Assembly (NCBI RefSeq): GCF_009936035.1
Contig: NZ_QWEO01000001.1
Span: forward strand, 248,001-312,000
DNA length: 64,000 nt
Source: Neglectibacter sp. X58
GTDB taxonomy: Bacteria; Bacillota; Clostridia; Oscillospirales; Acutalibacteraceae
Reading direction: 5' to 3'
Positions within the stretch are counted from its first letter, which is position 1; each line of letters opens with the position of its first letter. The position numbers were made by a program, and so were the translations under genes. Positions 1 through 64,000 of this stretch are shown here, piece by piece. The notes under the pieces are model-generated. The model was not told where the DNA came from. It saw nothing but the letters and a program-made list of their open reading frames with translations, and did no database searches.

Positions 1-2
1 TG

Positions 3-482
3 CTCCGCTCATTGGCGGCGCTGTCCGTTGTCATATTGCTCACCGTTATAACTGCCAACGCCCAGCATTATTTTGCGATCTGGTATGACGCTGATGTGGA
101 AAAGGAATGGGTGGGGGAGGATATCTATATTGTAAATGAAAATGCCACGCTGACGGTATTGGGCTTTGAACATATCCCGCCAACGGAACGTGCAGGCGCA
201 CGCGTAGACATCATGGTGAATATCCATGGGGACGCCGAACTGCCCTGGCACTATGACGGCAATAACTATCGGCTGCAATATTATCAGGACGGAAAATGGT
301 ATGTGGTAGGCCACCCGCTTGCCGTACCCGCAGTAGGAGCAAATTGGATGCCTGCCGGTGACACGGTGATGCGTTACCGGATACCGCTGACTGTGTTGCA
401 GCAGTCCGGTACCTTTCGGTTATATGTTTATCCTTTAGGCTTTTGCGATGTTCCAGGTTTGAACGACACAGACGGCTGCTGA
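3..482 (+). CDS. C-terminal part of a secreted or anchored Ig-like protein (partial)
   Basis: The frame is open from the left edge, so the true start lies outside the window (first possible start is a TTG at 12). The first visible residues are hydrophobic (LSVVILLTVITA), like a signal peptide or single membrane anchor. The remaining ~130 residues are beta-rich, with the strand LQYYQDGKWYVV, a Gly/Pro turn and a final strand GTFRLYVYP. This resembles the bacterial Ig-like domains (Big_14 type) on Clostridia surface and lipoproteins. No catalytic motif is visible, so no function is assigned. It ends at a bidirectional terminator facing serA. Confidence 0.6.
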   Translation, partial: LRSLAALSVVILLTVITANAQHYFAIWYDADVEKEWVGEDIYIVNENATLTVLGFEHIPPTERAGARVDIMVNIHGDAELPWHYDGNNYRLQYYQDGKWYVVGHPLAVPAVGANWMPAGDTVMRYRIPLTVLQQSGTFRLYVYPLGFCDVPGLNDTDGC

Positions 483-500
483 AACAAAAATAATAGAGAA

Positions 501-528
501 AACCGGCGGGGCGCAAGCTCTGCCGGTT
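501..528. terminator. Bidirectional terminator between the Ig-like gene and serA
   Basis: Arms AACCGGCGGGGC and GCTCTGCCGGTT close on a GCAA loop; ten of twelve positions are Watson-Crick and two are G-U. T-rich tracts follow on both strands (CTTTCT on plus; TTCTCTATTATTTTT on minus), so it can end both convergent genes. Confidence 0.8.
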
Positions 529-555
529 CTTTCTATGCCATTTTTTCAGTTCAAA

Positions 556-1713
556 TTACTCAATCACCCGGATCTTCACCACATGCTCCAGTTTCGAGAA
601 GGTGCCCCCGGGCAGATCCCCGGTCACGTCCAGAATGGTGTAGGCATATTCCCCCCGGGACTTGCTCTGCATGTTCTCAATGTTAATCCCGGCCTGGCCG
701 CAGGCAGCGGCAAAGATGGCAATGGTGTTGGGCAGGTTCTTGTGAATCAGGCACACCCGCTTGGTGCCCGGCTCCCGGGCCATAGAGAGGGAGGGCAGGT
801 TCACAGCATTTTTGATGTTGCCGTTTTCCAGATAGTCCTTCATCTGATCCACAGCCATCTCCGCGCAATTGTCCTCGCTTTCCGGTGTGGAAGCGCCCAG
901 GTGGGGGAGGGCCGTCACATTCTCCGCGCCAATCAGGCAGTCAGCCGGGAAGTCTGTGGCGTAAGCCGCCATCTTGCCGCTTGCAAGAGCCTCGCAGAGC
1001 GCGGCACTGTCGCACAGCTCCCCCCGGGCGAAGTTTAAAAGCCGCACGCCGTCCCTCATCTTGCCAATGGTCTCCCCGTTTATCATACCCTTTGTGTCTT
1101 TGGTCGCAGGCAGATGCAGGGAGATATAGTCGCAGTTTGCGTAAATCTCGTCTAAAGAAAGGGAGCGCTTCACAGAGCTGGAAAGCCGCCAGGCCGCCTC
1201 CACAGAGAGGAAGGGGTCATAGCCGTAAACCGTCATGCCCAAGGCCTCGGCGGCATTTGCCACCAGGATGCCGATGGCCCCCAGGCCCACCACGCCCAGG
1301 GTTTTGCCGCTGATTTCCGGCCCCGCAAACTGGGACTTGCCCTTCTCCACCAGCTTGCCCACAGCGTCGCCTTCCCCCTTAAGGGTTTTCACCCAGTCCA
1401 TGGCGGCGGGGATTTTCCGGGAGGTGAGCAGCAGGGCGCACAGCACCAGCTCTTTCACAGCATTGGCGTTAGCCCCCGGGGTATTGAACACCACAATGCC
1501 CTTTTCCGTGCATTTGTCCACAGGGATATTGTTCACCCCAGCCCCAGCCCTGGCTATAGCCAGCAGGGTTTCCGGCAAATCCATGTCGTGCATGGCGGCA
1601 GAGCGCACGAGAATGCCCTCTGGCTCCTGTATTTCCGGGGAGAAGGTGTAAGCCTCCCCAAAGCGTTTGGTGCCCACAGGACTTATCTTGTTTAAGCACA
1701 GTATCTTATGCAT
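556..1713 (-). CDS. serA: D-3-phosphoglycerate dehydrogenase
   Basis: Catalyses NAD-dependent oxidation of 3-phosphoglycerate, the first committed step of serine synthesis. The 385-residue product shows the D-2-hydroxyacid dehydrogenase layout: an N-terminal substrate domain, the Rossmann motif GLGAIG at ~143-148, the arginine of NFARGEL, the catalytic histidine of LPHLGAST, and a C-terminal ACT domain (~318-385) that in relatives binds serine for feedback control. The ATG at 1713 is chosen because AAAGGATGG lies 8 nt upstream; a 13-codon extension is possible but lacks a ribosome site. serC lies 41 bp upstream, so the two form an operon. This is the short SerA type common in Clostridia. Confidence 0.95.
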   Translation of the reverse strand: MHKILCLNKISPVGTKRFGEAYTFSPEIQEPEGILVRSAAMHDMDLPETLLAIARAGAGVNNIPVDKCTEKGIVVFNTPGANANAVKELVLCALLLTSRKIPAAMDWVKTLKGEGDAVGKLVEKGKSQFAGPEISGKTLGVVGLGAIGILVANAAEALGMTVYGYDPFLSVEAAWRLSSSVKRSLSLDEIYANCDYISLHLPATKDTKGMINGETIGKMRDGVRLLNFARGELCDSAALCEALASGKMAAYATDFPADCLIGAENVTALPHLGASTPESEDNCAEMAVDQMKDYLENGNIKNAVNLPSLSMAREPGTKRVCLIHKNLPNTIAIFAAACGQAGINIENMQSKSRGEYAYTILDVTGDLPGGTFSKLEHVVKIRVIE

Positions 1714-1754
1714 GTTGCATACCATCCTTTCCGTCCATTCATTATGGCTCAAAA

Positions 1755-2840
1755 TTACCCGTTGGCCTTCTCAAAATCCCGCATAAAGGCCACCAGCTTT
1801 TCAATGCCCTCCACAGGCATGGCGTTGTAGATGGAAGCCCGCATACCGCCCACACTGCGGTGGCCCTTCAGGTTCACAAATCCCGCTGCGGCGGCCTCCT
1901 TTACAAATTTTGCGTCCATGTCCGCGTCCCCCGTCACAAAGGTGACGTTCATAATGGACCGGCTGTCTTTCCTGGCGCAGGGCTTAAACAGCTTGGAGCT
2001 GTCCAGGAAATCATAGAGCAGTTGGGCCTTTTTCACGTTGCGCTCCTCCATTTTGGCAAGGCCGCCAATGTCGTTCTGAATCCACTCCAGCACCAGCTTG
2101 CACATATAAATAGACCAGCAGGGAGGGGTATTGTACATGGAATCGTTTTTCGCCATCACGTCATACATAAACATGGTGGGAGTGCCCGGAAGCGTCTCGC
2201 CAATGAGATCCTCCCGCACGATAACAATGGTAAGGCCGGCAGGGGCCACATTCTTCTGTGCCCCGGCATACAGCAGGCCAAATTTGCTCACGTCAATGGG
2301 CTGGCTTAAAATGCAGGAGGAGATGTCCGCCACCAGGGGCACATCGCCGGTGTTAGGCAGGGTGTGCCACAGGGTGCCGTAAATGGTGTTGTTCATGCAG
2401 ATATGGAAATAGTCCGCGTCCGGGCGGCACTCATTTTTGTCAATTTCCGGGATGTGGGAGAAGGTGTCCTCCTTGCTGCTTGCCACAGCCTTCACGTCGC
2501 CATAGCGGCTGGCTTCCTGATAGGCCTTTGTGGAAAACTGCCCGGACAGCACATAGTCGGCCTTGTGGTTTTTTGTCATCAGGTTCATGGGCACAGCGGC
2601 AAACTGGGAAGAGGCGCCTCCCTGCAAAAACAGAACCTTATAGTTTTCCGGGATAGCCATAACCTCCCGCAGCAGGCTCTCTGCCCCTTTGATAATGGCG
2701 TCATAGACCTTGGAGCGGTGGGACATCTCCATAACGGACTGGCCGCTGCCCTCATAGTCCATCATTTCGGCGGCAGCTTTTTGCAGTACGGCTTCGGGCA
2801 GCATGGAAGGCCCGGCAGAAAAATTGTACACACGGGACAT
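1755..2840 (-). CDS. serC: Phosphoserine aminotransferase
   Basis: Converts 3-phosphohydroxypyruvate and glutamate to phosphoserine; PLP-dependent, fold type I. The 361-residue product begins with the family hallmark YNFSAGPSMLP, has the PLP-binding lysine in AGAQKNVAPAGL (~residue 195), and ends with the GHRSVGGMRASIYNA segment. Two ATGs are available: AGGAGG sits 8 nt before the second (2840) but only 3 nt before the first (2846), so 2840 is preferred. It leads the serC-serA operon. No phosphoserine phosphatase gene lies in the window. Confidence 0.95.
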   Translation of the reverse strand: MSRVYNFSAGPSMLPEAVLQKAAAEMMDYEGSGQSVMEMSHRSKVYDAIIKGAESLLREVMAIPENYKVLFLQGGASSQFAAVPMNLMTKNHKADYVLSGQFSTKAYQEASRYGDVKAVASSKEDTFSHIPEIDKNECRPDADYFHICMNNTIYGTLWHTLPNTGDVPLVADISSCILSQPIDVSKFGLLYAGAQKNVAPAGLTIVIVREDLIGETLPGTPTMFMYDVMAKNDSMYNTPPCWSIYMCKLVLEWIQNDIGGLAKMEERNVKKAQLLYDFLDSSKLFKPCARKDSRSIMNVTFVTGDADMDAKFVKEAAAAGFVNLKGHRSVGGMRASIYNAMPVEGIEKLVAFMRDFEKANG

Positions 2841-3330
2841 TTTCATTACCTCCTAAAAATATACTTAGCTTGCTATTATTTCTGAAGGGAATATGGAAAA
2901 CTCCAAACCTGTGTTTCCAGCCATTCCGTTCAGGCGTAATACTGTACAGCAGTGCTTGGATGCAGACAGCGGACTGGCAAAATGCACAAAATATGTTCCT
3001 TTTAAAAATGACAATCCAGAAATAAAGATGACAAATTGTTTACAAAGCTGCTTGCTTTTCCTGTTTTCCATCTGGTTTTTACCAGAAAAACAGACAGTTC
3101 AGCTTTTAGACATAAATGCGTTTTGGGCCGTTTTTGTGGAAAATCACAACAAATTTCCAGCTTTTTTCAGCCCCTTGTTCCTCACAGAACAGCCTGTATG
3201 GGTTGCCCTATTATAGCGCTTTTGCGTCTAAAATGCAAGATAAAACTTTTGAAATTGCAAAATTGCACTGGGGGAGAAAAAAGGGGGAAATCTGCGGCAG
3301 AAAAAAAATCTGGCAAATTATATAAAATGT
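2841..3330. other. Intergenic region upstream of serC and the hydrogenase operon
   Basis: About 490 bp of AT-rich DNA between divergent operons. The frames present (up to ~107 codons) have no ribosome site, low-complexity Phe/Leu content and no recognisable motif. No T-box signature (AGGGTGG-type) or riboswitch was seen on the serC side, and no well-spaced serC promoter could be picked out. Confidence 0.5.
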
Positions 3331-3360
3331 TTGCACTTTGACCTCTTTATATGATATAAT
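3331..3360 (+). promoter_or_regulatory. Promoter of the hydrogenase operon
   Basis: TTGCAC (3331-3336), 18-bp spacer, TATAAT (3355-3360), a SigA-type promoter. It is the only good match before the first DRTGG gene and implies a leader of roughly 260 nt. Confidence 0.7.
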
Positions 3361-3624
3361 CTAAGCAATGAGGATGCGCAAAATGCCAAGCCTCAGGCTG
3401 CCCCATGGCGGAGCAGCCCCTACCCTTAAAATGAGAAGCCTTGCCCCTGGGCGCTGTGCAAACCGTTCCGGCAGCTTTTACGGGATTCTATCGGGATTTT
3501 TTAAAATGCGATAATTTTTTCCGTGTTTTCCTTGGATCTTGTAAGGTTTCCTCGAAACTCCTTGCACAGTTCTGGCAGTGTGGCTTCTAACAGCAAATTT
3601 TTAATCCGGGAGGAAAACCAGTCT
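3361..3624 (+). promoter_or_regulatory. Long untranslated leader of the hydrogenase operon
   Basis: Roughly 260 nt from the predicted transcription start to the first ATG, with no convincing ORF. It contains the short direct repeat CGGGATT twice (around 3480-3500) followed by a T/A-rich run. No known riboswitch or Rex-type operator (TTGTTAA-N4-TTAACAA) was recognised. The length suggests RNA-level control but shows no identified mechanism. Confidence 0.4.
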
Positions 3625-3972
3625 ATGAAAGTAAGGGACATTATTGACATCCTGAAGTGCGAGGTTTTGAACGAAGGGAGCCTGGACGAGGAAGTGAAAA
3701 CAGCCTGCGGCAGCGATATGATGAGCGACGTGCTGGCTTTTGTAAAGGATCAGTCTGTGCTGCTGACAGGCCTGATGAATCCCCAGGTGGTGCGAACGGC
3801 GGAAATGATGGACATGCACTGCATTGTGTTTGTGCGGGGCAAGGAAGTGAATCCCGGCGTGGTGGATTTGGCAAAGCAAAAGGACATTACCGTTCTTGCC
3901 ACTCCTTATCGTATGTTTACGGCCTGCGGGCTGTTATATTCCAATGGTCTGCGGGGAGGGTGTGATATCTGA
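3625..3972 (+). CDS. DRTGG-domain protein, first copy in the hydrogenase operon
   Basis: A 115-residue protein (MKVRDIIDILKCEVLNEG...) matching the stand-alone DRTGG domains found in clostridial [FeFe] hydrogenase operons. This domain is also found in phosphotransacetylase and CBS-domain proteins, where it is thought to be a ligand-sensing or regulatory module; no enzyme activity is known. The start at 3625 is preferred because GGGAGG lies 11 nt upstream and homologues begin here. Its stop overlaps the next ATG by one base, implying coupled translation with the ATPase-domain gene. A role in redox or nucleotide sensing is inferred. Confidence 0.8.
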   Translation: MKVRDIIDILKCEVLNEGSLDEEVKTACGSDMMSDVLAFVKDQSVLLTGLMNPQVVRTAEMMDMHCIVFVRGKEVNPGVVDLAKQKDITVLATPYRMFTACGLLYSNGLRGGCDI

Positions 3973-4400
3973 TGAGTATGCTGCATTTACATTATGATGT
4001 GCCTGGAGACGACTTCACCCGGGCCGGCGAAGCCTCTGGCGACGTGAAACATAAGCTGAAACGCCTGGGCTACGAGCCTGACGCCATCCGCCGCGTAGCC
4101 ATTGCGATGTACGAAGGGGAAATCAACATGGTTATCCATGCGGGCGGCGGCGAAGCCACTGTGGATATTGATCCCGACAAGGTAGACATCCTTCTGCAGG
4201 ACCATGGCCCCGGCATTGCCGATGTATCCAAAGCTATGCAGGCCGGCTGGTCCACAGCCCCGGATAACGTTCGGTCTTTGGGCTTTGGGGCGGGAATGGG
4301 CCTGCCCAACATGAAAAAATACACAGATCTGATGGAAATCCAGTCTGTGGTGGGGGAAGGCACCACCGTGCATATGGTGGTAAACCCCGGCAAGAAGTAA
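3972..4400 (+). CDS. Anti-sigma-factor-type GHKL ATPase domain protein
   Basis: A 142-residue single-domain HATPase_c protein like RsbW/SpoIIAB. It has the N-box region EGEINMVIHAGGG (~47-60), the G1 box DHGPGIAD (~77-84) and a Gly-rich lid FGAGMGLPNMKKY (~104-116). RsbW-type proteins bind ATP and act as serine kinases or partner-switching inhibitors, but no anti-anti-sigma partner is visible here. The start overlaps the DRTGG stop by one base. Such genes recur in clostridial hydrogenase clusters beside a sensory-type hydrogenase, so a signalling role is likely though unproven. Confidence 0.8.
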   Translation: MSMLHLHYDVPGDDFTRAGEASGDVKHKLKRLGYEPDAIRRVAIAMYEGEINMVIHAGGGEATVDIDPDKVDILLQDHGPGIADVSKAMQAGWSTAPDNVRSLGFGAGMGLPNMKKYTDLMEIQSVVGEGTTVHMVVNPGKK

Positions 4401-4492
4401 GCGGCGCGCGGCCCCCTAAAAGCGGGCCTTTCCCGCAAACCAAGAAATGAAGAAAGGAACGGCGGGGCCTTCTCCTTACCGGAGGCTGTGCC

Positions 4493-5842
4493 TTGCCGTG
4501 TGCATGTAATATGGTTGAGTTTTACCATTCCGTTACCCTGCACGAGGAGCAGTGCGTGGGCTGTACCAACTGCATCAAGCGCTGCCCCACCGAAGCCATA
4601 CGGGTGCGGGGGGGCAAGGCTGTCATTGCGCCCGAACGGTGCATAGACTGCGGCGAATGCATCCGCATCTGCCCCCACCACGCCAAACGGGCCAGGTACA
4701 CCCAGCTTTCCCGTATGCAGGAATTCAAATACAATATTGCATTACCAGCGCCTACCCTGTACGGCCAGTTTAACAATCTGGATGACATCGACTATGTGCT
4801 TACCGGGCTGAAGGAAATGGGCTTTGATATGGTGTTCGAGGTTTCCCGGGCGGCGGAACTTATCAGCGAGGCCACCCGCAAGCTGATGGACGCCGGGAAG
4901 CTCAAGCGGCCTGTTATCAGCTCTGCCTGCCCGGCGGTGGTGCGGCTGATACGGGTGCGTTTCCCTGACTTGGTAGACAACGTGCTGCCCCTGAAATCTC
5001 CCATGGAGACGGCGGCGGCTATGGCAAAGCAGCAGGCTCACGAAGAAACAGGGCTGCCCTATGAGGATATTGGCTGCTTCTTCATCACCCCCTGCCCGGC
5101 AAAGGTGACGGATATCAAAGCGCCTATCGGCCTGGAAAAATCCATGGTGGACGGCGCCCTTGCCATCAGCGATGTGTTCCCCATGCTCTCCAGCAAAATG
5201 GATCACCTGACATCTATCGAGCCTATTGCCAACTCAGGCATTATCGGGGTGGGGTGGGCTACCAGCGGAGGTGAATCGGCGGCGCTTTTGAACGAAAAAT
5301 ATCTGGCGGCGGATGGCATTGAAAATGTGATCCGGGTGCTGGAGGAAATTGAGGACGAGCGCATTGGCGAGTTGGACTTCATTGAGCTGAACGCCTGCGC
5401 CGGCGGCTGCGTGGGCGGCGTGCTGTGCGTGGAGAACCCTTATGTGGCCAAGGCCCGGATCCAGCGGCTGCGGAAGTATTTGCCCGTTTCCCAGAACCAT
5501 TTGCAGGGAGGGCCTATCCCCAGCCTGATGGAGTGGGAAAGCGGGTTGGAGTTCTCCAACGTGATGAGCCTTTCGGAGAACCTCCAGGAAGCCATGATGA
5601 TGATGGTGCAGATAGACGAAATGGAGCAGGAGTTCCCCGGGCTGGACTGCGGGGCCTGCGGCTCTCCCACCTGCCGGGCCTTTGCGGAGGACGTGGTGAA
5701 GGGTGGATCCCGCAAGACAGACTGCGTGTTTGTGTACCGCAAGCAGTTGCAGCAGGTGGCAAGCACCTTGTCGGCCCTGGAGACAGCTCCCTGTGTGCTG
5801 CCGCAGCGTGACGGCGAAGATTGCCAGCGGCAATCGCCCTGA
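4493..5842 (+). CDS. Diverged [FeFe]-hydrogenase-like iron-sulfur protein, probable sensory type
   Basis: Two N-terminal [4Fe-4S] ferredoxin motifs (CVGCTNCIKRCP and CIDCGECIRICP) precede an [FeFe] hydrogenase large-subunit domain with altered H-cluster motifs: SSACPAV for TSCCPxW, ITPCPAK for MPCTxK, and NACAGGCVGG for MACPGGC. A C-terminal 4-Cys iron-sulfur motif (LDCGACGSPTC) follows. This architecture is the regulatory hydrogenase-like protein of clostridial hyd clusters. A TTG start at 4493 has GGAGG 7 nt upstream; the ATG at 4511 fits homologue ends better but lacks a ribosome site. The last ~9 codons and the stop lie inside the inverted-repeat element at 5813. Confidence 0.82.
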   Translation: MPCACNMVEFYHSVTLHEEQCVGCTNCIKRCPTEAIRVRGGKAVIAPERCIDCGECIRICPHHAKRARYTQLSRMQEFKYNIALPAPTLYGQFNNLDDIDYVLTGLKEMGFDMVFEVSRAAELISEATRKLMDAGKLKRPVISSACPAVVRLIRVRFPDLVDNVLPLKSPMETAAAMAKQQAHEETGLPYEDIGCFFITPCPAKVTDIKAPIGLEKSMVDGALAISDVFPMLSSKMDHLTSIEPIANSGIIGVGWATSGGESAALLNEKYLAADGIENVIRVLEEIEDERIGELDFIELNACAGGCVGGVLCVENPYVAKARIQRLRKYLPVSQNHLQGGPIPSLMEWESGLEFSNVMSLSENLQEAMMMMVQIDEMEQEFPGLDCGACGSPTCRAFAEDVVKGGSRKTDCVFVYRKQLQQVASTLSALETAPCVLPQRDGEDCQRQSP

Positions 5843-6072
5843 GCCGACCGGGCCGGCAGGCAAGAAGCACCTGAGATGCGGGAAAGTTAAGATGTGGGTT
5901 ATCGCCGCGCGGAGGGTTCGCGCGCTTACGTGGGCAGACGCGGCGTGCCAGAACCGCGTTTTCTATAAGGGGAGTGTCCAACCGCGCTTTTATGCCTCCG
6001 GCGGTTCAGGGGCTTTGAGTCTCGCCTTCCAGCTCGGTCGGCTCGGAACGGTTGCCACTGGCAACCCTCGCC
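5813..6072. repeat. Inverted-repeat element inserted at the end of the hydrogenase-like gene
   Basis: Arms at 5813-5860 and 6025-6072 are complementary at 38 of 48 positions, including an unbroken GAGCCGACCG. Nine of the ten differences are transitions, as expected where RNA pairing is conserved. Each arm also contains its own small palindrome (TTGCCAnTGGCAA type). The ~164-bp interior is GC-rich with a GCGCG-based hairpin and no credible gene. It resembles a MITE-like or palindromic intergenic repeat. The TGA of the upstream gene (5840-5842) lies within the left arm. Confidence 0.65.
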
Positions 6073-6272
6073 CCCTGAAAACCCCACAAACCCTTTTAAA
6101 AAAGGGTTTGATCCTAAAATTAATTTTACAAATTTATTGGATTTTGTTTATAAACTCTGTGATTTAGACACTTCCCCCAAAAGGAGTGTTTACCCTTCTT
6201 TGCTAAAAAGGGTTGTAGGATTTAGGACAAAGCCCGAAGGTTTTATCACTTAGAGAGGAAGATGATGCCGTT
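6073..6272 (+). repeat. AT-rich repeat-like tail after the inverted-repeat element
   Basis: No gene. It contains a hairpin of arms AAACCCTTTT (6088-6097) and AAAAGGGTTT (6100-6109), a second ACCCTT/AAGGGT hairpin (6192-6213), the direct repeat AAAAAGGGTT, and a long-range TCCTAAA/TTTAGGA pair. This looks like part of the same dispersed repeat family or its decayed remains. The ribosome site AGAGAGGAAG for the next gene lies at its end. Confidence 0.45.
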
Positions 6273-6617
6273 ATGAAGATAAAAGAGATGGCCGAAGCTT
6301 GCGGCTGGAAGCTGCTGGCAGGGGAGGAGGGCACAGACGCCCAGGTGGACGGGTGCTACATTGGCGACCTTTTAAGCTGGGTGATGGCCCGCGCCCTTTC
6401 GGGCAACGTGTGGCTGACAGTGATGGGGAATGTGAACGCTATTGCGGTTGCTGCCCTGACAGACGTGGCGGGCATCGTGCTGGCGGAGGACGCAGCCTTA
6501 GATGAGGCCGCTAAGAACCGGGCGGAACTCCAGGGGATACCGGTGTACACCTGTCCAGAAAACCTCTATGAAACCGCTTTGAAGGTGGCAGGGCAATTGG
6601 GGCAGGGAAATGGCTGA
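6273..6617 (+). CDS. DRTGG-domain protein, second copy
   Basis: A 114-residue paralogue of the DRTGG protein at 3625 (MKIKEMAEACGWKLLAG..., GCYIGDLLSWVMARA, VWLTVMGNVNAIAVAAL). The Gly-rich GCYIGDLLS segment corresponds to the part of DRTGG domains thought to contact ligand. AGAGAGGAAG precedes the ATG. It overlaps the PHP gene by 8 bp, so the two are probably translated together. It is presumed to act in control of hydrogenase activity or expression; the ligand is unknown. Confidence 0.78.
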   Translation: MKIKEMAEACGWKLLAGEEGTDAQVDGCYIGDLLSWVMARALSGNVWLTVMGNVNAIAVAALTDVAGIVLAEDAALDEAAKNRAELQGIPVYTCPENLYETALKVAGQLGQGNG

Positions 6618-7329
6618 GTACCGCTATGACTTCCACATACATTCCTGCCTGTCCCCCTGCGGCGACAACGACATGACTCCCGGCAATATTGTGGGGATGG
6701 CGGCGCTGATGGGGCTGGATATCATCGCTATTACCGACCATAACACCAGCAAAAATGCCGCTTCCGTTATGGCGGCAGGGCAGGAGGCGGGGGTACTGGT
6801 AATCCCTGGCATGGAGTTGTGTACCGCGGAAGAAGCCCACATTGTCTGCCTTTTTGAGACGCTGGAAGGTGCTATGGGTTTTGACAGCTACATATATAAG
6901 AACATGCCCCATATTGCAAACAAGGCAGAGATTTTTGGGGAGCAGCGGATGCTTTCCCGGTCGGAGGAGCTGCTTGGGCTGGAGGAAAACCTGCTGCTGG
7001 TTTCCTCCTTTGTGGGGGTGGACGATGTGTGCGCCCTGGCAAAGGAATATGGCGGCATAGCTTTGCCAGCCCATGTGAACCGGGATTCTTACAGCGTCAT
7101 CGCCGCCCTGGGAAGCCTTCCGCCGGAAGCGGGCTTTGCCGCTTTCGAGGCCACCAGGGACTGCGACATGGAGGCGCTGTTCAGAACAAACCCGGAGCTT
7201 GAGGGGCTAAAGGCGGTGCGGGACTCGGACTCCCACTATTTGGAGACGCTGGCGGAGTCGGAAGCCAATACCATCAGCCTGCCGGAAAAGTCGGCGCGGG
7301 CGGTGCTGCAGGCGCTGGGAAAGGGCTGA
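6610..7329 (+). CDS. PHP-domain metal-dependent phosphoesterase
   Basis: A 239-residue PHP protein. Metal-binding motifs are visible: FHIHSCLSPCG (HxH) near the N-terminus, ITDHNTS (~45), the GMELCT glutamate and the late DSDSHYLE motif. The family hydrolyses phosphoesters, and related members act on nucleotides such as 3'-phosphoadenylate or AMP derivatives; the substrate here cannot be predicted. It overlaps the DRTGG gene, a pairing that recurs in clostridial hydrogenase operons and suggests turnover of a signalling nucleotide, which is an inference. Confidence 0.82.
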   Translation: MAEYRYDFHIHSCLSPCGDNDMTPGNIVGMAALMGLDIIAITDHNTSKNAASVMAAGQEAGVLVIPGMELCTAEEAHIVCLFETLEGAMGFDSYIYKNMPHIANKAEIFGEQRMLSRSEELLGLEENLLLVSSFVGVDDVCALAKEYGGIALPAHVNRDSYSVIAALGSLPPEAGFAAFEATRDCDMEALFRTNPELEGLKAVRDSDSHYLETLAESEANTISLPEKSARAVLQALGKG

Positions 7330-7647
7330 AAAGGGCATTCGAGAAATTTATACCGATATTTTGGTAACAATTTACGGTTTGTACAGGAAAATCCTGTAGC
7401 AAATTGTCGTTCTTTTCATTATAGTTCTTTTGAAGAATTATAATAGCCCTGGATTTTGATATATTTAGTAGGATGTTCAGGGACAGCCACAACAGGCTGT
7501 CCGTTAGAGGCTTTTCAGCATCTGGGCGCGGGGGGCTGGCAGGCGGTTTTGCCTTCCGGGGCGGAAAATGCGCTGCCTGAACCTGCGCGGGAAGAGGCTG
7601 AACAGGCTCTTAAGTTGCAACCATCAATATTTTGGGAGGAAAAACCT
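7330..7647 (+). promoter_or_regulatory. Intergenic region with three inverted repeats before hydC
   Basis: A 318-bp gap with no gene. It holds the perfect palindrome TACAGGA-AAA-TCCTGTA (7382-7398); arms ATTATAGTTCTT (7418-7429) and AAGAATTATAAT (7433-7444) with one mismatch and a TATAAT box inside; and the perfect hairpin GGACAGCC/GGCTGTCC (7481-7502, 6-nt loop). These could be operators, an internal promoter with a repressor site, or mRNA processing hairpins. None matches a Rex consensus. Confidence 0.5.
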
Positions 7648-8145
7648 ATGCAAAAGCGAATCAGCAATTTGCCGTTCCACGACACTCCCGAGCAGGCACA
7701 GAAGCTCGACGAAGTGATCGGGGGCCTGAAGGGGCAGGAGGGGGCTGTAATGCCCGCGCTCCATCAGGCGCAGGAAATTTACGGCTATCTGCCCTTAGAG
7801 GTGCAGCAGAAAATCGCCAAGGGCCTGAACGTACCCCTGGAGGAGGTCTATGGCGTATCCACTTTCTATTCCCAGTTCTCCTTGACGCCCAAGGGCCGCA
7901 ACCATATCTCTGTGTGCCTGGGCACCGCCTGCTATGTAAAGGGCGCTGACAAGGTGCTGGACCGCATTCAGCAGAAGCTGGGCATCAACCCTGAAGAATG
8001 TACCGAGGACGGCGCTTTCTCCCTGACCGCCTGCCGGTGCATCGGCGCCTGCGGCCTGGCCCCTGTTATGACGGTGAATGAGGACGTATACGGCCGTCTG
8101 GAGCCGGAAGAGGTTGACAGTATTCTGGCAAAATACATGGAGTAA
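7648..8145 (+). CDS. hydC: Hydrogenase subunit HydC, NuoE-like [2Fe-2S] protein
   Basis: A 165-residue thioredoxin-like ferredoxin of the NuoE / 24-kDa family. The cluster ligands are visible as CLGTACYVKGA and, ~40 residues later, CRCIGACGLAP. In trimeric HydABC enzymes this small subunit passes electrons between the flavin subunit and the hydrogenase. The ATG at 7648 has GGGAGGA 9 nt upstream; a longer frame opening at 7456 has no ribosome site and no homology. The gene is followed 3 bp later by an ATPase-domain gene, so they are co-translated. Confidence 0.9.
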   Translation: MQKRISNLPFHDTPEQAQKLDEVIGGLKGQEGAVMPALHQAQEIYGYLPLEVQQKIAKGLNVPLEEVYGVSTFYSQFSLTPKGRNHISVCLGTACYVKGADKVLDRIQQKLGINPEECTEDGAFSLTACRCIGACGLAPVMTVNEDVYGRLEPEEVDSILAKYME

Positions 8146-8148
8146 TCC

Positions 8149-8727
8149 ATGCGGGAGCTGTCGTTAAATGTCATGGACATAGCCCAGAACTCCATTTCCG
8201 CCGGGGCGTCCCTTATTACCATTGCGGTGGAGGAAGATCTGACCCAGGATCTTCTGCGCATATCCGTAAAAGATAACGGGCGGGGCATGACGCCTGAGCA
8301 GGTGCAGAACGTTACGGATCCCTTCTACACCACCCGCACCACCCGGAATGTGGGGCTGGGGGTTCCTCTGTTCAAAATGGAAGCGGAGATGACAGGGGGG
8401 CACTTTACCATTGACTCTACAGTGGGGGTGGGTACAGAGCTGGCAGCGGTATTCCATCCCTCCAGCGTGGATATGATCCCTTTAGGAGATATCAACGGCA
8501 CCATACTCCTGCTGGTTACAGGGAACCCGGACAGGGATTTCCTCTTTACCAGAAGCTATAAGGACCACAGTGCCCAGCGGGATTTTGCCCTGAACACAGC
8601 AGAGTTGCGGGAGGTGCTGGGAGGGGATGTTTCCCTGAACGCACCGGAAGTGGTGCTGTGGATAAAGGATTATCTGGAGGAGCAGACCCACTATGTCCTG
8701 ACCGGCCAGGAGCCTGCGGAGGAATAG
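8149..8727 (+). CDS. GHKL ATPase-domain protein, second in the hydrogenase operon
   Basis: A 192-residue protein with a histidine-kinase-like ATPase domain: N-box MDIAQNSISAGA (~9-20), G1 box DNGRGMT (~44-50), and lid/G2 NVGLGVPLFKMEAEMTGG (~66-83). It has no phosphoacceptor His domain and no membrane segment. The C-terminal ~70 residues match nothing I recognise. Related proteins sit between the NuoE-like and ferredoxin genes of many clostridial hydrogenase operons. A partner-switching or ATP-dependent regulatory role is inferred from this context only. Confidence 0.8.
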   Translation: MRELSLNVMDIAQNSISAGASLITIAVEEDLTQDLLRISVKDNGRGMTPEQVQNVTDPFYTTRTTRNVGLGVPLFKMEAEMTGGHFTIDSTVGVGTELAAVFHPSSVDMIPLGDINGTILLLVTGNPDRDFLFTRSYKDHSAQRDFALNTAELREVLGGDVSLNAPEVVLWIKDYLEEQTHYVLTGQEPAEE

Positions 8728-8841
8728 CGCATTGTATGCGGGGTTCCTTTGGCAAAAGCCGGAAAATCATCGGAACAAAGACGCTGCCACGCGGCTAACA
8801 AGGATTTACACGCCGCAGGTGTGGCAAAAGGTTTTTACAGC

Positions 8842-8873
8842 CTTTCAGGGACTTTTCATAAAGTTCCTGAAAG
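8842..8873 (+). promoter_or_regulatory. Intercistronic hairpin upstream of the ferredoxin gene
   Basis: Arms CTTTCAGGGACTTT and AAAGTTCCTGAAAG form a 14-bp stem (one G-U pair) with a TCAT loop, lying in the 191-bp gap before the ferredoxin gene. No T-run follows, so it is not a typical terminator. An mRNA stability or processing element separating regulatory from catalytic cistrons is more likely. Confidence 0.5.
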
Positions 8874-8918
8874 CTGCTGGAAGCGGCCGAACAACGCAAG
8901 AAAGGAATGGTACCATAT

Positions 8919-9299
8919 ATGAAATCTTTAGCGGAACTGCAGGCAATTAAAGAGCGCGCCCGCGCTTCTGTCAACATCCGTGAGAATGCCGACGCCGAAA
9001 CCAAGGTGCTGGTGGGCATGGCTACCTGCGGCATTGCTGCTGGGGCCAGGCCTGTGCTTAACGCCTTTGTGGAAGAGGTGGCAAAGCGCAACCTCCAGGG
9101 CATTATGGTCACACAGACAGGCTGCATTGGCATCTGCCAGTATGAGCCGGTGGTGGAGGTTGTCACTCCCGGACAGGAGAAGGTCACCTATGTGAAAATG
9201 ACCGCCGAGAAGGCCCTGCGGGTGGTAAACGACCATCTGGTAAACGGCAATGTGGTGAGCGAGTACACCATTGGGGCCAACGCCATCGGCGCGAAATAA
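8919..9299 (+). CDS. Thioredoxin-like [2Fe-2S] ferredoxin of the hydrogenase operon
   Basis: A 126-residue protein of the (2Fe-2S) ferredoxin family related to the N-terminal domain of HydB. Cluster cysteines are visible in MATCGIAAGARP (the CxxxxxxxP pattern) and TGCIGICQYEP. It is encoded directly upstream of hydB with 17 bp between stop and start, and probably shuttles electrons within or to the complex. The ATG at 8919 is chosen (AAAGGA 12 nt upstream); an earlier ATG at 8907 directly abuts AAAGGA. Confidence 0.85.
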   Translation: MKSLAELQAIKERARASVNIRENADAETKVLVGMATCGIAAGARPVLNAFVEEVAKRNLQGIMVTQTGCIGICQYEPVVEVVTPGQEKVTYVKMTAEKALRVVNDHLVNGNVVSEYTIGANAIGAK

Positions 9300-9316
9300 A
9301 TTAGGAGGAAGAATCT

Positions 9317-11107
9317 ATGTATCGTTCGAACGTGCTGGTCTGCGGAGGAACGGGCTGTACCTCCTCCAACAGCGAGCAGATCATCGAAAAGCTGAATGAA
9401 GAAATCAAGGCTGTGGGCCTTGAGAAGGAAGTGAACGTTATCCGTACCGGCTGCTTTGGCCTGTGCGCTTTAGGCCCCATTATGGTGGTGTATCCTGAAG
9501 GCGCTTTCTACAGCCGCGTTACAGTGGATGACGTGAAGGAGATTGTGGACGAGCACCTCTTAAAGGGCCGTATCGTCAAGCGCCTGCTGTACCAGGAGAC
9601 AGTGGTGGACGACAACACTACCAAGTCTTTGAACGAAACCAAGTTCTACGCAAAGCAGATGCGCATTGCCCTTAGAAACTGCGGCGTTATCAACCCTGAA
9701 CTGATTGACGAGTACATCGCCCAGGACGGCTATGCCGCTCTTGGCAAGGTGCTTACGGAGATGACGCCTCAGGAAGTTATCGACCTGATGCTGGCTTCCG
9801 GCCTGCGGGGCCGCGGCGGCGCGGGCTTCCCCACGGGGTTGAAGTGGAAATTTGCCGCTGCCAACAAAGCTGACCAGAAGTATGCCTGCTGCAACGCCGA
9901 CGAAGGCGACCCCGGCGCCTTCATGGATCGCTCTGTTTTGGAAGGCGACCCCCACAGCGTGCTGGAGGCTATGGCCATTGCCGGCTACGCCATCGGCGCA
10001 AGCCAGGGCTATATCTACATCCGCGCTGAGTATCCTATTGCGGTAAAGCGTTTGCAGATTGCCATTGATCAGGCCCGGGAATACGGCCTGCTGGGCAAGA
10101 ATATTTTTGATTCCGGCTTTGACTTTGACATTGATATCCGTCTGGGCGCAGGCGCTTTCGTATGCGGCGAAGAAACTGCCCTCATGACCTCCATTGAAGG
10201 CAAGCGCGGCGAACCCCGCGTGCGGCCTCCGTTCCCGGCTCTCAAGGGCCTGTTCGGGAAGCCCACAGTGCTTAACAATGTGGAAACCTATGCCAACATC
10301 CCGCAGATTATCTTAAAGGGCGCTGATTGGTTTAAGTCTATCGGCACCGAAAAGTCTCCCGGCACCAAGGTGTTTGCTCTGGGCGGCAAGATTACCAACA
10401 CCGGCCTTGTGGAAGTGCCCATGGGCACCACCCTGCGGGAGGTTGTGGAGGATATTGGCGGCGGCGTGCCTGGCGGCCACACCTTCAAGGCTGCCCAGAC
10501 CGGCGGCCCTTCTGGCGGCTGCATCCCGGCAAAGCTGATTGACACTCCCATTGACTATGACAACCTGCTGGCTATCGGCTCTATGATGGGGTCCGGCGGC
10601 CTGATTGTTATGGACGAGACTACCTGTATGGTGGATATCGCCAAGTTCTTCCTGGAGTTTACGGTGGACGAATCCTGCGGCAAGTGTACGCCCTGCCGGG
10701 TGGGCACCAAGCGCCTGCTGGAAATCCTCAACAAGATTACCTCCGGCAACGGCACTTTGGAGGACATCGACAAGATGGAGGAGCTGTGCTACTACATCAA
10801 GGAGAACTCCCTGTGCGGCCTGGGCCAGACGGCTCCGAACCCGGTACTCTCCACCTTGAAGTATTACAGGGACGAGTATGAGGCCCATGTGGTGGAGCAT
10901 CGCTGCCCTGCTGGCGCCTGTAAAGCCCTCACCAATTACACTATTGAGGCCGACAAGTGTAAAGGTTGCACCCTTTGCGCCCGTAACTGCCCTGTGGGGG
11001 CTATTTCCGGCGCTGTCAAGCAGGCCCATGTGATTGATACCAACAAGTGCATCAAGTGCGGCGTTTGCATGGAGAAATGCAAGTTCGGCGCGGTTGTGAA
11101 GAAATAA
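9317..11107 (+). CDS. hydB: NAD(P)H-binding flavin subunit of the hydrogenase (NuoF-like)
   Basis: A 596-residue NuoF/HydB protein. In order: an N-terminal thioredoxin-like [2Fe-2S] domain (CGGTGCTSSN ... GCFGLCALGP); the FMN/NADH-binding domain with GRGGAGFPTGLKW (~171-183) and NADEGDPGAFMDR; an SLBB segment; the [4Fe-4S] motif SCGKCTPCRVGT; and a C-terminal pair of [4Fe-4S] motifs (CKGCTLCARNCP and CIKCGVCMEKC). It oxidises or reduces NAD(P) and, in bifurcating relatives, also ferredoxin. AGGAGG lies 8 nt before the ATG. It acts in the cytoplasm with HydC and HydA. Confidence 0.93.
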   Translation: MYRSNVLVCGGTGCTSSNSEQIIEKLNEEIKAVGLEKEVNVIRTGCFGLCALGPIMVVYPEGAFYSRVTVDDVKEIVDEHLLKGRIVKRLLYQETVVDDNTTKSLNETKFYAKQMRIALRNCGVINPELIDEYIAQDGYAALGKVLTEMTPQEVIDLMLASGLRGRGGAGFPTGLKWKFAAANKADQKYACCNADEGDPGAFMDRSVLEGDPHSVLEAMAIAGYAIGASQGYIYIRAEYPIAVKRLQIAIDQAREYGLLGKNIFDSGFDFDIDIRLGAGAFVCGEETALMTSIEGKRGEPRVRPPFPALKGLFGKPTVLNNVETYANIPQIILKGADWFKSIGTEKSPGTKVFALGGKITNTGLVEVPMGTTLREVVEDIGGGVPGGHTFKAAQTGGPSGGCIPAKLIDTPIDYDNLLAIGSMMGSGGLIVMDETTCMVDIAKFFLEFTVDESCGKCTPCRVGTKRLLEILNKITSGNGTLEDIDKMEELCYYIKENSLCGLGQTAPNPVLSTLKYYRDEYEAHVVEHRCPAGACKALTNYTIEADKCKGCTLCARNCPVGAISGAVKQAHVIDTNKCIKCGVCMEKCKFGAVVKK

Positions 11108-11116
11108 GGCAGCGTG

Positions 11117-11167
11117 GCACGATGTTGTAAAGCACTCCTGCTTTACACGCTGGGGTTTTAGCGTGCC
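11117..11167 (+). promoter_or_regulatory. Nested hairpin between hydB and hydA
   Basis: The perfect stem GTAAAGCA/TGCTTTAC (11127-11134 with 11139-11146, CTCC loop) is nested within the longer pair GGCACG ... CGTGCC. It lies in the 109-bp gap before hydA with no T-run, and is likely an mRNA stability element. Confidence 0.45.
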
Positions 11168-11216
11168 CTGGCAACAGCTTACCACGCAGACGTAAGAAAG
11201 GATTGATTAGTAATCT

Positions 11217-12953
11217 ATGGATATGGTCAATATCAAGATTAACGGCGTGTCCTATGAGGTTCCCAAGGATTCTACCGTCCTGGAAGCCGCCCGCACTGCC
11301 GGTATTGATATCCCCACCCTTTGCTTTTTGAAGGATATCAACCAGATAGGCGCCTGCCGTATGTGCATGGTAGAGGTAAAGGGCGCCCGCTCCCTGGTGG
11401 CCGCCTGCGTATACCCCGTAAATGACGGCATGGAGGTGTTCACCAACTCTCCCAAAGTACAGCAGTCCCGCCGCATGACGCTGGAGCTGCTGCTCTCCGT
11501 CCATGAGCGGAAGTGCCTGACCTGCGACCGCAGCGGCAACTGCGAGCTGCAGAAGCTGTGCAATGACATGGGCATTGAGGAAGAGGAGCGCTTTGCAGGG
11601 GCGCTGCCCAACAATGTTACCGATGTTTCCACCCCGTATCTGGAGCGCAACAACGCCAAGTGCGTCTTGTGCCGCCGCTGCGTGGCTGCCTGCCAGAACC
11701 AGCATGTTTCTGTTATTGGCGCAAACAACCGCGGCTTTGACACCCAGATTGGCTGTGCATTTGAGGCCCCTCTGGCAGACGTTTCCTGCGTGGCCTGCGG
11801 ACAGTGCATTGTAAGCTGCCCCACAGGCGCCCTGCGTGAGAAGGACAACACACAGGACGTTATCGACGCTATCAACGATCCTGAGAAGATCGTGATTGTG
11901 CAGACTGCTCCTGCTGTGCGCGCTGCTTTGGGCGAGGAATTTGGCATGCCCATCGGCACCAATGTAGAGGGCAAGATGGCGGCCGCCCTGCGCCGCCTGG
12001 GCTTTGACAAGGTGTTTGATACCGATTTCGGCGCAGACATGACCATCATGGAGGAGGCCCACGAGTTTATTGATCGTGTGAAGAACGGCGGCACCCTGCC
12101 CATGATCACCTCCTGCTCTCCCGGATGGGTGAAGTTCTGCGAGCACTACTACCCGGATTTGCTGGACAATCTCTCTAGCTGCAAATCTCCCCAGAACATG
12201 ACCGGCGCGCTGATTAAGACTTGGTATGCCCAGAAGGAAGGCATTGATCCCTCTAAGATTGTTTCTGTCTCCGTTATGCCCTGCACAGCGAAGAAGTTTG
12301 AAATCAAGCGGGAGGATGAAGCTGCTGCCGGCCTGCCTGATGTGGACATCAGCCTGACCACCCGGGAGCTTGCCAAGATGATTAAGAAGGCCCAGCTCAA
12401 CTTCAACCGCCTGCCTGACGAGAAGTTTGACGACGCCATGGGCGTATCCACCGGTGCGGCTGTCATCTTCGGCGCTACTGGCGGCGTGATGGAAGCGGCC
12501 CTGCGCACTGCAGCCGATGTGCTGGAGGGCAAGTCTGTGGAGTCTATCGACTATGAAGAAGTCCGCGGCACCGAGGGCATTAAGGAAGCCGTATACAAGG
12601 TAGCGGGCATGGATGTAAAGGTGGCTGTAGCCAGCGGCCTTTCCAATGCCAACAAGATTCTGGAGAAAATCCGCGCAGGCGAGGCAGACTACCACTTTGT
12701 GGAGATTATGTGCTGCCCCGGCGGCTGTGTAAACGGCGGCGGCCAGCCCATTGTATCCGCTACAGAGCGGAGCTTCACCGATGTGAAGGCCCAGCGTGCC
12801 AAGGCCCTGTACGACCAGGACAAGGCCATGCCTCTGCGCAAGTCCCATGAAAGCCCTGTAGTGAAGAAGTGCTATGAGGAGTTCCTGGGCGAGCCTGGCA
12901 GCCACAAGGCCCACGAGATTCTGCACACCACTTACGTGAAGCGCGGCTATTAA
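11217..12953 (+). CDS. hydA: [FeFe] hydrogenase catalytic subunit HydA
   Basis: A 578-residue group A [FeFe] hydrogenase. Domains: plant-type [2Fe-2S] (C36, C47, C50, C64); His/Cys [4Fe-4S] motif HERKCLTCDRSGNCELQKLC; two ferredoxin [4Fe-4S] motifs (CVLCRRCVAAC, CVACGQCIVSC); then the H-cluster domain with MITSCSPGW (~297-304), VMPCTAKKFE (~353-362) and EIMCCPGGCVNGGGQP (~496-511). It produces or oxidises H2 and, with HydB and HydC, probably couples this to NADH and ferredoxin by bifurcation. Two variant residues stand out: Ser301 where TSCCP has a second Cys, and Cys499 where MACPGGC has Ala. AAAGGA precedes the ATG and a terminator follows. Confidence 0.95.
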   Translation: MDMVNIKINGVSYEVPKDSTVLEAARTAGIDIPTLCFLKDINQIGACRMCMVEVKGARSLVAACVYPVNDGMEVFTNSPKVQQSRRMTLELLLSVHERKCLTCDRSGNCELQKLCNDMGIEEEERFAGALPNNVTDVSTPYLERNNAKCVLCRRCVAACQNQHVSVIGANNRGFDTQIGCAFEAPLADVSCVACGQCIVSCPTGALREKDNTQDVIDAINDPEKIVIVQTAPAVRAALGEEFGMPIGTNVEGKMAAALRRLGFDKVFDTDFGADMTIMEEAHEFIDRVKNGGTLPMITSCSPGWVKFCEHYYPDLLDNLSSCKSPQNMTGALIKTWYAQKEGIDPSKIVSVSVMPCTAKKFEIKREDEAAAGLPDVDISLTTRELAKMIKKAQLNFNRLPDEKFDDAMGVSTGAAVIFGATGGVMEAALRTAADVLEGKSVESIDYEEVRGTEGIKEAVYKVAGMDVKVAVASGLSNANKILEKIRAGEADYHFVEIMCCPGGCVNGGGQPIVSATERSFTDVKAQRAKALYDQDKAMPLRKSHESPVVKKCYEEFLGEPGSHKAHEILHTTYVKRGY

Positions 12954-13000
12954 TCTTGTATCCCTGGCAAGGGGTATAGCGTGATAGTTCCATAAAACAG

Positions 13001-13036
13001 AGAGCATCGAAGCGTTTGTTTCGGTGCTCTTTTTTT
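13001..13036 (+). terminator. Terminator of the hydrogenase operon
   Basis: AGAGCATCGAA pairs with TTTCGGTGCTCT (13001-13030) and is followed by a run of seven T. It ends the transcript about 80 bp after hydA. Confidence 0.88.
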
Positions 13037-13076
13037 GCGCCTTGAGGCCTGGAAAACTCAGGTGACGCAAAGGCTC

Positions 13077-13106
13077 TTGCAATCTTAAAGCCTGGTGGGG
13101 TATACT
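13077..13106 (+). promoter_or_regulatory. Promoter of the LytTR-DUF3021 operon
   Basis: TTGCAA (13077-13082), 18-bp spacer, TATACT (13101-13106), about 30 bp before the LytTR start codon. Confidence 0.65.
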
Positions 13107-13137
13107 GTGGGCGGGCCAAAGGAAAGGAGGCAGAACG

Positions 13138-13578
13138 ATGCAGATTAAGCTGGAGGAAGATTCAGCCTTAGAGGAGATGGAGGTGCTTATCCGCTGCCCC
13201 CGGGCGGACGGCGAAGCCCAAAGGCTGCTGGCCTTGCTGCGGGCTATGGACGGGCGGAAGCTGACCGGGGAACAGGGCGGACAGACCTACCTGCTGGACA
13301 TGGAGGAGGTGCTTTACATCGACACGGTGGACAGGAAAACCTTTTTGTACACAGCAGAAGGCGTGTTTGAAACGCCTTTGCGGCTGTATGAGCTGGAAGG
13401 TCGGCTCATTGGCCGGGGGTTTTTCCGGGCTTCCAAATCTGTAATTGTCAACTTCAACGCCATCCAGTCCCTGCGGCCCGACCTGGGAGGCCGGCTGCGG
13501 CTGACCATGCGGGGCGGGGAGGCTGTGTATGTGTCCAGACAGTATGCGGCAGGGCTGAAAAAAAGGTTGGAACTGTAA
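13138..13578 (+). CDS. LytTR-family DNA-binding regulator without receiver domain
   Basis: A 146-residue protein. The first ~45 residues are not assigned. The C-terminal ~100 residues form a LytTR DNA-binding domain (YLLDMEEVLYIDTVDRKTFLY, FFRASKSVIVNFNAIQSLRP, YVSRQYAAGLKKRL). There is no response-regulator domain. This stand-alone type is typically encoded just before a DUF3021 membrane protein, as here (15-bp gap), and such LytTR regulatory systems often autoregulate, the membrane partner inhibiting the regulator. GGAAAGGAGG precedes the ATG. The target genes are not evident. Confidence 0.88.
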   Translation: MQIKLEEDSALEEMEVLIRCPRADGEAQRLLALLRAMDGRKLTGEQGGQTYLLDMEEVLYIDTVDRKTFLYTAEGVFETPLRLYELEGRLIGRGFFRASKSVIVNFNAIQSLRPDLGGRLRLTMRGGEAVYVSRQYAAGLKKRLEL

Positions 13579-13593
13579 TGGGAGGAGTGCATT

Positions 13594-14037
13594 ATGAAAA
13601 AATTTTTGCAGTTTGTAGGAGAGATGAAAACCTGGGGCTGTCTGAGCTTTACAGGATCGCTGTGCATTTACACCCTGATTGACACCTTTTGGGGAGACGG
13701 GCAGATTGCCTGCGCCACTGTGTATCAGCTATTGGCCCTGTGCGGCATTATCACTCTGCTGCAGTATGTGTTTTTCTCAGGCCGCGTGCTGAAAAAGCCC
13801 AGCTATTACCTGCGCATGGCGGTTTTCTGCCTGCTGGTTTTCGGCACATGCGCAGGGTTTGCCAGAGTATTCCGCTGGTTCCCTATGGAAAACCTGGCTG
13901 CCTGGGGGATGTTTGTAGTGATTTTCTTTGTTATCTTCCTGGTGTTCTGCTTGGGGTTTGAGATGTATTTCCGCATTTTAGGGAAAAAGTATGACATGGC
14001 ATTGGGCCGCGCCAAGCAGGAAAGGGAAAAGCCTTGA
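13594..14037 (+). CDS. DUF3021 membrane protein, partner of the LytTR regulator
   Basis: A 147-residue protein with four predicted transmembrane helices (about residues 13-33, 42-60, 73-92 and 103-128) and a basic tail. DUF3021 proteins pair with LytTR regulators and are thought to restrain them at the membrane. GGGAGG precedes the ATG. A terminator follows at 14074. Confidence 0.8.
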   Translation: MKKFLQFVGEMKTWGCLSFTGSLCIYTLIDTFWGDGQIACATVYQLLALCGIITLLQYVFFSGRVLKKPSYYLRMAVFCLLVFGTCAGFARVFRWFPMENLAAWGMFVVIFFVIFLVFCLGFEMYFRILGKKYDMALGRAKQEREKP

Positions 14038-14073
14038 CAGGCTTTTCTTAAGCTTTGCTGGAAAGGTGTTTTG

Positions 14074-14117
14074 CCGGGTATTCCCTCTGTCAGGCGGGAG
14101 TGCCCGGTTTTTGTTTT
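14074..14117 (+). terminator. Terminator of the LytTR-DUF3021 operon
   Basis: CCGGGTATTCCC pairs with GGGAGTGCCCGG (14074-14107), followed by TTTTTGTTTT. Confidence 0.8.
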
Positions 14118-14176
14118 ATGGCTGGGGCGCATTCAGGCGAAATCTCCAGGAAAATCTTTTTTGCTTACGAAAAGAG

Positions 14177-14205
14177 TTTACCCCGGGGATAAAATGTTGT
14201 ATAAT
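14177..14205 (+). promoter_or_regulatory. Promoter upstream of the YdcF gene and pyrC
   Basis: TTTACC (14177-14182), 17-bp spacer, TATAAT (14200-14205). About 75 nt of leader precede the YdcF ATG at 14287. Confidence 0.75.
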
Positions 14206-14286
14206 GAAAAATACCCCGGAGATGGTGCAAACGCGAAGCTGCGGGGCAGAATACTGGGAAAGGACTGGGGATGAGAAAAGAACACT

Positions 14287-15057
14287 ATGAAGAAAGCAAA
14301 ACTGATTGGTAAAGCTGCCGGGTGCATATTGTGCGCAGCCGGATGTGTGTGGTTTTTATTGCCTGTTCTGCGTGGCGGATTCCAGCTTGGCGCGGCCTTT
14401 GGGCTGGGCGTGTGCGCTTTTGGCCTGGCTCTGCTGCTGTGTTATCGGAGGCTTGCAGAGGCTGGCGGATGGAAAAAAATCTGTGTCCGGATATTTTCCG
14501 TCCTCTATGCTCTGGGAATAGGCTGGGCGACAGCCCTTACTGTGCTGATGTTTTCCGTACAGTTTCGCACCCCGCCGCCTGGGACGGATATTATTGTGCT
14601 GGGGGCCAGGATTTACAGCGCGGAACGCATGGGTGTGAGCCTGCAGAACCGGGTCGATGCGGCGGCTGCTTATTTGCTGGAATATCCGGAGGCCCGGTGC
14701 ATTGTCACTGGGGGACAGGGCGGGGACGAGCCTTGCCCGGAAGCCCTTACCCAGAAAAACGGCTTGATGCGCCGGGGGGTGGAGGCGGAACGCATTTATA
14801 TGGAGGACAAGTCCCACAATACCAGGGAGAACATGGTGTATGCCATGGAGGTTGCGGAGAAAGAGGGGATAAGCACAGAGGTGGCTGTGGTGACCCAGAG
14901 CTTTCACATGTTCCGGGCGCTGCAACTGGCGGAAAGCGCCGGATTCACCGCTTACAGCCTGGTGGCGGAGACAGATCCTATCCTGTTCCCGGAATATTAC
15001 GGGCGGGAGCTTTTATCCCTGACCAAGTGGACGGTACAGCACGCCATTTTAGACTGA
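14287..15057 (+). CDS. YdcF/SanA-family (DUF218) membrane protein
   Basis: A 256-residue protein with three N-terminal hydrophobic segments (about 8-28, 33-52 and 69-92) followed by a DUF218 domain outside the membrane. Visible motifs are DIIVLGARIYS, RVDAAAAYLLEYPEARCIVTGGQG, EDKSHNTRENMVYA and VVTQSFHMFRA. Relatives (SanA, ElyC, YdcF) affect envelope polysaccharide handling, but the biochemical activity is unknown. pyrC starts 31 bp downstream, so this gene probably shares its transcript, although no metabolic link is obvious. Confidence 0.85.
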   Translation: MKKAKLIGKAAGCILCAAGCVWFLLPVLRGGFQLGAAFGLGVCAFGLALLLCYRRLAEAGGWKKICVRIFSVLYALGIGWATALTVLMFSVQFRTPPPGTDIIVLGARIYSAERMGVSLQNRVDAAAAYLLEYPEARCIVTGGQGGDEPCPEALTQKNGLMRRGVEAERIYMEDKSHNTRENMVYAMEVAEKEGISTEVAVVTQSFHMFRALQLAESAGFTAYSLVAETDPILFPEYYGRELLSLTKWTVQHAILD

Positions 15058-15088
15058 CCAGTTTGTATTTTGAGAGAGGTGGCAGAGC

Positions 15089-16372
15089 ATGACGGTTTTA
15101 TTGAAGCGCGCCCATATTATCGACCCCAGCCAGTCTTTAGACATGGCGGGGGATCTTCTGCTGCGGGACGGGAAAATTGCCAAGGTGGGGGAAGACTTAT
15201 TCCAGCACATAGGGGAAGCGGAGGAGGTTCTGGATTGCGCGGGGCTGGTGGCGGCGCCGGGGCTAGTGGATATGCATGTCCATCTGCGGGATCCGGGGCT
15301 AACCTATAAGGAGGATTTGTTTTCCGCCTGCAGGGCCGCCGCCGCCGGAGGCGTTACCAGCCTTTTGGCCATGCCAAACACCCGGCCTGTTATGGACAGC
15401 CCGGAACTGGTGCGGGACTTGCTGGAGCGCGCCCGGACGGCAGAGGCTGCTGTCTATACAGCAGCCTGCGTTACCCAGGGGATGCAGGGAGAGAGGCTTA
15501 CAGACTTTGAGGCTTTAAAAGAAGCCGGGGCCATTGCTTTAAGCGATGACGGGGCGCCTGTGGGCAGTTCCCGGCTGCTGCTGGAGGCTTTGGAGAAAGC
15601 CCCCGGGCTGGGGCTTGCCATCTGTGCCCACTGCGAGGACTTGGACTTGGCTAAGGGTGGGCTGATGCACAAAGGGGCGGTTTCTGAGGAGCTGGGTGTT
15701 CCCGGCATCCCTGCTGCCGCCGAGGACTGCGGCACTGCCCGGGAGCTGGCGGCAGCGGCTTCTATAGGCGCGCCTATTCATATCTGTCATGTGAGCACAA
15801 AAGGTTCTGTAGAACTGATACGGGACTATAAGCGCCGGGGGCTGCCTGTTACGGCGGAGACGTGCCCCCATTACCTTTTGCTGACGGACGAGGCCCTCCG
15901 CGGCCGGGACGCGGATTACCGCATGAACCCGCCCCTGCGCGGCGAAGCGGACAGGCTGGCGCTGCTTGAGGGGCTGAAGGATGGCACCATCGACGCGATT
16001 GCAACGGATCACGCCCCACACAGCCCCAAGGAGAAGGCAGATTTTTATGCTGCGCCTAACGGCTCTATTGGCATGGAAACCTCCCTTTGCGCCGCCTTTA
16101 CGGCCCTGGAAGGGGTGCTCTCCCTGCCGGAAATTTTGGAAAAGATGAGCGCTGCTCCAGCCCGCATACTGGGCATTCCGGCAGGCACGCTTAAAGAGGG
16201 GGCATGGGCGGACATCCTTCTGTTTGACCCGGCGGGGCACTGGAAGGTTCTTGAAAACAGGCTGCATGGCAAAAGCAGGAACACCCCCTTTAAAGGCATG
16301 ACGTTAAAGGGGCGTGTAGCTGCCACCTTTTTCCGGGGGAGAAAAGTGTTTGACAACCGGGCTGGATTGTGA
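15089..16372 (+). CDS. pyrC: Dihydroorotase
   Basis: Cyclises carbamoyl-aspartate to dihydroorotate in pyrimidine synthesis. The 427-residue amidohydrolase has the metal motif DMHVHLRDPG (~61-70), the substrate-contact segment LLAMPNTRPV, the metal-binding histidines of CAHCEDL and HICHVSTKGS, and the catalytic aspartate of ATDHAPHS (~310). Length and motifs fit the class I Bacillota enzyme. AGAGAGGTGG precedes the ATG. A promoter for pyrF begins inside its last codons. Confidence 0.94.
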   Translation: MTVLLKRAHIIDPSQSLDMAGDLLLRDGKIAKVGEDLFQHIGEAEEVLDCAGLVAAPGLVDMHVHLRDPGLTYKEDLFSACRAAAAGGVTSLLAMPNTRPVMDSPELVRDLLERARTAEAAVYTAACVTQGMQGERLTDFEALKEAGAIALSDDGAPVGSSRLLLEALEKAPGLGLAICAHCEDLDLAKGGLMHKGAVSEELGVPGIPAAAEDCGTARELAAAASIGAPIHICHVSTKGSVELIRDYKRRGLPVTAETCPHYLLLTDEALRGRDADYRMNPPLRGEADRLALLEGLKDGTIDAIATDHAPHSPKEKADFYAAPNGSIGMETSLCAAFTALEGVLSLPEILEKMSAAPARILGIPAGTLKEGAWADILLFDPAGHWKVLENRLHGKSRNTPFKGMTLKGRVAATFFRGRKVFDNRAGL

Positions 16373-16378
16373 TATGAT
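16350..16378 (+). promoter_or_regulatory. Strong promoter of the pyrF-pyrK-pyrD operon
   Basis: TTGACA (16350-16355), 17-bp spacer, TATGAT (16373-16378), overlapping the pyrC stop codon. The predicted start (~16385) gives a ~150-nt leader before pyrF that carries an attenuator-like structure. Confidence 0.8.
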
Positions 16379-16415
16379 ACCCGGGACAAGGTTTTCCAGG
16401 CCCAGCCCGAAAGGA

Positions 16416-16501
16416 CGCGGCCCAAGGGGCAGTGGGTGCGGGAAAGCCGGAGAATAGTTTTACCATGCCGGGCCGCGACATTTTGTGTTGCGGCTTTCTT
16501 T
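16416..16501 (+). promoter_or_regulatory. Probable transcription attenuator in the pyrF leader
   Basis: A terminator hairpin GCCGCGAC/GTTGCGGC (16472-16479 with 16487-16494) is followed by TTTCTTT. Its 5' arm overlaps GGGCCGCG (16470-16477), the exact complement of CGCGGCCC (16416-16423), so an alternative antiterminator can form. This is attenuator geometry in a pyrimidine leader. A canonical PyrR-binding loop (CCAGAGAGG) was not found, so the controlling signal is unknown. Confidence 0.6.
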
Positions 16502-16536
16502 CTGCGGAAATCTAAAAAAATAAGGGAGTGCTGACA

Positions 16537-17478
16537 ATGTCCATGGACAGGCTGCTGGAAAAAATGGTTGAGAAACAAAATCCCACAGTGGCGGGCCTAG
16601 ACCCCAAGCTTAGCTACATACCAGAGTATATCCGGGAGGAAAGCTACGGAAAGTTTGGCAAGACGCTGGAAGGCGCGGCAGACGCCTTGCTGGCCTTCAA
16701 CAAGGGGCTGATTGACGGGCTGTGTGATATTGTCCCCGCTGTGAAGCCCCAGGCGGCTTACTATGAGATGTACGGCTGGCAGGGGATGCGGACGCTGGCT
16801 GAAACCATTGCTTACGCCAAAAGCAAGGGCATGTTTGTGATTACGGACGGCAAGCGCAATGATATCGGTGCCACCATGCAGGCCTATGCCTGCGCCCATT
16901 TGGGAGAGACAGAGGTGGAGGGCGAGACAATTGAGGCCTTTGGGGCAGATGCCCTGACGGTGAACGGCTATCTGGGAACGGACGGCATTGATCCCCTGCT
17001 GGCTGTGTGCGGGGAAAAGGACAAGGGCATTTTTGTGCTGGTGAAAACCTCCAACCCTTCTTCCGGGGAATTCCAGGATCAGATGCTCCATGCCATGTAT
17101 GAGCCGCTGTACCGGGCTATGGGCAACATGTGCCAGCATTGGGGGCAGAAGCTTCCGGGGAAATATGGCTACAGCGGCGTGGGGGCTGTAGTGGGGGCCA
17201 CCTACCCTAAGCAGCTTAAAGAACTGCGCAAAGCCTTGCCAGACACCATTTTCCTGGTGCCCGGCTATGGCGCACAGGGGGGCGCTGCCGCCGACGTGGC
17301 CCAGGGCTTTGACAAGAACGGCCTGGGGGCTATTGTCAATTCCTCCCGGGGCATTATGTGCGCCTGGCAAAAGGAAAACTGCGACCCCAAAGACTTTGCC
17401 GGTGCTGCCCGCAGGGAAGCTTTGCGGATGCGGGATGAGATTATGGGCTGTGTGGGGCAGATGAAGCTGCCTCTGTAA
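16537..17478 (+). CDS. pyrF: Orotidine 5'-phosphate decarboxylase (long type)
   Basis: Converts OMP to UMP. The 313-residue product belongs to the longer subfamily (about 300 residues rather than ~235): TVAGLDPKLSYIPEY near the N-terminus, VKPQAAYYEMYG, and the catalytic signature TDGKRNDIGATMQAY (~104-118) with the Asp/Lys network. AGGGAG lies 8 nt before the ATG at 16537; an in-frame GTG 9 nt earlier is less likely. pyrK follows after 10 bp. Confidence 0.94.
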   Translation: MSMDRLLEKMVEKQNPTVAGLDPKLSYIPEYIREESYGKFGKTLEGAADALLAFNKGLIDGLCDIVPAVKPQAAYYEMYGWQGMRTLAETIAYAKSKGMFVITDGKRNDIGATMQAYACAHLGETEVEGETIEAFGADALTVNGYLGTDGIDPLLAVCGEKDKGIFVLVKTSNPSSGEFQDQMLHAMYEPLYRAMGNMCQHWGQKLPGKYGYSGVGAVVGATYPKQLKELRKALPDTIFLVPGYGAQGGAAADVAQGFDKNGLGAIVNSSRGIMCAWQKENCDPKDFAGAARREALRMRDEIMGCVGQMKLPL

Positions 17479-17488
17479 AGGAGGGCAT

Positions 17489-18250
17489 ATGAAAAAGTTT
17501 GATTCTGTGATGTGCAGGCTGGAGGAAGCCTGGAAGCTTACGGAAGATGTATTCGATTACGTCTTTTCCTGCCCGGGACTTGCGGAGAAAGCCTGCCCGG
17601 GGCAGTTTGCCCAAATCCGCCTGCCGGGGCATACACTGCGCCGCCCTATCTCCATCTGCGGCATAGACAGGGAAAGGGGCCTTCTGCGCTTTGTTTTCCA
17701 GATTCGGGGCCAGGGAACGGCGGAGCTGGCGGAATGTGAGCCAGGAGATGAACTGGAAATTTTGGCTCCCCTGGGGAAAGGGTTTCCCCTTGACAGCAGC
17801 AAGCGCACCCTGCTGATAGGCGGGGGCATTGGCGTGCCGCCCCTTTTGGGCTGCGCGGCCGGGTTAGGGGAGAAGGCGATTGCCTGCCTGGGATTTCGCA
17901 ATAAAGCTGCGGTTATTCTGGAGGAGGATTTCCGGGCGGCTGGGGCAAAGGTTTCTGTGGCCACAGACGATGGCAGCTATGGGCATCATGGCCTTGTGAC
18001 AGAGCTTGCAGAGCAGGAGGACTTTGACGCGGTGTTTGCCTGCGGACCTGCCCCCATGCTCCGGGCGGCAAAGGCCCTGGCAGAGAGCCGGGGCGTGCCC
18101 TGCTATCTCTCCTTGGAAGAGCGGATGGCCTGTGGCATTGGGGCCTGCCTGGGCTGCGCCACGCCTTTGCTCCGGGAGGACGGAAGCCAGTATTTCGGGC
18201 ATGTGTGCAAGGACGGCCCGGTGTTTAGCAGTTGCATGGTGCAACTGTGA
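17489..18250 (+). CDS. pyrK: Dihydroorotate dehydrogenase electron-transfer subunit
   Basis: A 253-residue FAD and [2Fe-2S] protein that links PyrD to NAD+. FAD-binding residues are visible in HTLRRPISICG (~45-55), an NAD-binding segment in LLIGGGIGVPPLLG (~109-122), and cluster ligands in CGIGACLGCATP plus the later HVCKDGPVFSSC. AAGGAGGG lies 5 nt before the ATG. Its presence means the PyrD domain at 18750 is the class 1B, NAD-dependent type. Confidence 0.94.
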   Translation: MKKFDSVMCRLEEAWKLTEDVFDYVFSCPGLAEKACPGQFAQIRLPGHTLRRPISICGIDRERGLLRFVFQIRGQGTAELAECEPGDELEILAPLGKGFPLDSSKRTLLIGGGIGVPPLLGCAAGLGEKAIACLGFRNKAAVILEEDFRAAGAKVSVATDDGSYGHHGLVTELAEQEDFDAVFACGPAPMLRAAKALAESRGVPCYLSLEERMACGIGACLGCATPLLREDGSQYFGHVCKDGPVFSSCMVQL

Positions 18251-18266
18251 GTCGGAGGGCGGCGCT

Positions 18267-18716
18267 GTGAGCTACAACTTTCAGGTGCGCGTGACTGGGG
18301 TGCTGCTGGAGGAGGGCAGCCTGCTTCTGGTGAAGCAGAGGCTTAGCGATAACCGGGGCTGGTCCCTGCCCGGAGGGCGGCTGGAGCAGGGGGAAACCCT
18401 GGGGCAGGGAGTATGCCGGGAGATAGAGGAAGAAACCGGTTTACAGGTTCAGGTGCAAAAGCTTTTGTATGTATGCGACGCGGAACAGTCCCAGCACACC
18501 CTGCTGCATGTTACCTTCCTGCTGGAGCGGACAGGGGGCGCGCTCCGGCTGCCGGACAATTCCAAGGACGAAAACCCCATATCCGACGTGCGCTTTGTGC
18601 CTGTGGAGGATCTTGAAGCCTATGGCTTTTCCGAAAGGTTTGCAAAGCTTGCCCGGGAAGGGTTCCCCGGCAGGGGCTATGCGGGGGACAAGCAGGCTAT
18701 CGGGCTGGGGCTTTGA
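18267..18716 (+). CDS. Nudix hydrolase
   Basis: A 149-residue Nudix protein with the motif GGRLEQGETLGQGVCREIEE plus ETGLQ (~37-60), matching GX5EX7REUXEEXGU. Family members hydrolyse nucleoside diphosphates linked to another group; the substrate is unknown. The GTG start at 18267 is preferred because GGAGGG lies 7 nt upstream and the protein then begins directly with the Nudix fold. It sits between pyrK and pyrD, possibly clearing damaged or surplus nucleotides, an inference from position only. Confidence 0.85.
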   Translation: MSYNFQVRVTGVLLEEGSLLLVKQRLSDNRGWSLPGGRLEQGETLGQGVCREIEEETGLQVQVQKLLYVCDAEQSQHTLLHVTFLLERTGGALRLPDNSKDENPISDVRFVPVEDLEAYGFSERFAKLAREGFPGRGYAGDKQAIGLGL

Positions 18717-18749
18717 GCAGAATATAACTTTAAGTAAGGGGGAACGCAT

Positions 18750-20258
18750 ATGGTTTTGCTGTGTTCAAACGGCCTGACAAGCTATGAATTGCTGCAGGAG
18801 GCACAAAAGCATATAAAAGGCGCTAAAAAGGCGGCTTTGGTGGTGACGGCTGACCCGGAATATAAGGAAAAAAACTACCATGTGGAGCGCTGCTGTAAAG
18901 AACTGGCTTATTTGGGGCTGGAAACCGATCTGTTTGATTTCGATGCCCAGCCAGCGGAAAAGCTTCTGGAGTATGGCGTGGTGGAGCTGATGGGCGGCAA
19001 TCCGTATTACCTGCTGCGTTCCATCCGGGAACATAACGGAGCGGACGTGCTGCGCCAGATTGCTGAAAAAGGGCTGCTGATAGGCTGGAGCGCCGGGGCG
19101 CTGGTGCTGGAAAGAACCATTGCCCTGACAGAGCGCTACCTGCCCCAGCTTAACTTTATGGGACTGGAGGATCTCACAGGCCTGGGGCTGACGGATGTGC
19201 AGATTTTGCCCCACTACAGCAAGCAGCAGCGGCAGGATGGGAATACGGAGGAGAAGTGCCGCCAGTATGAAAAGGAGAACCAGTGTACGGTGCTTCGCCT
19301 GGATGATGGCGAAGGGGTTGTGCTGGAAAAGGAACCGCGAAAGATTGCGCTTAAAATGAAGGTGCATGTGGCAGGGGTGGAGTTTACCAATCCCCTTATT
19401 GCCGCGTCAGGTACATTTGGCTTTGGCAGGGAGTATGGCGAGCTGTACCCTTTGTCCCTGCTGGGGGGCATTTCCTGCAAGGGCATCACCATCAAGGAGC
19501 GCCCTGGCAACCCGCCGCCCCGGGTGACGGAGACGCCGGGAGGAATGCTGAACGCTGTAGGGCTGCAAAATCCTGGAGTGGATCACTTCATAAAGGAGGA
19601 TCTTCCCTGGCTTAGAAGGCAGGGCACCCGCATTATCGCCAACGTGGCGGGGAATACTCCAGAGGACTACTGCGAGACTGTGGAGAAGCTGAACGACACC
19701 TGTGTGGACATGGTGGAACTGAACATTTCCTGCCCCAATGTGAAGCAGGGCGGGGTGCAGTTTGGCACCACAGCGGAAGGGGTGTTTGGCATTACCCAGG
19801 AGGTGAGAAAGCACTGCAAAAAGCCTTTGATGGTGAAGCTTTCCCCCAATGTGACAGATATTTCCGAAATGGCCCTGGCTGCGGAAAGGGCAGGGGCTGA
19901 CGCTGTGTCTTTGATTAACACTCTGACGGGTATGCGCATTGACATCCGCACCCGCCGGCCCATTATCCGCAACAACACAGGAGGGCTTTCCGGCCCGGCT
20001 TTGCTGCCTGTTGCCCTGCGTATGGTGTGGCAGACAGCCCAGAAGGTGAAAATCCCCATTGTGGGCCTGGGAGGCATTTCCACCTGGCAGAACGCGGTGG
20101 AGATGCTTTTGGCCGGGGCCACAGCTTTGCAGATTGGTACAGTGCTATTTACAGACCCTTATGCGCCCCAGAAGATTCTGGAGGGCCTTGGGGGATTCAT
20201 GGAGGAGCAGGGCATTAAGAGCCTTTCCGAACTGACGGGAGGTGTGCGCCCATGGTGA
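18750..20258 (+). CDS. pyrD: Peptidase E-like domain fused to dihydroorotate dehydrogenase (class 1B)
   Basis: A 502-residue two-domain protein. Residues 1-200 resemble peptidase E / S51 (class I amidotransferase-like fold), with nucleophile motif IGWSAGAL (Ser114) and HYS (His155). Residues ~203-502 are a complete PyrD: LIAASGTFGFG, GGISCKGI, NAVGLQNPG, the catalytic Cys328 of NISCPNVKQGG, and the FMN-binding PIVGLGGIS and GATALQIGT. PyrD oxidises dihydroorotate to orotate with PyrK. The frame is continuous with no stop. A methionine at the domain joint (ATG at 19356) lacks a clear ribosome site, so a true fusion is favoured. It overlaps the next gene by 7 bp. Confidence 0.9.
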   Translation: MVLLCSNGLTSYELLQEAQKHIKGAKKAALVVTADPEYKEKNYHVERCCKELAYLGLETDLFDFDAQPAEKLLEYGVVELMGGNPYYLLRSIREHNGADVLRQIAEKGLLIGWSAGALVLERTIALTERYLPQLNFMGLEDLTGLGLTDVQILPHYSKQQRQDGNTEEKCRQYEKENQCTVLRLDDGEGVVLEKEPRKIALKMKVHVAGVEFTNPLIAASGTFGFGREYGELYPLSLLGGISCKGITIKERPGNPPPRVTETPGGMLNAVGLQNPGVDHFIKEDLPWLRRQGTRIIANVAGNTPEDYCETVEKLNDTCVDMVELNISCPNVKQGGVQFGTTAEGVFGITQEVRKHCKKPLMVKLSPNVTDISEMALAAERAGADAVSLINTLTGMRIDIRTRRPIIRNNTGGLSGPALLPVALRMVWQTAQKVKIPIVGLGGISTWQNAVEMLLAGATALQIGTVLFTDPYAPQKILEGLGGFMEEQGIKSLSELTGGVRPW

Positions 20259-20917
20259 CGCGGCTTTACATTGTGCGGCACTGCCAGTCTACGGGGAATG
20301 TGGAGGGGCGGTTCCAGGGGCGGTTTGACGCGCCTGGAAGCCCTCAGGGGGAGCAGCAGTTAGAATTGCTGGCGCTGCGCTTTCGGAATATTCATTTAGA
20401 CGCGGTGTACTCCAGCCCCTTAACCAGGGCCATGAAAACCGCTGAGGCCTGCTGCCGTTTCCACCCTCTGCCTATTCAGGTGGAAGAAGGGCTTTCGGAG
20501 ATTGATGTGGGGGAGATGGAGAACTTGTTCCTATGGGAAATTGCCGAAAAGTTTCCTGCCGCAGCCAAGGCCTGGGATGAAGCGCCGGATCGATGCCAGT
20601 TTCCCGGAGGGGAATCTATGGAGCAGGTGTACGGGCGGGTGAACGCTGCTATTGACCGCATTATACAGGAGAACCGGGGGAAAACTGTACTGGCTGCTAC
20701 CCATGGCGGGGTGATCCGGAACCTGTATGCCCGGGTGGCATCTGGGTTTCTTGCGGGCATACGGGAAAGCGCGGTGTTCGGCAACACAGGGGTGAGCATA
20801 CTGGAGGAGGAAAACGGCGTGCTTTCCTGGAAAAAACTGAATGATATGTCCCATCTTACAGAGGAACTGCGCCGCCCGCCGGTGGAATTCCGTTTTGGAG
20901 GCAGTGGGCCAGTATGA
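20252..20917 (+). CDS. Histidine phosphatase family protein (phosphoglycerate-mutase-like)
   Basis: A 221-residue branch-1 histidine phosphatase. It has the phosphohistidine motif IVRHCQSTGN (RHC in place of RHG), the arginine segment YSSPLTRAMKTA, the acid residue in EGLSEIDVGEMENL, and the second histidine in AATHGGVIRN. The substrate is unknown; relatives dephosphorylate sugars, cobalamin intermediates or nucleotides. It overlaps pyrD by 7 bp and yqgF by 4 bp, so all three are translationally coupled. Confidence 0.88.
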   Translation: MVTRLYIVRHCQSTGNVEGRFQGRFDAPGSPQGEQQLELLALRFRNIHLDAVYSSPLTRAMKTAEACCRFHPLPIQVEEGLSEIDVGEMENLFLWEIAEKFPAAAKAWDEAPDRCQFPGGESMEQVYGRVNAAIDRIIQENRGKTVLAATHGGVIRNLYARVASGFLAGIRESAVFGNTGVSILEEENGVLSWKKLNDMSHLTEELRRPPVEFRFGGSGPV

Positions 20918-21339
20918 TTATTGTAGCGGTTGATTTGGGCCAGGCCCGGACGGGCTTGGCGGTGTGCGACCGGGGAGAGGTGCTGGCTTCTCCCCTTGCT
21001 GTGATACAGGAGCGGGACAGGGCGCGTCTGGTGGAGCGGATTGCTGCCGCGGCCCGGGAAAGAGGGGCAGAGCGGCTGGTGGTGGGCCTGCCCCGGAACA
21101 TGGACGGAAGCGAAGGGGAGAGCGCTCAAAAAGCCCGGGAAACGGGGGCCATGCTGGCAGAAGCTTCCGGGCTGCCTGTGGACTTTTGCGATGAGCGGGG
21201 CACCACCATAACGGCCCACAATTACCTGAACGCCACCAATACCCGGGGGAAAAAGCGCAAGGCTGTTGTGGACGCGGTGGCTGCCACAGTGATTTTGGAG
21301 GATTATTTGCAGTCCAGACGGAACAGCCATCCTAAATAA
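20914..21339 (+). CDS. yqgF: YqgF/RuvX-family RNase H-like nuclease
   Basis: A 141-residue YqgF protein with the RNase H-like fold: the first catalytic aspartate in IVAVDLGQARTG (~2-13), VVGLPRNMDGSEG in the middle, CDERGTTITAHNYL (~87-100) and the last acidic residue in KAVVDAVAATVILEDYL. Relatives function in 16S rRNA 5' processing and are also called Holliday junction resolvase-like. It is the last gene of the pyr transcript; no terminator was recognised after it and a new promoter begins at 21342. Confidence 0.9.
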   Translation: MIIVAVDLGQARTGLAVCDRGEVLASPLAVIQERDRARLVERIAAAARERGAERLVVGLPRNMDGSEGESAQKARETGAMLAEASGLPVDFCDERGTTITAHNYLNATNTRGKKRKAVVDAVAATVILEDYLQSRRNSHPK

Positions 21340-21341
21340 GG

Positions 21342-21370
21342 TTTACAGGCAGGGAAATTTGTAGTATAAT
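21342..21370 (+). promoter_or_regulatory. Promoter of degV
   Basis: TTTACA (21342-21347), 17-bp spacer, TATAAT (21365-21370); the leader to the ATG at 21472 is about 95 nt. Confidence 0.75.
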
Positions 21371-21471
21371 ATGCCAAACAGGAAATACCTGCCTGCATTT
21401 TTTCTGTAAAGAAGGGCATACTGGCAGAAGGCTTTCGGGCAGAAATTCCTATACAGGAGGGGGCTGCTTTC

Positions 21472-22341
21472 ATGGCAGGCTATCGGATTATTACTGATTC
21501 TACCACAGACATTACCCCGGAGATGATAGAAGATCTGGGGGTGACTGTGATTCCCATGTGTTTTATGCTGGAAAACCAGACCCACCGGAATATCCCTGGC
21601 GGAGGGATGCCTATACCGGACTTTTATAACAAGTTGCGGGCAGGCCAGATGTCTACCACCGCGCAGATAAACGCAGAGGAATTTATAGAGGTGTTTTCCC
21701 CTGTGCTGGCTGAGGGGGAGGATATGCTGTACATCGCCTTTTCTTCCGGCCTTAGCGGCACCTGCCAAAGCGCTCTCATTGCCAAGCAGCAGTTGGAAGA
21801 GCAGTTTCCCGGGCGCAGGGTGGAAGTGTTCGACTCTCTTGCCGCCTCCATGGGGGAGGGGCTGCTGGTGTATCTGGCGGCCCAGCAGCAAAAGGCCGGG
21901 CTTACGCTGGATCAACTGCTGGCGTGGCTGAAGGAAAATGTGCTGCACCTTTGCCACTGGTTTACGGTGGATGATCTGAACCACCTGAAGAGGGGCGGGC
22001 GGGTGTCTGCCGCCACGGCTCTGGTGGGCACTATGCTGGGGATTAAGCCTGTGCTTCATGTGGACGATGAAGGCCATCTGATCCCGGTTTCCAAGGTGCG
22101 GGGCAGAAAGCAGTCTTTAGACGAACTGGTGCGCAAGATGGCAGAAACTGCCCTGGATCCTGCCGGACAGACTGTGTTTATCAGCCATGGGGACTGCCTG
22201 GCAGACGCCCAGTATGTGGAAAAGAGGGTTCGGGAGACGCTGGGCGTGAAAAAATTCTATATAAACTTTATTGGCCCTGTGATTGGCGCCCATTCCGGCC
22301 CGGGCACAGTAGCCCTGTTCTTCTTGGGACAGCATAGGTAG
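21472..22341 (+). CDS. DegV-family fatty-acid-binding protein
   Basis: A 289-residue DegV protein. Visible features are the N-terminal IITDSTTDITPE, the TTAQINAEEF substrate segment, YIAFSSGLSGTCQSA, the ASMGEGLLV strand, LNHLKRGGRVS, and C-terminal NFIGPVIGAHSGPGTVALFF. DegV (FakB-like) proteins bind long-chain fatty acids and, with a FakA kinase, feed them as acyl phosphates into phospholipid synthesis. No fakA lies nearby. It is monocistronic between a promoter and a terminator. Confidence 0.9.
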   Translation: MAGYRIITDSTTDITPEMIEDLGVTVIPMCFMLENQTHRNIPGGGMPIPDFYNKLRAGQMSTTAQINAEEFIEVFSPVLAEGEDMLYIAFSSGLSGTCQSALIAKQQLEEQFPGRRVEVFDSLAASMGEGLLVYLAAQQQKAGLTLDQLLAWLKENVLHLCHWFTVDDLNHLKRGGRVSAATALVGTMLGIKPVLHVDDEGHLIPVSKVRGRKQSLDELVRKMAETALDPAGQTVFISHGDCLADAQYVEKRVRETLGVKKFYINFIGPVIGAHSGPGTVALFFLGQHR

Positions 22342-22367
22342 CTGCGCCCAGCAAACTTGCAAGCAAG

Positions 22368-22402
22368 CAGCGGCGTGGGGGTGCCCTTGCGCCGCTGTTT
22401 TT
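22368..22402 (+). terminator. Terminator of degV
   Basis: CAGCGGCG (22368-22375) pairs with CGCCGCTG (22390-22397), followed by TTTTTC. Confidence 0.85.
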
Positions 22403-22520
22403 CTGGGTGGAGTGTGTTAATTAGGTAAAATAAAGATTTTGTATAATTTACGCGGCTTTATCAGGAAATGAATTTACAGGAAAGGGCGAAAGGCTGAGCT
22501 TTCGCGCAACGGGGGAACAT

Positions 22521-23651
22521 ATGTATAAGCTTCTAAAAACCGAGGGCGCTGCCCGCCGGGGTGAATTTGAAACTGTCCATGGCACAGTGCAGACGCCTGC
22601 CTTTATGAATGTCGCCACTGCCGGGGCCATTAAAGGGGCTGTGTCTGCCTATGATTTGCGGGAACTGAAATGCCAGGTTCAGCTTTGCAACACCTATCAT
22701 CTGCACCTGCGGCCAGGAGATGGGACAGTGAAAAAACTGGGAGGAGTTCGGAAGTTTACGGGCTGGGACGGCCCGGTGCTTACGGACAGCGGCGGCTTCC
22801 AGGTGTTTTCCCTGGCAAAGCTGCGCCGTATCCGGGAGGAGGGCGTAACCTTTGCCTCCCACGTTGACGGCAGGCGCATCTTTATGGGGCCGGAGGAGAG
22901 CATCCGCATCCAGTCCAATTTAGGCTCTACTATAGCCATGGCTTTTGACGAGTGTGTGGAAAACCCAGCGGAATATGCGTATGCGAAAAATTCCTGCGCC
23001 CGTACCGCCCGGTGGCTGGAGCGCTGCAAAGCGGAAATGAACCGCTTAAACGTCTTAGAGGATACGTTGAATCCAAACCAACTGTTGTTCGGCATTAACC
23101 AGGGCTGTACTTTTGCGGATTTGCGCATAGAGCATATGAAGCGTATTGCCGCTCTGGACTGCGACGGGTATGCCATTGGCGGGCTGGCGGTGGGAGAGCC
23201 TGCGGAGGAAATGTATCATATTATTGAATCCATAGAGCCGTTTATGCCAAAAGACAAAATCCGCTATCTGATGGGCGTGGGCACGCCTGCCAATATATTG
23301 GAAGCAGTGCGCCGGGGCGTTGATCTGTTTGACTGCGTAATGCCCAGCCGGAACGCCCGCCATGGCCACGCCTTTACCATGGAGGGCTGCCGGAACCTGC
23401 TGAATGCCAAATATGAGCTGGACGAAGCGCCGCTGGAGGAGGGATGCTCCTGCCCGGCCTGCCAGAAATTCAGCAGGGCTTATATCCACCACCTTTTTAA
23501 GGCAGGGGAGATGCTGGCAATGCGGCTGACAGTGATGCACAACCTTTTCTTTTATAACAATCTGCTGGAAAAGATACGAAAATCTCTGGATGAAGGAGCG
23601 TTTGAAGGCTTTTACAAGGAGAATGTGGAGAAATTGAGCCGCAGAATATAA
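22521..23651 (+). CDS. tgt: tRNA-guanine transglycosylase
   Basis: Exchanges guanine-34 for a queuosine precursor in GUN-anticodon tRNAs. The 376-residue TIM barrel shows TDSGGFQVFSL (~91-101), the catalytic nucleophile Asp in FDCVMPSRNARHG (~274), and the zinc ligands CSCPAC followed by a histidine near YIHHLF. Its length is typical of the bacterial enzyme. No queuosine biosynthesis or YhhQ transport gene lies beside it, and no preQ1 riboswitch was seen; a TATAAT at 22442 without a good -35 is the only promoter hint. Confidence 0.95.
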   Translation: MYKLLKTEGAARRGEFETVHGTVQTPAFMNVATAGAIKGAVSAYDLRELKCQVQLCNTYHLHLRPGDGTVKKLGGVRKFTGWDGPVLTDSGGFQVFSLAKLRRIREEGVTFASHVDGRRIFMGPEESIRIQSNLGSTIAMAFDECVENPAEYAYAKNSCARTARWLERCKAEMNRLNVLEDTLNPNQLLFGINQGCTFADLRIEHMKRIAALDCDGYAIGGLAVGEPAEEMYHIIESIEPFMPKDKIRYLMGVGTPANILEAVRRGVDLFDCVMPSRNARHGHAFTMEGCRNLLNAKYELDEAPLEEGCSCPACQKFSRAYIHHLFKAGEMLAMRLTVMHNLFFYNNLLEKIRKSLDEGAFEGFYKENVEKLSRRI

Positions 23652-23678
23652 ACAAATCAAGAAAAATCCAGTTTTTGC

Positions 23679-23707
23679 TTGCATGTTGACAGCTTTCTTG
23701 TTATAAT
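23679..23707 (+). promoter_or_regulatory. Promoter of yajC
   Basis: TTGCAT (23679-23684), 17-bp spacer, TATAAT (23702-23707). A TTGACA at 23686 is closer to consensus but only 10 bp from the -10 box, too close to work with it. Confidence 0.7.
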
Positions 23708-23738
23708 CATAAAGATAAACTCGGAGGTGTAAAAACAA

Positions 23739-24068
23739 ATGAATCAATTAATTCCCCTGACCACCCAGCAAGGCGGCGGCATGAACATGATCGTTGTTCT
23801 ATTGATATATGCCGTATTTATTGTGGGCATGTATTTTATCTTCTTCAGGCCCCAGAACAAGAGGAAGAAAAAGGAAGCGGAAATGCGCAACAACGCCCAG
23901 GTGGGGGATGAGATTACCACCATTGGCGGCATATGCGGACGCATTGTGGCGATAAAGGACGAGACAGAGTCTATCGTCATTGAAACCGGCAGCGACAAAG
24001 CAAAGATGCGCATTAAGCGCTGGGCTATCGGCAGCGTGGACACTGTGCATGAGGAAGAGAAGGAATAA
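23739..24068 (+). CDS. yajC: Sec translocon accessory protein YajC
   Basis: A 109-residue protein: one N-terminal transmembrane helix (MIVVLLIYAVFIVGMYFIFF, ~16-35), a basic linker (NKRKKKEAEMR) and the cytoplasmic YajC fold with GDEITTIGGICGRIV. YajC associates with SecDF-SecYEG. CGGAGG lies 11 nt before the ATG. tgt-yajC order is common in bacteria; secD and secF are not in the window. Confidence 0.93.
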   Translation: MNQLIPLTTQQGGGMNMIVVLLIYAVFIVGMYFIFFRPQNKRKKKEAEMRNNAQVGDEITTIGGICGRIVAIKDETESIVIETGSDKAKMRIKRWAIGSVDTVHEEEKE

Positions 24069-24136
24069 AAAGCTGTACCGATAGGATTGGTGCAGCTTCT
24101 AAGAACCAAAAACAGAATGAATATGGCATAAAGAGG

Positions 24137-24184
24137 CCTCACAGCTCATAGTATTGTACAAACTTGAGCTGTGAGGTCTTTTTT
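24137..24184 (+). terminator. Terminator after yajC that contains the next gene's ribosome site
   Basis: CCTCACAGCTCA (24137-24148) pairs perfectly with TGAGCTGTGAGG (24165-24176), followed by TCTTTTTT. The next ATG follows immediately at 24185, and its only Shine-Dalgarno-like bases (GTGAGG) lie in the 3' arm. The hairpin can therefore both end the yajC transcript and mask translation of readthrough RNA. Confidence 0.8.
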
Positions 24185-24562
24185 ATGAAATTTATCCGAT
24201 CCATACTCCTTTCCGCCGGGGCAATAGGGGGGAGCTGTCTTGTGCTGCTGGCGATTATCGCGTTCATTATTGCAAGGGCTGGCGTGCTGCCCCAAGGTTC
24301 CCTGCCGCTGATAACCACTGCCGCAGCTTGTGCCGCTGCTTTTTTAGGCGGGCTGGCTGCGGCGCTGGCGGCGAAGGAGAAAGGGCTGTACCTGGGGCTG
24401 GCGTCCGGGGCCTTATTGGCTGTGTGTATCAGCGTGGCTTCTTATTTTATGGCTGGAGAGGTTTTTGCTATCAGCGGTGCAGGGAAGATAGCGGCGCTTT
24501 TAGCCAGCGGAGCCATTGGGGGGGTTCTGGGGGCCAACCGCAAAGCGAAAGTGAAATTTTAA
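24185..24562 (+). CDS. TIGR04086-type four-helix membrane protein
   Basis: A 125-residue protein with four hydrophobic helices (about 8-30, 39-62, 66-88 and 94-115), rich in Ala and Gly and ending in a basic tail (NRKAKVKF). Length, topology and its place directly behind yajC fit the TIGR04086 family (YrzE-like), whose function is unknown. The start is taken at the ATG just after the yajC terminator; no other ribosome site is available. Confidence 0.72.
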   Translation: MKFIRSILLSAGAIGGSCLVLLAIIAFIIARAGVLPQGSLPLITTAAACAAAFLGGLAAALAAKEKGLYLGLASGALLAVCISVASYFMAGEVFAISGAGKIAALLASGAIGGVLGANRKAKVKF

Positions 24563-24590
24563 ACGCAAAACAAGCATATTTTCAACCTTT

Positions 24591-24619
24591 ATACACACGG
24601 CCTAGCTGTGTGTATTTTT
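24591..24619 (+). terminator. Terminator of the TIGR04086-type gene
   Basis: ATACACACGGC pairs with GCTGTGTGTAT (one mismatch) across a CTA loop and runs into TTTTT. Confidence 0.8.
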
Positions 24620-24743
24620 ATGCATACCATATTTCTGCGTTTTTACATAATCACAAGGTGCATATATTCATAAGTTTACATAATCTAAAATACATAAAAT
24701 CTTGAGGTACTGCGAAAAAAGAAAAAATATTCATTGAAACCCC

Positions 24744-24772
24744 TTGCAAAATTCGTGCGGATGGGGTATAGT
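24744..24772 (+). promoter_or_regulatory. Promoter in the large gap before spoIIM
   Basis: TTGCAA (24744-24749), 17-bp spacer, TATAGT (24767-24772), with no gene for nearly 400 bp downstream. Confidence 0.65.
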
Positions 24773-24779
24773 ATAGGAC

Positions 24780-25100
24780 AAGGGGAATTCCCAGCCTGGA
24801 TTGTTTGCTAGTACAGCGGGGGTTTCCACACGGTTTTTATGGCATTGTGGAAAAACAGACAAGGTTTTTTCTGGGTTTTTCCGGAAAAAACCCAATATAT
24901 ACCTCTTTTATTTCATTATCAGCCCTCTATCTTGTTGCGGACAGTTTTCCTGCTCACATACAAACAGACAGCACCCTGCCATGCATAAAGTTTGGTCCTG
25001 TCCACTGTATATTACGCATGGATGCAACTTGAGTTACAAATAATCTTTTTATACATCGCGGTTTTTATTCAGAAAGAGAGACATAGGCGCGACCCCTTTT
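24780..25100 (+). other. Noncoding stretch between an orphan promoter and spoIIM
   Basis: No convincing gene. Short frames (75-80 codons) lack ribosome sites and have no recognisable motifs. A hairpin GGGTTTTT/AAAAAACCC lies near 24872-24892. The region may be a long leader of spoIIM or encode an untranslated RNA. Confidence 0.4.
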
Positions 25101-25131
25101 TCATAGATATGTGGCATAAGCTCCATACATT
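25101..25131 (+). promoter_or_regulatory. Possible SigE (mother-cell) promoter of spoIIM
   Basis: CATACATT (25124-25131) matches the SigE -10 consensus CATACANT. An upstream TCATAGA (25101-25107) resembles the -35, but the 16-bp spacing is a little longer than the usual 13-15. The expected location, about 30 bp before spoIIM, supports it. Confidence 0.5.
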
Positions 25132-25160
25132 CCCTGTGAAAAAGTAAAGGACGGTGCTTC

Positions 25161-25784
25161 ATGAAAGCAAAAGAAACCCGCGCGCTCTTCCAAGACATCC
25201 CCTTTCTCCGGCGTTTTTCCCGAAAAGCTGTTTTTTGCCCTTTGCTGGCTTTGCTGCTATGTGGCGCAGTGGCTGGAGCGGCAGCCGGAGGCACTTTTGA
25301 TTTTTTTCATAGCGGGCAGGTGCTGCCCCTGTTCTTTTCGGGAATCCCCGACCCTCAGGGGGGCTTTTTTCCCTGTTTCTCCACCTTATTGTTGAATATG
25401 CTTATCGGCCTTATCCTGTTGTTCCTTTTAGGAATGACCGCTTTTGGAGTGGCGGCTGTGCCAGCCTTCATCTTTCTGAAAGGCGTTACTGTGGGCCTGG
25501 GAGTCCTTTCCTTTTTTACTGTGGACGGGCTTTCCGGGCTGGGCCGGGCGGCATGTACTTATACGCCTGTTACAGCCCTTGCATCTCTGCTGCTCCTGCT
25601 TTTCGCCACCCGCACCATGGTTTTTTCCAAGCGCCTGGCAAAGGCCGGGTTCAGCCCTCAGGAAGAAAGTCTGAATTTCCGCCGTTATCTTATGGACTTT
25701 TTCCTGTTCCTGTCTTTTGCGGTTATGGCTGCTCTTGTGGGAGGCTTGCTGGCTGTGCTGTACGGCAGTATATTTCCATCATAA
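25161..25784 (+). CDS. spoIIM: Stage II sporulation protein M
   Basis: A 207-residue integral membrane protein with about five helices (about 25-48, 74-98, 100-125, 135-152 and 175-200), including LLNMLIGLILLFLLGMTAFG and FIFLKGVTVGLGVLSFF, fitting the SpoIIM/DUF95 family in length and topology. SpoIIM works with SpoIID and SpoIIP to degrade peptidoglycan during forespore engulfment. The neighbour 15 bp downstream is xerD, as in Bacillus subtilis where spoIIM lies near the xerD homologue. AAAGGACGG precedes the ATG. Confidence 0.82.
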   Translation: MKAKETRALFQDIPFLRRFSRKAVFCPLLALLLCGAVAGAAAGGTFDFFHSGQVLPLFFSGIPDPQGGFFPCFSTLLLNMLIGLILLFLLGMTAFGVAAVPAFIFLKGVTVGLGVLSFFTVDGLSGLGRAACTYTPVTALASLLLLLFATRTMVFSKRLAKAGFSPQEESLNFRRYLMDFFLFLSFAVMAALVGGLLAVLYGSIFPS

Positions 25785-25799
25785 AGAAGGTGTTGAAAC

Positions 25800-26696
25800 G
25801 TGTACGATTTCCATTCTATGTTCGCGCAGTATCTTATGGAGCAGAAGGCCAATTCTGCTAACACGCGGGAATCTTATTTGCGGGATGTCCAGTATTTTTT
25901 GGAGTTTCTTGGCAGGCTGGATATTACGCCTCTAGAAGCAGACGAACGGGATATCCAAGCCTTTGTGCAGCATTTGGCTGATTTAAAGCGCTCTACCACT
26001 ACTATTTCTCGGAATTTGGCCTCTGTCCGCTGTTTTTATAAGTTCCTTATTATGCAGGGGCTTGTGGATCATAACCCGGCCAAGGCGGTAAAGCTGGAAA
26101 AGGCAGAGAAAAAGCTGCCCCAGGTTTTGCTGGGGGAGGAGATTGAACTGCTGCTTGACCAGCCGGATATCACAGAGCCGAAGGGCTGCCGGGACAAAGC
26201 TATGCTGGAGCTGCTGTATGCGACAGGCATCCGGGCCTCGGAGCTTATCAATCTGAACATACAGGACATCAACCTGCGTTCCGGGGTGCTGTACTGCCGG
26301 GGCAGCAAAGGCGTGCGTTCCATCCCTATTTACCCTTCTGCTGTGGTGGCGGTGTCTGACTACATATACCGGATGCGGGGCTTGATTGCCGGGCCGGACA
26401 GCGGCGAGGCGCTTTTTGTGAACCTGAACGGCGGCAGGCTGACCCGCCAGGGCTTCTGGAAGATTGTAAAAGGCTATGCGGTGGAGGCAGGCATTACAAA
26501 AGAAATTACGCCTCACACCATCCGTCACTCCTTTGCCCTTCATCTATTGGAAAACGGCGCTTCTGTCAAGGACATTCAGACAATGATGGGCCATGCGGAT
26601 ATTTCCTCTACCCAAGTGTATGTACAGCTTTTGGACAGCCATGTGAACCAGGTGTATCACGACTGCCATCCCAAAGCCCAACGGAAGCTAGGGTAA
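25800..26696 (+). CDS. xerD: Tyrosine recombinase XerD
   Basis: A 298-residue Xer recombinase with an N-terminal SAM-like domain (1-100) and a complete catalytic set: R145 (ATGIRASEL), K170 (GSKGVR), H239 and R242 (HTIRHSF), H265 (MGHAD) and nucleophile Y274 (TQVYVQL). XerD resolves chromosome dimers at dif with XerC. The GTG start at 25800 has AAGAAGGTG upstream. Placement after spoIIM supports XerD identity. A second Xer-type gene and a dif-like site lie within 2.1 kb. Confidence 0.92.
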   Translation: MYDFHSMFAQYLMEQKANSANTRESYLRDVQYFLEFLGRLDITPLEADERDIQAFVQHLADLKRSTTTISRNLASVRCFYKFLIMQGLVDHNPAKAVKLEKAEKKLPQVLLGEEIELLLDQPDITEPKGCRDKAMLELLYATGIRASELINLNIQDINLRSGVLYCRGSKGVRSIPIYPSAVVAVSDYIYRMRGLIAGPDSGEALFVNLNGGRLTRQGFWKIVKGYAVEAGITKEITPHTIRHSFALHLLENGASVKDIQTMMGHADISSTQVYVQLLDSHVNQVYHDCHPKAQRKLG

Positions 26697-26709
26697 AGGA
26701 GGGAGCGGC

Positions 26710-27615
26710 TTGCCTTTCTTTGGTTTGTTCAGGCCTTATGGCAGGTCTGGATCTGGGGGGCGCAGAGAGGAAAAGCCCAAAGCAGCGCCAGCGCGGTTTT
26801 TTCAGCTTTGGGGGCGGAAATTTTCCCAACTGGTGCGGCTGAACCTGCTTTTCCTGGTTCCGGTTCTGCTGGTGCTGGCGTTAATGGCGGCGCTGGAGTT
26901 TTTCTTGCCGCACTATCTGATGCGTTTGCCAGAGGCGGGAAACGGTATACAGTGGTGCAGATGGGAGCAGTTTTCCCACCCGGCTCCTTATGAAATGAAA
27001 GGCTTCTGGCTGGATATGTGGAGGCTGTGGGCAGTTCCGGTGCCGCTGGTGCTGCTTTCTCCATTTTGGGCAGGGCTGTCCCTTGTTACTAGGAATTATG
27101 TAAGGGAAGAACACGCTTTTATCTGGTATGATTTCTGGGACGCTGTGAGGGCCAACTGGAAAAGCTTCCTGCTAGGGGGCGCTGTGTGTTATCTTCAGTT
27201 TGCAGTGCTGTCCACTTCCATTGCCTGTTATGGCTGGGCGGCCCAAAGCCAGCCCTTGTATTATGCCCTTTTATGGCCCTGTGTGATGCTGGGGCTGCTG
27301 TGCCTGTTTGCCCAATATTATCTGCCAGTTATGCTGGTTACGTTCCATTTGAAATGGAGACAAGCCTACAAAAATGCTTTGATTTTTTCAGTTGTAGGCC
27401 TTGGGCGGAATCTGCTGCTTACGCTCCTTTTAAGCGTACTGGTGCTTTTTTGCAGCCTGCCTTTGCTGGTGCTGAATCTTTTGGTGTTTTCTATCTTCTT
27501 CGGGCTGTTCGGCTGCGGTTTTTCCATGTTCCTGGTGAATTTTATGGTTTATCCTGTTGTTGAGCGCCATATGATGCAGAAATCCTGTGAGGAATCTATG
27601 ATGGACAAAAAATAA
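26710..27615 (+). CDS. YesL-family (DUF624) membrane protein
   Basis: A 301-residue protein with a basic N-terminus and five or six transmembrane helices (starting about residue 44, 109, 155, 190, 230 and 255). The FWDAVRANWKSFLLGGAV and MLVTFHLKWRQAYKNALIF segments are typical of DUF624. B. subtilis YesL lies in a pectin locus, but the function of the family is unknown. The start is TTG at 26710, with AAAGGAGGG 6 nt upstream. It is the last plus-strand gene before the orientation switch. Confidence 0.75.
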   Translation: MPFFGLFRPYGRSGSGGRREEKPKAAPARFFQLWGRKFSQLVRLNLLFLVPVLLVLALMAALEFFLPHYLMRLPEAGNGIQWCRWEQFSHPAPYEMKGFWLDMWRLWAVPVPLVLLSPFWAGLSLVTRNYVREEHAFIWYDFWDAVRANWKSFLLGGAVCYLQFAVLSTSIACYGWAAQSQPLYYALLWPCVMLGLLCLFAQYYLPVMLVTFHLKWRQAYKNALIFSVVGLGRNLLLTLLLSVLVLFCSLPLLVLNLLVFSIFFGLFGCGFSMFLVNFMVYPVVERHMMQKSCEESMMDKK

Positions 27616-27616
27616 A

Positions 27617-27662
27617 AGCAAGTCTTGAAAGGCGGTTCGTCTCTCAAGGCTTGCTTATTTTT
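27617..27662. terminator. Bidirectional terminator at the orientation switch
   Basis: AGCAAGTCTTGA (27617-27628) pairs with TCAAGGCTTGCT (27644-27655), followed by TATTTTTT on plus; the minus side has TTTTATTTTTT. It separates the convergent YesL-family and Xer genes. Confidence 0.85.
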
Positions 27663-27672
27663 TGCTGTTTTT

Positions 27673-28680
27673 CTATTCCTCGTCTTTCCGTTCTTTCTTC
27701 TCGCTTTTGGGAGATACATAGGCCAGAGGGTTGGCATTTATGGCGCTTTCCATCTGATTGCTGGAGGTGTGCGTATAGATTTCTGTGGTGCCCAGATTGG
27801 CATGGCCCAGAATGTCCTGGAGCACCCGGATATCCACGTCGCCGTAGCGGTACATTAAGGTGGCGGCTGTGTGGCGCAGCTTGTGTACGGAGTAACCAGG
27901 GCCGCTGAGGCCGATTTTATCCAGGTATTTCTTTACCATAGCCTGCACAGTTTTAGGGCTGATGCGGGTTTTCCGGTTGCTGAGAAAGAGGGCGCTGCGA
28001 TCAATTACGCCGTCCTTGGGACGTACCGCCAGGTAGCTGTTGATAGCGTCCAGGCAGGCTTGGTTTAGGTATACAATGCGCTCCTTGTTGCCCTTGCCCA
28101 GGATGCGAAGAGTGGAATTGTTATAGAGCACATCTGAAATGTTGATGGAAACCAGCTCAGCAAGGCGCATTCCGCAGTTGAGAAACAAGGTCAGGATACA
28201 GCGGTCACGCTCCGCGTCCGGGCCTTCTACTGCCTGCAGCAGTTCGATGCTTTGTTCGAGAGAAAGGAAATGGGGGAGCGATTTCTTTTTTTTAGGTGGG
28301 GTCAGGTTTTCTGTGGGGTTTTCTGCCAAAAGCTTTTCGTGGACGGTGAGGTATTTGAAAAAGGATTTCAGCGAGGAGGATTTCCGCTGGCGGGTGGAAC
28401 TCATATTATTGCGCTCGTCTGCCACAAAATTCATAAACTCGAACAGGTCATAGGTTTTGATGTTCCGAACAAATTCCAAGCCCACGTCTTTTACGGAAAC
28501 TTCTTCCAGTGGCACGCCGGGCTGTACCAAGGCCCAATTGACCTTTAAGAAACGGAACAGCGTGCGCAGATCCATGCAGTATTCATCTACAGTTTTGGCG
28601 GACAAACCTTTGATGTTGCGCAGATACATGGCGTATTCCTGAACGAGATCGGACATTTCCAGTTTGATTGAAAAACTCAT
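27673..28680 (-). CDS. Xer-type tyrosine recombinase (XerC-like)
   Basis: A 335-residue tyrosine recombinase with an N-terminal SAM-like domain and full catalytic set: R172 (NCGMRLAEL), K199 (GKGNKER), H266 and R269 (HKLRHTA), H293 (LGHANL) and Y302 (EIYTHT). It is longer than typical XerC (~300) because of an insert in the N-terminal domain (~50-75). The ATG at 28680 has AAAGGA 11 nt upstream. Its promoter region contains the dif-like site 78 bp away. It lies outside the element's direct repeats, so it is a host gene and the plausible XerD partner. Confidence 0.85.
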   Translation of the reverse strand: MSFSIKLEMSDLVQEYAMYLRNIKGLSAKTVDEYCMDLRTLFRFLKVNWALVQPGVPLEEVSVKDVGLEFVRNIKTYDLFEFMNFVADERNNMSSTRQRKSSSLKSFFKYLTVHEKLLAENPTENLTPPKKKKSLPHFLSLEQSIELLQAVEGPDAERDRCILTLFLNCGMRLAELVSINISDVLYNNSTLRILGKGNKERIVYLNQACLDAINSYLAVRPKDGVIDRSALFLSNRKTRISPKTVQAMVKKYLDKIGLSGPGYSVHKLRHTAATLMYRYGDVDIRVLQDILGHANLGTTEIYTHTSSNQMESAINANPLAYVSPKSEKKERKDEE

Positions 28681-28757
28681 GGCAAGGATTCCTTTCTGGG
28701 ATTTTAGCCGGGTTTTATGGAATTTCAGAGGCACAAATATGTTTCTGCCTCCCCTGA

Positions 28758-28785
28758 ATTATACAAAATATCAATTTTGTATAAT
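28758..28785. other. dif-like Xer recombination site (host attachment site)
   Basis: Two perfectly inverted 11-bp arms, ATTATACAAAA and TTTTGTATAAT, flank a 6-bp centre TATCAA: the 11-6-11 layout of dif. The right arm shares 8 of 11 bases with the E. coli XerD half-site (TTATGTTAAAT). It lies 78 bp upstream of a Xer gene, near xerD, and at the point where gene orientation switches. Perfect symmetry is unusual for a XerC/XerD site, so a dedicated single-recombinase site is possible. The left arm is host sequence; the right arm is shared with the element repeat. Confidence 0.65.
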
Positions 28786-28839
28786 TGCTCTTTTTGGAAA
28801 AAGCCCCTTTCAAAGGTGCTGGCTCCCTCGTCCCTCCTG
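28773..28839 (+). repeat. Left direct repeat of the integrated element (attL)
   Basis: A 67-bp sequence repeated at 30730-30796 with 62 of 67 identical; the first 37 bases are identical. It contains the right arm of the dif-like site and the 14-bp palindrome CTTTTTGGAAAAAG. Confidence 0.85.
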
Positions 28840-28940
28840 CGTGTTCCGCTGGGTCAGCGGCGCGCCTTCAGTCGGCCCGGGCTTCCGGGCCTCCTTGCGG
28901 ACGCTGGCCCGCGCTGGCGCGCGGGAAGGTTGAAAATAAA
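28840..28940 (+). promoter_or_regulatory. GC-rich hairpin cluster, possible single-strand origin
   Basis: Three adjacent palindromes, CCGCTG-ggt-CAGCGG, GGCCCGG-gctt-CCGGGCC and a CCCGCGC/GCGCGGG pair, are packed in ~100 bp just inside the left repeat, with no gene. Rolling-circle replicons carry such structured noncoding regions as complementary-strand origins, so this role is suggested by context. Confidence 0.4.
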
Positions 28941-28970
28941 GCCCAGATTCCATCTTTTCCTTTCCGGGCC

Positions 28971-28999
28971 TTGACAAATCCCACAAGAGATAGTATTAT
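28971..28999 (+). promoter_or_regulatory. Promoter of the element's noncoding RNA
   Basis: TTGACA (28971-28976), 17-bp spacer, TATTAT (28994-28999): the best SigA match in the element. It points away from both protein genes. Confidence 0.8.
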
Positions 29000-29005
29000 T
29001 GTAAT

Positions 29006-29161
29006 CACGGAAACAATCGCCAAGTCTCGGGCTTGCCTGCGGGCACCCGAGACGGGCGAGGTTTACGTACAAAACAATAAGACTGTGCTCGGCCCTGATT
29101 GTGTCACTACAAAAAGGGTAGCACAAAGGCCCCGGACTTGTCAAGCCCGGGGCCTTTTTTT
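29006..29161 (+). ncRNA. Predicted ~155-nt structured RNA of the integrated element
   Basis: Delimited by a consensus promoter and an intrinsic terminator, with no ribosome site and no ORF of note. Stem 1: GTCTCGGG (29024-29031) with CCCGAGAC (29046-29053), continuing inward through TGCC/GGCA on a TGCG tetraloop and outward through CGCC/GGCG. Stem 2: GTGCT with AGCAC plus CCCT/AGGG. Alternatively ACAATC near the 5' end can pair with GATTGT. It does not match the signatures I know for 6S, SRP, tmRNA or RNase P. It could be a replication regulator or a distinct functional RNA. Confidence 0.6.
29128..29161 (+). terminator. Terminator of the element RNA
   Basis: GGCCCCGG (29128-29135) pairs with CCGGGGCC (29147-29154), extended by CTTG/CAAG, then seven T. 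The downstream end lies 40 bp before the convergent recombinase gene's stop. Confidence 0.9.
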
Positions 29162-29201
29162 GCAACAATCCTGAAAGTGTTGCAAAAAGGTTACAAAATT
29201 G

Positions 29202-29714
29202 TCAAAATTTGTCGCTTAGCGCATACAAGGCCGTTGTTTCCGGCCTGTCATGCCGCAAGGCTTCCTGCACCTGCTCCAAGCTCCCGCTCTCCCGGAACCT
29301 CTCCACAGCAAAGATTTTCCGGGCCGTGTGGGGCGATACATGGGCCTTTTCGGCCTGAGCCACCCTTCTCACCCAACGATACACCGTAGACCTGCTCACG
29401 GGCCTGCCAGGGGCCTTCTTGCTTTCAAAGACCAGCTCCCTCTGCCTGTCCAGCCACCAGCCCCACAAAGACGCCTTGAGATAGGCTGGCACATCCAGCA
29501 CAACCGTCTTGCCCGTCTTGCGCTCCCGCACAGGGGCGCTCCAAAGCACCTGGCTAAACGTCAGGCCCAGCACGTCTGAAATCCGCAGGCCCGTTTCCAG
29601 GCTCAGCAGAAGCGCCACCTTGTACGTCTCCGGCATCTGGGAAATCAACCGCACGAACTCCCCCCTTTCCAAAAATTCAGACCGCAATTCTCCCCCCAAC
29701 CTTGCGGTTGTCAT
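29202..29714 (-). CDS. Catalytic-domain-only tyrosine recombinase of the element
   Basis: A 170-residue protein with all catalytic positions of tyrosine recombinases: R44 (TGLRISDV), a lysine in ERKTGK (K66/K69), H129 and R132 (HTARKIF), H155 (LRHDRP) and Y164 (ALYAL). There is no N-terminal core-binding domain, so it is about half the usual size. ATG at 29714 lies 20 bp after the rep stop; no strong ribosome site is seen, suggesting translational coupling. A longer frame opening at 29942 overlaps rep and lacks family similarity. It may integrate the element itself or assist host Xer proteins. Confidence 0.8.
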   Translation of the reverse strand: MTTARLGGELRSEFLERGEFVRLISQMPETYKVALLLSLETGLRISDVLGLTFSQVLWSAPVRERKTGKTVVLDVPAYLKASLWGWWLDRQRELVFESKKAPGRPVSRSTVYRWVRRVAQAEKAHVSPHTARKIFAVERFRESGSLEQVQEALRHDRPETTALYALSDKF

Positions 29715-29734
29715 ATTGTCAACAAGGAAATATA

Positions 29735-30499
29735 TTAAGTGGGCGTATCGCCTGTAGGCCGATAGCGGAACTCCAACCCCGCATCCTCTACCACCACCAC
29801 CTTTCCCGGGATTTCCGCCCAGTTGTCGGCCTGGTAATAAACCAGCCGAGGGGGCCGCAAGTCTCCCCCGTGAAAGAAGTACCGCCCACCAATGCACCCT
29901 GATTCCGTAGATTTTGTAATATATTTTGTGATGTAGCGACAAACTGCTCCGTAATCTCCGGACAGCTTGACAGCAGTTGTGAAGCCATAACGCCAGTTAG
30001 ATATATTGTATATGATTCTATTATCTTTCGTTTTGTGCCCACTTTCACACAGCCGAAGCCCTCCACCGTTAACCAGACCGTGAAAGTGCAACGCTCCATC
30101 CTTGTGCAGTTCTGGCACAAGGATGTATTGAAAACCATTTCGCTCCACACGGTTGGAGAGCCATTGTCCGAGCCTAAGCACACATTTTTTGTAGTCATAT
30201 CGGTCTATCTCCCTCTCATCCAGCGTAAGGGTAATGAAATACTCCATGGGATTGCAGACAGCCAGCTCGAACAATTGTTTTCTTGCCCGGGCCGCAGACC
30301 TCCCAGCGCTTTCCCCCTCCGCCGATTGTTTCCGTGTTTTCTTCTTCCTGTCCCCGACTTCCTCCACAGCCAGCCGCCGAAAGATAGGACGGTTTGCGAC
30401 AACGTCCTCCAGCACTTCCCCATTACAGGGGTTGATTTTCATGCGTCCGTTGCAGTAGACATCACTTTCAGTCAATAAATTTATAATGCGGTTATCCAC
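29735..30499 (-). CDS. Rolling-circle replication initiator (HUH, phiX174 gpA-like)
   Basis: A 254-residue Rep with the HUH set: motif 1 FITLTLD (88-94), motif 2 HFH (H138, H140) in GALHFHGLVNG, and motif 3 YITKYITK with two tyrosines (Y189, Y193) spaced as in phiX174 gpA (YVAKYVNK). Such enzymes nick one strand at an origin and release circular single-stranded DNA. The start is uncertain: GTG at 30499 fits the open frame but has no good ribosome site, and ATG at 30442 is the alternative. It is co-oriented with the recombinase gene. The structured region upstream probably holds its origin. Confidence 0.82.
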   Translation of the reverse strand: MDNRIINLLTESDVYCNGRMKINPCNGEVLEDVVANRPIFRRLAVEEVGDRKKKTRKQSAEGESAGRSAARARKQLFELAVCNPMEYFITLTLDEREIDRYDYKKCVLRLGQWLSNRVERNGFQYILVPELHKDGALHFHGLVNGGGLRLCESGHKTKDNRIIYNISNWRYGFTTAVKLSGDYGAVCRYITKYITKSTESGCIGGRYFFHGGDLRPPRLVYYQADNWAEIPGKVVVVEDAGLEFRYRPTGDTPT

Positions 30500-30597
30500 A
30501 AGTAATTTATTGAAGGAATACTGTGCCTATTATCAAGTATAAGAAACAGCCAGAGCCAGCGAACCTCCGCCCTCCTCAGCGTCAGCACCCAAGTTGC
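30500..30597. other. Upstream region of rep
   Basis: About 100 bp without a gene. On the minus strand a TATACT/GATAAT pair of -10-like boxes lies around 30530-30545 with only weak -35 candidates, so the rep promoter is not firmly placed. Confidence 0.35.
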
Positions 30598-30614
30598 GGG
30601 GTTTTTCCAAAAAG
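30598..30614 (-). repeat. Inverted partial copy of the attachment repeat
   Basis: GGGG followed by TTTTTCCAAAAAG is the reverse complement of CTTTTTGGAAAAAGCCCC at 30747-30764 with one base deleted. The two copies flank the long hairpin at 30665-30738, so the whole segment can fold on itself. Confidence 0.6.
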
Positions 30615-30660
30615 TCTCGCCTGCGCTCGAACCGCAATTAGCGCGCGCCCGGATATTGCG

Positions 30661-30688
30661 CGCTTACAAAATTGGCGTTTTGTATCAT
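30661..30688. other. Second dif-like core inside the element
   Basis: An 11-6-11 site: left arm CGCTTACAAAA (7 of 11 matches to the host site), centre TTGGCG, right arm TTTTGTATCAT (10 of 11 matches). It lies 54 bp from the core in the right repeat. Confidence 0.6.
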
Positions 30689-30738
30689 TTCGCGCATCAA
30701 GTATATGCGCGAAAAGAGACAAAACGAGAAATTTTGTA
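30665..30738. repeat. Long hairpin joining two dif-like cores (possible single-strand attP or origin)
   Basis: Left strand 30665-30697 pairs with right strand 30705-30738 around the 7-nt loop CAAGTAT. It forms ten perfect pairs (TTTCGCGCAT/ATGCGCGAAA), twelve more positions with two mismatches, a 2-by-3 internal loop, then nine perfect pairs (TACAAAATT/AATTTTGTA). The TACAAAA/TTTTGTA duplexes on each side of the internal loop recreate a dif-like site on folded single-stranded DNA. Confidence 0.75.
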
Positions 30739-30796
30739 TAATTGCTCTTTTTGGAAAAAGCCCCTTCTTATGGTGCTGGCTCCTTCGTCCCTCCTG
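30730..30796 (+). repeat. Right direct repeat of the integrated element (attR)
   Basis: The counterpart of 28773-28839 (62 of 67 identical; first 37 identical). Here the core arm TTTTGTATAAT (30732-30742) is preceded by a poor left arm, so unlike the left junction this end is not a symmetric site. Confidence 0.85.
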
Positions 30797-30799
30797 GCA

Positions 30800-31531
30800 T
30801 TAAGCCAAGGGCAAAATACCGCCTACATCTATAAGAGGATTTTGAGTCAGTTCCCAAATGGAAACGCTGCGGCTTTCGCAGAAAGCCTGGATAGCTTTCC
30901 CATCGGGATGGCTATCCAGCCTGCCGGAAACTGCCAGCACATCGGCGGAGACTTTGCCGCAGCATCCACCAATGAAGCCAGTGTCATAGCCGGGCAGCCT
31001 GATGAAGCCAGGCTGGATTTTCAGTACGGAAAATCCTTTTGCTTCCAGGGCCTTTACCATGCCTGCGTCAGCAGTGATACAAGCCTTTTCATCTATCAGT
31101 GCTGTAGAGCAAGCCGCATATCCTTGCCGCACTGGCAGCAGTTCCAGTCCCTTGGCTTGAGCCGCGTTTTGTATGCCTGCATCCAGCGTTTGGGGATTCC
31201 CCACCAGCCATTTGTCCCATACAAAGCCGTTGCACAGCACATCGCAAGGATACCAGCTTTCTGGCTGACGAATGGTTTCTTTTACAGAAAGCCCCAGGCT
31301 GGACAGCTTGTCTTGTAAAGCGCTTTTCCTTAACACAAAGGCTTCTCGTTCAAAAAGGAACACTTGCATGTCAGGATGGTATCCCAGCGGAGCGGGCAAA
31401 CGGGAATCGAACAAAGTTTTAATAGGGGTAATGCCCTGCCGCTTCAGGCTGTCTGCCAGTTCTGGATATTCCCCGGAAACCAGCGCCAGCTTTGCCGGGC
31501 GGCAAGGCAGCCGCGGCGTGTGCGCGCTCAT
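30800..31531 (-). CDS. Guanidino-modifying-enzyme-fold protein (DUF6873-like)
   Basis: A 243-residue protein with repeated alpha/beta motifs: PLGYHPDMQVFLFE (~40-53), the YAACSTALIDEKACITADAGMVKALEAKG stretch, GFIGGCCGKVSADVLAVSGRLDSHPDG, and the C-terminal LIDVGGILPL. This resembles the DUF6873 group of GME-fold proteins (relatives of agmatine and arginine deiminases), but the characteristic catalytic residues cannot be assigned with confidence. The ATG at 31531 overlaps the radA stop by 4 bp, so it is co-translated with radA. Its stop lies 4 bp from the right repeat of the element. Confidence 0.6.
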   Translation of the reverse strand: MSAHTPRLPCRPAKLALVSGEYPELADSLKRQGITPIKTLFDSRLPAPLGYHPDMQVFLFEREAFVLRKSALQDKLSSLGLSVKETIRQPESWYPCDVLCNGFVWDKWLVGNPQTLDAGIQNAAQAKGLELLPVRQGYAACSTALIDEKACITADAGMVKALEAKGFSVLKIQPGFIRLPGYDTGFIGGCCGKVSADVLAVSGRLDSHPDGKAIQAFCESRSVSIWELTQNPLIDVGGILPLA

Positions 31532-32907
31532 GTGGTGGCGGCCTGGAAGGCCTCCCGGATATTCCGGGCGCCGATAACCTCCAGCCCTTCCAGCTTGCTT
31601 TTGGACACGTTTTTCAGCCCATGGTAAGGCAGGATACACCTAGTGAAGCCTAGGCGGCTGATTTCCGCAATGCGCAGTTCTACGTGGCTGACGCTCCGCA
31701 GTTCTCCTGCCAGGCCAATTTCCCCGAACACCACAGTATCTTCCCGAATGGGCATGTCCTTCAGGCTGGACACCAGCGCTACAGCTACCGCCAGGTCTAC
31801 AGAGGGCTGATCCAGCCGCAGGCCCCCCACCACGTTCAGGTATGTGTCTAAATTGGAAAAATAGAAGCCAGCCCGTTTTTCCAGCACAGCCAGAATCAGG
31901 GCCATGCGGTTGTTGTCAAAGCCTGTGGCCATGCGCCGGGGCGTGCCAAAGCCTGAGGTGGTGGCAAGCCCCTGTATCTCCGCAAGCAAAGGCCGGGAGC
32001 CTTCCATGACAGCGGTGACGCAGGTGCCGGAGGCATCCTTGGGCCTGCCGGACAGCATGGCAAGGGAAGGGTTCTCCACCTGCTGCAGCCCCTTCTCTCC
32101 CATATCAAACACGCCGATCTCATTTGTAGAGCCGTAACGGTTTTTTACTGCCCGCAAAATGCGGTAGGTCATCTGCCGGTCGCCCTCAAAGAGAAGGACA
32201 GCGTCCACAATATGCTCCAGTACCTTTGGCCCGGCAATGGCCCCGTCCTTATTCACATGTCCCACCACAATAACCGGGATGTCCAGGGCTTTGGCACAGC
32301 GCATCATCACGTTGGTGCATTCCCGCACCTGGGTAATGCTGCCTGGCGAGGAGGAAAGCTCTGTGTAGTTCATAGTCTGGATGGAGTCGATCATCACCAA
32401 GTCCGGCTTTTCGGCCCGGATTTGTTCCACTATGTACTGGATATCCGTCTCCGTCAGGATCATCAGGTTCGGGCTTTGCACCCCCAGCCGGGAGGCCCGC
32501 AGCTTGATTTGCCGGGCAGACTCCTCCCCGGACACATAGAGCACCCGCAGATTCTGCCCCAGATATTCGCAGATTTGCAGAAGGATGGTGGATTTGCCAA
32601 TGCCGGGATCGCCGCTTATCAGCACAAGGGAGCCTTTTACGATGCCGCCGCCTAGCACCCTGTCCAACTCGGACAGGCCTGTGTGGTAGCGGTGCTCGTC
32701 TGTGGTGCTGATTTCCCCGATAGGCACTGCCCGGGAGGCCATGCCGCCTACAGCCCGCTTTACAGCCGCACGCTGGGCACTTTCCTGCTCCTTCACTGTC
32801 TCCAGAAGAGTGTTCCACTCCCCGCAGGAAGGGCATTTTCCTGCCCATTTGGGGGATTCAAACCCGCACTGGGTACACTGGTATATGACTTTGCTTTTGG
32901 CTGCCAT
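31528..32907 (-). CDS. radA: DNA repair protein RadA (Sms)
   Basis: A 459-residue RadA: N-terminal zinc finger CTQCG ... CPSCGEW (~11-31), Walker A GDPGIGKST (~99-107), the RadA-specific KNRYGSTNEIG (~264), and a C-terminal Lon-like domain (PSVDLAVAVALVSS). It acts as a RecA-like helicase promoting branch migration in recombinational repair. AAGGAATG precedes the ATG. It is followed by an overlapping GME-fold gene. Confidence 0.95.
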   Translation of the reverse strand: MAAKSKVIYQCTQCGFESPKWAGKCPSCGEWNTLLETVKEQESAQRAAVKRAVGGMASRAVPIGEISTTDEHRYHTGLSELDRVLGGGIVKGSLVLISGDPGIGKSTILLQICEYLGQNLRVLYVSGEESARQIKLRASRLGVQSPNLMILTETDIQYIVEQIRAEKPDLVMIDSIQTMNYTELSSSPGSITQVRECTNVMMRCAKALDIPVIVVGHVNKDGAIAGPKVLEHIVDAVLLFEGDRQMTYRILRAVKNRYGSTNEIGVFDMGEKGLQQVENPSLAMLSGRPKDASGTCVTAVMEGSRPLLAEIQGLATTSGFGTPRRMATGFDNNRMALILAVLEKRAGFYFSNLDTYLNVVGGLRLDQPSVDLAVAVALVSSLKDMPIREDTVVFGEIGLAGELRSVSHVELRIAEISRLGFTRCILPYHGLKNVSKSKLEGLEVIGARNIREAFQAATT

Positions 32908-32958
32908 TGCTTTTTCATTCCTTATGATATGTCAAGTGTAATAGCATTCTTTACAGCC

Positions 32959-32986
32959 ATTATATCACATTTTTATGGATTTGCAA
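32959..32986 (-). promoter_or_regulatory. Promoter of radA
   Basis: On the minus strand: TTGCAA (32981-32986), 16-bp spacer, TATAAT (32959-32964). It overlaps the last codons of cwlD and gives a leader of about 45 nt. Confidence 0.75.
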
Positions 32987-33725
32987 ACTGCCCGTTGCTG
33001 CCTTGCTCCTTTCCGACATCCTGGTTTGCCTGCAAATAGTCTATCAGCCCGTTATAGATAGCCGCCGCCATTTCCTGCTGGTAAGAAGGCGTTTGCAGCT
33101 TTTCGGCCTCTTGAGGGTTTGATAAAAAGCCGCATTCTACTAAAATAGCTGGTACATGGCAGTTATACAGCAGATAAATATTTTTTTCAGCCTGCTTATT
33201 TTCCCGTTTGTTTTCAGGCTGCAAGGCGCTTACAATATTTTGCCGGACCGCCTCTGCCAGCACTCCGCTTTCTTCCCGGGCGCCGGAATAAAACACCTGG
33301 GTACCGCTGTACTTGCTTTCGGAAAAGTGGTTCTGATGGATGCTGATGAGAATGCACTCTCCTGTTTCCTCCACTATGCGCAGACGCTTTTTTGTGTCAG
33401 AGCGCTTTCTCTCGGCAATGCTGCCAAGGCTTTGATCCCCTACGGCGCTGTCGGTGTCCCGGATCATGATGACATTGAAATTATTCTGCTTTAAGTGCTT
33501 CTCCAGCTCCAGGGCAATGGCTAAATTGATATCCTTTTCCACCGCCCCGTTTATGCCTACGGCTCCGCCGTCTTCGCCGCCATGGCCCGCGTCCACTACA
33601 ATGGTTCCTTTTTTCTGGAAAAAATCGGCGTGGAAGGACACCACGCCAAAAGCTTCCATGGTTTGTATACCGAAAAGCGCCAGCGCCCCGCAGAATAACA
33701 CCCAAAATGCCAGCTTCCGTTTCAT
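32973..33725 (-). CDS. cwlD: N-acetylmuramoyl-L-alanine amidase, CwlD type
   Basis: A 250-residue Amidase_3 protein. An N-terminal hydrophobic segment (LAFWVLFCGALALFGIQTM, 5-23) directs export; zinc-binding and catalytic residues are visible in VDAGHGGEDGG, the EKDINLAIALELE glutamate, ISIHQNHF and the late ILVECGFLSN. CwlD in spore formers makes muramic-delta-lactam in the spore cortex, needed for germination; its length and single domain fit CwlD better than vegetative amidases. GGGGAGAAGG lies just before the ATG at 33725. Confidence 0.82.
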   Translation of the reverse strand: MKRKLAFWVLFCGALALFGIQTMEAFGVVSFHADFFQKKGTIVVDAGHGGEDGGAVGINGAVEKDINLAIALELEKHLKQNNFNVIMIRDTDSAVGDQSLGSIAERKRSDTKKRLRIVEETGECILISIHQNHFSESKYSGTQVFYSGAREESGVLAEAVRQNIVSALQPENKRENKQAEKNIYLLYNCHVPAILVECGFLSNPQEAEKLQTPSYQQEMAAAIYNGLIDYLQANQDVGKEQGSNGQFANP

Positions 33726-33820
33726 GCCTTCTCCCCTTTGCCTTGTAGGTTTCACAGTCTTTCCATACAAGCTATGCTGGGAATATTTTTCCTATTCTTT
33801 CTTTTCAAAAATCCAGAAGA

Positions 33821-33861
33821 GGAAAAAAGAAAAGCGCCAGCCTTGCGGGGTTGGGCGCTTT
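33821..33861 (-). terminator. Terminator of the AAC(3)-family gene
   Basis: AAAGCGCC/GGCGCTTT arms (33831-33838 and 33854-33861) followed on the minus strand by TCTTTTTTCC. It lies ~105 bp beyond the acetyltransferase stop. Confidence 0.75.
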
Positions 33862-33965
33862 CTTAGAGCGTATCCAACATAAGTTGAATATGTAGATTTT
33901 CAAGGGGATTTTGTGGGATTCAAGGCAGGAACCGCAAGAAAGGCTGTCGCCTTCCGGCTCTGCAA

Positions 33966-34751
33966 TTATCCATACCATTCCTCAGGAACTGCTTGTGCGT
34001 CCAGGAAAAGATCGGGATTTTTTTCCAGCAGTGCGCAGGCAGTTGCCCGCATCTTACGGGCGTTGCCGATGATGCATTTGGCATCTCCAAACGTGCCATA
34101 CCGGATGGCTCCATGCTTCAAAAATGGCTTTTCCAGCTTGTCATAGTTTTCAGAAACGTCCCCGGCAGGGCAGTAATGAAACCGCGCGTCTGTGCGGTAT
34201 TCTTCGCCCTGAGGCCCTATAATAGTGATGGGCCGGGTTTCCTCTGTAAGGCGGTTTGGAATGCCTTCCCACTCCTCTACGCCATGAATAAAGGTGTTGG
34301 AGCGCAGGGTGCAGCCTAAAAAGAGAATGTCCGCGTCCAAGTCCAGCAGTCTGCCCCAGCAGCCATCACGGGGGCAGGGGCTGTGGGCCTGTTCCTCGCC
34401 GGCTGTGTAGGCCGCGGCACCCTTTCCCAGGGCGGCTACTGAATGGGTGGGATGCAGGGAGCGCACCACGCCGGGCCTGTGCCGGAAAAGCTCGGGCAGG
34501 ATGCCTACGCAGGAGGGAAGCGTGCGGGAGTCGAACACAGTCTGCTCCTTGCCTTGCCCAATGTATTTCCAGGTGTGGGTGGGAAAAATGAGCAGCCCCT
34601 CCCCCATGTACTGGCACCAAGCGTCCAGGACTGTATCCGCACCGCCCTCTACTGGGCCGATGGCCTTCATGGAGGAATGGATGAGCAAAGCGCCTTGGGG
34701 GTTGACACCCATGTTTTTAATGTCTGCCAGCAAATCGCTTTTTGTATACAT
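33966..34751 (-). CDS. AAC(3)-family N-acetyltransferase
   Basis: A 261-residue member of the aminoglycoside 3-N-acetyltransferase fold: LLIHSSMKAIGPVEGGADTVLDA near the N-terminus, LLIFPTHTWKYIG, SLHPTHSVAALG with the conserved His, and LFLGCTLRSNTFIHGVEEWEG. The fold includes true resistance enzymes and many chromosomal proteins of unknown acceptor (such as B. subtilis YokD). Its codon use and context look native, with no mobile genes nearby, so drug resistance should not be assumed. The start is the ATG at 34751, with a weak CAGGG upstream. Confidence 0.82.
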   Translation of the reverse strand: MYTKSDLLADIKNMGVNPQGALLIHSSMKAIGPVEGGADTVLDAWCQYMGEGLLIFPTHTWKYIGQGKEQTVFDSRTLPSCVGILPELFRHRPGVVRSLHPTHSVAALGKGAAAYTAGEEQAHSPCPRDGCWGRLLDLDADILFLGCTLRSNTFIHGVEEWEGIPNRLTEETRPITIIGPQGEEYRTDARFHYCPAGDVSENYDKLEKPFLKHGAIRYGTFGDAKCIIGNARKMRATACALLEKNPDLFLDAQAVPEEWYG

Positions 34752-34815
34752 TTTAATCGCCCTGCGATACAGGCTGTGCCCGGTATCGTTCCTTTCTCGC
34801 GTTTTTTCGCACCTA

Positions 34816-35613
34816 TTATTTCCTGTCCAAGAAGCCTTCCCTTTCCAGCCACGCCGCCGAATCTGCCAGGGCCTGCGAGGTTTTCACTTCCAGCACAGCC
34901 CGGCAGTTTCTCTCAGCGGCAAGAGCCAGGTGCCAGGGCAAATCAATTTTCCCTGTGCCCAAGGGCAGGTGGTTTTTTCCACCGATTGCGTCATGAATGT
35001 GGAAATGATGCAGCCGTTCTTTATGTGCAAGGAAAAAGGGCCTGTCCACGTCCCCGGCGCTGTGGTTATGGCCGATATCGAAGGTCAGCCCAAAGAGCGG
35101 GCTTTGGAGGAACAGCTCCAGGGCCTCTTGGAGGAAGGGTTTGTTAAAATTCCCGGTATTCTCCAGGCAGATGGAAACCGCCCCTTCTGCGGCTTCCTCA
35201 CACCGGGCAATGGCCTCTGCCAGCCGCCCCAGGAAATGTTCCCGGTACATTTCATAGAGATACGCCTTTTTCCCAGGCAGGGTAAAGTATACGCCTTCTG
35301 ACAGGTGCATGTTTAAGACAGGGATGTGCAGCTTACGGGCAAAGGAGATAGTTTTCAACAGGGTGTCCAGGTACGCCTGGGCCACAAGGGGGTTGAAATC
35401 ACACAGATCCAACTTTTCGTCCAGGTGTATGGTGAAATAAACCTGATACCTGTCTGCCACGCTTTGCAGCAAGGGCATGTCCCACTGCTGGTACTGGGGC
35501 AGGTTCATGTTCAGTTCGACAAAGCCAAACCCTAAATGGCTGCACAGGGCCGCAGCGCTCTCCGGATCCGAGGCTTCCAGCAGGGTGGGTATTCCCCATT
35601 CTTTTACCGGCAC
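34816..35613 (-). CDS. Sugar phosphate isomerase/epimerase-type TIM-barrel protein
   Basis: A 265-residue AP-endonuclease-family-2 barrel with likely metal ligands at ICLENTG (Glu), LTFDIGHNH (Asp, His), HFHIHDA (His) and VLEVKTS (Glu). The family covers sugar isomerases and epimerases, and the substrate cannot be told. GTG at 35613 is preferred (GGGAGGA 9 nt upstream); a GTG three codons earlier abuts the ribosome site. It overlaps the GNAT gene by 10 bp, so the two are co-translated. Confidence 0.8.
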   Translation of the reverse strand: MPVKEWGIPTLLEASDPESAAALCSHLGFGFVELNMNLPQYQQWDMPLLQSVADRYQVYFTIHLDEKLDLCDFNPLVAQAYLDTLLKTISFARKLHIPVLNMHLSEGVYFTLPGKKAYLYEMYREHFLGRLAEAIARCEEAAEGAVSICLENTGNFNKPFLQEALELFLQSPLFGLTFDIGHNHSAGDVDRPFFLAHKERLHHFHIHDAIGGKNHLPLGTGKIDLPWHLALAAERNCRAVLEVKTSQALADSAAWLEREGFLDRK

Positions 35614-36125
35614 TGCTCCCACTCCTCCCGGGTGATGCCATAAACCTTCGTGATGGTGTTCACATCGTCCTCAAACTCTTCTAACAGGCGCATGCCGTTA
35701 GCCATAGCAGTGGAATAAGAGCCGATGTTCGTGTATTTCATGTAGGAAAAAAGCATGTTAAAAGGGGTGTTTTCAAAGGCCCAATCCCGGCAGGCCCGGG
35801 CAGCCTCTTTGGCATAACCTTTGCGCTGCTGATCTTTGCGGATGTGGTAGCCAATCTCAGGCTTTATCTTACTGCCGATGTTCTGCATGGTCAGGCCGCA
35901 GTCACCGATTACTTCCCCCGTCTCTTTCAAAACCACTGCCCATAGGCCAAAGCCAAAAATCTGATACCGCTCCATGTTCCGCTGGATCCATTCCCTGACC
36001 CGCTTTTCATCGAAGGTATAGGGGTAGTGCTGCATGATATCCCTATTCCCCCAAACCTTGTACAGGGCATCAAAGTCGCTGGGAACCATCTCCCGCAGGA
36101 TAAGGCGTTCTGTTTCCAACTGCAT
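35604..36125 (-). CDS. GNAT-family N-acetyltransferase (RimJ/RimL type)
   Basis: A 173-residue GNAT protein of the ribosomal-protein acetyltransferase subgroup: TERLILREM at the N-terminus, the acetyl-CoA binding KDQQRKGYAKEAARACRDWAF (Q/RxxGxG/A motif) and NIGSYSTAMANGMRLLEEF. The acceptor is unknown. ATG at 36125 is chosen, with AAAGGAG 12 nt upstream. It overlaps the TIM-barrel gene. Confidence 0.83.
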   Translation of the reverse strand: MQLETERLILREMVPSDFDALYKVWGNRDIMQHYPYTFDEKRVREWIQRNMERYQIFGFGLWAVVLKETGEVIGDCGLTMQNIGSKIKPEIGYHIRKDQQRKGYAKEAARACRDWAFENTPFNMLFSYMKYTNIGSYSTAMANGMRLLEEFEDDVNTITKVYGITREEWEQCR

Positions 36126-36159
36126 AAGCTTTACACGCTCCTTTCGCAAAACAGGGGTT

Positions 36160-36573
36160 TCATTTTCGGTTCGGCTTCCGCTTGATTGTCAACAGCCGCA
36201 CGTAATCGTCCAGCAATTCTGTGCTTTCAGGCTCAAACATAACCCATTTTCCGTCATGGAAAGTCTGCGCCTTTGCGTATGCTGTTTGTATCTGTGCAGG
36301 GAAGCTGTCTTGAAGTGCCTCAAATTTATCCCGCTCGGCCTTGCCAAAAATTACCATGAACCCTGCACAGCCTTCCCGGGCGTATAAGGCGCACAGGGTC
36401 TTGCCGCCCCTGCGGTACTTATATTCATATTGCCAGTTTTTGCCGCCTGTGTTCCAAAGCCGCTCCATTTCGTATTTCGCGTCAATTGCGGCGCACAAGC
36501 CCGTCCACACCTCATACAGCGCTGGCCCAAGCAATGCCGCCAGTTCTTCCCTGTCCGGGATATTTTCCAGCAT
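36160..36573 (-). CDS. DUF3788-family protein
   Basis: A 137-residue cytoplasmic protein with WNTGGKNWQYEYKYRRGGKTLCALY (~37-60), the FMVIFGKAERDKFEAL strand-helix, and FHDGKWVMFEPESTELLDDYVRLLTIKRKP at the C-terminus, the pattern of DUF3788 / YdhG-like small proteins of unknown function. AAAGGTGG precedes the ATG at 36573. It lies just downstream of the tRNA operon terminator. Confidence 0.72.
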   Translation of the reverse strand: MLENIPDREELAALLGPALYEVWTGLCAAIDAKYEMERLWNTGGKNWQYEYKYRRGGKTLCALYAREGCAGFMVIFGKAERDKFEALQDSFPAQIQTAYAKAQTFHDGKWVMFEPESTELLDDYVRLLTIKRKPNRK

Positions 36574-36590
36574 AAAGCTTCCACCTTTAC

Positions 36591-36631
36591 AGAAAATGAG
36601 AAACGCTATGGACATCTATCCATAGCGTTTC
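36591..36631 (-). terminator. Terminator of the tRNA operon
   Basis: GAAACGCTATGG (36600-36611) and CCATAGCGTTTC (36620-36631) form a perfect 12-bp stem on an 8-nt loop. On the minus strand it is followed by TCATTTTCT, one base after the tRNA-Cys CCA. Confidence 0.85.
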
Positions 36632-36706
36632 TGGAGGTGACACCCGGATTTGAACCGGGGAATGAAGGTTTTGCAGACCTTTGCCTTACCACTTGGCTAT
36701 GTCACC
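36632..36706 (-). tRNA. tRNA-Cys (GCA)
   Basis: Cloverleaf with acceptor GGTGACA/TGTCACC, anticodon loop CTGCAAA (GCA) and T-loop GTTCAAATC. The CCA end is encoded. It is last in a five-tRNA operon. Confidence 0.96.
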
Positions 36707-36755
36707 AATGTTTAGGAAAAGACGCTCCAAGAAAGAAGCGTCTTTTCACATCTTG

Positions 36756-36831
36756 TGGAGCGGACGACGAGGCTCGAACTCGCTACCTCCACCTTGGCAA
36801 GGTGGCGCTCTACCAGATGAGCTACGCCCGC
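36756..36831 (-). tRNA. tRNA-Gly (GCC)
   Basis: Acceptor GCGGGCG pairing with TGTCCGC-like 3' strand, D-loop AGCTCATCTGGTAGAGC, anticodon loop TTGCCAA (GCC), T-loop GTTCGAGCC, encoded CCA. Confidence 0.96.
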
Positions 36832-36834
36832 AAA

Positions 36835-36910
36835 TGGTGCCTCCGATCGGAATCGAACCAATGACACGGGGATTTTCAGTCCCCTGCTCTACCAACTGAG
36901 CTACAGAGGC
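36835..36910 (-). tRNA. tRNA-Phe (GAA)
   Basis: Acceptor GCCTCTG/CGGAGGC, D-loop AGCTCAGTTGGTAGAGC, anticodon loop CTGAAAA (GAA), T-loop GTTCGATTC, encoded CCA. Confidence 0.96.
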
Positions 36911-36915
36911 AAATA

Positions 36916-36992
36916 TGGCGACCCGGAACGGGCTCGAACCGTCGACCTCTAGCGTGACAGGCTAGCGTTCTAACCAACTGAACTACCGGGCC
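36916..36992 (-). tRNA. tRNA-Asp (GTC)
   Basis: Acceptor GGCCCGG/CCGGGTC, anticodon loop CTGTCAC (GTC), T-loop GTTCGAGCC, encoded CCA. Confidence 0.96.
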
Positions 36993-37017
36993 AGATTACC
37001 TAAGTAAAACATGTGTA

Positions 37018-37094
37018 TGGTGGGGACAATAGGACTCGAACCTATGACCCCCTGCTTGTAAGGCAGGTGCTCTAACCAGCTGAGCTATGCCCCC
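37018..37094 (-). tRNA. tRNA-Val (TAC)
   Basis: Acceptor GGGGGCA/TGTCCCC, anticodon loop CTTACAA (TAC), T-loop GTTCGAGTC, encoded CCA. It is the first tRNA after the operon promoter. Confidence 0.96.
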
Positions 37095-37157
37095 ATCTCC
37101 CACACATCCTAAGTACCGCTTAAGCGGCGCTTGCGCTGTCTACCAGCGACGCTCTAT

Positions 37158-37186
37158 ATATTACAGGATTTTCCGTCAAATGTCAA
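37158..37186 (-). promoter_or_regulatory. Promoter of the tRNA operon
   Basis: On the minus strand: TTGACA (37181-37186), 17-bp spacer, TAATAT (37158-37163), about 65 bp before tRNA-Val. Confidence 0.85.
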
Positions 37187-37201
37187 GGGGTTTTTCAAAA
37201 T

Positions 37202-38107
37202 TTATTTTTCTTTTTTTAAACTGCCTGCCGCCTGCTCTGCCAGGGACTCTAGTTCCTCTTTTGTAAAGTAATATTTCCGGCTGCAATACTGGCATACAGT
37301 TTCCACCCTGCCCTGGCTGTCCAAAGGAAGGGTACGGATTTCCTGAGGGCCTAAGGTCAGAAGGCCCTTTGCAAAACGCTCTTTGCTACAATTGCACACA
37401 TAGTGTATCTGAAACTCGTCTAAAACCTCCATGGCAAAGCCGTCCAGAGCCTTCTGGCACATTTCCTCCAGGGAAAGCCCCTTTGCCAGCATGGTGGTTA
37501 CGGAATCCAGCTTGGCGATATTGGCTTCCAGTTGCTTTACAGCGGCTTCCTCTGCCCTGGGCAGCACCTGAATCAGCAGCCCGCCGGAAAGCAGCGCCCC
37601 GCCCTTTTCCCTGTCCACCAGCACGCCTAAGGCGCACACTGTGGGCACCTGCTCGCTGATGGCATAATACTGGGTGATGTCCTCGGCTATTTCACCGCTT
37701 ACAAGGGCTGTCTGCCCGATATAAGGGTCGCCCTCCCCTAAGTCGCGTATAACTGCCAGGCGGCCTTCATGGCCTACGCCGCCGCCCACATCTATTTTTC
37801 CATCCTGGCGGATGGGCAGTTCCACCTGAGGGTTGTCCACATAGCCGCGCACGTTGCCCCGGCTGTCTGAAAGGGCTGCAAGGGTGCCTAAAGGCCCCCC
37901 GCCGTTTACCTTCAGGGTTAGGGTGGCATTATCCTTTTTCAGCATGGCGCCCATAAGGGATGCGCCTGTCAGCAGCCTGCCTAAAGCCGCGCAGGCTGTT
38001 TTGGAAAGCCCGTGGAGCTGCTGGGCTGTGTATACAAGCTCTGTGGAGTCGATAGCGGAAGCCATCAGGCTCCCATCGGAAGTGATGGTGCGGATAATCC
38101 TGTCCAT
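37202..38107 (-). CDS. hslO: Redox-regulated chaperone Hsp33
   Basis: A 301-residue Hsp33. The N-terminal substrate domain (VNGGGPLGTLAALSDSRGNVRGYVDNP) is followed by the zinc/redox switch cysteines CNC (~238-240) and CQYC (~271-274), which release zinc and form disulfides under oxidative stress to activate chaperone function. The ATG at 38107 follows GAGGGGAG by 12 nt; an ATG at 38131 overlapping the upstream gene lacks a ribosome site. It follows a methyltransferase gene with a 20-bp gap. Confidence 0.94.
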   Translation of the reverse strand: MDRIIRTITSDGSLMASAIDSTELVYTAQQLHGLSKTACAALGRLLTGASLMGAMLKKDNATLTLKVNGGGPLGTLAALSDSRGNVRGYVDNPQVELPIRQDGKIDVGGGVGHEGRLAVIRDLGEGDPYIGQTALVSGEIAEDITQYYAISEQVPTVCALGVLVDREKGGALLSGGLLIQVLPRAEEAAVKQLEANIAKLDSVTTMLAKGLSLEEMCQKALDGFAMEVLDEFQIHYVCNCSKERFAKGLLTLGPQEIRTLPLDSQGRVETVCQYCSRKYYFTKEELESLAEQAAGSLKKEK

Positions 38108-38127
38108 ATGGTTTGGGTTTTCTCCCC

Positions 38128-38874
38128 TCATTTCAATTTTTGCGCGGCAAACACCAGCCGCTGGCTGTCCTCCCGGGGCGGCTGAAACGTTAGCTCGTCA
38201 TACACCTGGATATTTCCGAAACCTGCCTTTCCCAGCATGGCAAATACTTCTTCCAGCGGGTAGGCAGACTCGGAAAAGTGCTCCCGGCTGCGGCGGTACA
38301 GCTTCCCCTCCCGCTGGAAAAAATCCAACTGGATGTCCACACGCCCAGAGCCTGGGATGCAGCGGTTCTGCCATACACAGTAGACCTGCCCTATATCATA
38401 GACAAAGGTATTGTTCCCCAGCACCTTTTCGTGTTTGTAGAGGGTGTTCAGGTCAAATAAAAAATACCCTCCGGGATTCATAAAAAAGGAAACCCTGCCA
38501 AAGGCCTGCTGCATCTCTTCCCTGCCGCTTAAATGGTTCAGGCTGTCTAAAGAGCAGATAACCGTATCCACTGTCCCGTACAAGTCCATTTCCTGCATTT
38601 TCTGGCACAGAAACAGGATGTCCGCCCCTGCCTGGGCGCATTTCATCCGGGCCTCTGAAAGCATCTCCACAGAAGCGTCTATGCCGTATATATCCACGCC
38701 CCTGCGGAACAGCTCCAGAGTCAGGGAGCCTGTGCCGCAGGCCAAATCCAATGTAAGGCCGGGCGTATGCCCCAGCCGCTCTAAGAGGGAAAGGAAATAT
38801 TCCGCCCGCTCCTTATAGCCCACGTTGGCGGTTAGGGCATCGTAAAACTGGGCAAAAACCGCGTAGCTTCCCAT
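38128..38874 (-). CDS. Class I SAM-dependent methyltransferase
   Basis: A 248-residue methyltransferase: VFAQFYDALTANVGY at the N-terminus, SAM motif I TLDLACGTGSLTLEL (~41-55), the acidic motif IYGIDASVEM, and motif IV VICSLDSLNHL. It resembles the YqeM/Methyltransf_25 group and the substrate is unknown. The start at 38874 is preferred because the protein then begins with the conserved FYDAL segment and the ATG lies 4 bp after the yerC stop. Confidence 0.87.
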   Translation of the reverse strand: MGSYAVFAQFYDALTANVGYKERAEYFLSLLERLGHTPGLTLDLACGTGSLTLELFRRGVDIYGIDASVEMLSEARMKCAQAGADILFLCQKMQEMDLYGTVDTVICSLDSLNHLSGREEMQQAFGRVSFFMNPGGYFLFDLNTLYKHEKVLGNNTFVYDIGQVYCVWQNRCIPGSGRVDIQLDFFQREGKLYRRSREHFSESAYPLEEVFAMLGKAGFGNIQVYDELTFQPPREDSQRLVFAAQKLK

Positions 38875-38878
38875 AGGC

Positions 38879-39181
38879 TTATTCCTGCTTCCTCTCTTTT
38901 CCCAGCCGGCTGAACACCAATTCATAGCCGTCGCTGCCGTAATTCAGAGAACGGTTTACCCGGCTGATGGTGGCGGTGGAAGCTCCTGTTTTTGCCACAA
39001 TGTCGCTGTATACCTGCTTGTCGCTGAGCATCTTTGCCACAGCCAGACGCTGGGACATGGATTTCAGCTCTGGCACTGTACACAGATCGTCAAAAAAGCG
39101 GTAGCACTCCTCCGGCGTTTCCAGCGACAGCACTGCCTGGAAAAGAAAATCTATGTTACCGTCCTGCAATTTCGCGTTCAT
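38879..39181 (-). CDS. TrpR-like YerC/YecD-family DNA-binding protein
   Basis: A 100-residue helical protein: DDLCTVPELKSMSQRLAVAKML followed by a helix-turn-helix SDIVAKTGASTATISRVNRSLNYG, matching the YerC/YecD branch of the Trp repressor superfamily. These proteins lack evidence of tryptophan binding and their operators are unknown. AAAGGA lies 10 nt before the ATG at 39181. It leads the yerC-methyltransferase-hslO transcript. Confidence 0.88.
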   Translation of the reverse strand: MNAKLQDGNIDFLFQAVLSLETPEECYRFFDDLCTVPELKSMSQRLAVAKMLSDKQVYSDIVAKTGASTATISRVNRSLNYGSDGYELVFSRLGKERKQE

Positions 39182-39286
39182 CTCTGCGCCGTCCTTTCTT
39201 TCCATGAAAAATTTTAAAACCCGCAGGCTTTCTGCGCCCGGTATGTTCTTATCTCCCTGTTTTCACACGGTTCCCACTGGTTTATC

Positions 39287-39315
39287 ATTTTAACACAGAA
39301 AAGCAGAAAAGTAAA
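39287..39315 (-). promoter_or_regulatory. Promoter of the yerC operon
   Basis: On the minus strand: TTTACT (39310-39315), 17-bp spacer, TAAAAT (39287-39292). The ~100-nt leader contains a GGGCGCAG...CTGCGGG hairpin. Confidence 0.7.
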
Positions 39316-39341
39316 GTTCAAAGTCTGTGGATTTTATGGCA

Positions 39342-40052
39342 TCAGGACAAAACCCGCTCCAGCTCCCGCAGGCTGCGGATAATATAGGCAGGTGCAATGT
39401 CCTGAGGCGGCTGCTTTCCTCTGGGATTATACCAGCAGGCGGGCATCCTGGCAGCCACAGCGCCTGCAATATCGCTGGAAAGGGAGTCGCCCACCATCAG
39501 GCAGTCCTCCGGGCTGCACCTAAGGGATACGAGCATTTCTTTAAAAAATGTCTTTCCCGGCTTGATACAGCCTATTTCCTCGGAAATGAACACAGCCTCC
39601 GTATAAGGCAGGAGTTTTTCCACTCGGGGCCTTTGCACCCGGGTGACGCCGTTAGTGGCCAGCACCAGCTTATGGCTTGCGGAAAGCTGCCTGAAGATAT
39701 CAAAGGTATCCTCTTCCATAAAATCGCAGGACAAGGCTACATGCTTCAGGTAACATTCCACCAGTTCGTCTATATCCCCGCCCCACCCCAGGGTCTGTGC
39801 GAGGCATGTAAAATGCCGCTGGAGATACGCATAATAATAGCGGTGGTAATTTGCCTGGATGTCTTGATTCGAGGTATTGTCCAAGCCAAACTCGTCCCAG
39901 ATTTTCCAGCTTAATTTTTCATCTAAAGAAATATATTCCGGCGTATACGCGGCGTTAAGCTTCTCCGCAATGGCTTTTTGGGCGCAGGCATAGGCACGTC
40001 CAAAATCTAACAGCGTGCCGTCCACATCAAAAATCAAATATCTATAGCCCAT
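39342..40052 (-). CDS. HAD-family nucleotidase, YjjG type
   Basis: A 236-residue haloacid dehalogenase-like hydrolase: motif I FDVDGTLLDFG (~8-18), motif II LATNGVT, motif III lysine in GCIKPGKTFF and motif IV MVGDSLSSDIAGA. The cap and the GKTFFKEML segment match YjjG-type noncanonical pyrimidine nucleotidases, which dephosphorylate damaged or unusual nucleotides. It follows lysA by 11 bp. Confidence 0.85.
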   Translation of the reverse strand: MGYRYLIFDVDGTLLDFGRAYACAQKAIAEKLNAAYTPEYISLDEKLSWKIWDEFGLDNTSNQDIQANYHRYYYAYLQRHFTCLAQTLGWGGDIDELVECYLKHVALSCDFMEEDTFDIFRQLSASHKLVLATNGVTRVQRPRVEKLLPYTEAVFISEEIGCIKPGKTFFKEMLVSLRCSPEDCLMVGDSLSSDIAGAVAARMPACWYNPRGKQPPQDIAPAYIIRSLRELERVLS

Positions 40053-40063
40053 TATGCCGCCCC

Positions 40064-41365
40064 TTATACGTCATTGCGCACCAAGTCCTCATAGGTCTCC
40101 CCTTTGATGATGATACGGGACTCCCCTTGGGACACCATAACACAGGCTGGCCGGGGATTGCGGTTATAGTTTGAGGCCATGGAATAATTATAGGCCCCAG
40201 TGGTGAGCACTGCCAGGATGTCCCCTTCCTCTGGGCGCTGAATAGGCGTGTGCTCCTGGATCAGATCGCCGCTCTCACAGCATTTTCCTGCCACTGTGGC
40301 AATGTAATCCGCAGGCGCGTTTGCTTTATTGGCAAGCAGGCAGGTGTAATCGGCCTGATAGAGGGCATAGCGGGGATTCTCAAACATGCCCCCGTCAATG
40401 GAAACATAATTGCGCACACCGGGAATCTCCTTGATGGCGCCCACAGTATACAAGGTGATGCCTGCTTCCGCCACCACAGATCGGCCTGGTTCAATGTAAA
40501 TTTCAGGTTGGTCAAGGCCTAAATCTTTACACTTCTTGTGTACCATCTGGGACACAGCCTCCATATAGCTTTCATAAGGCAGGGCGTCATCCCGCTGGGT
40601 GTAGCGCACCCCAAAACCGCCGCCCAGGTTCAAATGCTCCAACTCCACGCCAAACTGGGACTTTACCTGCCCGAATAACTCCAGCATGACTTCAGCGGCG
40701 TGTACAAAAGGCTCCACTTCAAAAATCTGGGAGCCGATGTGGCAGTGCAGCCCCTTTAAGCTTACATGCTCCAGGGAAAGGCTTTGGCGCACCGCCTCCA
40801 GGGCTTCGCCGCTTGCCAAGTCGATGCCGAATTTGGAATCAATCTGCCCGGTGCGGATAAAGTCGTGGGTGTGGGCATCTATGCCCGGCTTGATACGCAG
40901 GGAAATGTTGACCACAGCGTTATTGCCCTCCGCAATGCGCTCTACAAGCCGCAGTTCGGAAAAGCTGTCCACCACAATGTCTCCCACGCCGTTTTCAACG
41001 GCAAAGGCTATCTCTCCGGCAGACTTATTATTCCCCTGGAAATGGATATGCTGGGGCAGCACTCCTGCTTGCAGGGCTGTGTACAGTTCACCGCCGGAAA
41101 CCACTTCCACGTCCAGGCCTTCGCTTACCACAATACGGTAAATTTCCTTGCAGCTAAAGGCCTTGCTGGCATAGATAGGGCGGCCATGGCCCCCATAAAA
41201 TTTCTGGAAGGATTGCACATAGCTTTTGCAAACCCGGCGTACTTCGTCCTCGCTCATCACATAAAGGGGTGTGCCATACTGCCCGGCAAGCTCTACGGCA
41301 TCACATCCGCTGATAGCCAGCCGTCCCCTCTCGTTTATTTCAAGGCAGGGAGAAAGCAATCTCAT
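40064..41365 (-). CDS. lysA: Diaminopimelate decarboxylase
   Basis: Makes L-lysine from meso-diaminopimelate. The 433-residue alanine-racemase-fold enzyme has the PLP lysine in IYASKAFSCKEI (~62), HCHIGSQIF, the glycine-rich LNLGGGFGVRY, EPGRSVVAEAG and the active-site CESGDLI (the cysteine contributed across the dimer). The start is uncertain: an ATG pair at 41365-41368 abuts AAAGG, while a TTG two codons downstream of 41365 would have better spacing. No lysine riboswitch was seen upstream, where engB lies. Confidence 0.93.
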   Translation of the reverse strand: MRLLSPCLEINERGRLAISGCDAVELAGQYGTPLYVMSEDEVRRVCKSYVQSFQKFYGGHGRPIYASKAFSCKEIYRIVVSEGLDVEVVSGGELYTALQAGVLPQHIHFQGNNKSAGEIAFAVENGVGDIVVDSFSELRLVERIAEGNNAVVNISLRIKPGIDAHTHDFIRTGQIDSKFGIDLASGEALEAVRQSLSLEHVSLKGLHCHIGSQIFEVEPFVHAAEVMLELFGQVKSQFGVELEHLNLGGGFGVRYTQRDDALPYESYMEAVSQMVHKKCKDLGLDQPEIYIEPGRSVVAEAGITLYTVGAIKEIPGVRNYVSIDGGMFENPRYALYQADYTCLLANKANAPADYIATVAGKCCESGDLIQEHTPIQRPEEGDILAVLTTGAYNYSMASNYNRNPRPACVMVSQGESRIIIKGETYEDLVRNDV

Positions 41366-41387
41366 CATCCTTTCGCACAATCAAAAA

Positions 41388-41981
41388 TTACATGTCCGCA
41401 TACGTCTCTACAGCCTTTGCAATCAGTTCCCGCACCTCTTCCAGCCCGGCTCCTTTTACCGCGGAGAAAGGATAAAAAGGAATGCCCAGAGGGGCCAGCA
41501 AATCAGAAAAAAGCTGGGTTTGAGACGTTGTCTCCCCTTTATTCAGCTTGTCGGACTTAGTGCAGACCACAGCAAAAGGCGCACCCATTCCCTGCAGGAA
41601 ATCTATCATCTGCAGGTCATTGGCAGAGGGCTTGTGGCGCATGTCGATAAGCTGGATAACCAGGGCAATTTGGCGCTGCTGGGCAAAATATCCCTCCACT
41701 AGGGAGGCCCAGCGCTCTTTTTCGCTTTTAGAAACCTTTGCATACCCATAGCCGGGCAAGTCCACAAAACGGCAATCCATCAGACGGTAAAAATTGATGG
41801 TGGCGGTTTTACCCGGCGTGGCACTCACCCGGGCAAGGGCCTTGCGGTTCACCAGACGGTTTAAAAGGGAGGATTTCCCCACGTTGGACTTGCCGGAAAA
41901 TACGATCTCTGGTAAATTGGAGGCGGGCAACTGGTCTTTGCGTCCTGCTGCAAATTCAAATTCTACATGTTGAAAATCCAC
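41388..41981 (-). CDS. engB: Ribosome biogenesis GTPase EngB (YsxC/YihA)
   Basis: A 197-residue GTPase: G1 SGKSNVGKSSLLN (~30-42), G3 DLPGYGYAKV and G4 CTKSDKLNKGE. EngB binds GTP and is needed for late 50S subunit assembly. It follows lon by 17 bp, an order (clpP-clpX-lon-engB) conserved in Bacillota. Confidence 0.95.
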   Translation of the reverse strand: MDFQHVEFEFAAGRKDQLPASNLPEIVFSGKSNVGKSSLLNRLVNRKALARVSATPGKTATINFYRLMDCRFVDLPGYGYAKVSKSEKERWASLVEGYFAQQRQIALVIQLIDMRHKPSANDLQMIDFLQGMGAPFAVVCTKSDKLNKGETTSQTQLFSDLLAPLGIPFYPFSAVKGAGLEEVRELIAKAVETYADM

Positions 41982-41998
41982 TGGTAAGCTCCTTTACT

Positions 41999-44440
41999 TT
42001 ACACTCTGGCAGGCTCTACATAGTGGTCAGCGGGAGCTGGGTGCAGGGGGATTTCCTCGGAAATGGCCTGTCCCTCCGGCTGGATGGGCCGGGGCATACA
42101 CTGTAAAGCGTTTTCCAGTACGGTATCTACTCGTTTTACTGGGATAAAGCATACATTTTTCTTTACAACTTCATCTATTTCTGCCAGATCCGGCACATTG
42201 TCAATGGGAATAAGCACAGTCTTTATGCCGTTTTTATAGGCTGCCATGGCTTTTTCCTTCAGGCCGCCGATGGGCAGCACGCGGCCCTGTAAAGTGATTT
42301 CCCCTGTCATGGCTATATCCCGCCGCACAGGTATGGCGGTTAAGGCCGAAGTGATAGCAGTGGCCATGGCGATGCCGGCAGAAGGGCCGTCTTTGGGCAC
42401 TGCGCCCTCCGGAGCGTGAATATGTATATCACACTTTTCATAAAATTTGGGAGAAATGCCCAAAGCGCCGGCCCGGGTGCGGATGCAGGTGATGGCCGCG
42501 TTGGCGGATTCCTTCATCACATCCCCCAAAGAGCCAGTAAGCTGGATTTTGCCTGTGCCTTCCATAACAGCCACTTCCAGGGGCAAAAGCTCCCCTCCCA
42601 CGCTGGTCCAGGCCAGCCCGTTGACAAGGCCCACCATATTTTCACTGGGCAGGCGATCCTGGGTATATTTCCGGGGGCCGAGCAGCTCTTCCAGATCTTC
42701 GGGCTTTACAGAAACGCTGGAAAACTCCGGATCCAGCACAATTTTTTTAGCTGTTTTCCGGCAGACGGAAGCAATGGTGCGCTCCAGTGTGCGCACGCCA
42801 GCCTCCCGGGTGTAGCCTTCGATGATCTGCCGGAGGGCCGCTTTGCTGAACTTTAACTGCCGGGCCTTAATGCCATGCTTTGTAAGCTGCTTTTTCACCA
42901 GATGCTTGGTAGCAATATTTAACTTTTCCTCCAGCGTATAGCTGCCCAGCTCGATAATATCCATACGATCATACAGCGGGCCGGGGATGCGGGAGGCATC
43001 GTTTGCCGTGGTGATAAAAAGCACATGGCTCAAGTCAAAGGGCATGTCAATATAATGGTCGGTAAACTCCCCGTTCTGCTCCGGATCCAACACCTCCAGC
43101 AAGGCGGAAGCGGGATCCCCCTTGAAGTTCGTACCCAGTTTGTCAATTTCGTCCAGCAGGATAAGGGGGTTGTTCACTCCTGCCTGCTTCACAGCGTTGA
43201 TAATACGGCCAGGCATGGAGCCTACATAGGTTTTGCGGTGACCCATGATTTCTGCTTCATCGCTGACGCCTCCCAAGGACACCCGCACATATTTGCGTCC
43301 GGTGGCCCGGGCAATGGAACGGGCGATGGAGGTTTTGCCCACGCCCGGAGGACCAACCAGGCAGATGATCTGTCCATTTTGTAAAGGCGCAAGGCTTTTC
43401 ACTGCCAGGATTTCAATAAACCGCTCCTTGACTTTTACAAGCCCATAATGATCCTGATCCAGAATCCGCTGGGCGCGGGTTAAATCCAGCTTTTCCTTGG
43501 AAGATTTCCGCCAGGGCAGCTCCAGGCAGGTGTCCAGATACAGCCGGATGACACTGGCCTCGTGGGAGCCGGAGGGCATATGGTACAGCTTATTGCATTC
43601 CTTTAGAAGCTTTTCCTCGCAGACCTTGGAAAGCTGCAGGGCGCGCACCTTTTTCCGAAGTTCATCTGACTCCTGCTGAGGGTCGTCCTCTTCCCCCAGT
43701 TCATTGGCAATGGCCCGCATCTGTTCCTTTAAGAAATATTCCCGCTGGTTTTCATCCATCTGGGCCTGGGCCTTCTGATTGATTTCATTTTCTACAGCCA
43801 GAATCTGGATTTCCTCGGTCAGCACGTCAATCAGTTTCTGCATACGCTTTAGGGGCCGCAGCTCGTCTAAAATATACTGCTTGCGCTCGAAGTCGATGGA
43901 AATGTTGGAGGCAATGTAGTCCGCAAGCCTGCCGCAGTCCTTTTCCTGGAGCACGCCCAGCAGCACATCCGGGGGCACATGCTTGAACAGGCGCAGGTAT
44001 TCGTCAAAGCGCTCGTGGATAATGCGGATGAGGGCTTCAGACTTGTAGGACTTTTTATAGGTGAGCATAGGGCATTTCACAATGTTCCCCAGCAGATAAG
44101 GCTCTTCCTGCACAAAAGAGGTGATTTCCCCCCGGCACAGCCCCTCTACATGAAGCTTTGCCCCTTCTTCTGAGTGGTGTACCACCTGTTTGATGCGGGC
44201 AATGACGCCTACCCGGTACAGGTCATCCCCTACCGGTTCTCCATCCTCCATATGCACCTGGGAGACTAGAAAAATCAGCCTGTCATTGACGATAGATTCA
44301 GATGCTGCCAGTACGGATTTTTTTCGGGAAATGTCAAACTGCAGCATCATACCGGGGAAAAACACCAGCCCGCGCACAGCCAGAACCGGCAAAACCAAGT
44401 TGTTTTCTATCTTGCTATTTTCATCTGTAAAATTTTGCAT
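41999..44440 (-). CDS. lon: ATP-dependent protease Lon
   Basis: An 813-residue LonA: N-terminal LON substrate-binding domain ([19 protein letters not shown], ~17-35), AAA+ module with Walker [10 protein letters not shown] and Walker [10 protein letters not shown], and C-terminal protease domain with catalytic serine in [14 protein letters not shown] (~695) and the downstream lysine in [10 protein letters not shown]. It degrades damaged and regulatory proteins in the cytoplasm. No CtsR or HrcA-type operator was seen upstream. Confidence 0.96.
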
Positions 44441-44512
44441 GATGATCTCCTAAAACCAGCGAAAGACTGCGACCGGGAACCATGCCGGCAACAGCCTTTT
44501 TCGCTACCTTAT

Positions 44513-45814
44513 TTATGATACCGAGTCTCTGCGGTCACGCCGCTTAGGCTGGGTGATTTTGATTTTAACGGGTTTTCTGTCCTTGTTGTACAGGATTTCC
44601 GGCTCCATGCCGTCCTCTACCATCTGCTTTGTAATTTTTACCTTTTCAATGGTGTAGTCGCTGGGAACCTTATACATCATGGGCATTAAAACCCCTTCCA
44701 AAATGGATCGCAAGCCCCGGGCGCCTGTTTTGCGCTCCAGAGTCTGCCTGGCAACGGAACGCAGGGCCTCTTCCGTAAACTCCAGATCCACTTTGTCAAG
44801 GTCAAACAGCTTCTGGTACTGCTTCAAGAGGGAATTTTTCGGCTCCCGCAAAATGCGCACCAGGGACTCTTCGTCCAAGCCCTCCAGGGATGTGATAACC
44901 GGGATACGGCCTACAAGCTCGGGGATAAGGCCGTATTTTACCAGATCGTGAGGGGTTACATCCTTCATCCAGTTAATGGAATCCAGTTCCTTTTTCCCAT
45001 GGACTTCCCCGCCAAAGCCTAAGGTGGTGGACGCAGAGCGCTGCTGGACAATCTTTTCCAGGCCGTCAAAGGCGCCGCCGCAGATAAAGAGGATGTTGGA
45101 GGTGTCGATATTGATGGCCTCCTGCTGGGGATGCTTGCGCCCGCCTTTCGGCGGCACGCTGGCGGTGGTGCCTTCCAGAATTTTCAGCAGGGCCTGCTGC
45201 ACCCCCTCGCCGCTGACATCCCGGGTGATGGAGGTGTTTTCCGACTTGCGGGAAATTTTGTCGATTTCGTCGATATAGATAATGCCCCGCTCTGCCTTGA
45301 AGATATCATAGTCTGCCGCCTGGATAAGCCGCAGCAGGATATTTTCCACATCCTCGCCCACATAGCCCGCTTCTGTCAGGGTGGTGGCGTCCGCGATGGC
45401 AAAGGGTACGTCTAAAAGCTTTGCAAGGGTCTGGGCCAGATAGGTTTTGCCCACGCCGGTGGGTCCTAAAAGCATGACGTTGCTTTTAGACAGCTCCACA
45501 TCGTCATTGGAAAAATAGATGCGCTTATAGTGGTTGTAAACCGCTACGGACAAAGCGATTTTAGCGCTCTCCTGCCCCACCACGTATTCATCCAGCTTCC
45601 GCTTGATTTCCTGTGGCTTTGGCAGCAGGATGCCCACTTCCTTTTCGTCGCTTCTGCCCTTTTTCAGCCGATCCTCATCCTCTATAATGGACATACACAG
45701 CCTGACGCAAGCATCGCAGATATACACCCCGGAGCCTGCTATCAGACGGGTTGCTACAGCCTGCGGCTTTCCGCAGAAAGAACAGCAGATTTCGCTTTCA
45801 TTGATTCCCGCCAT
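44513..45814 (-). CDS. clpX: ClpX unfoldase subunit of the Clp protease
   Basis: A 433-residue ClpX: zinc-binding N-domain with C11, C14, C33 and C36, Walker A GPTGVGKT (~117-124), Walker [12 protein letters not shown], and the substrate pore and RKH regions. It unfolds substrates and feeds them to ClpP, whose gene lies 18 bp upstream in the same operon. Confidence 0.96.
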
Positions 45815-45832
45815 CTGTCCACACCCTTTCTG

Positions 45833-46414
45833 TTATCTCGATTCTATAACCTTGTCGATAAGGCCGTACTCCAGTGCCTGCTGGGCTGTCATAAAGTTAT
45901 CCCGCTCGGTGTCCCGCTCAATGACCTCAATGGGCTGGCCTGTGCGCTGGGACAGGATGGTGTTCAGGCGCTTCTTGGTGCGCAGGATATGGTCGGCATG
46001 GATACTGATATCCGTGGCCTGCCCCTGTGCGCCGCCGCTGGGCTGATGTATCATGATTTCGCTGTTTGGAAGGGCAAAACGTTTGCCCTTCGTCCCCGCA
46101 GCCAGCAGGAAGGAACCCATACTGGCTGCCATGCCAATGCAGATAGTAGACACATCGCACTTGATATACTGCATGGTGTCATAAATGGCCATGCCGTCGG
46201 TAATAACGCCGCCAGGGCTGTTGATATACAGGGAGATGTCCTTTTCCGGATCCTGCCCTTCCAGGTACAGAAGCTGCGCCACAATAACACCAGCAGACGC
46301 GCTGTTCACATCCTCGTTAAGCATAACGATCCGGTCATTGAGCAAGCGGGAGAAAATGTCGTAAGACCGCTCGCCCCGGTTGGTCTGTTCCACAACATAT
46401 GGCACCAGGCTCAT
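45833..46414 (-). CDS. clpP: ClpP proteolytic subunit
   Basis: A 193-residue ClpP with the full catalytic triad S98 (GMAASMGS), H123 (IMIHQP) and D172, and the usual [10 protein letters not shown] start. AAAGGAG lies 9 nt before the ATG at 46414. It sits between tig and clpX. Confidence 0.96.
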
Positions 46415-46563
46415 ATTGATTAGCTCCTTTCCAGAGGCCCTTTTTGAAAGCAAATCACTCCAAACAGGCCTTCAGCCTAAATTAGTATGAAAGCAGGCAA
46501 TAAGATTTATTCGGTTTCAGAAAAATTATGCCAGCAAAAGGCATTTCTGCCTTATTTTTCCTG

Positions 46564-47865
46564 TTATTCTTCCCCAGCCTCCGGCTCTTTGATGACAGCG
46601 TTGGCACGCACAAACTCTACAGCCTTCTGGTTTGCCAGGTCTGCGCTGACCATATCCATGTTCACCAGGCCCTTGACGTTCTCCAGGGGCATCCCATACG
46701 CTTCGGACAGGCGCTTCAGTTCTTCCTCGCACTCCTCATCTGTGGGCTTGATGCCCTCTAACTGTGCGATTTTTTCAAGGCCCAGCCGCACCTTTACCTG
46801 CCGGTCTGCCTGGGGCTTATACTGGGCGCGGAGATCGTCGGTGGTCATATTGGTATACTGGAGGTAAGTCTCCAGCTTCAGGCCCTGGGACTGCAGGCGC
46901 TGGGCAAAGGCGTTGATGATTTCATCTACCTCGTTTTCTACCATCTCATCCGGGATTTCCGCCTGCACCTTTTCAATAACCGCGTCAATAAGCTGGTTCT
47001 CCACATCGGCATCCGCGGCCTTTTCCCGGCGCTCCAGCAGCTTCTTTTCAATATCCTTCTTATATTCCTCCAAGGTGTCAAATTCGCTGACATCCTTTAC
47101 AAATTCATCGTCTACCTCGGGCAGTTCCTTTGTCTTTAACTCATGCAGCTTGATTTTGAAAACAGCCGCCTTCCCTTTCAGCTCTTCAGCATGGTAATCC
47201 TCCGGGAAGGTTACGTTTACGTCAAAATCCTCCCCTGTGCTGTGGCCCACGATCTGATCCTCAAAACCGCGGATAAACTGCCCGGCACCCAAGGTCAGCT
47301 CGTAGTTCTCCGCCTGGCCTCCGTCAAACTGCTTGTCATCTACATAGCCGTCAAAGTCGATTACAGCAATGTCGCCGTTTTCCGCCGCGCGGCCTTCTAC
47401 TGTGATCATCCGGGAATTGCGCTCCCGAACCCGCTCCAGCTCGCTATTGATGTCCCCTTCTGTTACCACAACAGGCTCCCTGGTGACTTCAATGCCCTTG
47501 TACCCTTCAATGGAGGCCTCAGGCTTTGTGACAACCGTCAGCGTACACTGCACGCCAGCCGCCTTGCTGATTTCGTCGATTTTAAAGTCTCCAATGCTGA
47601 CTACCTCCAGCTTGGACTGGTCGATGGCTTCCATGACGATGGAGCGGTACAGCCGGTCAACAGCGGCGTCAAAGAACACTTCTTCGCCGTAATACTTTTC
47701 TACAAAAGCCCGGGGCGCCTTGCCTTTGCGGAAGCCGGGGATATTCAGCTTTTTGCTTTCCGACTTGAACACAGCGTCCAGGGTCTTGTTAAATTCCTCG
47801 GGGGTGACCTCAATCTGCAACTGGTATTTGTTGGTTTCCACGTTGTTGGTAGCTTTTAAATTCAT
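46564..47865 (-). CDS. tig: Trigger factor
   Basis: A 433-residue ribosome-bound chaperone: N-terminal ribosome-binding signature GFRKGKAPRAFVEKYYGEE (~44-62), a central FKBP-type PPIase domain (~150-245, ENGDIAVIDFDGYVDD) and a helical C-terminal domain. It meets nascent chains at the exit tunnel. GAGAGGA precedes the ATG at 47865. It leads the tig-clpP-clpX-lon group. Confidence 0.96.
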   Translation of the reverse strand: MNLKATNNVETNKYQLQIEVTPEEFNKTLDAVFKSESKKLNIPGFRKGKAPRAFVEKYYGEEVFFDAAVDRLYRSIVMEAIDQSKLEVVSIGDFKIDEISKAAGVQCTLTVVTKPEASIEGYKGIEVTREPVVVTEGDINSELERVRERNSRMITVEGRAAENGDIAVIDFDGYVDDKQFDGGQAENYELTLGAGQFIRGFEDQIVGHSTGEDFDVNVTFPEDYHAEELKGKAAVFKIKLHELKTKELPEVDDEFVKDVSEFDTLEEYKKDIEKKLLERREKAADADVENQLIDAVIEKVQAEIPDEMVENEVDEIINAFAQRLQSQGLKLETYLQYTNMTTDDLRAQYKPQADRQVKVRLGLEKIAQLEGIKPTDEECEEELKRLSEAYGMPLENVKGLVNMDMVSADLANQKAVEFVRANAVIKEPEAGEE

Positions 47866-47982
47866 TTTACTTTTTCCTCTCACAATAGACTTAGCCGGGC
47901 GTTTTGACTTCATACCAGAAACGGGACGGGCCGCCTGGTATCCTGGTAAAATTTAAGTATTGCAAAATAGCCGCTTGTGAAT

Positions 47983-47991
47983 ATTATAGCA
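47983..47991 (-). promoter_or_regulatory. Extended -10 promoter of tig
   Basis: On the minus strand TGCTATAAT (TG one base before TATAAT) lies ~120 bp before the tig ATG; the -35 position (TAGATT, 17 bp upstream) is weak, as expected for an extended -10 promoter. Confidence 0.6.
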
Positions 47992-48078
47992 TAGACAAGC
48001 GCAGGAATCTATATCTGGACTGCAAATTCTTGCAGGAAAATCGTGAAAAATTCGGTTTTTTCACATAAAATTTGCCGT

Positions 48079-48768
48079 TTATGGGATGAGTACAGGGGCG
48101 AAGTTTACATAATCGCAAGAAATCAAATGCATCTCCACACCCCGGTAGCTGCCTGCCAGAACTTTTTTGGCGGCATACTGCCCATGGATATGGCCAAAAT
48201 AGCAGTGGCGGATCTGGTTTTCCCAAAGGATTTCCAGCAGTTCCCGGCACTCCATATTATCATATACCGGCGGGTAATGGAGGAAAGCCACCAGCTCTCC
48301 CCCCAGGGTCTTTGCCTGTTCAATGGAGGACAAAAGCCTGCCTGCCTCCCGGCTGACAATTTTTCTGTCTTCCTCGGTTTCCGAGTTATAGAGCCATCCC
48401 CGGGTGCCGCAAATGGCTTTATCGCCTACTCTGTAGGCGCAGTTATGCAAAATGTGCAAGGTATCCCAGCCGTTTTCCAGGAAAAAGCGGTCTATTTTGT
48501 TCCGGGTAGACCACCAGTAATCGTGATTGCCTTTTAGGAGCAGCTTTTGCCCGGGCAGGGAATTGATAAAGGCAAAATCCTTGCCGGTATCTTCCAGCTT
48601 CATGGCCCAGGAAATATCCCCGGCAATGACCACCGTATCTGTTTCAGCCACTGTGCCCCGCCAGTTTTCCTCCAGGCGCTGCACATAATCCTGCCAGCCT
48701 CGGAAAACGTCCATGGGTTTGTCTGTCCCCAGGGACAAATGCAGATCTGCTATTACAAATAAAGCCAT
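48079..48768 (-). CDS. Metallophosphoesterase
   Basis: A 229-residue calcineurin-like phosphoesterase: IADLHLS (DxH), VVIAGDISWAM (GD), LLKGNHDYWW (GNHD), LHYPPVYD and YFGHIHG (GHxH), the complete dimetal set. The family acts on phosphodiesters or phosphomonoesters; the substrate is unknown. It follows thrC with a 53-bp gap on the same strand. Confidence 0.88.
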   Translation of the reverse strand: MALFVIADLHLSLGTDKPMDVFRGWQDYVQRLEENWRGTVAETDTVVIAGDISWAMKLEDTGKDFAFINSLPGQKLLLKGNHDYWWSTRNKIDRFFLENGWDTLHILHNCAYRVGDKAICGTRGWLYNSETEEDRKIVSREAGRLLSSIEQAKTLGGELVAFLHYPPVYDNMECRELLEILWENQIRHCYFGHIHGQYAAKKVLAGSYRGVEMHLISCDYVNFAPVLIP

Positions 48769-48821
48769 TTTCCCACGTTCCCGTGATACAGACAGTCCCG
48801 TATCTTCCTTTCTTGATAATC

Positions 48822-50327
48822 TTACCCTATCCCCAGCATACGGCGTACAGCGGCAGCCGTTTGCTCTTTCGGGACGATTTCTGTAAAGCGTATTTCCTTG
48901 TCACGCAGAGCAAGAAGCTGCCGGGGGGCGCTGGTGCGGGTCAGTTCCTCCAGCCGGCGGAGGTTTTCAAATTCTTCCGTCGTTTCAAGGGGTTCCAAAG
49001 CGCCCAGCACATGCTGTGTAAATTTATAAGGACTGGCAGTGGAGGCGATAATGGCAGGCGTTTCCCCGTCCCCAGTTTCCTCTATATACTGCCGGTACAC
49101 GTCTAAGGCCACTGCTGTGTGGGTGTCACAGAGATAGCCTTCCTGCTCCCAGATGCGGCGCACTGTTTGGGCTGTGGCCTCCTCATCGCAGAAGCCGCCA
49201 TAGAAAAGGGCTTGCAGCTTTTCCTTTACCAGCGGGCTGACTTCATACACGCCCTTTTGGGCAAGTTCCTCCATCCAGCCGGTTAAAGCCTGGCTGTCTT
49301 CCCCGGACAGAGCGTACAGCAGCCGCTCCAGGTTGCTGGAGATAAGGATATCCATGGAAGGCGAGGAGGTGGCGAAAAACTCCCGGCGGCGGTCATATGC
49401 GCCTGTGCGGATGAAGTCTGCCAGCACCTTGTTGCGGTTGGAGGCGCAGACAAACTTTTTTACGGGAAGGCCCATGCGGCTGGCATAATAAGCCGCCAGA
49501 ATATTGCCAAAATTCCCGGTGGGCACCACAATATTTATCGGCTCTTCCAGGGAAGATATGCGGCCTGTGCGGTGCAGTTCCAAATAAGAATAGAAATAAT
49601 AGACAATCTGCGGCAGCAGGCGGCCCCAGTTGATGGAATTGGCGCTGGAGAACAGCATTCCCTTATCCAAAAGCGCCTGCTTCATGCCTTGATCGGTAAA
49701 GATGGTTTTTACTGCGGTTTGCGCGTCGTCAAAGTTCCCCTCTATGGCGCAGACACCCACGTTTTCCCCTTCCTGGGTGGCCATCTGGCGCTTCTGCATA
49801 GGGCTGACCCCGTCTTTGGGATAAAACACCATGATTTTCGTGCCCGGCACGTCCTTAAAACCCTCTAACGCAGCTTTGCCCGTATCTCCGGAGGTGGCTA
49901 CCAGGATGACGGCTGTTTTCCCTGCCGCTGATTTCCCCATGGATTTTGTGAGGAAATGGGGCAGGATTTGCAGTGCCATGTCCTTAAAAGCGCAGGTGGG
50001 GCCATGCCACAGCTCTAATAGATGTTCATTGCCTGGGGAATTCGGCAAGGGGACAAGCTTTACAGGTTCACCTCCCCCGAATTTGCCGGGGGCATACGCC
50101 TTTTCCACGCACTCGTCCAGTTCTTCCGGAGAAAAATCTGTTAAAAATTCCGCGAAAACAGCCTTTGCAAGGCTTCGGTAATCCATATCCCGCCATAAAG
50201 GCAGCTTTTCTTTCACCTGCGGCAGGCATTCTGGCACGAACAGCCCGCCTTCCTCTGAGATTCCCTGGGCTATAACCTGCGAAGCCAGCAGGGAAAGCTT
50301 AGAATTCCTGGTGCTTTTATAGCGCAT
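48822..50327 (-). CDS. thrC: Threonine synthase
   Basis: Converts O-phosphohomoserine to threonine. The 501-residue enzyme belongs to the longer, yeast/E. coli-like class: YKSTRNSKLSLLASQVIAQGISEEGGLFVPE at the N-terminus, PLP lysine in PTCAFKDMALQIL (~115), and the glycine-rich VATSGDTGKAALEGF and VPTGNFGNILAAYYA. The ATG at 50327 is preferred because it aligns with the MRYKSTR start of homologues. No homoserine dehydrogenase or kinase gene lies nearby. Confidence 0.94.
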   Translation of the reverse strand: MRYKSTRNSKLSLLASQVIAQGISEEGGLFVPECLPQVKEKLPLWRDMDYRSLAKAVFAEFLTDFSPEELDECVEKAYAPGKFGGGEPVKLVPLPNSPGNEHLLELWHGPTCAFKDMALQILPHFLTKSMGKSAAGKTAVILVATSGDTGKAALEGFKDVPGTKIMVFYPKDGVSPMQKRQMATQEGENVGVCAIEGNFDDAQTAVKTIFTDQGMKQALLDKGMLFSSANSINWGRLLPQIVYYFYSYLELHRTGRISSLEEPINIVVPTGNFGNILAAYYASRMGLPVKKFVCASNRNKVLADFIRTGAYDRRREFFATSSPSMDILISSNLERLLYALSGEDSQALTGWMEELAQKGVYEVSPLVKEKLQALFYGGFCDEEATAQTVRRIWEQEGYLCDTHTAVALDVYRQYIEETGDGETPAIIASTASPYKFTQHVLGALEPLETTEEFENLRRLEELTRTSAPRQLLALRDKEIRFTEIVPKEQTAAAVRRMLGIG

Positions 50328-50419
50328 CCATATCACCCACACTTGTTATTTTTCATTCCCGGCATCTTGGAGGCCTGGGAAATTACACCCCAATACTATA
50401 CCGCACTTTTGGCGTTCTG

Positions 50420-51361
50420 TCAAAGCAAATTCTGTTTTTGGAAAAAGCAGGCCCCGTTTTCATAAAAAATTTTCTTTACCAGGCTTTCCGGGTAATTGTG
50501 TTTTAAGAACAGCTCATACAGCCTGGGGACAGCCCCCAGCCCGTCTGCCATGTCTTTTGGCAGGGCCGCGCCGTCCCAGTCGCCGCCCATGGCAAGGGTG
50601 TTTTCGCCGCCAAGGGCGAGGAAGTGCTCCGCATGGCGCAAAACGTCCTCCATGGAAGCTATTTCCGGTTCATCATGCAGGAAAGCTTTATAGAAATTCA
50701 GCCCCACCAGCCCGCCGGAATCCCGTATAATGCAAAACTGCTCATCTGTCAGGTTCCGGGGATGGGAGCACACAGACTTGGCGTTGGAGTGGGACGCAGC
50801 CAAAGGCTTTTGGGAAATCTCTGCAACATCGTAAAAAAGCGCCGGGCTTGCGTGGGAAAGATCTATCACAATGCCGGCTTCCTCCAGGCCCTTCACAGCC
50901 TGCCTGCCAAAATTTGAAAGCCCGGTATTGCCTTCTGCCCCCACGCCCCGGCCCAATTCATTTTCCCCGTTCCATGTCAGCGTACACATTTTCACGCCCC
51001 TGTCCCGGAAAGCCTGGATGTTCTCCAGCTTTCCCCCCAATGCCGCGCCGTTTTCCACTGTCAGTACAGCGGCGTGCTTTTTCTTTGCGGCAGCCTGGGC
51101 CAAGTCTCCGGGCTGCCGGCAGACAGAAAGCGGCTCTCGGTTTGCCGCTGCCTCCTCCTGAAAGCGGTCTGCAATTTCGCAGAACCGCTGGAAAGCAGCG
51201 TCCCCCCGCAGGTTGTCTGGGATCCACACCGCATAGCACTGGGCATAAGTTTCCATGGCCTGCGCCTTTTGCAGGTTTACGTGGAGATCGTTTTCCTTCA
51301 GGTGCTTGTCGTGCAGGAAGCACTCTGTCATGGTGTCGCAGTGCAGGTCGAAATAACGCAA
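50420..51361 (-). CDS. Membrane-dipeptidase family (M19) peptidase
   Basis: A 313-residue M19 amidohydrolase: metal-binding FDLHCDT at the N-terminus, the bridging glutamate region TVENGAALGG, IDLSHASPALFYDV, AASHSNAKSVCSHPRNL with two metal histidines, and MGGDWDGA. Relatives hydrolyse dipeptides, often with D-residues. A TTG start at 51361 is favoured since AAGGAGGGG lies 6 nt upstream and the metal motif then follows at once. It follows yraN within 14 bp. Confidence 0.87.
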   Translation of the reverse strand: MRYFDLHCDTMTECFLHDKHLKENDLHVNLQKAQAMETYAQCYAVWIPDNLRGDAAFQRFCEIADRFQEEAAANREPLSVCRQPGDLAQAAAKKKHAAVLTVENGAALGGKLENIQAFRDRGVKMCTLTWNGENELGRGVGAEGNTGLSNFGRQAVKGLEEAGIVIDLSHASPALFYDVAEISQKPLAASHSNAKSVCSHPRNLTDEQFCIIRDSGGLVGLNFYKAFLHDEPEIASMEDVLRHAEHFLALGGENTLAMGGDWDGAALPKDMADGLGAVPRLYELFLKHNYPESLVKKIFYENGACFFQKQNLL

Positions 51362-51374
51362 GGATATCCCCTCC

Positions 51375-51740
51375 TTATGCTGTAAAAGCATTTTCCAGAT
51401 ACTCCATTTTTACTATCCGCCCTGCCTGCATATACACAGCCGCCACGTCAAATCTGGGCTGCCATGGAGCCGGATTTTCCGACAGATACTGTCCTGCGGC
51501 GAGCAGAAGCTTTTTCTGCTTGCTCCGTGTTACTGCTTCCAATGGGGAAACCATGCTTCCCGCTTTGCGGGCTTTCACCTCTACAAAGAGGATCCATCCG
51601 TCCTTTTGGGCGACAATATCTATTTCCCCTAAGCGGGTGCGGTAATTCCGCTTAAGAATTTTGCAGCCCTCTTCCGCTAACCGCTGGGCAACGAAATCTT
51701 CTGCAAGCTTCCCCAAGCTGCCGGACTGCTTCTTCTCCAT
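51375..51740 (-). CDS. YraN family (UPF0102) nuclease-like protein
   Basis: A 121-residue protein: GKLAEDFVAQRLAEEGCKILKRNYR, then GEIDIVAQKDGWILFVEVKAR with the D-ExK nuclease-like core, and a C-terminal RFDVAAVY strand. This is the standard UPF0102 length and motif set. The fold resembles Holliday junction resolvases; activity is not established for most members. It sits 8 bp after rnhB, the usual neighbour. Confidence 0.92.
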   Translation of the reverse strand: MEKKQSGSLGKLAEDFVAQRLAEEGCKILKRNYRTRLGEIDIVAQKDGWILFVEVKARKAGSMVSPLEAVTRSKQKKLLLAAGQYLSENPAPWQPRFDVAAVYMQAGRIVKMEYLENAFTA

Positions 51741-51748
51741 AGCTGTTC

Positions 51749-52351
51749 CTATTTCTCTCCCAGGTTTTTCAGAAAGCTTTTTCTATGTACTGGCAGCACC
51801 CCATAGGCCTTAATGGCCTCATAATGGGCCTTTGTGCCGTATCCTTTGTGCTTGGCAAAGCCATATTGGGGATATTGTGCATCCATCTGGCACAGCACCC
51901 TGTCCCGGCTTACCTTGGCTAAAATAGAGGCTGCCGCAATGCTGGCAGACCTTGCGTCCCCTTTGACAATGGTTTCCCCGGGGATGGGCAGGGGCGGCAT
52001 GCGGTTGCCATCCACCATAGCCCAGTCCGGCGGGAGCTTCAGGGCTTCTACAGCCCGGGCCATAGCCTGGAAAGTGGCCCGCAGGATATTGAGACGGTCA
52101 ATTTCCTCCTCGTTTGCCCAGCCGATGCCATAGGCCAGTGCCTTTTGGGTGATGAGGAGGAAAAGCAGTTCCCGTTTTTTTTCTGTCAGCTTTTTGGAAT
52201 CATCCAGCCCGGGGAGTTCGCAGTCCACAGGCAGGATAACGGCGGCGGCGCACACAGGCCCCGCTAAAGGCCCCCGCCCCGCTTCATCTATGCCGCAGAC
52301 AGCCCGGCATCCCTGGGATATTGCCTGCTTTTCATAGGCGTACCAGTCCAC
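51749..52351 (-). CDS. rnhB: Ribonuclease HII
   Basis: A 200-residue RNase HII that removes ribonucleotides from DNA and RNA-DNA hybrids. Catalytic residues are visible in CGIDEAGRGPLAGPV (DE, ~20-21), the aspartate of AMVDGNRMP and ASIAAASILAKVSRD. The rbgA-rnhB-yraN order is conserved in Bacillota. Confidence 0.95.
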   Translation of the reverse strand: MDWYAYEKQAISQGCRAVCGIDEAGRGPLAGPVCAAAVILPVDCELPGLDDSKKLTEKKRELLFLLITQKALAYGIGWANEEEIDRLNILRATFQAMARAVEALKLPPDWAMVDGNRMPPLPIPGETIVKGDARSASIAAASILAKVSRDRVLCQMDAQYPQYGFAKHKGYGTKAHYEAIKAYGVLPVHRKSFLKNLGEK

Positions 52352-52378
52352 TGCCCTTTCCTCCTTTATCCGTTGTTT

Positions 52379-53248
52379 TCAAGCGGGTTCTAAGGTTATG
52401 GGGCCAAGCTTTCCGCCCCGGTATTCGTCCAGCAGGGTGATGGCGGCCCGTTCGGTGTTGATTTCCCCGCCGGAAACCAGCATGCCCCTGTTGCGCCCAA
52501 TGCGCTCTAACAGCTCATATCCCTGCAGAGGTCTTTGGGGATCAAGCTGCAGCTTGTACCGCTGCTCCAGGCATTTGGGATAGCGGGTTTGCAAAAGCTC
52601 CAACAGGCGGCAGGCAAGGCCCTCCAAGTCCAGGATTTCGTCTTTCACAGCCCCTGTAAAGGCTAGATGCTCCCCTACAATGGGATCTTCAAATTTGGGC
52701 CAGAGCACTCCTGGGGTATCCAAAAGCTCGAAGCCCCTGCCTACGGCGAACCAGCGGTTTTGCCGGGTGACGCCGGGCTTGTCCCGCACCTCGGCTTTCC
52801 CGCCGCCTTTGCCCATTATGCGGTTGATAAAGGAGGACTTGCCCACATTGGGCACCCCCAGCACCATCACCCGGATGGGCCTGCCCACCATGCCTTTGCG
52901 CTCCCAGGCGGCAATCTGCTCTGCCAGCACCTGGCGCGCCCCATTGTAAAAGGCAGGGATGCCCTTGCCCGTTTTGCTCTCAATGGGAATGGCCTTCAGC
53001 CCCTGCTGCTGATAGCGGGCCACCCATTTAGCCGTTTCGCTGGGATCTGCCATATCGCTTTTATTTAAAAGTACCACGCGGGGCTTGGATCGGATAATAT
53101 CCCGCAGTACGGGGTTTGAACTGCTTTGGGGAATGCGCGCGTCTAAAATTTCCGCCACAACGTCCACCAGCTTTAAATCTTCCGCGATTTTCCGGCGGGT
53201 TTTCGCCATATGGCCCGGAAACCACTGTACTGACATCACTTCGCCCAT
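52379..53248 (-). CDS. rbgA: Ribosome biogenesis GTPase RbgA (YlqF)
   Basis: A 289-residue circularly permuted GTPase: the early VQWFPGHMAKTRR signature, G4 LLNKSDMAD, G1 GVPNVGKSSFINR (~127-139) and G3 DTPGVLWPK. It promotes late assembly of the 50S subunit. AAAGGAG lies 7 nt before the ATG at 53248 (MGEVMSVQW). Confidence 0.94.
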   Translation of the reverse strand: MGEVMSVQWFPGHMAKTRRKIAEDLKLVDVVAEILDARIPQSSSNPVLRDIIRSKPRVVLLNKSDMADPSETAKWVARYQQQGLKAIPIESKTGKGIPAFYNGARQVLAEQIAAWERKGMVGRPIRVMVLGVPNVGKSSFINRIMGKGGGKAEVRDKPGVTRQNRWFAVGRGFELLDTPGVLWPKFEDPIVGEHLAFTGAVKDEILDLEGLACRLLELLQTRYPKCLEQRYKLQLDPQRPLQGYELLERIGRNRGMLVSGGEINTERAAITLLDEYRGGKLGPITLEPA

Positions 53249-53337
53249 CTGCGTTCTCCTTTCTGCTTTGTAAAGCCAAACTGCCTTACAAGCTGTCCAT
53301 AAAAGGTACAAGTTTGTTTCTATGCCGGGTATGCGCC

Positions 53338-53922
53338 TCAGGAGGGCCTGCCCAGCTTGGAGAAGGGATAGAGGTTAAATACCACCTTCCCCAGTATGTT
53401 CCGGTGATCCACCATGCCTACAGAGAGAAAGCGGCTGTCTGTGGAATTGCCCCGGTTGTCCCCCAGCACAAACACGCAGTTTTCCGGCACAGTCTGGGGA
53501 AAATCCAGCACCTGCCCGGGGGCGTCCGGCACAAAGGTGATGCCGTTTTCCAGGCCAAAGGCTTCTCCCTTTACAGGCGTGCCGTCAACAGTCAGCTCTC
53601 CTGCCGCCAGGTCGAAATCTACAACCTGCCCTTCTGTAGCAACCACCCGCTTGATAATGGGTTCCTGCAGGGCATGGACGATAATAACTACATCCCCCCG
53701 GCCTATCTCTCCTGCAAAGCCGGAAACCAGCACCCGATCCCCATGTTGGTATGTCGGCTCCATGGAGCGCCCATCAACCGTAATAACCCTTGCCGCAAAG
53801 GTGAATACTATGGACACCAACATAATGGCAAACACGATAGTTTCCACCCATTCCAGCACAGAACTGCAAAAAGCTTTCTCCTGCTGTTCTGGCCCTTCCA
53901 TAGGCTGTAGTATATCCTCCAT
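53338..53922 (-). CDS. Signal peptidase I, copy A
   Basis: A 194-residue type I signal peptidase: one N-terminal membrane helix (ETIVFAIMLVSIVFTFAA, ~24-41), catalytic serine in VDGRSMEPTYQHGD, general-base lysine in EPIIKRVVATEGQ, and FVLGDNRGNSTDSR. It cleaves signal peptides outside the membrane. AAAGGATGG precedes the ATG at 53922. A second copy is directly upstream, about 50 percent identical by eye. Confidence 0.92.
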   Translation of the reverse strand: MEDILQPMEGPEQQEKAFCSSVLEWVETIVFAIMLVSIVFTFAARVITVDGRSMEPTYQHGDRVLVSGFAGEIGRGDVVIIVHALQEPIIKRVVATEGQVVDFDLAAGELTVDGTPVKGEAFGLENGITFVPDAPGQVLDFPQTVPENCVFVLGDNRGNSTDSRFLSVGMVDHRNILGKVVFNLYPFSKLGRPS

Positions 53923-53963
53923 GAAAACCATCCTTTCCAGTGGTTGTTTATGATAATGCGCTT

Positions 53964-54542
53964 TCACTGCGCTGGGCCGAATCTGTGCAGGGGAAACACG
54001 TGGAAAACAGCTTTCCCCAGCACATCCCGCATATCCACCATGCCGATAATCTGATACCGGCTGTCCTCTGACACAGGCCGGTTGTCGCCCAGCACAAAAA
54101 TGCAGCCTTTAGGTACGGTCTGGGGAAAATCTACCAGCTCAAAAGAGGTGTATGGAAATTCTGTGATACCGTTTTCCAGCCCAAAGGCTGTTTCGTCCAG
54201 GGCCTTCCCGTCTACCAGAACCGCCTTTGCCTCATAGTCAAAGTCCACAGTCTGTCCCTCTGTGGCTATTACCCGTTTGATAATAGGCTCCTCCAGCACG
54301 TTTACAATTACGACCACTTCCCCCTGCCTGGGAGGCGTAAAGGCGTTTACCACCAGTATCCTGTCCCCGTCCTCATAGTTTGGCACCATAGAGGTGCCGG
54401 AAACCGTAATGATTCGGAAACAGAAGGTGAAAATGACGGCGATTATGGTAAGGGCTATCACCAGTTCTTCCACCCAGTCCAGAAAAATGCTGGCGGTGAT
54501 TTTTATTCTATTGGGCTGGCGTGCATTTTCCGGTGCATCCAT
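53964..54542 (-). CDS. Signal peptidase I, copy B
   Basis: A 192-residue paralogue of copy A: membrane helix LVIALTIIAVIFTFCFRII, Ser in VSGTSMVPNYEDGD, Lys in EPIIKRVIATEGQ, FVLGDNRPVSEDSR and a VFPLHRFG end. The start at 54542 is provisional, since the ribosome site (CAGGG/ACAGG) is weak; longer versions add only a non-conserved, basic stretch. Both copies lie in the rplS-sip-sip-rbgA order, the classic place for one signal peptidase in Bacillota. Confidence 0.9.
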   Translation of the reverse strand: MDAPENARQPNRIKITASIFLDWVEELVIALTIIAVIFTFCFRIITVSGTSMVPNYEDGDRILVVNAFTPPRQGEVVVIVNVLEEPIIKRVIATEGQTVDFDYEAKAVLVDGKALDETAFGLENGITEFPYTSFELVDFPQTVPKGCIFVLGDNRPVSEDSRYQIIGMVDMRDVLGKAVFHVFPLHRFGPAQ

Positions 54543-54666
54543 CCTGTTTGCCCTGCGGCACAAGATACGCCTTTCGGCGTTTTGTACCGCTCCTTTCCGC
54601 TGTTTTTGAACCAGTATAACAAAAAAGGGACATGATGTCCCTTTTTGCCTTGCTATCAGGTTTTTC

Positions 54667-55011
54667 TTACTTAAGCTGCTCTTTGACCTTGGCAGCCTTG
54701 CCCACACGGTTGCGCAGGTAATAGAGCTTGGCGCGGCGCACACGGCCCCGGCGCACGACTTTCACAGCCTTCACATTGGGGGAATGCAGGGGGAACACCC
54801 GCTCTACGCCAACGCCATAAGAAACGCGGCGTACTGTAAAGGTTTCGCTGATGCCGCTGCCTTTGCGGGCAATAACGGTGCCTTCAAACTGCTGGATTCT
54901 CTCCCGCTCGCCTTCGCGGATGTTTACGTCTACCCGCACAGTGTCGCCAATGTTGAACTGGGGTACTTCTTCCCGCAGGGAAGCCTGGGAAATGATTTTC
55001 AGTGCGTCCAT
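54667..55011 (-). CDS. rplS: 50S ribosomal protein L19
   Basis: A 114-residue L19 with the typical [35 protein letters not shown] core and the basic end [41 protein letters not shown] precedes the ATG at 55011. No trmD or rimM is present upstream, unlike the usual ribosomal operon; instead it has its own promoter and leader. Confidence 0.96.
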
Positions 55012-55141
55012 TTGATATTCCTCCAAAAAATATATTCAGACATTCATGCCGGGAACCCGGCAGCGGACTGTCCGCTTCCGGCGCTTTCGCGCCAAGAACC
55101 CCACGGGCAAGCCTTTGAGGACGCCCGCAGAACTCAAATGC
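55012..55141 (-). promoter_or_regulatory. Structured leader of rplS (L19-leader-like)
   Basis: About 130 nt between the predicted start and the rplS ATG, with stable stems GGCGC-GAAA-GCGCC, GCGGAC/GTCCGC and a GCCGGG/CCCGGC pair. A ribosomal-protein L19 leader is an established Bacillota RNA family, thought to mediate autoregulation by L19; the sequence was not aligned to it, so the assignment rests on position and structure. Confidence 0.5.
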
Positions 55142-55147
55142 TTAAAT

Positions 55148-55176
55148 ATTTTACCATACCGCAAGTGGTTTTGCAA
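55148..55176 (-). promoter_or_regulatory. Promoter of rplS
   Basis: On the minus strand: TTGCAA (55171-55176), 17-bp spacer, TAAAAT (55148-55153), directly after the stop of the TIGR03936 gene. Confidence 0.75.
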
Positions 55177-55183
55177 GGTGTTT

Positions 55184-55837
55184 TTACGCTATTTCGGAAA
55201 AATCTTCCAGCAAAAGCCTTTTCCGATGGATTTCCGCATAGGGCGCCAGGCCCAGGCAGCTCTTCAGGGCATCTAAAAGCAGGCTGGGGTTTATACTGCC
55301 GGAAACGCTGCAGGGCAGGCGCAGGGCGGCCTCCAGATATCCCGGCCCGGCGTTTAATGCCATGTCAGAAAAATAGGGGGCAATATCCAGCTCTTTATCC
55401 CCTTTTTTTCCATGCTTCATCACGATTACGGGGCCTTGGGCGAAAAGCCCCTCTATCTGGCTTTTTAACCCGGCGCTGTCCCCTGCCTCCAGGCGCAGTT
55501 CATAGTCGGCAAAGGCGATGGCGTCCAGCTTGTTTAAAGGCTCTGTAACACCCCAGACGGAAATGGAGTCTGGCAGGCGGGGGTTGACGCGGCCTGCCAC
55601 GTCCGCTAAAGGAAAATCCTCTTCTGTCAGGCGGATGTCCACACACTCCCTCTCCCCGCTTACACCCAGGGACAGAGGCATGGCGTACGCCATATAGATC
55701 CGGGGGTTAAAGCCCTGGGTATACCATATAGGCAGGCCGGAAAGCTTCAGGGCGCGCCCCATGCAGTGGGTTAAATCCAGATGGGAGATATATTTTGCCG
55801 CTCCCCCTTTTTTAAACCACATTCTCACGTTTTTCAA
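55184..55837 (-). CDS. TIGR03936-family radical-SAM-associated protein (DUF2344)
   Basis: A 217-residue protein: MWFKKGGAAKYISHLDLTHCMGRAL at the N-terminus, IWYTQGFNPRIYMAYAMPLSLGVSGERECVDI, and a C-terminal ~100 residues without recognised motifs. This matches the DUF2344 partner of TIGR03960 radical SAM proteins. The function is unknown. TTG at 55837 is the likely start (AAGGAGGG 7 nt upstream), overlapping the radical SAM gene by 26 bp. Confidence 0.86.
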   Translation of the reverse strand: MKNVRMWFKKGGAAKYISHLDLTHCMGRALKLSGLPIWYTQGFNPRIYMAYAMPLSLGVSGERECVDIRLTEEDFPLADVAGRVNPRLPDSISVWGVTEPLNKLDAIAFADYELRLEAGDSAGLKSQIEGLFAQGPVIVMKHGKKGDKELDIAPYFSDMALNAGPGYLEAALRLPCSVSGSINPSLLLDALKSCLGLAPYAEIHRKRLLLEDFSEIA

Positions 55838-57668
55838 CGCACAGCCCTCCTTTGTAGCACAAAGCGCCGCAGTTTGCACACTTTTCCCGGCAGTTGGGGG
55901 TGGTAAGCCCCTGATAGGCCCGCTCATACTCTGCTTGCAGGAATGCCTTTGTCACGCCATAGTCCAGATGATCCCAGGGGAATACCTCGTCAAGGCCCCG
56001 GGTGCGGGTGGCATAAAAATCCGGATCCACCCCGCAGGCGGAAAAAGCCTCCATCCATTTGTCAAAGTGAAAGCAGTCGTCCCAGCCGTCAAAATGCAGG
56101 CCCAGTGCGATAGCCTTTTCCAGCACAGCGCAAAGCTTCCTGTCTCCTCTGGCAAAGACAGCCTCCAAAAAACTGGTTTTCGCCCCATGGTAATTGACGC
56201 TTACCCGCTTCGAGCGCACATGGCCTGTTAATTCCCGCTGCTTTTTTTGCAGGGTTTCCATGGTGTCCTGGCCAAACCATTGGAAGGGCGTGAAGGGCTT
56301 GGGCACAAAGGCAGCAGCGCTTAGAGCCACCTCTACAGGCTTTCCCCGGGGCTTTTCCTTGTTCTGGTAAAAGGCGTCCACCACCTTCCTGCCCAGCTCC
56401 AGAATGGCCAGCACGTCTTCCATGGTTTCTGTGGGAAGGCCTATCATAAAATACAGCTTGATGCGCGTCCAGCCCTCGGTGAAAGCCACGTTTACGGTGC
56501 GCAGCAGTTCCTCCTCCGTTACGTTCTTGTTGATTACATTGCGCATGCGCTGGGAACCTGCCTCCGGCGCGAAGGTCAGCCCGCTTTTGCGCACAGAGTT
56601 AATGCGCTCCATCAGTTCCGGCGAAAAGCCATCCACCCGCAGGGAGGGCAAGGAAAGGCTTACCTTATCCTTCTCCGTCCACTGGTGCAGGCGGTCAATC
56701 AGTTCGTTAAGGCGGCTGTAGTCGCTGGTGCTCAGGGAGGAAAGGGAGATTTCGTCATATCCGGTGGAGGCGCACAGGGCGCGGCACTGGGCGTCTATCA
56801 CCTCAATGTTTTTTTCCCGGAAGGGCCGGTATAAAAAACCTGCCTGGCAGAACCGGCAGCCCCGGATACACCCCCGAAGCACCTCCTCGGATATCCGGCT
56901 GTGTACCACCTCTATCATGGGCACAGGGAAAGAATCTGGATAATAGGCGCTGTCCATATCCAGCACCACCCGCTTTTTTATAGTGGCGGGCGCGTTTTCT
57001 TGCGGGATATACCGCTTTATGGTGGCATCCGGGTTATACTCCACATCATAAAGGGACGGTACATATACCCCCTCTATCTGGGAAGCCAGCCGCAGGAACT
57101 CTTTCTTATCTTTTCCCTCTTTTTTGCACTGCCTGTATAGCTCCATTACCTCCATGTCCACCTCTTCCCCGTCCCCTAAAAAGAACAGGTCAAAGAAGTC
57201 TGCCAGAGGCTCCGGGTTGCAGGCGCAGGGGCCGCCGCCCACCACGATGTTGAAAAGCTCCGGGCGGTCGGCTGCCCGCAGGGGAACGCCGGAAAGCTCC
57301 AGCATCCGGAGAACGTTTGTATAGCTTAACTCATACTGGAGGGTAAAGCCAATAAAATCAAATTCCTTTACTGGATCCCCGCTTTCCAGGGCATACAGGG
57401 GGATGCGGTGTTCCTCCATCTGCTTTTCCATATCTGTCCAGGGGGCGAATACCCGTTCGCACCAGAAGTAGGGCACCTGGTTGAAAGCACCGTACAAGAT
57501 TTTGATACCCAAATGGGACATGCCTATTTCGTATACATCAGGAAAACAGAAAGCGAACCGGACTTCTACTTTGGAGGGGTCTTTCATGACCGCATTTACC
57601 TCACCGCCTACATAACGGCCAGGTTTCTGCACCTGAAGCAGGAATTTTTCTATATCTTTTGGATACAT
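55812..57668 (-). CDS. TIGR03960-family B12-binding/radical SAM protein
   Basis: A 618-residue protein with an N-terminal cobalamin-binding-like domain (GMSHLGIKILYGAFNQVPYFWCERVFAPW, ~49-77) and a radical SAM core with the cluster motif RGCIRGCRFCQAGF (CxxxCxxC, ~267-280). A Cys-rich tail NCREKCANCGALCYKGGLC probably binds another cluster. The substrate is unknown. The TIGR03960-TIGR03936 pair is conserved in Clostridia, usually near ribosomal or ribonuclease genes, suggesting RNA or ribosome modification. Confidence 0.9.
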   Translation of the reverse strand: MYPKDIEKFLLQVQKPGRYVGGEVNAVMKDPSKVEVRFAFCFPDVYEIGMSHLGIKILYGAFNQVPYFWCERVFAPWTDMEKQMEEHRIPLYALESGDPVKEFDFIGFTLQYELSYTNVLRMLELSGVPLRAADRPELFNIVVGGGPCACNPEPLADFFDLFFLGDGEEVDMEVMELYRQCKKEGKDKKEFLRLASQIEGVYVPSLYDVEYNPDATIKRYIPQENAPATIKKRVVLDMDSAYYPDSFPVPMIEVVHSRISEEVLRGCIRGCRFCQAGFLYRPFREKNIEVIDAQCRALCASTGYDEISLSSLSTSDYSRLNELIDRLHQWTEKDKVSLSLPSLRVDGFSPELMERINSVRKSGLTFAPEAGSQRMRNVINKNVTEEELLRTVNVAFTEGWTRIKLYFMIGLPTETMEDVLAILELGRKVVDAFYQNKEKPRGKPVEVALSAAAFVPKPFTPFQWFGQDTMETLQKKQRELTGHVRSKRVSVNYHGAKTSFLEAVFARGDRKLCAVLEKAIALGLHFDGWDDCFHFDKWMEAFSACGVDPDFYATRTRGLDEVFPWDHLDYGVTKAFLQAEYERAYQGLTTPNCREKCANCGALCYKGGLCVEKRENVV

Positions 57669-57671
57669 AGT

Positions 57672-58742
57672 TTAGATTTTCCCCGCTTCCCGCTCCAGCA
57701 TATCCCAGCAGCCCCACAGGTACATAATGCCCATGGCCCGGTCATAAAGGCCATAGCCGGGGCGGCACTTTTCGCCCCAGATGTGCCTGCCATGGTCAGG
57801 CCGCATATAGCCTTCATAGCCGCAGTCATGATAAGCCCGCATAATCTCCAGGATGCCCGTATCCCCGTCGCAGTCCCGGTGGGAGGCTTCCGTAAAGTCC
57901 CCGTTCGGGAAATGCTTCACGTTGCGCACATGGGCAAAGGCTATTCTGTCACAGTAGGTGCGGATAATATCCGCCACATTGTTCTGGGGGTTTGCCCCTA
58001 AAGAGCCGGAGCACAGGCACAGGCAGTTATAGGGGTCATCCACCATGGAAAGGAACTGGCCGATGGATTCCTTATCCACCAAGAGCCTGGGCAGGCCGAA
58101 AATATCCCAGGGCGGATCGTCCTGGTGGATGGCCATTTTAATGCCTGTCTCGTGGCAGGTGGGCATAACCGCCTCTAAGAAGTAGCGCAGGTTTTCCCAC
58201 AGCTTTTCCTTTGTCACAGGGCGGTAGGCTTCAAAAAGCTCGTCCAGCTTTGCCATGCGCTCCGGCTCCCAGCCAGGGAAAGTCATGCCATGGAGGTTTT
58301 CCAGGATATACTGTGCCATTTCTTTATAGTCCTGCTGGATTTTTTCCTTCTCATAGTAAAGGGCTGTGGAGCCGTCCTCCATGGGATGGAACAGATCGGT
58401 GCGAGTCCAGTCGAAAATGGGCATAAAATTATAGGTGACCACCTTCACCCCGAATTTTGCCAGGTTTCGCAGAGTCTGCTTGTAGTTTTCTATGTATTTG
58501 TCCCGGCTGGGCAGGCCGATTTTGATGTCGTCATGGACGTTTACGCTTTCCAACACGTCCATGTTAAAGCCGTGGCCCTCAATCTGGCGGCGGGCCTCCT
58601 CTATCTCTTCCACCTCCCAGACTTCCCCGGGGGCCTTGTCGTGCAAGGCCCACACAAGGCCTGTTACGCCGGGGATCTGCTTAATCTGTTCCTGGGTAAT
58701 GCTGTCGTTGCCTTCGCCATACCAGCGGAAAGTCATCTGCAT
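57672..58742 (-). CDS. uxuA: Mannonate dehydratase
   Basis: Dehydrates D-mannonate to 2-keto-3-deoxygluconate in hexuronate breakdown. The 356-residue TIM barrel shows MTFRWYGEGNDSITQEQIKQIPGVTGLVWALHD at the start, MAIHQDDPPWDIFGLPRLL, LCLCSGSLGANPQNN, AFAHVRNVKHFPNGDF and YMRPDHGRHIWGE with metal-binding His and Asp residues. Unusually, no uxaC, uxuB, kdgK or regulator gene lies beside it. AAAGGAGG precedes the ATG. The gene begins just after a stable hairpin. Confidence 0.93.
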   Translation of the reverse strand: MQMTFRWYGEGNDSITQEQIKQIPGVTGLVWALHDKAPGEVWEVEEIEEARRQIEGHGFNMDVLESVNVHDDIKIGLPSRDKYIENYKQTLRNLAKFGVKVVTYNFMPIFDWTRTDLFHPMEDGSTALYYEKEKIQQDYKEMAQYILENLHGMTFPGWEPERMAKLDELFEAYRPVTKEKLWENLRYFLEAVMPTCHETGIKMAIHQDDPPWDIFGLPRLLVDKESIGQFLSMVDDPYNCLCLCSGSLGANPQNNVADIIRTYCDRIAFAHVRNVKHFPNGDFTEASHRDCDGDTGILEIMRAYHDCGYEGYMRPDHGRHIWGEKCRPGYGLYDRAMGIMYLWGCWDMLEREAGKI

Positions 58743-58761
58743 AAAAAATTCCTCCTTTATT

Positions 58762-58794
58762 AAGGCGCACAGCGTTGCGCGGGCTGTGCGCCTT
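58762..58794 (-). promoter_or_regulatory. Hairpin between yfmH and uxuA
   Basis: AAGGCGCACAGC and GCTGTGCGCCTT form a perfect 12-bp stem with a 9-nt loop. No T-run follows on the minus strand (AATAAAGGAGG), so it may be a weak terminator, an mRNA end protector for the upstream transcript, or a ribosome-site modulator for uxuA. Confidence 0.5.
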
Positions 58795-58820
58795 CCATTT
58801 CCATTTATATCAGGTGTGCC

Positions 58821-60092
58821 TTATAAAGGCCGGATTACAGACAGCACGCTGCGGTCTTCCCGCAGGAGGGACAGCTTTTCCGACACGTCCTCCAGGGTTA
58901 TTTGTGCCAGCGCGTCAATATAGGCAAACAGCTCCCTTCCCTTTAAAGAAAGGCTGAGCACGCCGTTTGCAATGCTGGAGGCGCTGTTTAAAGCTGCCAC
59001 GTTTTCCCCGTACAGGGCGCGCTTGGCCCGCTGGAAAGCATCCTCCGGGATGCCGTCCTGTAAAAGCCTGGCAATTTCCCGGTTGATGGCCTGGGCCACA
59101 GCCTCTGGCTCCCGGGATTCCCCGCCGAACATGACGGTGGCGTATCCGGCACCCTCGAAATACTCATAGCTGAAGCTGGACTCATTTACAAGGCCCTTGT
59201 CCAAAAGCTGCCTGAACAGCGGGGACGATTCGGACGCCAGGATTTCCAGCAGGATCTCCATTTCCGCCAGGTCTTTTTCCGTCCGCGCCCTGCCGCCGTC
59301 CTCCTTAAAGCCGAACTGGAACAGGGGCAGCGCCACTGCCAGGCGCTCCTCTGCCAAGGGCTTTACAATATCCGCTGGCTCTGCCGGGAAAACCCGCTCC
59401 ACAGAGACAGGCGCACAGGGCTTGAGCATTTTATCGCACAGGGCCAGCACTTTTTCCGGGTCAAACTTTCCAACCAGCACCAGCGCCATGTTGTGCAGGT
59501 TATAGAAGGTGTTGTAGCAGCGGTACAGGTATTCCGGGGTGATTTTCGCAATGCTTTCCACCGTCCCGGCAATATCCAGGTGGATGGGATGGGCATGGTA
59601 CATGGCACGCAGATAATTAAACATCACCCGCCACTGGGGATCGTCGTCATACATCTTAATTTCCTGGCCGATAATCCCCTGCTCCTTTGCCACCGTCTCC
59701 TTGGTAAAATAAGGCGACTGCACAAAGTCCAGCAGGATTTCCAGGGACTCATAAAACCGCTCTGTGCAGGAGAACAGGTAGCAGGTGGACTCAAAGGAAG
59801 TGTAGGCGTTGGCGCTGGCCCCGGTTTTGGCGAACCGGGCGAAAGCGTCCCCGTCCTCGCTCTCAAAAAGCTTGTGCTCCAGATAGTGGGCAATGCCCTC
59901 GGGCACGGTTTCCGGGGCCTTTTCATCGCTGCGGCAAAAGCAGTTGTCAATAGACCCATATTTGGCGCCGAAAATGGCATAGGTGGTGTTGCCGCTCTCC
60001 TTGGGATAAAGGTAAATGGTGAGGCCTGTGGGATGGCTTGCTTTGAAATAGTGGTCGCCCACCCGAGCGCTTGTCACTTTTTGCAGATCCAT
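58821..60092 (-). CDS. yfmH: M16 peptidase, YfmH type
   Basis: A 423-residue pitrilysin-fold protein with the inverted zinc motif HYLEH (in EGIAHYLEHKLFES, ~68-81) and the downstream glutamate, so it is the active partner. YfmH and YfmF are linked in B. subtilis to 5-aminopentanolylated EF-P; whether they act by proteolysis is not settled. It follows yfmF by 3 bp. Confidence 0.9.
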   Translation of the reverse strand: MDLQKVTSARVGDHYFKASHPTGLTIYLYPKESGNTTYAIFGAKYGSIDNCFCRSDEKAPETVPEGIAHYLEHKLFESEDGDAFARFAKTGASANAYTSFESTCYLFSCTERFYESLEILLDFVQSPYFTKETVAKEQGIIGQEIKMYDDDPQWRVMFNYLRAMYHAHPIHLDIAGTVESIAKITPEYLYRCYNTFYNLHNMALVLVGKFDPEKVLALCDKMLKPCAPVSVERVFPAEPADIVKPLAEERLAVALPLFQFGFKEDGGRARTEKDLAEMEILLEILASESSPLFRQLLDKGLVNESSFSYEYFEGAGYATVMFGGESREPEAVAQAINREIARLLQDGIPEDAFQRAKRALYGENVAALNSASSIANGVLSLSLKGRELFAYIDALAQITLEDVSEKLSLLREDRSVLSVIRPL

Positions 60093-60095
60093 TGG

Positions 60096-61361
60096 TCAAT
60101 CCCCTCCGTTTCCCTTTAGCCGGTATACTGTGTCAAGCCGCAGCCTGTTCGCGGCCTCTATTACGTCCTGCACCTTGTAGCCCATTAACTGCTCTGCCGC
60201 CATGTCCGGGCTTTGCTCCGGCTGATCGAAGGTTCGGGAAAGATACCAGTTTTCCACAGCCCCCAGGGAATCCCCCACAGAATGGAGGGCATTGCACAGA
60301 GCAAGCTTTGCAAAGGTCAAATCCTCCTCGGTTACTTCCCCGCGCTGCAAGGCCTGAAGCTGCTCCAGCACAGCCTCCTCTGTTTTTTCCAGATTTGCCG
60401 TTTCCACGCCGCTTTCCACATACAGCGCGTTGCCGACGCTGGAAAAGCTGGAGGAGCAGTAATAGCACAGGCCCATTTTTTCCCGCACGTTCTGGAAAAG
60501 CCTGGAACTGGGCGTGCCGCCCAGCACAGCGCTCATTAGTTGGAATAGCATCCGCTCCCGGGGCTTTGCGTCCAGCCGGAAGCCCATGGAAAGCTTGGAC
60601 TGGGACAGGGGCTGTTCCTCCGTCACCCGGCGCACCTCCCCAGGTTCCCGATAAGGCACCTGTCCAAGAGGGCGGGAAAGGCCCATGGCGCCAAACTTCT
60701 CCCGGAACAGCGCAGGATTAGGGGCGCAGTCTCCCAAGGTGAAAATTTCAAACCTTGCTGTGCGGAGCAGTTCTCCCCAGGCCGCCAAAAGCCCTTCCCG
60801 CTTCAGTGCCTCAATATCCGCCCGGCTGCCGCAGCGGTTGATACCCGCCTGCTGACCCTGGAACAGGATTTCTTCGCAGCGCTGGTGGGCATAGGTCATT
60901 TTATCATTATACTCCGCGTCCTTCATCTCTAAAAGCTGGCGCTTTTCCTGGGTGAACCCGTCTAAAGGGAAAAAGCCCTGGGCATCCTGCAAAGGGGAAA
61001 AAATTACGCTGAAAAGGAGGCTGGAAAGCTCCTCCAACATGTTCTCGCCCCCAAAGGCATAGCGGTCCGCAATGCCGCTTGCAGAAAGCCCGATAGACTG
61101 GAAGTTCCCGAACTTTCGCACGCTGGAGCTTAAAGAAGCGCCATAAAGCTCTGAAAGGCGGCAGTTTAAGGCTGTGTAATCGGGATACTGCCGGGTGGCC
61201 CGGCTGACAAGGGAAGGCAGCAGCGCATAGGCTGCCGCCGTCTTTTCCGTTAGGGGTACCAGCATATTAACAGACACCCGCATGGTTTTAAAGCGGGAAT
61301 CGGACAGGGATTTCAGGGAAGCGCCCTCCCCGATGGGATTAAATTGCAATGCATTTGTCAT
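60096..61361 (-). CDS. yfmF: M16-like protein, YfmF type (no zinc motif)
   Basis: A 421-residue pitrilysin-fold protein. The position of HxxEH is occupied by unrelated residues (LLPSLVSRATRQYPDYTALN), so it is catalytically inactive. The C-terminal half keeps the arginine/tyrosine region (NVREKMGLCYYCSSSFSS) typical of the partner subunit. It is expected to form a heterodimer with YfmH, encoded 3 bp downstream. Confidence 0.88.
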   Translation of the reverse strand: MTNALQFNPIGEGASLKSLSDSRFKTMRVSVNMLVPLTEKTAAAYALLPSLVSRATRQYPDYTALNCRLSELYGASLSSSVRKFGNFQSIGLSASGIADRYAFGGENMLEELSSLLFSVIFSPLQDAQGFFPLDGFTQEKRQLLEMKDAEYNDKMTYAHQRCEEILFQGQQAGINRCGSRADIEALKREGLLAAWGELLRTARFEIFTLGDCAPNPALFREKFGAMGLSRPLGQVPYREPGEVRRVTEEQPLSQSKLSMGFRLDAKPRERMLFQLMSAVLGGTPSSRLFQNVREKMGLCYYCSSSFSSVGNALYVESGVETANLEKTEEAVLEQLQALQRGEVTEEDLTFAKLALCNALHSVGDSLGAVENWYLSRTFDQPEQSPDMAAEQLMGYKVQDVIEAANRLRLDTVYRLKGNGGD

Positions 61362-61390
61362 GGTGTCGTAACCTTTCAGGATGAATACTT

Positions 61391-62029
61391 TTAAATCGTG
61401 CCAAAAATCCTATCGCCCGCATCCCCCAGCCCAGGCAGGATATAGCCGTTTTCGTTGAGTTTTTCGTCAACAGCGGCACAGTAAATCTGCACATCCGGAT
61501 GGGCTTTGTGCAGGGCCTCAATCCCCTCGGGAGCGGCGATAATGCACAAAAACTTTACGCTTTTAGGGCTGCTGCGCTTGACAATGGTAATAGCGTCCAT
61601 GGCAGAGCCGCCGGTGGCCAGCATGGGATCCAGCACGATAACATCCCGTTCCATAATATCCTGGGGCAGCTTGTTGTAATACTCCACAGGCTTTAGGGTG
61701 TCATGATCCCGGTACAGGCCGATATGCCCCACTTTAGCGGAGGGCACCAGCCGCAGCATGCCATCCACCATGCCCAGTCCGGCCCGCAGGATAGGCACAA
61801 AGGCCAGCTTCCGGCCCGCAATGACTTGGGTGGTGGTTTTCTGCATGGGGGTTTCCGTCTCCACATCCATTAAAGGCAGATCCCGGGTGGCCTCATAGCA
61901 CATCAGGTTGGCGATCTCGCTGACAAGCTCCCGGAACTCCTTGGTGCCTGTGTCCTTGCTGCGCAGAAAAGTGAGCTTGTGCTGGATTAAGGGATGATCC
62001 ATAACAAATACGTTTTCATGGCTTTTCAC
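61391..62029 (-). CDS. upp: Uracil phosphoribosyltransferase
   Basis: Salvages uracil to UMP with PRPP. The 212-residue enzyme has [28 protein letters not shown], the [14 protein letters not shown] motif, PRPP loop [14 protein letters not shown] (~127-140) and [10 protein letters not shown] at the end. GTG at 62029 is favoured by GGGAGGAG 8 nt upstream. rpiB precedes it by 56 bp, a common neighbour in Bacillota. Confidence 0.94.
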
Positions 62030-62085
62030 TGGTAAAACTCCTCCCAACTTTTAAGTATAGCCGCAACGCATAAAGCTGATTGCCT

Positions 62086-62532
62086 TTACAGTGTTCCTTC
62101 TTCAATCTGGGCAATCTGGGCAATGCGCCGGGCATGCCGGCCGCCGTCAAATCCTGTGTCCAGGAAGATATCCACGAGCTGTAAAGCGGTTTCCTTGTCG
62201 ATTACTTGCCCGCCCATGCACAAAATGTTGGCGTTATTGTGCCGGCGGGTCATTTCGGCACAGTGGGCGTTTGTACACACTGCCGCCCGGATGCCCTTCA
62301 CCTTGTTGGCGGCCATGGAAATGCCAATGCCTGTGGAACAGACCAGCACGCCAAAATCTGCCTTTCCCTCCGCCACGCTGCGGGCGGCTTTGGCGGCAAT
62401 GGGCGCATAATCTACAGATTCGGTGCTGTATGCGCCAAAGTCCTCGCACTGTATACCCTTTCCCTCCAGATGCTGCCGCACAGCTTCTTTCATCTCAAAA
62501 CCGCCGTGGTCACAGCCAAGTGCTATTTTCAA
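62086..62532 (-). CDS. rpiB: Ribose 5-phosphate isomerase B
   Basis: A 148-residue RpiB interconverting ribose 5-phosphate and ribulose 5-phosphate. Visible features are IALGCDHGGFEMKEAV at the N-terminus, the catalytic cysteine in LVCSTGIGISMAANKVKGIRAA (~66) and RRHNNANILCMGGQVI. Length is typical. It lies 1 bp after tsaB. Confidence 0.94.
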   Translation of the reverse strand: MKIALGCDHGGFEMKEAVRQHLEGKGIQCEDFGAYSTESVDYAPIAAKAARSVAEGKADFGVLVCSTGIGISMAANKVKGIRAAVCTNAHCAEMTRRHNNANILCMGGQVIDKETALQLVDIFLDTGFDGGRHARRIAQIAQIEEGTL

Positions 62533-62533
62533 G

Positions 62534-63241
62534 TCAATTCCCCTCTTTTTCTTTTTTTCGTTTTAACTCCCGCTCTGCCTGGGGCAGGCGCAGGTATACA
62601 GGTAGCAGCTCCGCCGCGGAAACTGCCAGCCCCTGCTCTGCCTGCTTGAAACCTAAAAAGGCTACGCTGGAGGCCTGCTGGTACCGCTGGCTTTCCGGAG
62701 CCAGGCGCGCCCCCCACGCGGAAAAGGTTTTGTGGCACAGGGCTGCGCCGTCGCCAAAGAGCACCAGCGCCGACCCGTATGCCTCACATTCTGCCGAAAG
62801 CGCGGAGATAGCGATGGCCCTGTCCTCCGTCAGCCGGATGAGCGCGCCCTTTTCCACCCGGAACAGGGCATTGTACACCTGCCCGCACCGGGCATCCATG
62901 ACAGCGCAGATGACGCAGCCCTCGCAGGCAAGGCCTCCATAAGCAATGGCCTCCAGGGTGGAAACGCCGCAGCAGGGCGTGTTGTTTGGAAAGGCTATTC
63001 CCTTTACACAAGAGACGCCGATACGCACCCCCGTAAAAGAACCTGGCCCGGCGGAAACTGCCAGCAGAGAAAAATCCTGCCAAGACTTCCCCAAGGCCTG
63101 GAGCAGGCTTTCCGCCATAGGCAGCAGGGTCTGGCTGTGGGTCATGGAAACGTTGCAGTAATACTGCCCCAAAAGCCTTTCCCCTTCTACCACAGCCGCC
63201 GAAGCCGCTGTGGCTGAGGATTCAATTCCTAAAACCAGCAT
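62534..63241 (-). CDS. tsaB: tRNA threonylcarbamoyladenosine factor TsaB
   Basis: A 235-residue ASKHA-fold protein: LVLGIESSATAASAAVVEG, SMTHSQTLLPM, SAGPGSFTGVRIGVSCVKGIAF (~60-81). TsaB dimerises with TsaD, and with TsaC and TsaE makes t6A37 in ANN-decoding tRNAs. It follows tsaE by 3 bp; tsaD is not in the window. Confidence 0.93.
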   Translation of the reverse strand: MLVLGIESSATAASAAVVEGERLLGQYYCNVSMTHSQTLLPMAESLLQALGKSWQDFSLLAVSAGPGSFTGVRIGVSCVKGIAFPNNTPCCGVSTLEAIAYGGLACEGCVICAVMDARCGQVYNALFRVEKGALIRLTEDRAIAISALSAECEAYGSALVLFGDGAALCHKTFSAWGARLAPESQRYQQASSVAFLGFKQAEQGLAVSAAELLPVYLRLPQAERELKRKKEKEGN

Positions 63242-63244
63242 ACC

Positions 63245-63679
63245 CTACAGTTCTCCCTTCCAGCCCTCTATGGTAATGCGCCGCTGGGCCTGTGTTTCCC
63301 CAAGCGACATATGAATATAGACGGTTTCTTCAGGCAAAGCGCCGTCTATGTTTTCGCTCCACTCAATTACCAGCACCCGGTCTGTGCCCAAGTAATCAAA
63401 AAAGCCAGTGGAATACAGATCGTCCCAGGTTTCAATGCGGTACATGTCAAAGTGTTCCACCGTAAGCCTGCCTGTATACTCATTGATAAGAGCAAAGGTG
63501 GGGCTTTGGGCTACGTCTCCTGCTCCCAGTCCTATGACAAGGCCCCGGGTGAAGGCTGTTTTGCCCATGCCCATGCCTCCGGTAAAGGCCAGCACCTCCC
63601 CGCCCTGCAACTGCTTTGCAAGGCGGGAGGCCAGCGCCTGGGTTTCCTCTGGCGAATTCGTCAAAAATGTTTGCGTCAT
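63245..63679 (-). CDS. tsaE: tRNA threonylcarbamoyladenosine ATPase TsaE
   Basis: A 144-residue P-loop protein: TNSPEETQALASRLAKQL, Walker A TGGMGMGKTAFTRGL (~34-48), SPTFALINEY, HFDMYRIETWDDLYSTGFFDYL and the catalytic-site IEWSE. TsaE powers the t6A cycle. ATG at 63679 is chosen by alignment to the family; the ribosome site is weak (GGGCTG), and it starts 7 bp after the upstream stop, so coupling is likely. Confidence 0.93.
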   Translation of the reverse strand: MTQTFLTNSPEETQALASRLAKQLQGGEVLAFTGGMGMGKTAFTRGLVIGLGAGDVAQSPTFALINEYTGRLTVEHFDMYRIETWDDLYSTGFFDYLGTDRVLVIEWSENIDGALPEETVYIHMSLGETQAQRRITIEGWKGEL

Positions 63680-63686
63680 GCTTTTG

Positions 63687-64000
63687 TTAGAACAGCCCGT
63701 GAATGACAGACATCTCATCCACGTCGATTTTCTCTGCCGCAGGCACTTTGGGCAAGCCGGGCATGGTCATAATATCTCCGGCGTAAGCCACCACAAAGCC
63801 TGCGCCTGCGGAAAGCTTCAAGTCCCGAATGGTGATGGAGAATCCCTCGGGCCGCCCCAGCAGGCTGGGATCGTCAGACAGGGAATACTGGGTCTTGGCA
63901 ATGCACACAGGCATGGCGTCCCCGCCCAGGGCCTTGATGTCCTTTAAAGATTTCTGGGCCTGCTTGGTGAAAATGACGCCCTCCGCGCCGTAAATTTTCT
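63687..64000 (-). CDS. fhs: Formate-tetrahydrofolate ligase, C-terminal part
   Basis: The last ~104 residues, running off the right edge: KIYGAEGVIFTKQAQKSL, MPVCIAKTQYSLSDDP, GFSITIRDLKLSAGAGFVVAYAGDIMTMPGLPKVPA, then a short tail ending IHGLF. These are the conserved C-terminal blocks of Fhs, which makes 10-formyl-THF from formate, THF and ATP for one-carbon metabolism and, in acetogens, the methyl branch of the Wood-Ljungdahl pathway. The presence of an acetogenic pathway cannot be judged from this fragment. Confidence 0.93.
   Translation of the reverse strand, partial: KIYGAEGVIFTKQAQKSLKDIKALGGDAMPVCIAKTQYSLSDDPSLLGRPEGFSITIRDLKLSAGAGFVVAYAGDIMTMPGLPKVPAAEKIDVDEMSVIHGLF

Follow-up and report, generated by a model that had tools for sequence, protein, structure and literature searches.

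Mobile elements that exploit the host Xer system are, to our knowledge, known mainly from Proteobacteria. In Vibrio, they form the CTX/RS1/TLC system, in which RS1, as another satellite besides TLCphi, is packaged by an inovirus helper. The accessible text of PMC4246890 describes the functional attP of CTXphi as a pair of inverted dif-like sites, formed by folding of a single strand and mismatched at the centre. A set of small circular plasmids comes from the rat cecum, and the available part of the report on it (PMC3913684) does not discuss dif integration.

The locus analysed here, within a window of 64 kb (the whole stretch of DNA under analysis, 64,000 nucleotides), is very probably a minimal rolling-circle replicon living integrated in the chromosomal dif of an Oscillospirales bacterium. 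We read it as a Xer-exploiting, inovirus-related mini-replicon of Oscillospirales, and no description of such a mini-replicon was found in literature searches. The preliminary description had proposed a 1,957-bp element between 67-bp direct repeats, and these were confirmed at 28773-28839 and 30730-30796, with a spacing of 1,957, 62 of 67 positions identical and the first mismatch after 37 perfect bases. Inside the repeats, the two ORFs scanned had family support, one for Rep and the other for a tyrosine recombinase (hereafter mini-Int). By sequence, Rep and the catalytic domain of mini-Int are both intact. The locus does look like the small integrative replicon proposed, with a recombinase reduced to its catalytic domain and without any cargo that could be recognised. 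A common interspersed repeat, considered in the same description, was not observed: within its own genome the element DNA matched its own locus only, besides one 33-bp inverted match within the element. The features of the locus are listed in Table 1.

Table 1. Features of the element and its chromosomal flanks (positions in the window)
Feature	Position	Strand	Basis
Second host recombinase, XerD-like, 298 aa	25800..26696	+	TIGR02225, 307 bits, under cut-off 329.6
Host Xer recombinase, 335 aa, beside dif	27673..28680	-	One match at E<=1e-60 in 52/60 genomes, own included
Intact chromosomal dif, palindrome AATTATACAAAAT-ATCA-ATTTTGTATAATT; left junction of element	28757..28786	.	Pattern counts, palindromy, GC skew
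Element 3' end, 53 bp; could form outer stem of attP	28787..28839	-	Part of repeat D1; 75% complementary to 30583-30614 (inverted repeat I2)
GC-rich stretch close to element 3' end	28840..28930	.	Read from sequence
Sigma-70-like promoter TTGACA-17-TATTAT, directed against rep and int	28971..28999	+	11/12 consensus positions
Predicted structured RNA, end hairpin then T's; candidate complementary-strand origin or small RNA	29006..29157	+	Fold -78.7 kcal/mol, z -7.11; end hairpin I11
Mini-Int, Xer-like tyrosine recombinase, catalytic domain only, 170 aa	29202..29714	-	PF00589, 65 bits vs cut-off 27.1
Rep, inovirus-type HUH endonuclease, 254 aa	29735..30499	-	PF23343 REP_ORF2-G2P, 61 bits vs cut-off 27.8, E 1.3e-16
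Candidate double-strand (nick) origin ACTTGATAATAGGCACAGTAT	30518..30538	-	ACTTGA motif close to Rep start
Inverted partner of 53-bp end, outer attP stem	30583..30614	-	Inverted repeats I2 and I3, 75%; paired in predicted 241-nt fold
Predicted attP hairpin, would rebuild dif-like duplex from one strand	30660..30746	-	-25.5 kcal/mol, z -6.95
Second, internal dif-like site (attP2)	30666..30683	-	Pair scan of 64 kb
Right junction, hybrid dif half-site (attP1)	30719..30743	-	Sequence, empty-site comparison, dif-like pair scan
Second copy of element 3' end, outside site	30744..30796	-	Repeat D1; by eye unlike G002 intergenic sequence
DUF6873 gene, right chromosomal flank, start uncertain	30800..31639	-	PF21778

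The site next to the host xer gene is a 30-bp palindrome, in which 13 of 13 arm positions are palindromic. Allowing up to two mismatches, its pattern was present at a single place in each of 23 genomes out of 29 from the genus, the own genome included, and a control pattern in none of the 29. GC skew flips at this site (+0.101 left and -0.069 right in the 64-kb window), and in three single-contig genomes with dnaA at position 304-664, xer is located at about 1.77/3.8, 1.13/2.5 and 1.55/3.0 Mb (sizes rounded). Judged from sequence, the integration site is the chromosomal dif, at which cells resolve joined chromosomes. With the element in place, a complete dif (28757-28786) lies next to xer, and the opposite junction is a hybrid half-site (30719-30743). 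Two of the checks suggested in the preliminary description gave positive answers: empty sites do exist in related genomes, as measured in six congeners, and the same Rep-recombinase pair was detected at the same site in other species, insertions at this dif being present in genomes G028, G013 and G046. A palindrome candidate was obtained at 30 of 34 element loci, those of L174 and L187 being doubtful, and none was found at L119, L166, L173 and L183.

The 67-bp repeat is composed of a 14-bp dif arm and 53 bp of the element end, while the site proper reaches leftward beyond the repeat, to 28757. The repeats, taken as element bounds in the preliminary description, are real, but the 67-mer was ruled out as the attachment core because the junctions of relatives L120 and L117 have only the dif arm in common; the actual target, dif/Xer, had not been recognised. 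The run of the repeat 53 bp past dif could be taken as a chance or homologous-recombination duplication unrelated to the gene pair. This explanation is already contradicted, since the dif site, the empty sites and the relatives fit site-specific insertion and since the L120 and L117 junctions lack the 53-bp extension; we give it hardly any credence. The 53 bp outside dif is the element's own end, and the copy at this position is probably a remnant left by an earlier copy of the element. Simple integration would not be expected to produce this additional copy beyond dif, which in this respect counts against a replicon simply integrated at dif.

The attachment site is a pair of dif-like sites, predicted to fold as a single-strand hairpin, as in the attP of CTXphi. 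The pair 30666..30683 and 30719..30743 is the only one of its kind in the 64 kb, and no pair appeared in 40 shuffles. The predicted 241-nt fold (z -8.0) also includes pairing of 30583-30614. A scan of 57 loci or records identified paired dif-like sites in 24, among which three are second copies of the same record; with the pattern used, the other 33 gave none. In five chosen loci, the z-scores of the attP hairpin were -7.0, -6.5, -8.5, -4.4 and -6.0; for L202, the centroid fold differs from this hairpin. The marks of a CTXphi-type site, two inverted dif-like sites, folding of one strand and a mismatched centre, are present in the prediction. With respect to integrative mobile elements exploiting Xer (IMEX), insertion at a chromosomal dif and a dif-like attP were both recognised, and on the point of 'no own integrase', the element carries its own Xer-type catalytic domain.

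Mini-Int retains R44, K66, H129, R132, H155 and Y164, all invariant in 25 of 25 aligned proteins, and its AF2 model (pLDDT 91.5) gave XerA and XerH as the best PDB matches. Genome searches detected mini-Int in 13 genomes, and in every one of them it is located at dif/Xer. Among 14 named mini-Int loci with full flanks, Xer is nearby in 10, and no Xer of at least 200 bits was found within 16 kb at the other four. A scan of viral contigs with mini-Int yielded 38 loci at 22-35% identity.

The Rep protein had been assigned to the phiX174-gpA type in the preliminary description. Membership in this family was rejected, because the Phage_GPA score was 10 bits against a cut-off of 31.4; the family is inovirus ORF2/G2P, though the YxxxY arrangement is present. 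Residues H138, H140, Y189 and Y193 are invariant in seven of seven aligned Reps, and a search of solved structures returned no convincing sequence relative. Of 39 stretches, 33 have the motif ACTTGA close to where Rep begins, as compared with about 10% in shuffles. An HUH Rep together with a candidate nick origin, as expected for a rolling-circle plasmid, can be recognised by sequence; no relaxase family, which would be expected for an IME, was found in the two ORFs scanned (Rep and mini-Int). In the Rep tree, the element Reps cluster with 3 label changes, against 17.4 in shuffles; since 3 changes are needed, a single origin of these Reps was not obtained. The Rep of the window falls within a supported clade made up of 23 element-locus Reps.

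Since prophages may be reduced to a handful of genes, the element might be a decayed inovirus prophage at dif that has lost its mobility. This reading is very unlikely in the face of open-frame Rep and mini-Int pairs in many species, the supported clade of element-locus Reps, the catalytic residues kept in all aligned mini-Ints, and the retention of both the paired sites and the origin motif by many relatives.

As to the promoter-terminator RNA unit of the preliminary description, the promoter-like pair and the strong fold followed by a hairpin and T's stood, but the terminator scan did not list hairpin I11 at the end of the structured stretch. Sigma-70-like sites numbered 6 in the region, against 1.9 expected, and antisense promoter units of similar look were seen by eye in L070, L186 and L198. 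An Rfam scan gave four matches, all under the gathering score.

For the integrated mini-replicon, the following mode of action is proposed. Rep would nick the origin of a circular form and roll off single strands, in which the hairpin would present a dif-like duplex. Host Xer would then recombine this hairpin with the chromosomal dif, the mismatched centre permitting one strand exchange, and chromosome replication would complete the insertion, leaving the host with a working dif. At the hybrid half-site, mini-Int most likely becomes part of the Xer synapse or activates it, so that integration or excision would proceed apart from the usual FtsK-timed reaction. Priming of the complementary strand is the most likely function of the antisense promoter-hairpin unit. 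From cell to cell, the element would probably travel as a passenger of filamentous phages exploiting this same dif, or in the manner of a plasmid.

Among the relatives are small circles, a tandem dimer and arrays that adjoin genes of filamentous phages. Contigs that close at 2,895 and 3,362 bp carry the Rep and mini-Int pair, although for circular contigs in MAGs tandem arrays could be the source. Of the 47 named loci, 46 were counted, L208 (18 bits) having been dropped beforehand; H79/L215, with several long integrase-like ORFs, was also dropped. Mini-Int matched 22 plasmid records, of which six small 'uncultured bacterium' ones were inspected. In one variant of the preferred reading, the elements would be a family of integrative rolling-circle plasmids whose Rep can be exchanged, with mini-Int and the dif-like site as the conserved unit and no phage involved. 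In its favour, the Rep of small mini-Int circles is Rep_1, Rep_OBD or RepL, and at the dif of L118 and L163 mini-Int is also accompanied by Rep_1; against this variant, Rep is of the inovirus type in 31 of the 46 named loci and of the Rep_1 type in six, and arrays with inovirus genes exist. On balance, we consider its chances to be slightly short of even.

Somewhat less probable is a second variant, a self-replicating filamentous-phage satellite that is parked at dif and packaged by an inovirus helper like TLCphi. The inovirus-type Rep, which groups beside the Reps of inovirus contigs from clostridia, agrees with this view, as does the element's putative replication module without virion genes, no morphogenesis gene being recognised in the element. 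Genes for the inovirus-type ATPase were detected near mini-Int in four of the 46 named loci (L172, L175, L176 and L194) and in one of 10 other element loci scanned (L118), but until they were added to the ATPase profile, those of L175 and L194 reached no more than 27 and 32 bits. The profile search found no morphogenesis ATPase in 12 of 13 element-bearing genomes, including the own genome (G000), G028, G013 and G046, and the single positive genome, G331, has its ATPase in the profile itself. PF05707, a weak model for clostridial ATPases, had no match in 29 same-genus genomes. No resident helper phage was found in the own genome with either PF05707 or the 14-sequence ATPase profile. For Inoviridae itself, a morphogenesis ATPase and coat genes would be expected, whereas the own genome gave no ATPase match, and Rep and mini-Int were the sole family-supported products among the ORFs scanned.

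More speculatively, and in our view rather improbably, mini-Int, which is devoid of a DNA-clamp domain, and the folded double dif might be a plug-in module across unrelated rolling-circle Reps, making tiny replicons parasites of the terminus; mini-Int would function solely when host Xer shares the synapse, freeing the reaction from FtsK control, and the elements would ride dif arrays with filamentous phages and spread in the virions of these phages. If so, they would be the gut Clostridia counterpart of the Vibrio system, built around a new kind of recombinase helper.

The integrated mini-replicon extends the Xer-exploiting elements to a family of near-minimal size spread across Oscillospirales, and offers a simple system for single-strand integration at dif and for the capabilities of a catalytic-only recombinase. 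It also locates the probable dif and adjoining Xer gene in this group, and flags the chromosome terminus as a gathering place of small replicons and filamentous phages.

Among plasmid records with a related Rep, 27 of 34 are from Staphylococcus, and those listed are of 1.4-1.7 kb; such a Rep can therefore serve a tiny replicon. Unlike the element, these plasmids, with records down to 1,435 bp, could hardly accommodate a recombinase, as judged by size. The plasmids pRGI01058 and its kin (HG796421 etc.) are circles of 2.2-3.8 kb with Rep and mini-Int, which, from their names, probably belong to the rat-cecum set. HG796421, a 2,238-bp circle, also carries paired dif-like sites, but in the five circles scanned Rep belongs to the RepL, Rep_1 or Rep_OBD type. 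LME-1 of Legionella resembles the element in its dif mimic, in leaving one intact and one modified dif, and in a host with a single-recombinase system; the available part of its account (PMC9765430) mentions neither mini-Int nor a folded attP, the comparison being one of sites and not of gene content. TLCphi is also a replication module without morphogenesis genes parked at dif, a likeness drawn apart from Rep, but its attP is a 28-bp duplex site (PMC4246890, accessible text) and not a predicted folded pair, and the element differs further in having mini-Int and no helper found in its own genome. CTXphi shares insertion at dif (PMC4246890, same text) and rolling-circle replication (available part of PMC4439123), the latter suggested for the element by its sequence. 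The element, at about 2 kb and with no virion, secretion or toxin genes recognised, is distinct from CTXphi in carrying its own Xer-like catalytic domain and in residing in an Oscillospirales host with a palindromic dif beside xer.

The direct repeats that bound the element in the preliminary description proved to be real, with 62 of 67 bases identical, the first 37 without exception, and a spacing of 1,957 bp. A common interspersed sequence was not seen: in the draft genome of 3.36 Mb, the segment has no match beyond its own locus. Inside the repeats are two family-supported open reading frames, for a Rep of 254 aa and a recombinase of 170 aa (mini-Int), on the same strand with a 20-bp gap. 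Since the G+C content of the element (0.532) is close to that of both flanks (0.519 and 0.534), composition neither supports nor opposes a foreign origin. An antisense promoter-hairpin RNA unit is located downstream of the mini-Int gene, where it may act as a complementary-strand origin or encode a small RNA; three other loci (L070, L186 and L198) hold units of like appearance whose promoter is perfect or nearly so.

Features of the element and its surroundings (window coordinates)
Feature	Position	Strand	Remark
Lone half-dif-like sequence	22437		TTTTGTATAATT, 6.3 kb from dif
Second recombinase	25800-26696		XerD-like, score below the cut-off
Xer-type recombinase gene	27673-28680	-	neighbour of palindrome
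dif palindrome	28757-28786	.	perfect 13+4+13, completed by sequence just left of the first repeat
Left direct repeat	28773-28839		
Promoter-hairpin RNA unit	28971-29157	+	antisense
Segment resembling part of attP region	29191-29224		71%
Further dif-like site	29193		end of mini-Int gene
mini-Int	29202-29714	-	catalytic-domain-only tyrosine recombinase
Rep	29735-30499	-	inovirus-type HUH endonuclease
ACTTGA motif	30518-30538		
attP2	30666-30683		internal dif-like site
attP1	30719-30743		dif-like site, right-junction hybrid half-site
Right direct repeat	30730-30796		
DUF6873 gene	30800-31639	-	right chromosomal flank
ORF	33966-34751	-	putative member of the aminoglycoside 3-N-acetyltransferase family, by motif

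Allowing up to two mismatches, the palindrome was found in exactly one place in 23 of the 29 same-genus genomes, the X58 genome included, and a control pattern in none of the 29. By coordinate comparison, 22 of these 23 have a Xer match, and in 21 genomes the palindrome is upstream of this match, no more than about 0.15 kb away; in G028 the distance is 4.3 kb with an element in between, and G013, the 23rd, has no Xer match, its contig ending there. Among the six genomes without the site, five (G004, G006, G009, G015 and G024) gave neither palindrome nor Xer match, and the sixth (G023) has, upstream of its Xer gene, a palindrome of similar form that departs from the pattern at more positions. 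For the Xer protein itself, 52 of 60 genomes, its own counted, each had a single match at E<=1e-60. Three single-contig genomes have their best dnaA match at 304-664 and xer about 47%, 45% and 51% of the way along the chromosome (lengths rounded), and the GC skew in the window is +0.101 left of the palindrome and -0.069 right of it. From the single site per genome beside xer, the dnaA and xer positions and the skew flip, we take the palindrome for dif, situated at the replication terminus. Two host Xer genes, the XerD-like and the dif-adjacent, flank another ORF at the replication terminus (25800-28680 in the window), and a second Xer paralogue is located nearby in several relatives too. In two loci, L053 (G007) and L067 (G028), dif and its AGGGGAG flank have the opposite orientation with respect to xer.

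The empty site, for which a comparison of related genomes had been proposed, was found: congeners show the order DUF6873, dif and xer without the element. The distance from the DUF6873-like C-terminus, identified by the DVGG motif alone, to dif is 35-83 bp in six (G002, G027, G019, G008, G003 and G011) and 677-692 bp in five other congeners; among the 23 loci scanned, 12, including the X58 locus and G028, yielded no value, since either the end of the protein or the site, or both, escaped the patterns. A stretch of about 680 bp between the DUF6873-like end and dif was observed in L038, L040, L045, L048 and L049, and is possibly another dif-linked insert or gene.

The same pair of genes was also sought between other direct repeats, and G028, of the same genus, carries a 4.1-kb Rep and mini-Int element at the same dif between 98-bp repeats. 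In G013 a mini-Int lies 0.5 kb from dif, cut by the contig end, and in G046, of another genus, Rep and mini-Int are located between a half-site and a full dif with other arms (ACTTGCACAAAAT), directly upstream of its Xer gene. The mini-Int searches detected 3 of 148 genomes at E<=1e-15 and 11 of 398 family genomes at E<=1e-20, the X58 genome counted in each, giving a combined total of 13 genomes. Of the 13 mini-Int stretches, 12 contain a strong Xer gene, the thirteenth (G013) having a dif site, and the palindrome was recognised in 12, the sole miss being L119. A scan of 84,980 species genomes with mini-Int yielded 47 loci, of which L208 was excluded, leaving 46 named loci in a set that overlaps the 13 genomes. 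A Xer homologue of at least 200 bits was found within the fetched stretch at 25 of these 46, and at 10 of the 14 having full 8-kb flanks; L162, L168, L175 and L202 showed none at this score despite such flanks. An inovirus-type Rep relative is present in 31 of the 46 and a Rep_1-type Rep in six.

The AlphaFold2 model of mini-Int (mean pLDDT 91.5) gave XerA and XerH as the best structure matches. Six residues, R44, K66, H129, R132, H155 and Y164 (numbering of the first sequence), are invariant in all 25 aligned mini-Ints, and from the family we take them to be catalytic. No core-binding domain was detected in mini-Int by Pfam scan. Because mini-Int has the recombinase chemistry without the usual DNA clamp, a role as partner or activator of the host Xer is favoured.

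The two dif-like sites at the right junction (30666 and 30719) are 53 bp apart; the 64-kb window contains no other pair of this kind, and 40 dinucleotide shuffles gave none at all. On the rep-carrying strand, TACAAAAT and GTTTTGT are predicted to pair with ATTTTGTA and ACAAAAC, leaving the centre unpaired (-25.5 kcal/mol, z -6.95). Within the five sequences folded, which were chosen by us rather than sampled, similar hairpins with other apical stems were predicted for G028 (z -6.5), circle HG796421 (z -8.5) and L207 (z -6.0), that of L202 being less sure (z -4.4, centroid differing). By pattern scan, paired dif-like sites were detected in 24 of 57 loci or records (three being second copies of the same record), and no pair in 33 with the pattern applied; in many other elements the second site is instead located near the 3' end. 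Host dif arms vary by lineage, and by eye the internal site of the element tracks them, as with AACGAAACAAAA beside AACGCAACAAAA in L181 and L194. A wider predicted fold (z -8.0) brings the 53 bp beyond dif into pairing with 30583-30614. The additional bases of the 67-bp repeat belong to the 3' end of the element itself, which, on this predicted fold, could be the outer stem of attP.

Simple integration would not explain the 53-bp copy of this end outside dif. At the corresponding place G002, with the closest Xer, has unrelated sequence by eye; G028, like X58, has an outside copy of its element end, of 77 bp. The same element end precedes both sites in L118, with tandem filamentous-prophage copies beside dif; L117 has a truncated mini-Int before the half-site, and L175 holds a tandem dimer with a period of 2,544, identical over most compared windows. 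At the junctions of L120 and L117, no outside copy of the element end was found. Most likely, the outside copy is what remains of an earlier tandem copy.

Six circular plasmid records of 2,238-3,769 bp were opened from 22 matching mini-Int. The Reps of five scanned circles are RepL, Rep_1 (three) and Rep_OBD, that of L210 being recognised by eye only, and the HG796421 circle carries paired dif-like sites. The source of the six is probably PMC3913684, a part of which reports that inverse PCR gave the expected product for 38 of 40 circles tested and that the 40 include three with a coding sequence for an integrase domain. Two contigs with inovirus-type Rep and mini-Int, L198 and L167, close via 141-bp exact overlaps to 2,895 and 3,362 bp, and L189 (Rep_1-type) closes on itself by 77 bp; tandem arrays could also be the source of such contig-end overlaps.

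The HxH pair and two tyrosines (YxxxY) of Rep are kept in all seven aligned sequences. Of 39 stretches taken from elements and inovirus contigs, some of them truncated, 33 have ACTTGA between -400 and +160 relative to the Rep frame, compared with about 10% in base shuffles; we take the motif in these elements to resemble the phiX174-type nick site. A total of 27 phage records match Rep, all below 60% identity, the two opened being Inoviridae, and 27 of 34 matching plasmid records are from Staphylococcus. A tree was built of 55 Reps, with 33 of them coming from element loci and the other 22 from phage records, viral contigs and two genomic loci of inovirus-like type; on it the label of origin needs three changes, against 17.4 in shuffles. 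The window Rep groups with that of G028 (99/99) within a clade of 23 element-locus Reps (100/98). From this clustering, the elements seem to form separate lineages and not to be prophages in recent decay. L071 of G099, a contig of 7,557 bp whose ends overlap by 127 bp, is an inovirus-like genome with a related Rep.

Inovirus-type ATPase genes were found in L118 and four of the 46 named loci (L172, L175, L176 and L194), in a scan that left out the window stretch, L068 and L123. The first search gave L175 no more than 27 bits and L194 no more than 32, their later high scores coming from a profile containing both. That the element is a strict satellite of filamentous phage is opposed, however, by the profile search of the X58 genome, which gave no ATPase match, and by the 13 element-bearing genomes, of which G331 alone is positive (two copies 5.6 kb apart, the sequence itself in the profile). 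The tandem prophage copies at dif in this genome (L118, 2460-8651) carry Rep_trans and a morphogenesis ATPase.

No recognisable description of dif-integrated Rep and recombinase elements in Clostridia was found among the papers listed by full-text literature searches, with subscription papers and preprints mostly outside their coverage. By term search, neither 'dif site' nor 'Xer' is in the main text of PMC6813254 and PMC10061712, nor 'IMEX' in that of PMC8138268. We read the element as a near-minimal Xer-exploiting one with a catalytic-only recombinase, spread across Oscillospirales; its site, architecture and family are well supported, and a folded attP, as predicted, is probable. Parts of PMC5357621 and PMC3025954 describe Xer/dif systems, among them some that use a single recombinase and have dif next to its gene. 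For CTXphi, a part of PMC4246890 describes two inverted dif-like sites that form a functional attP(+) on single-strand DNA, where XerC performs strand exchange and replication completes the integration.
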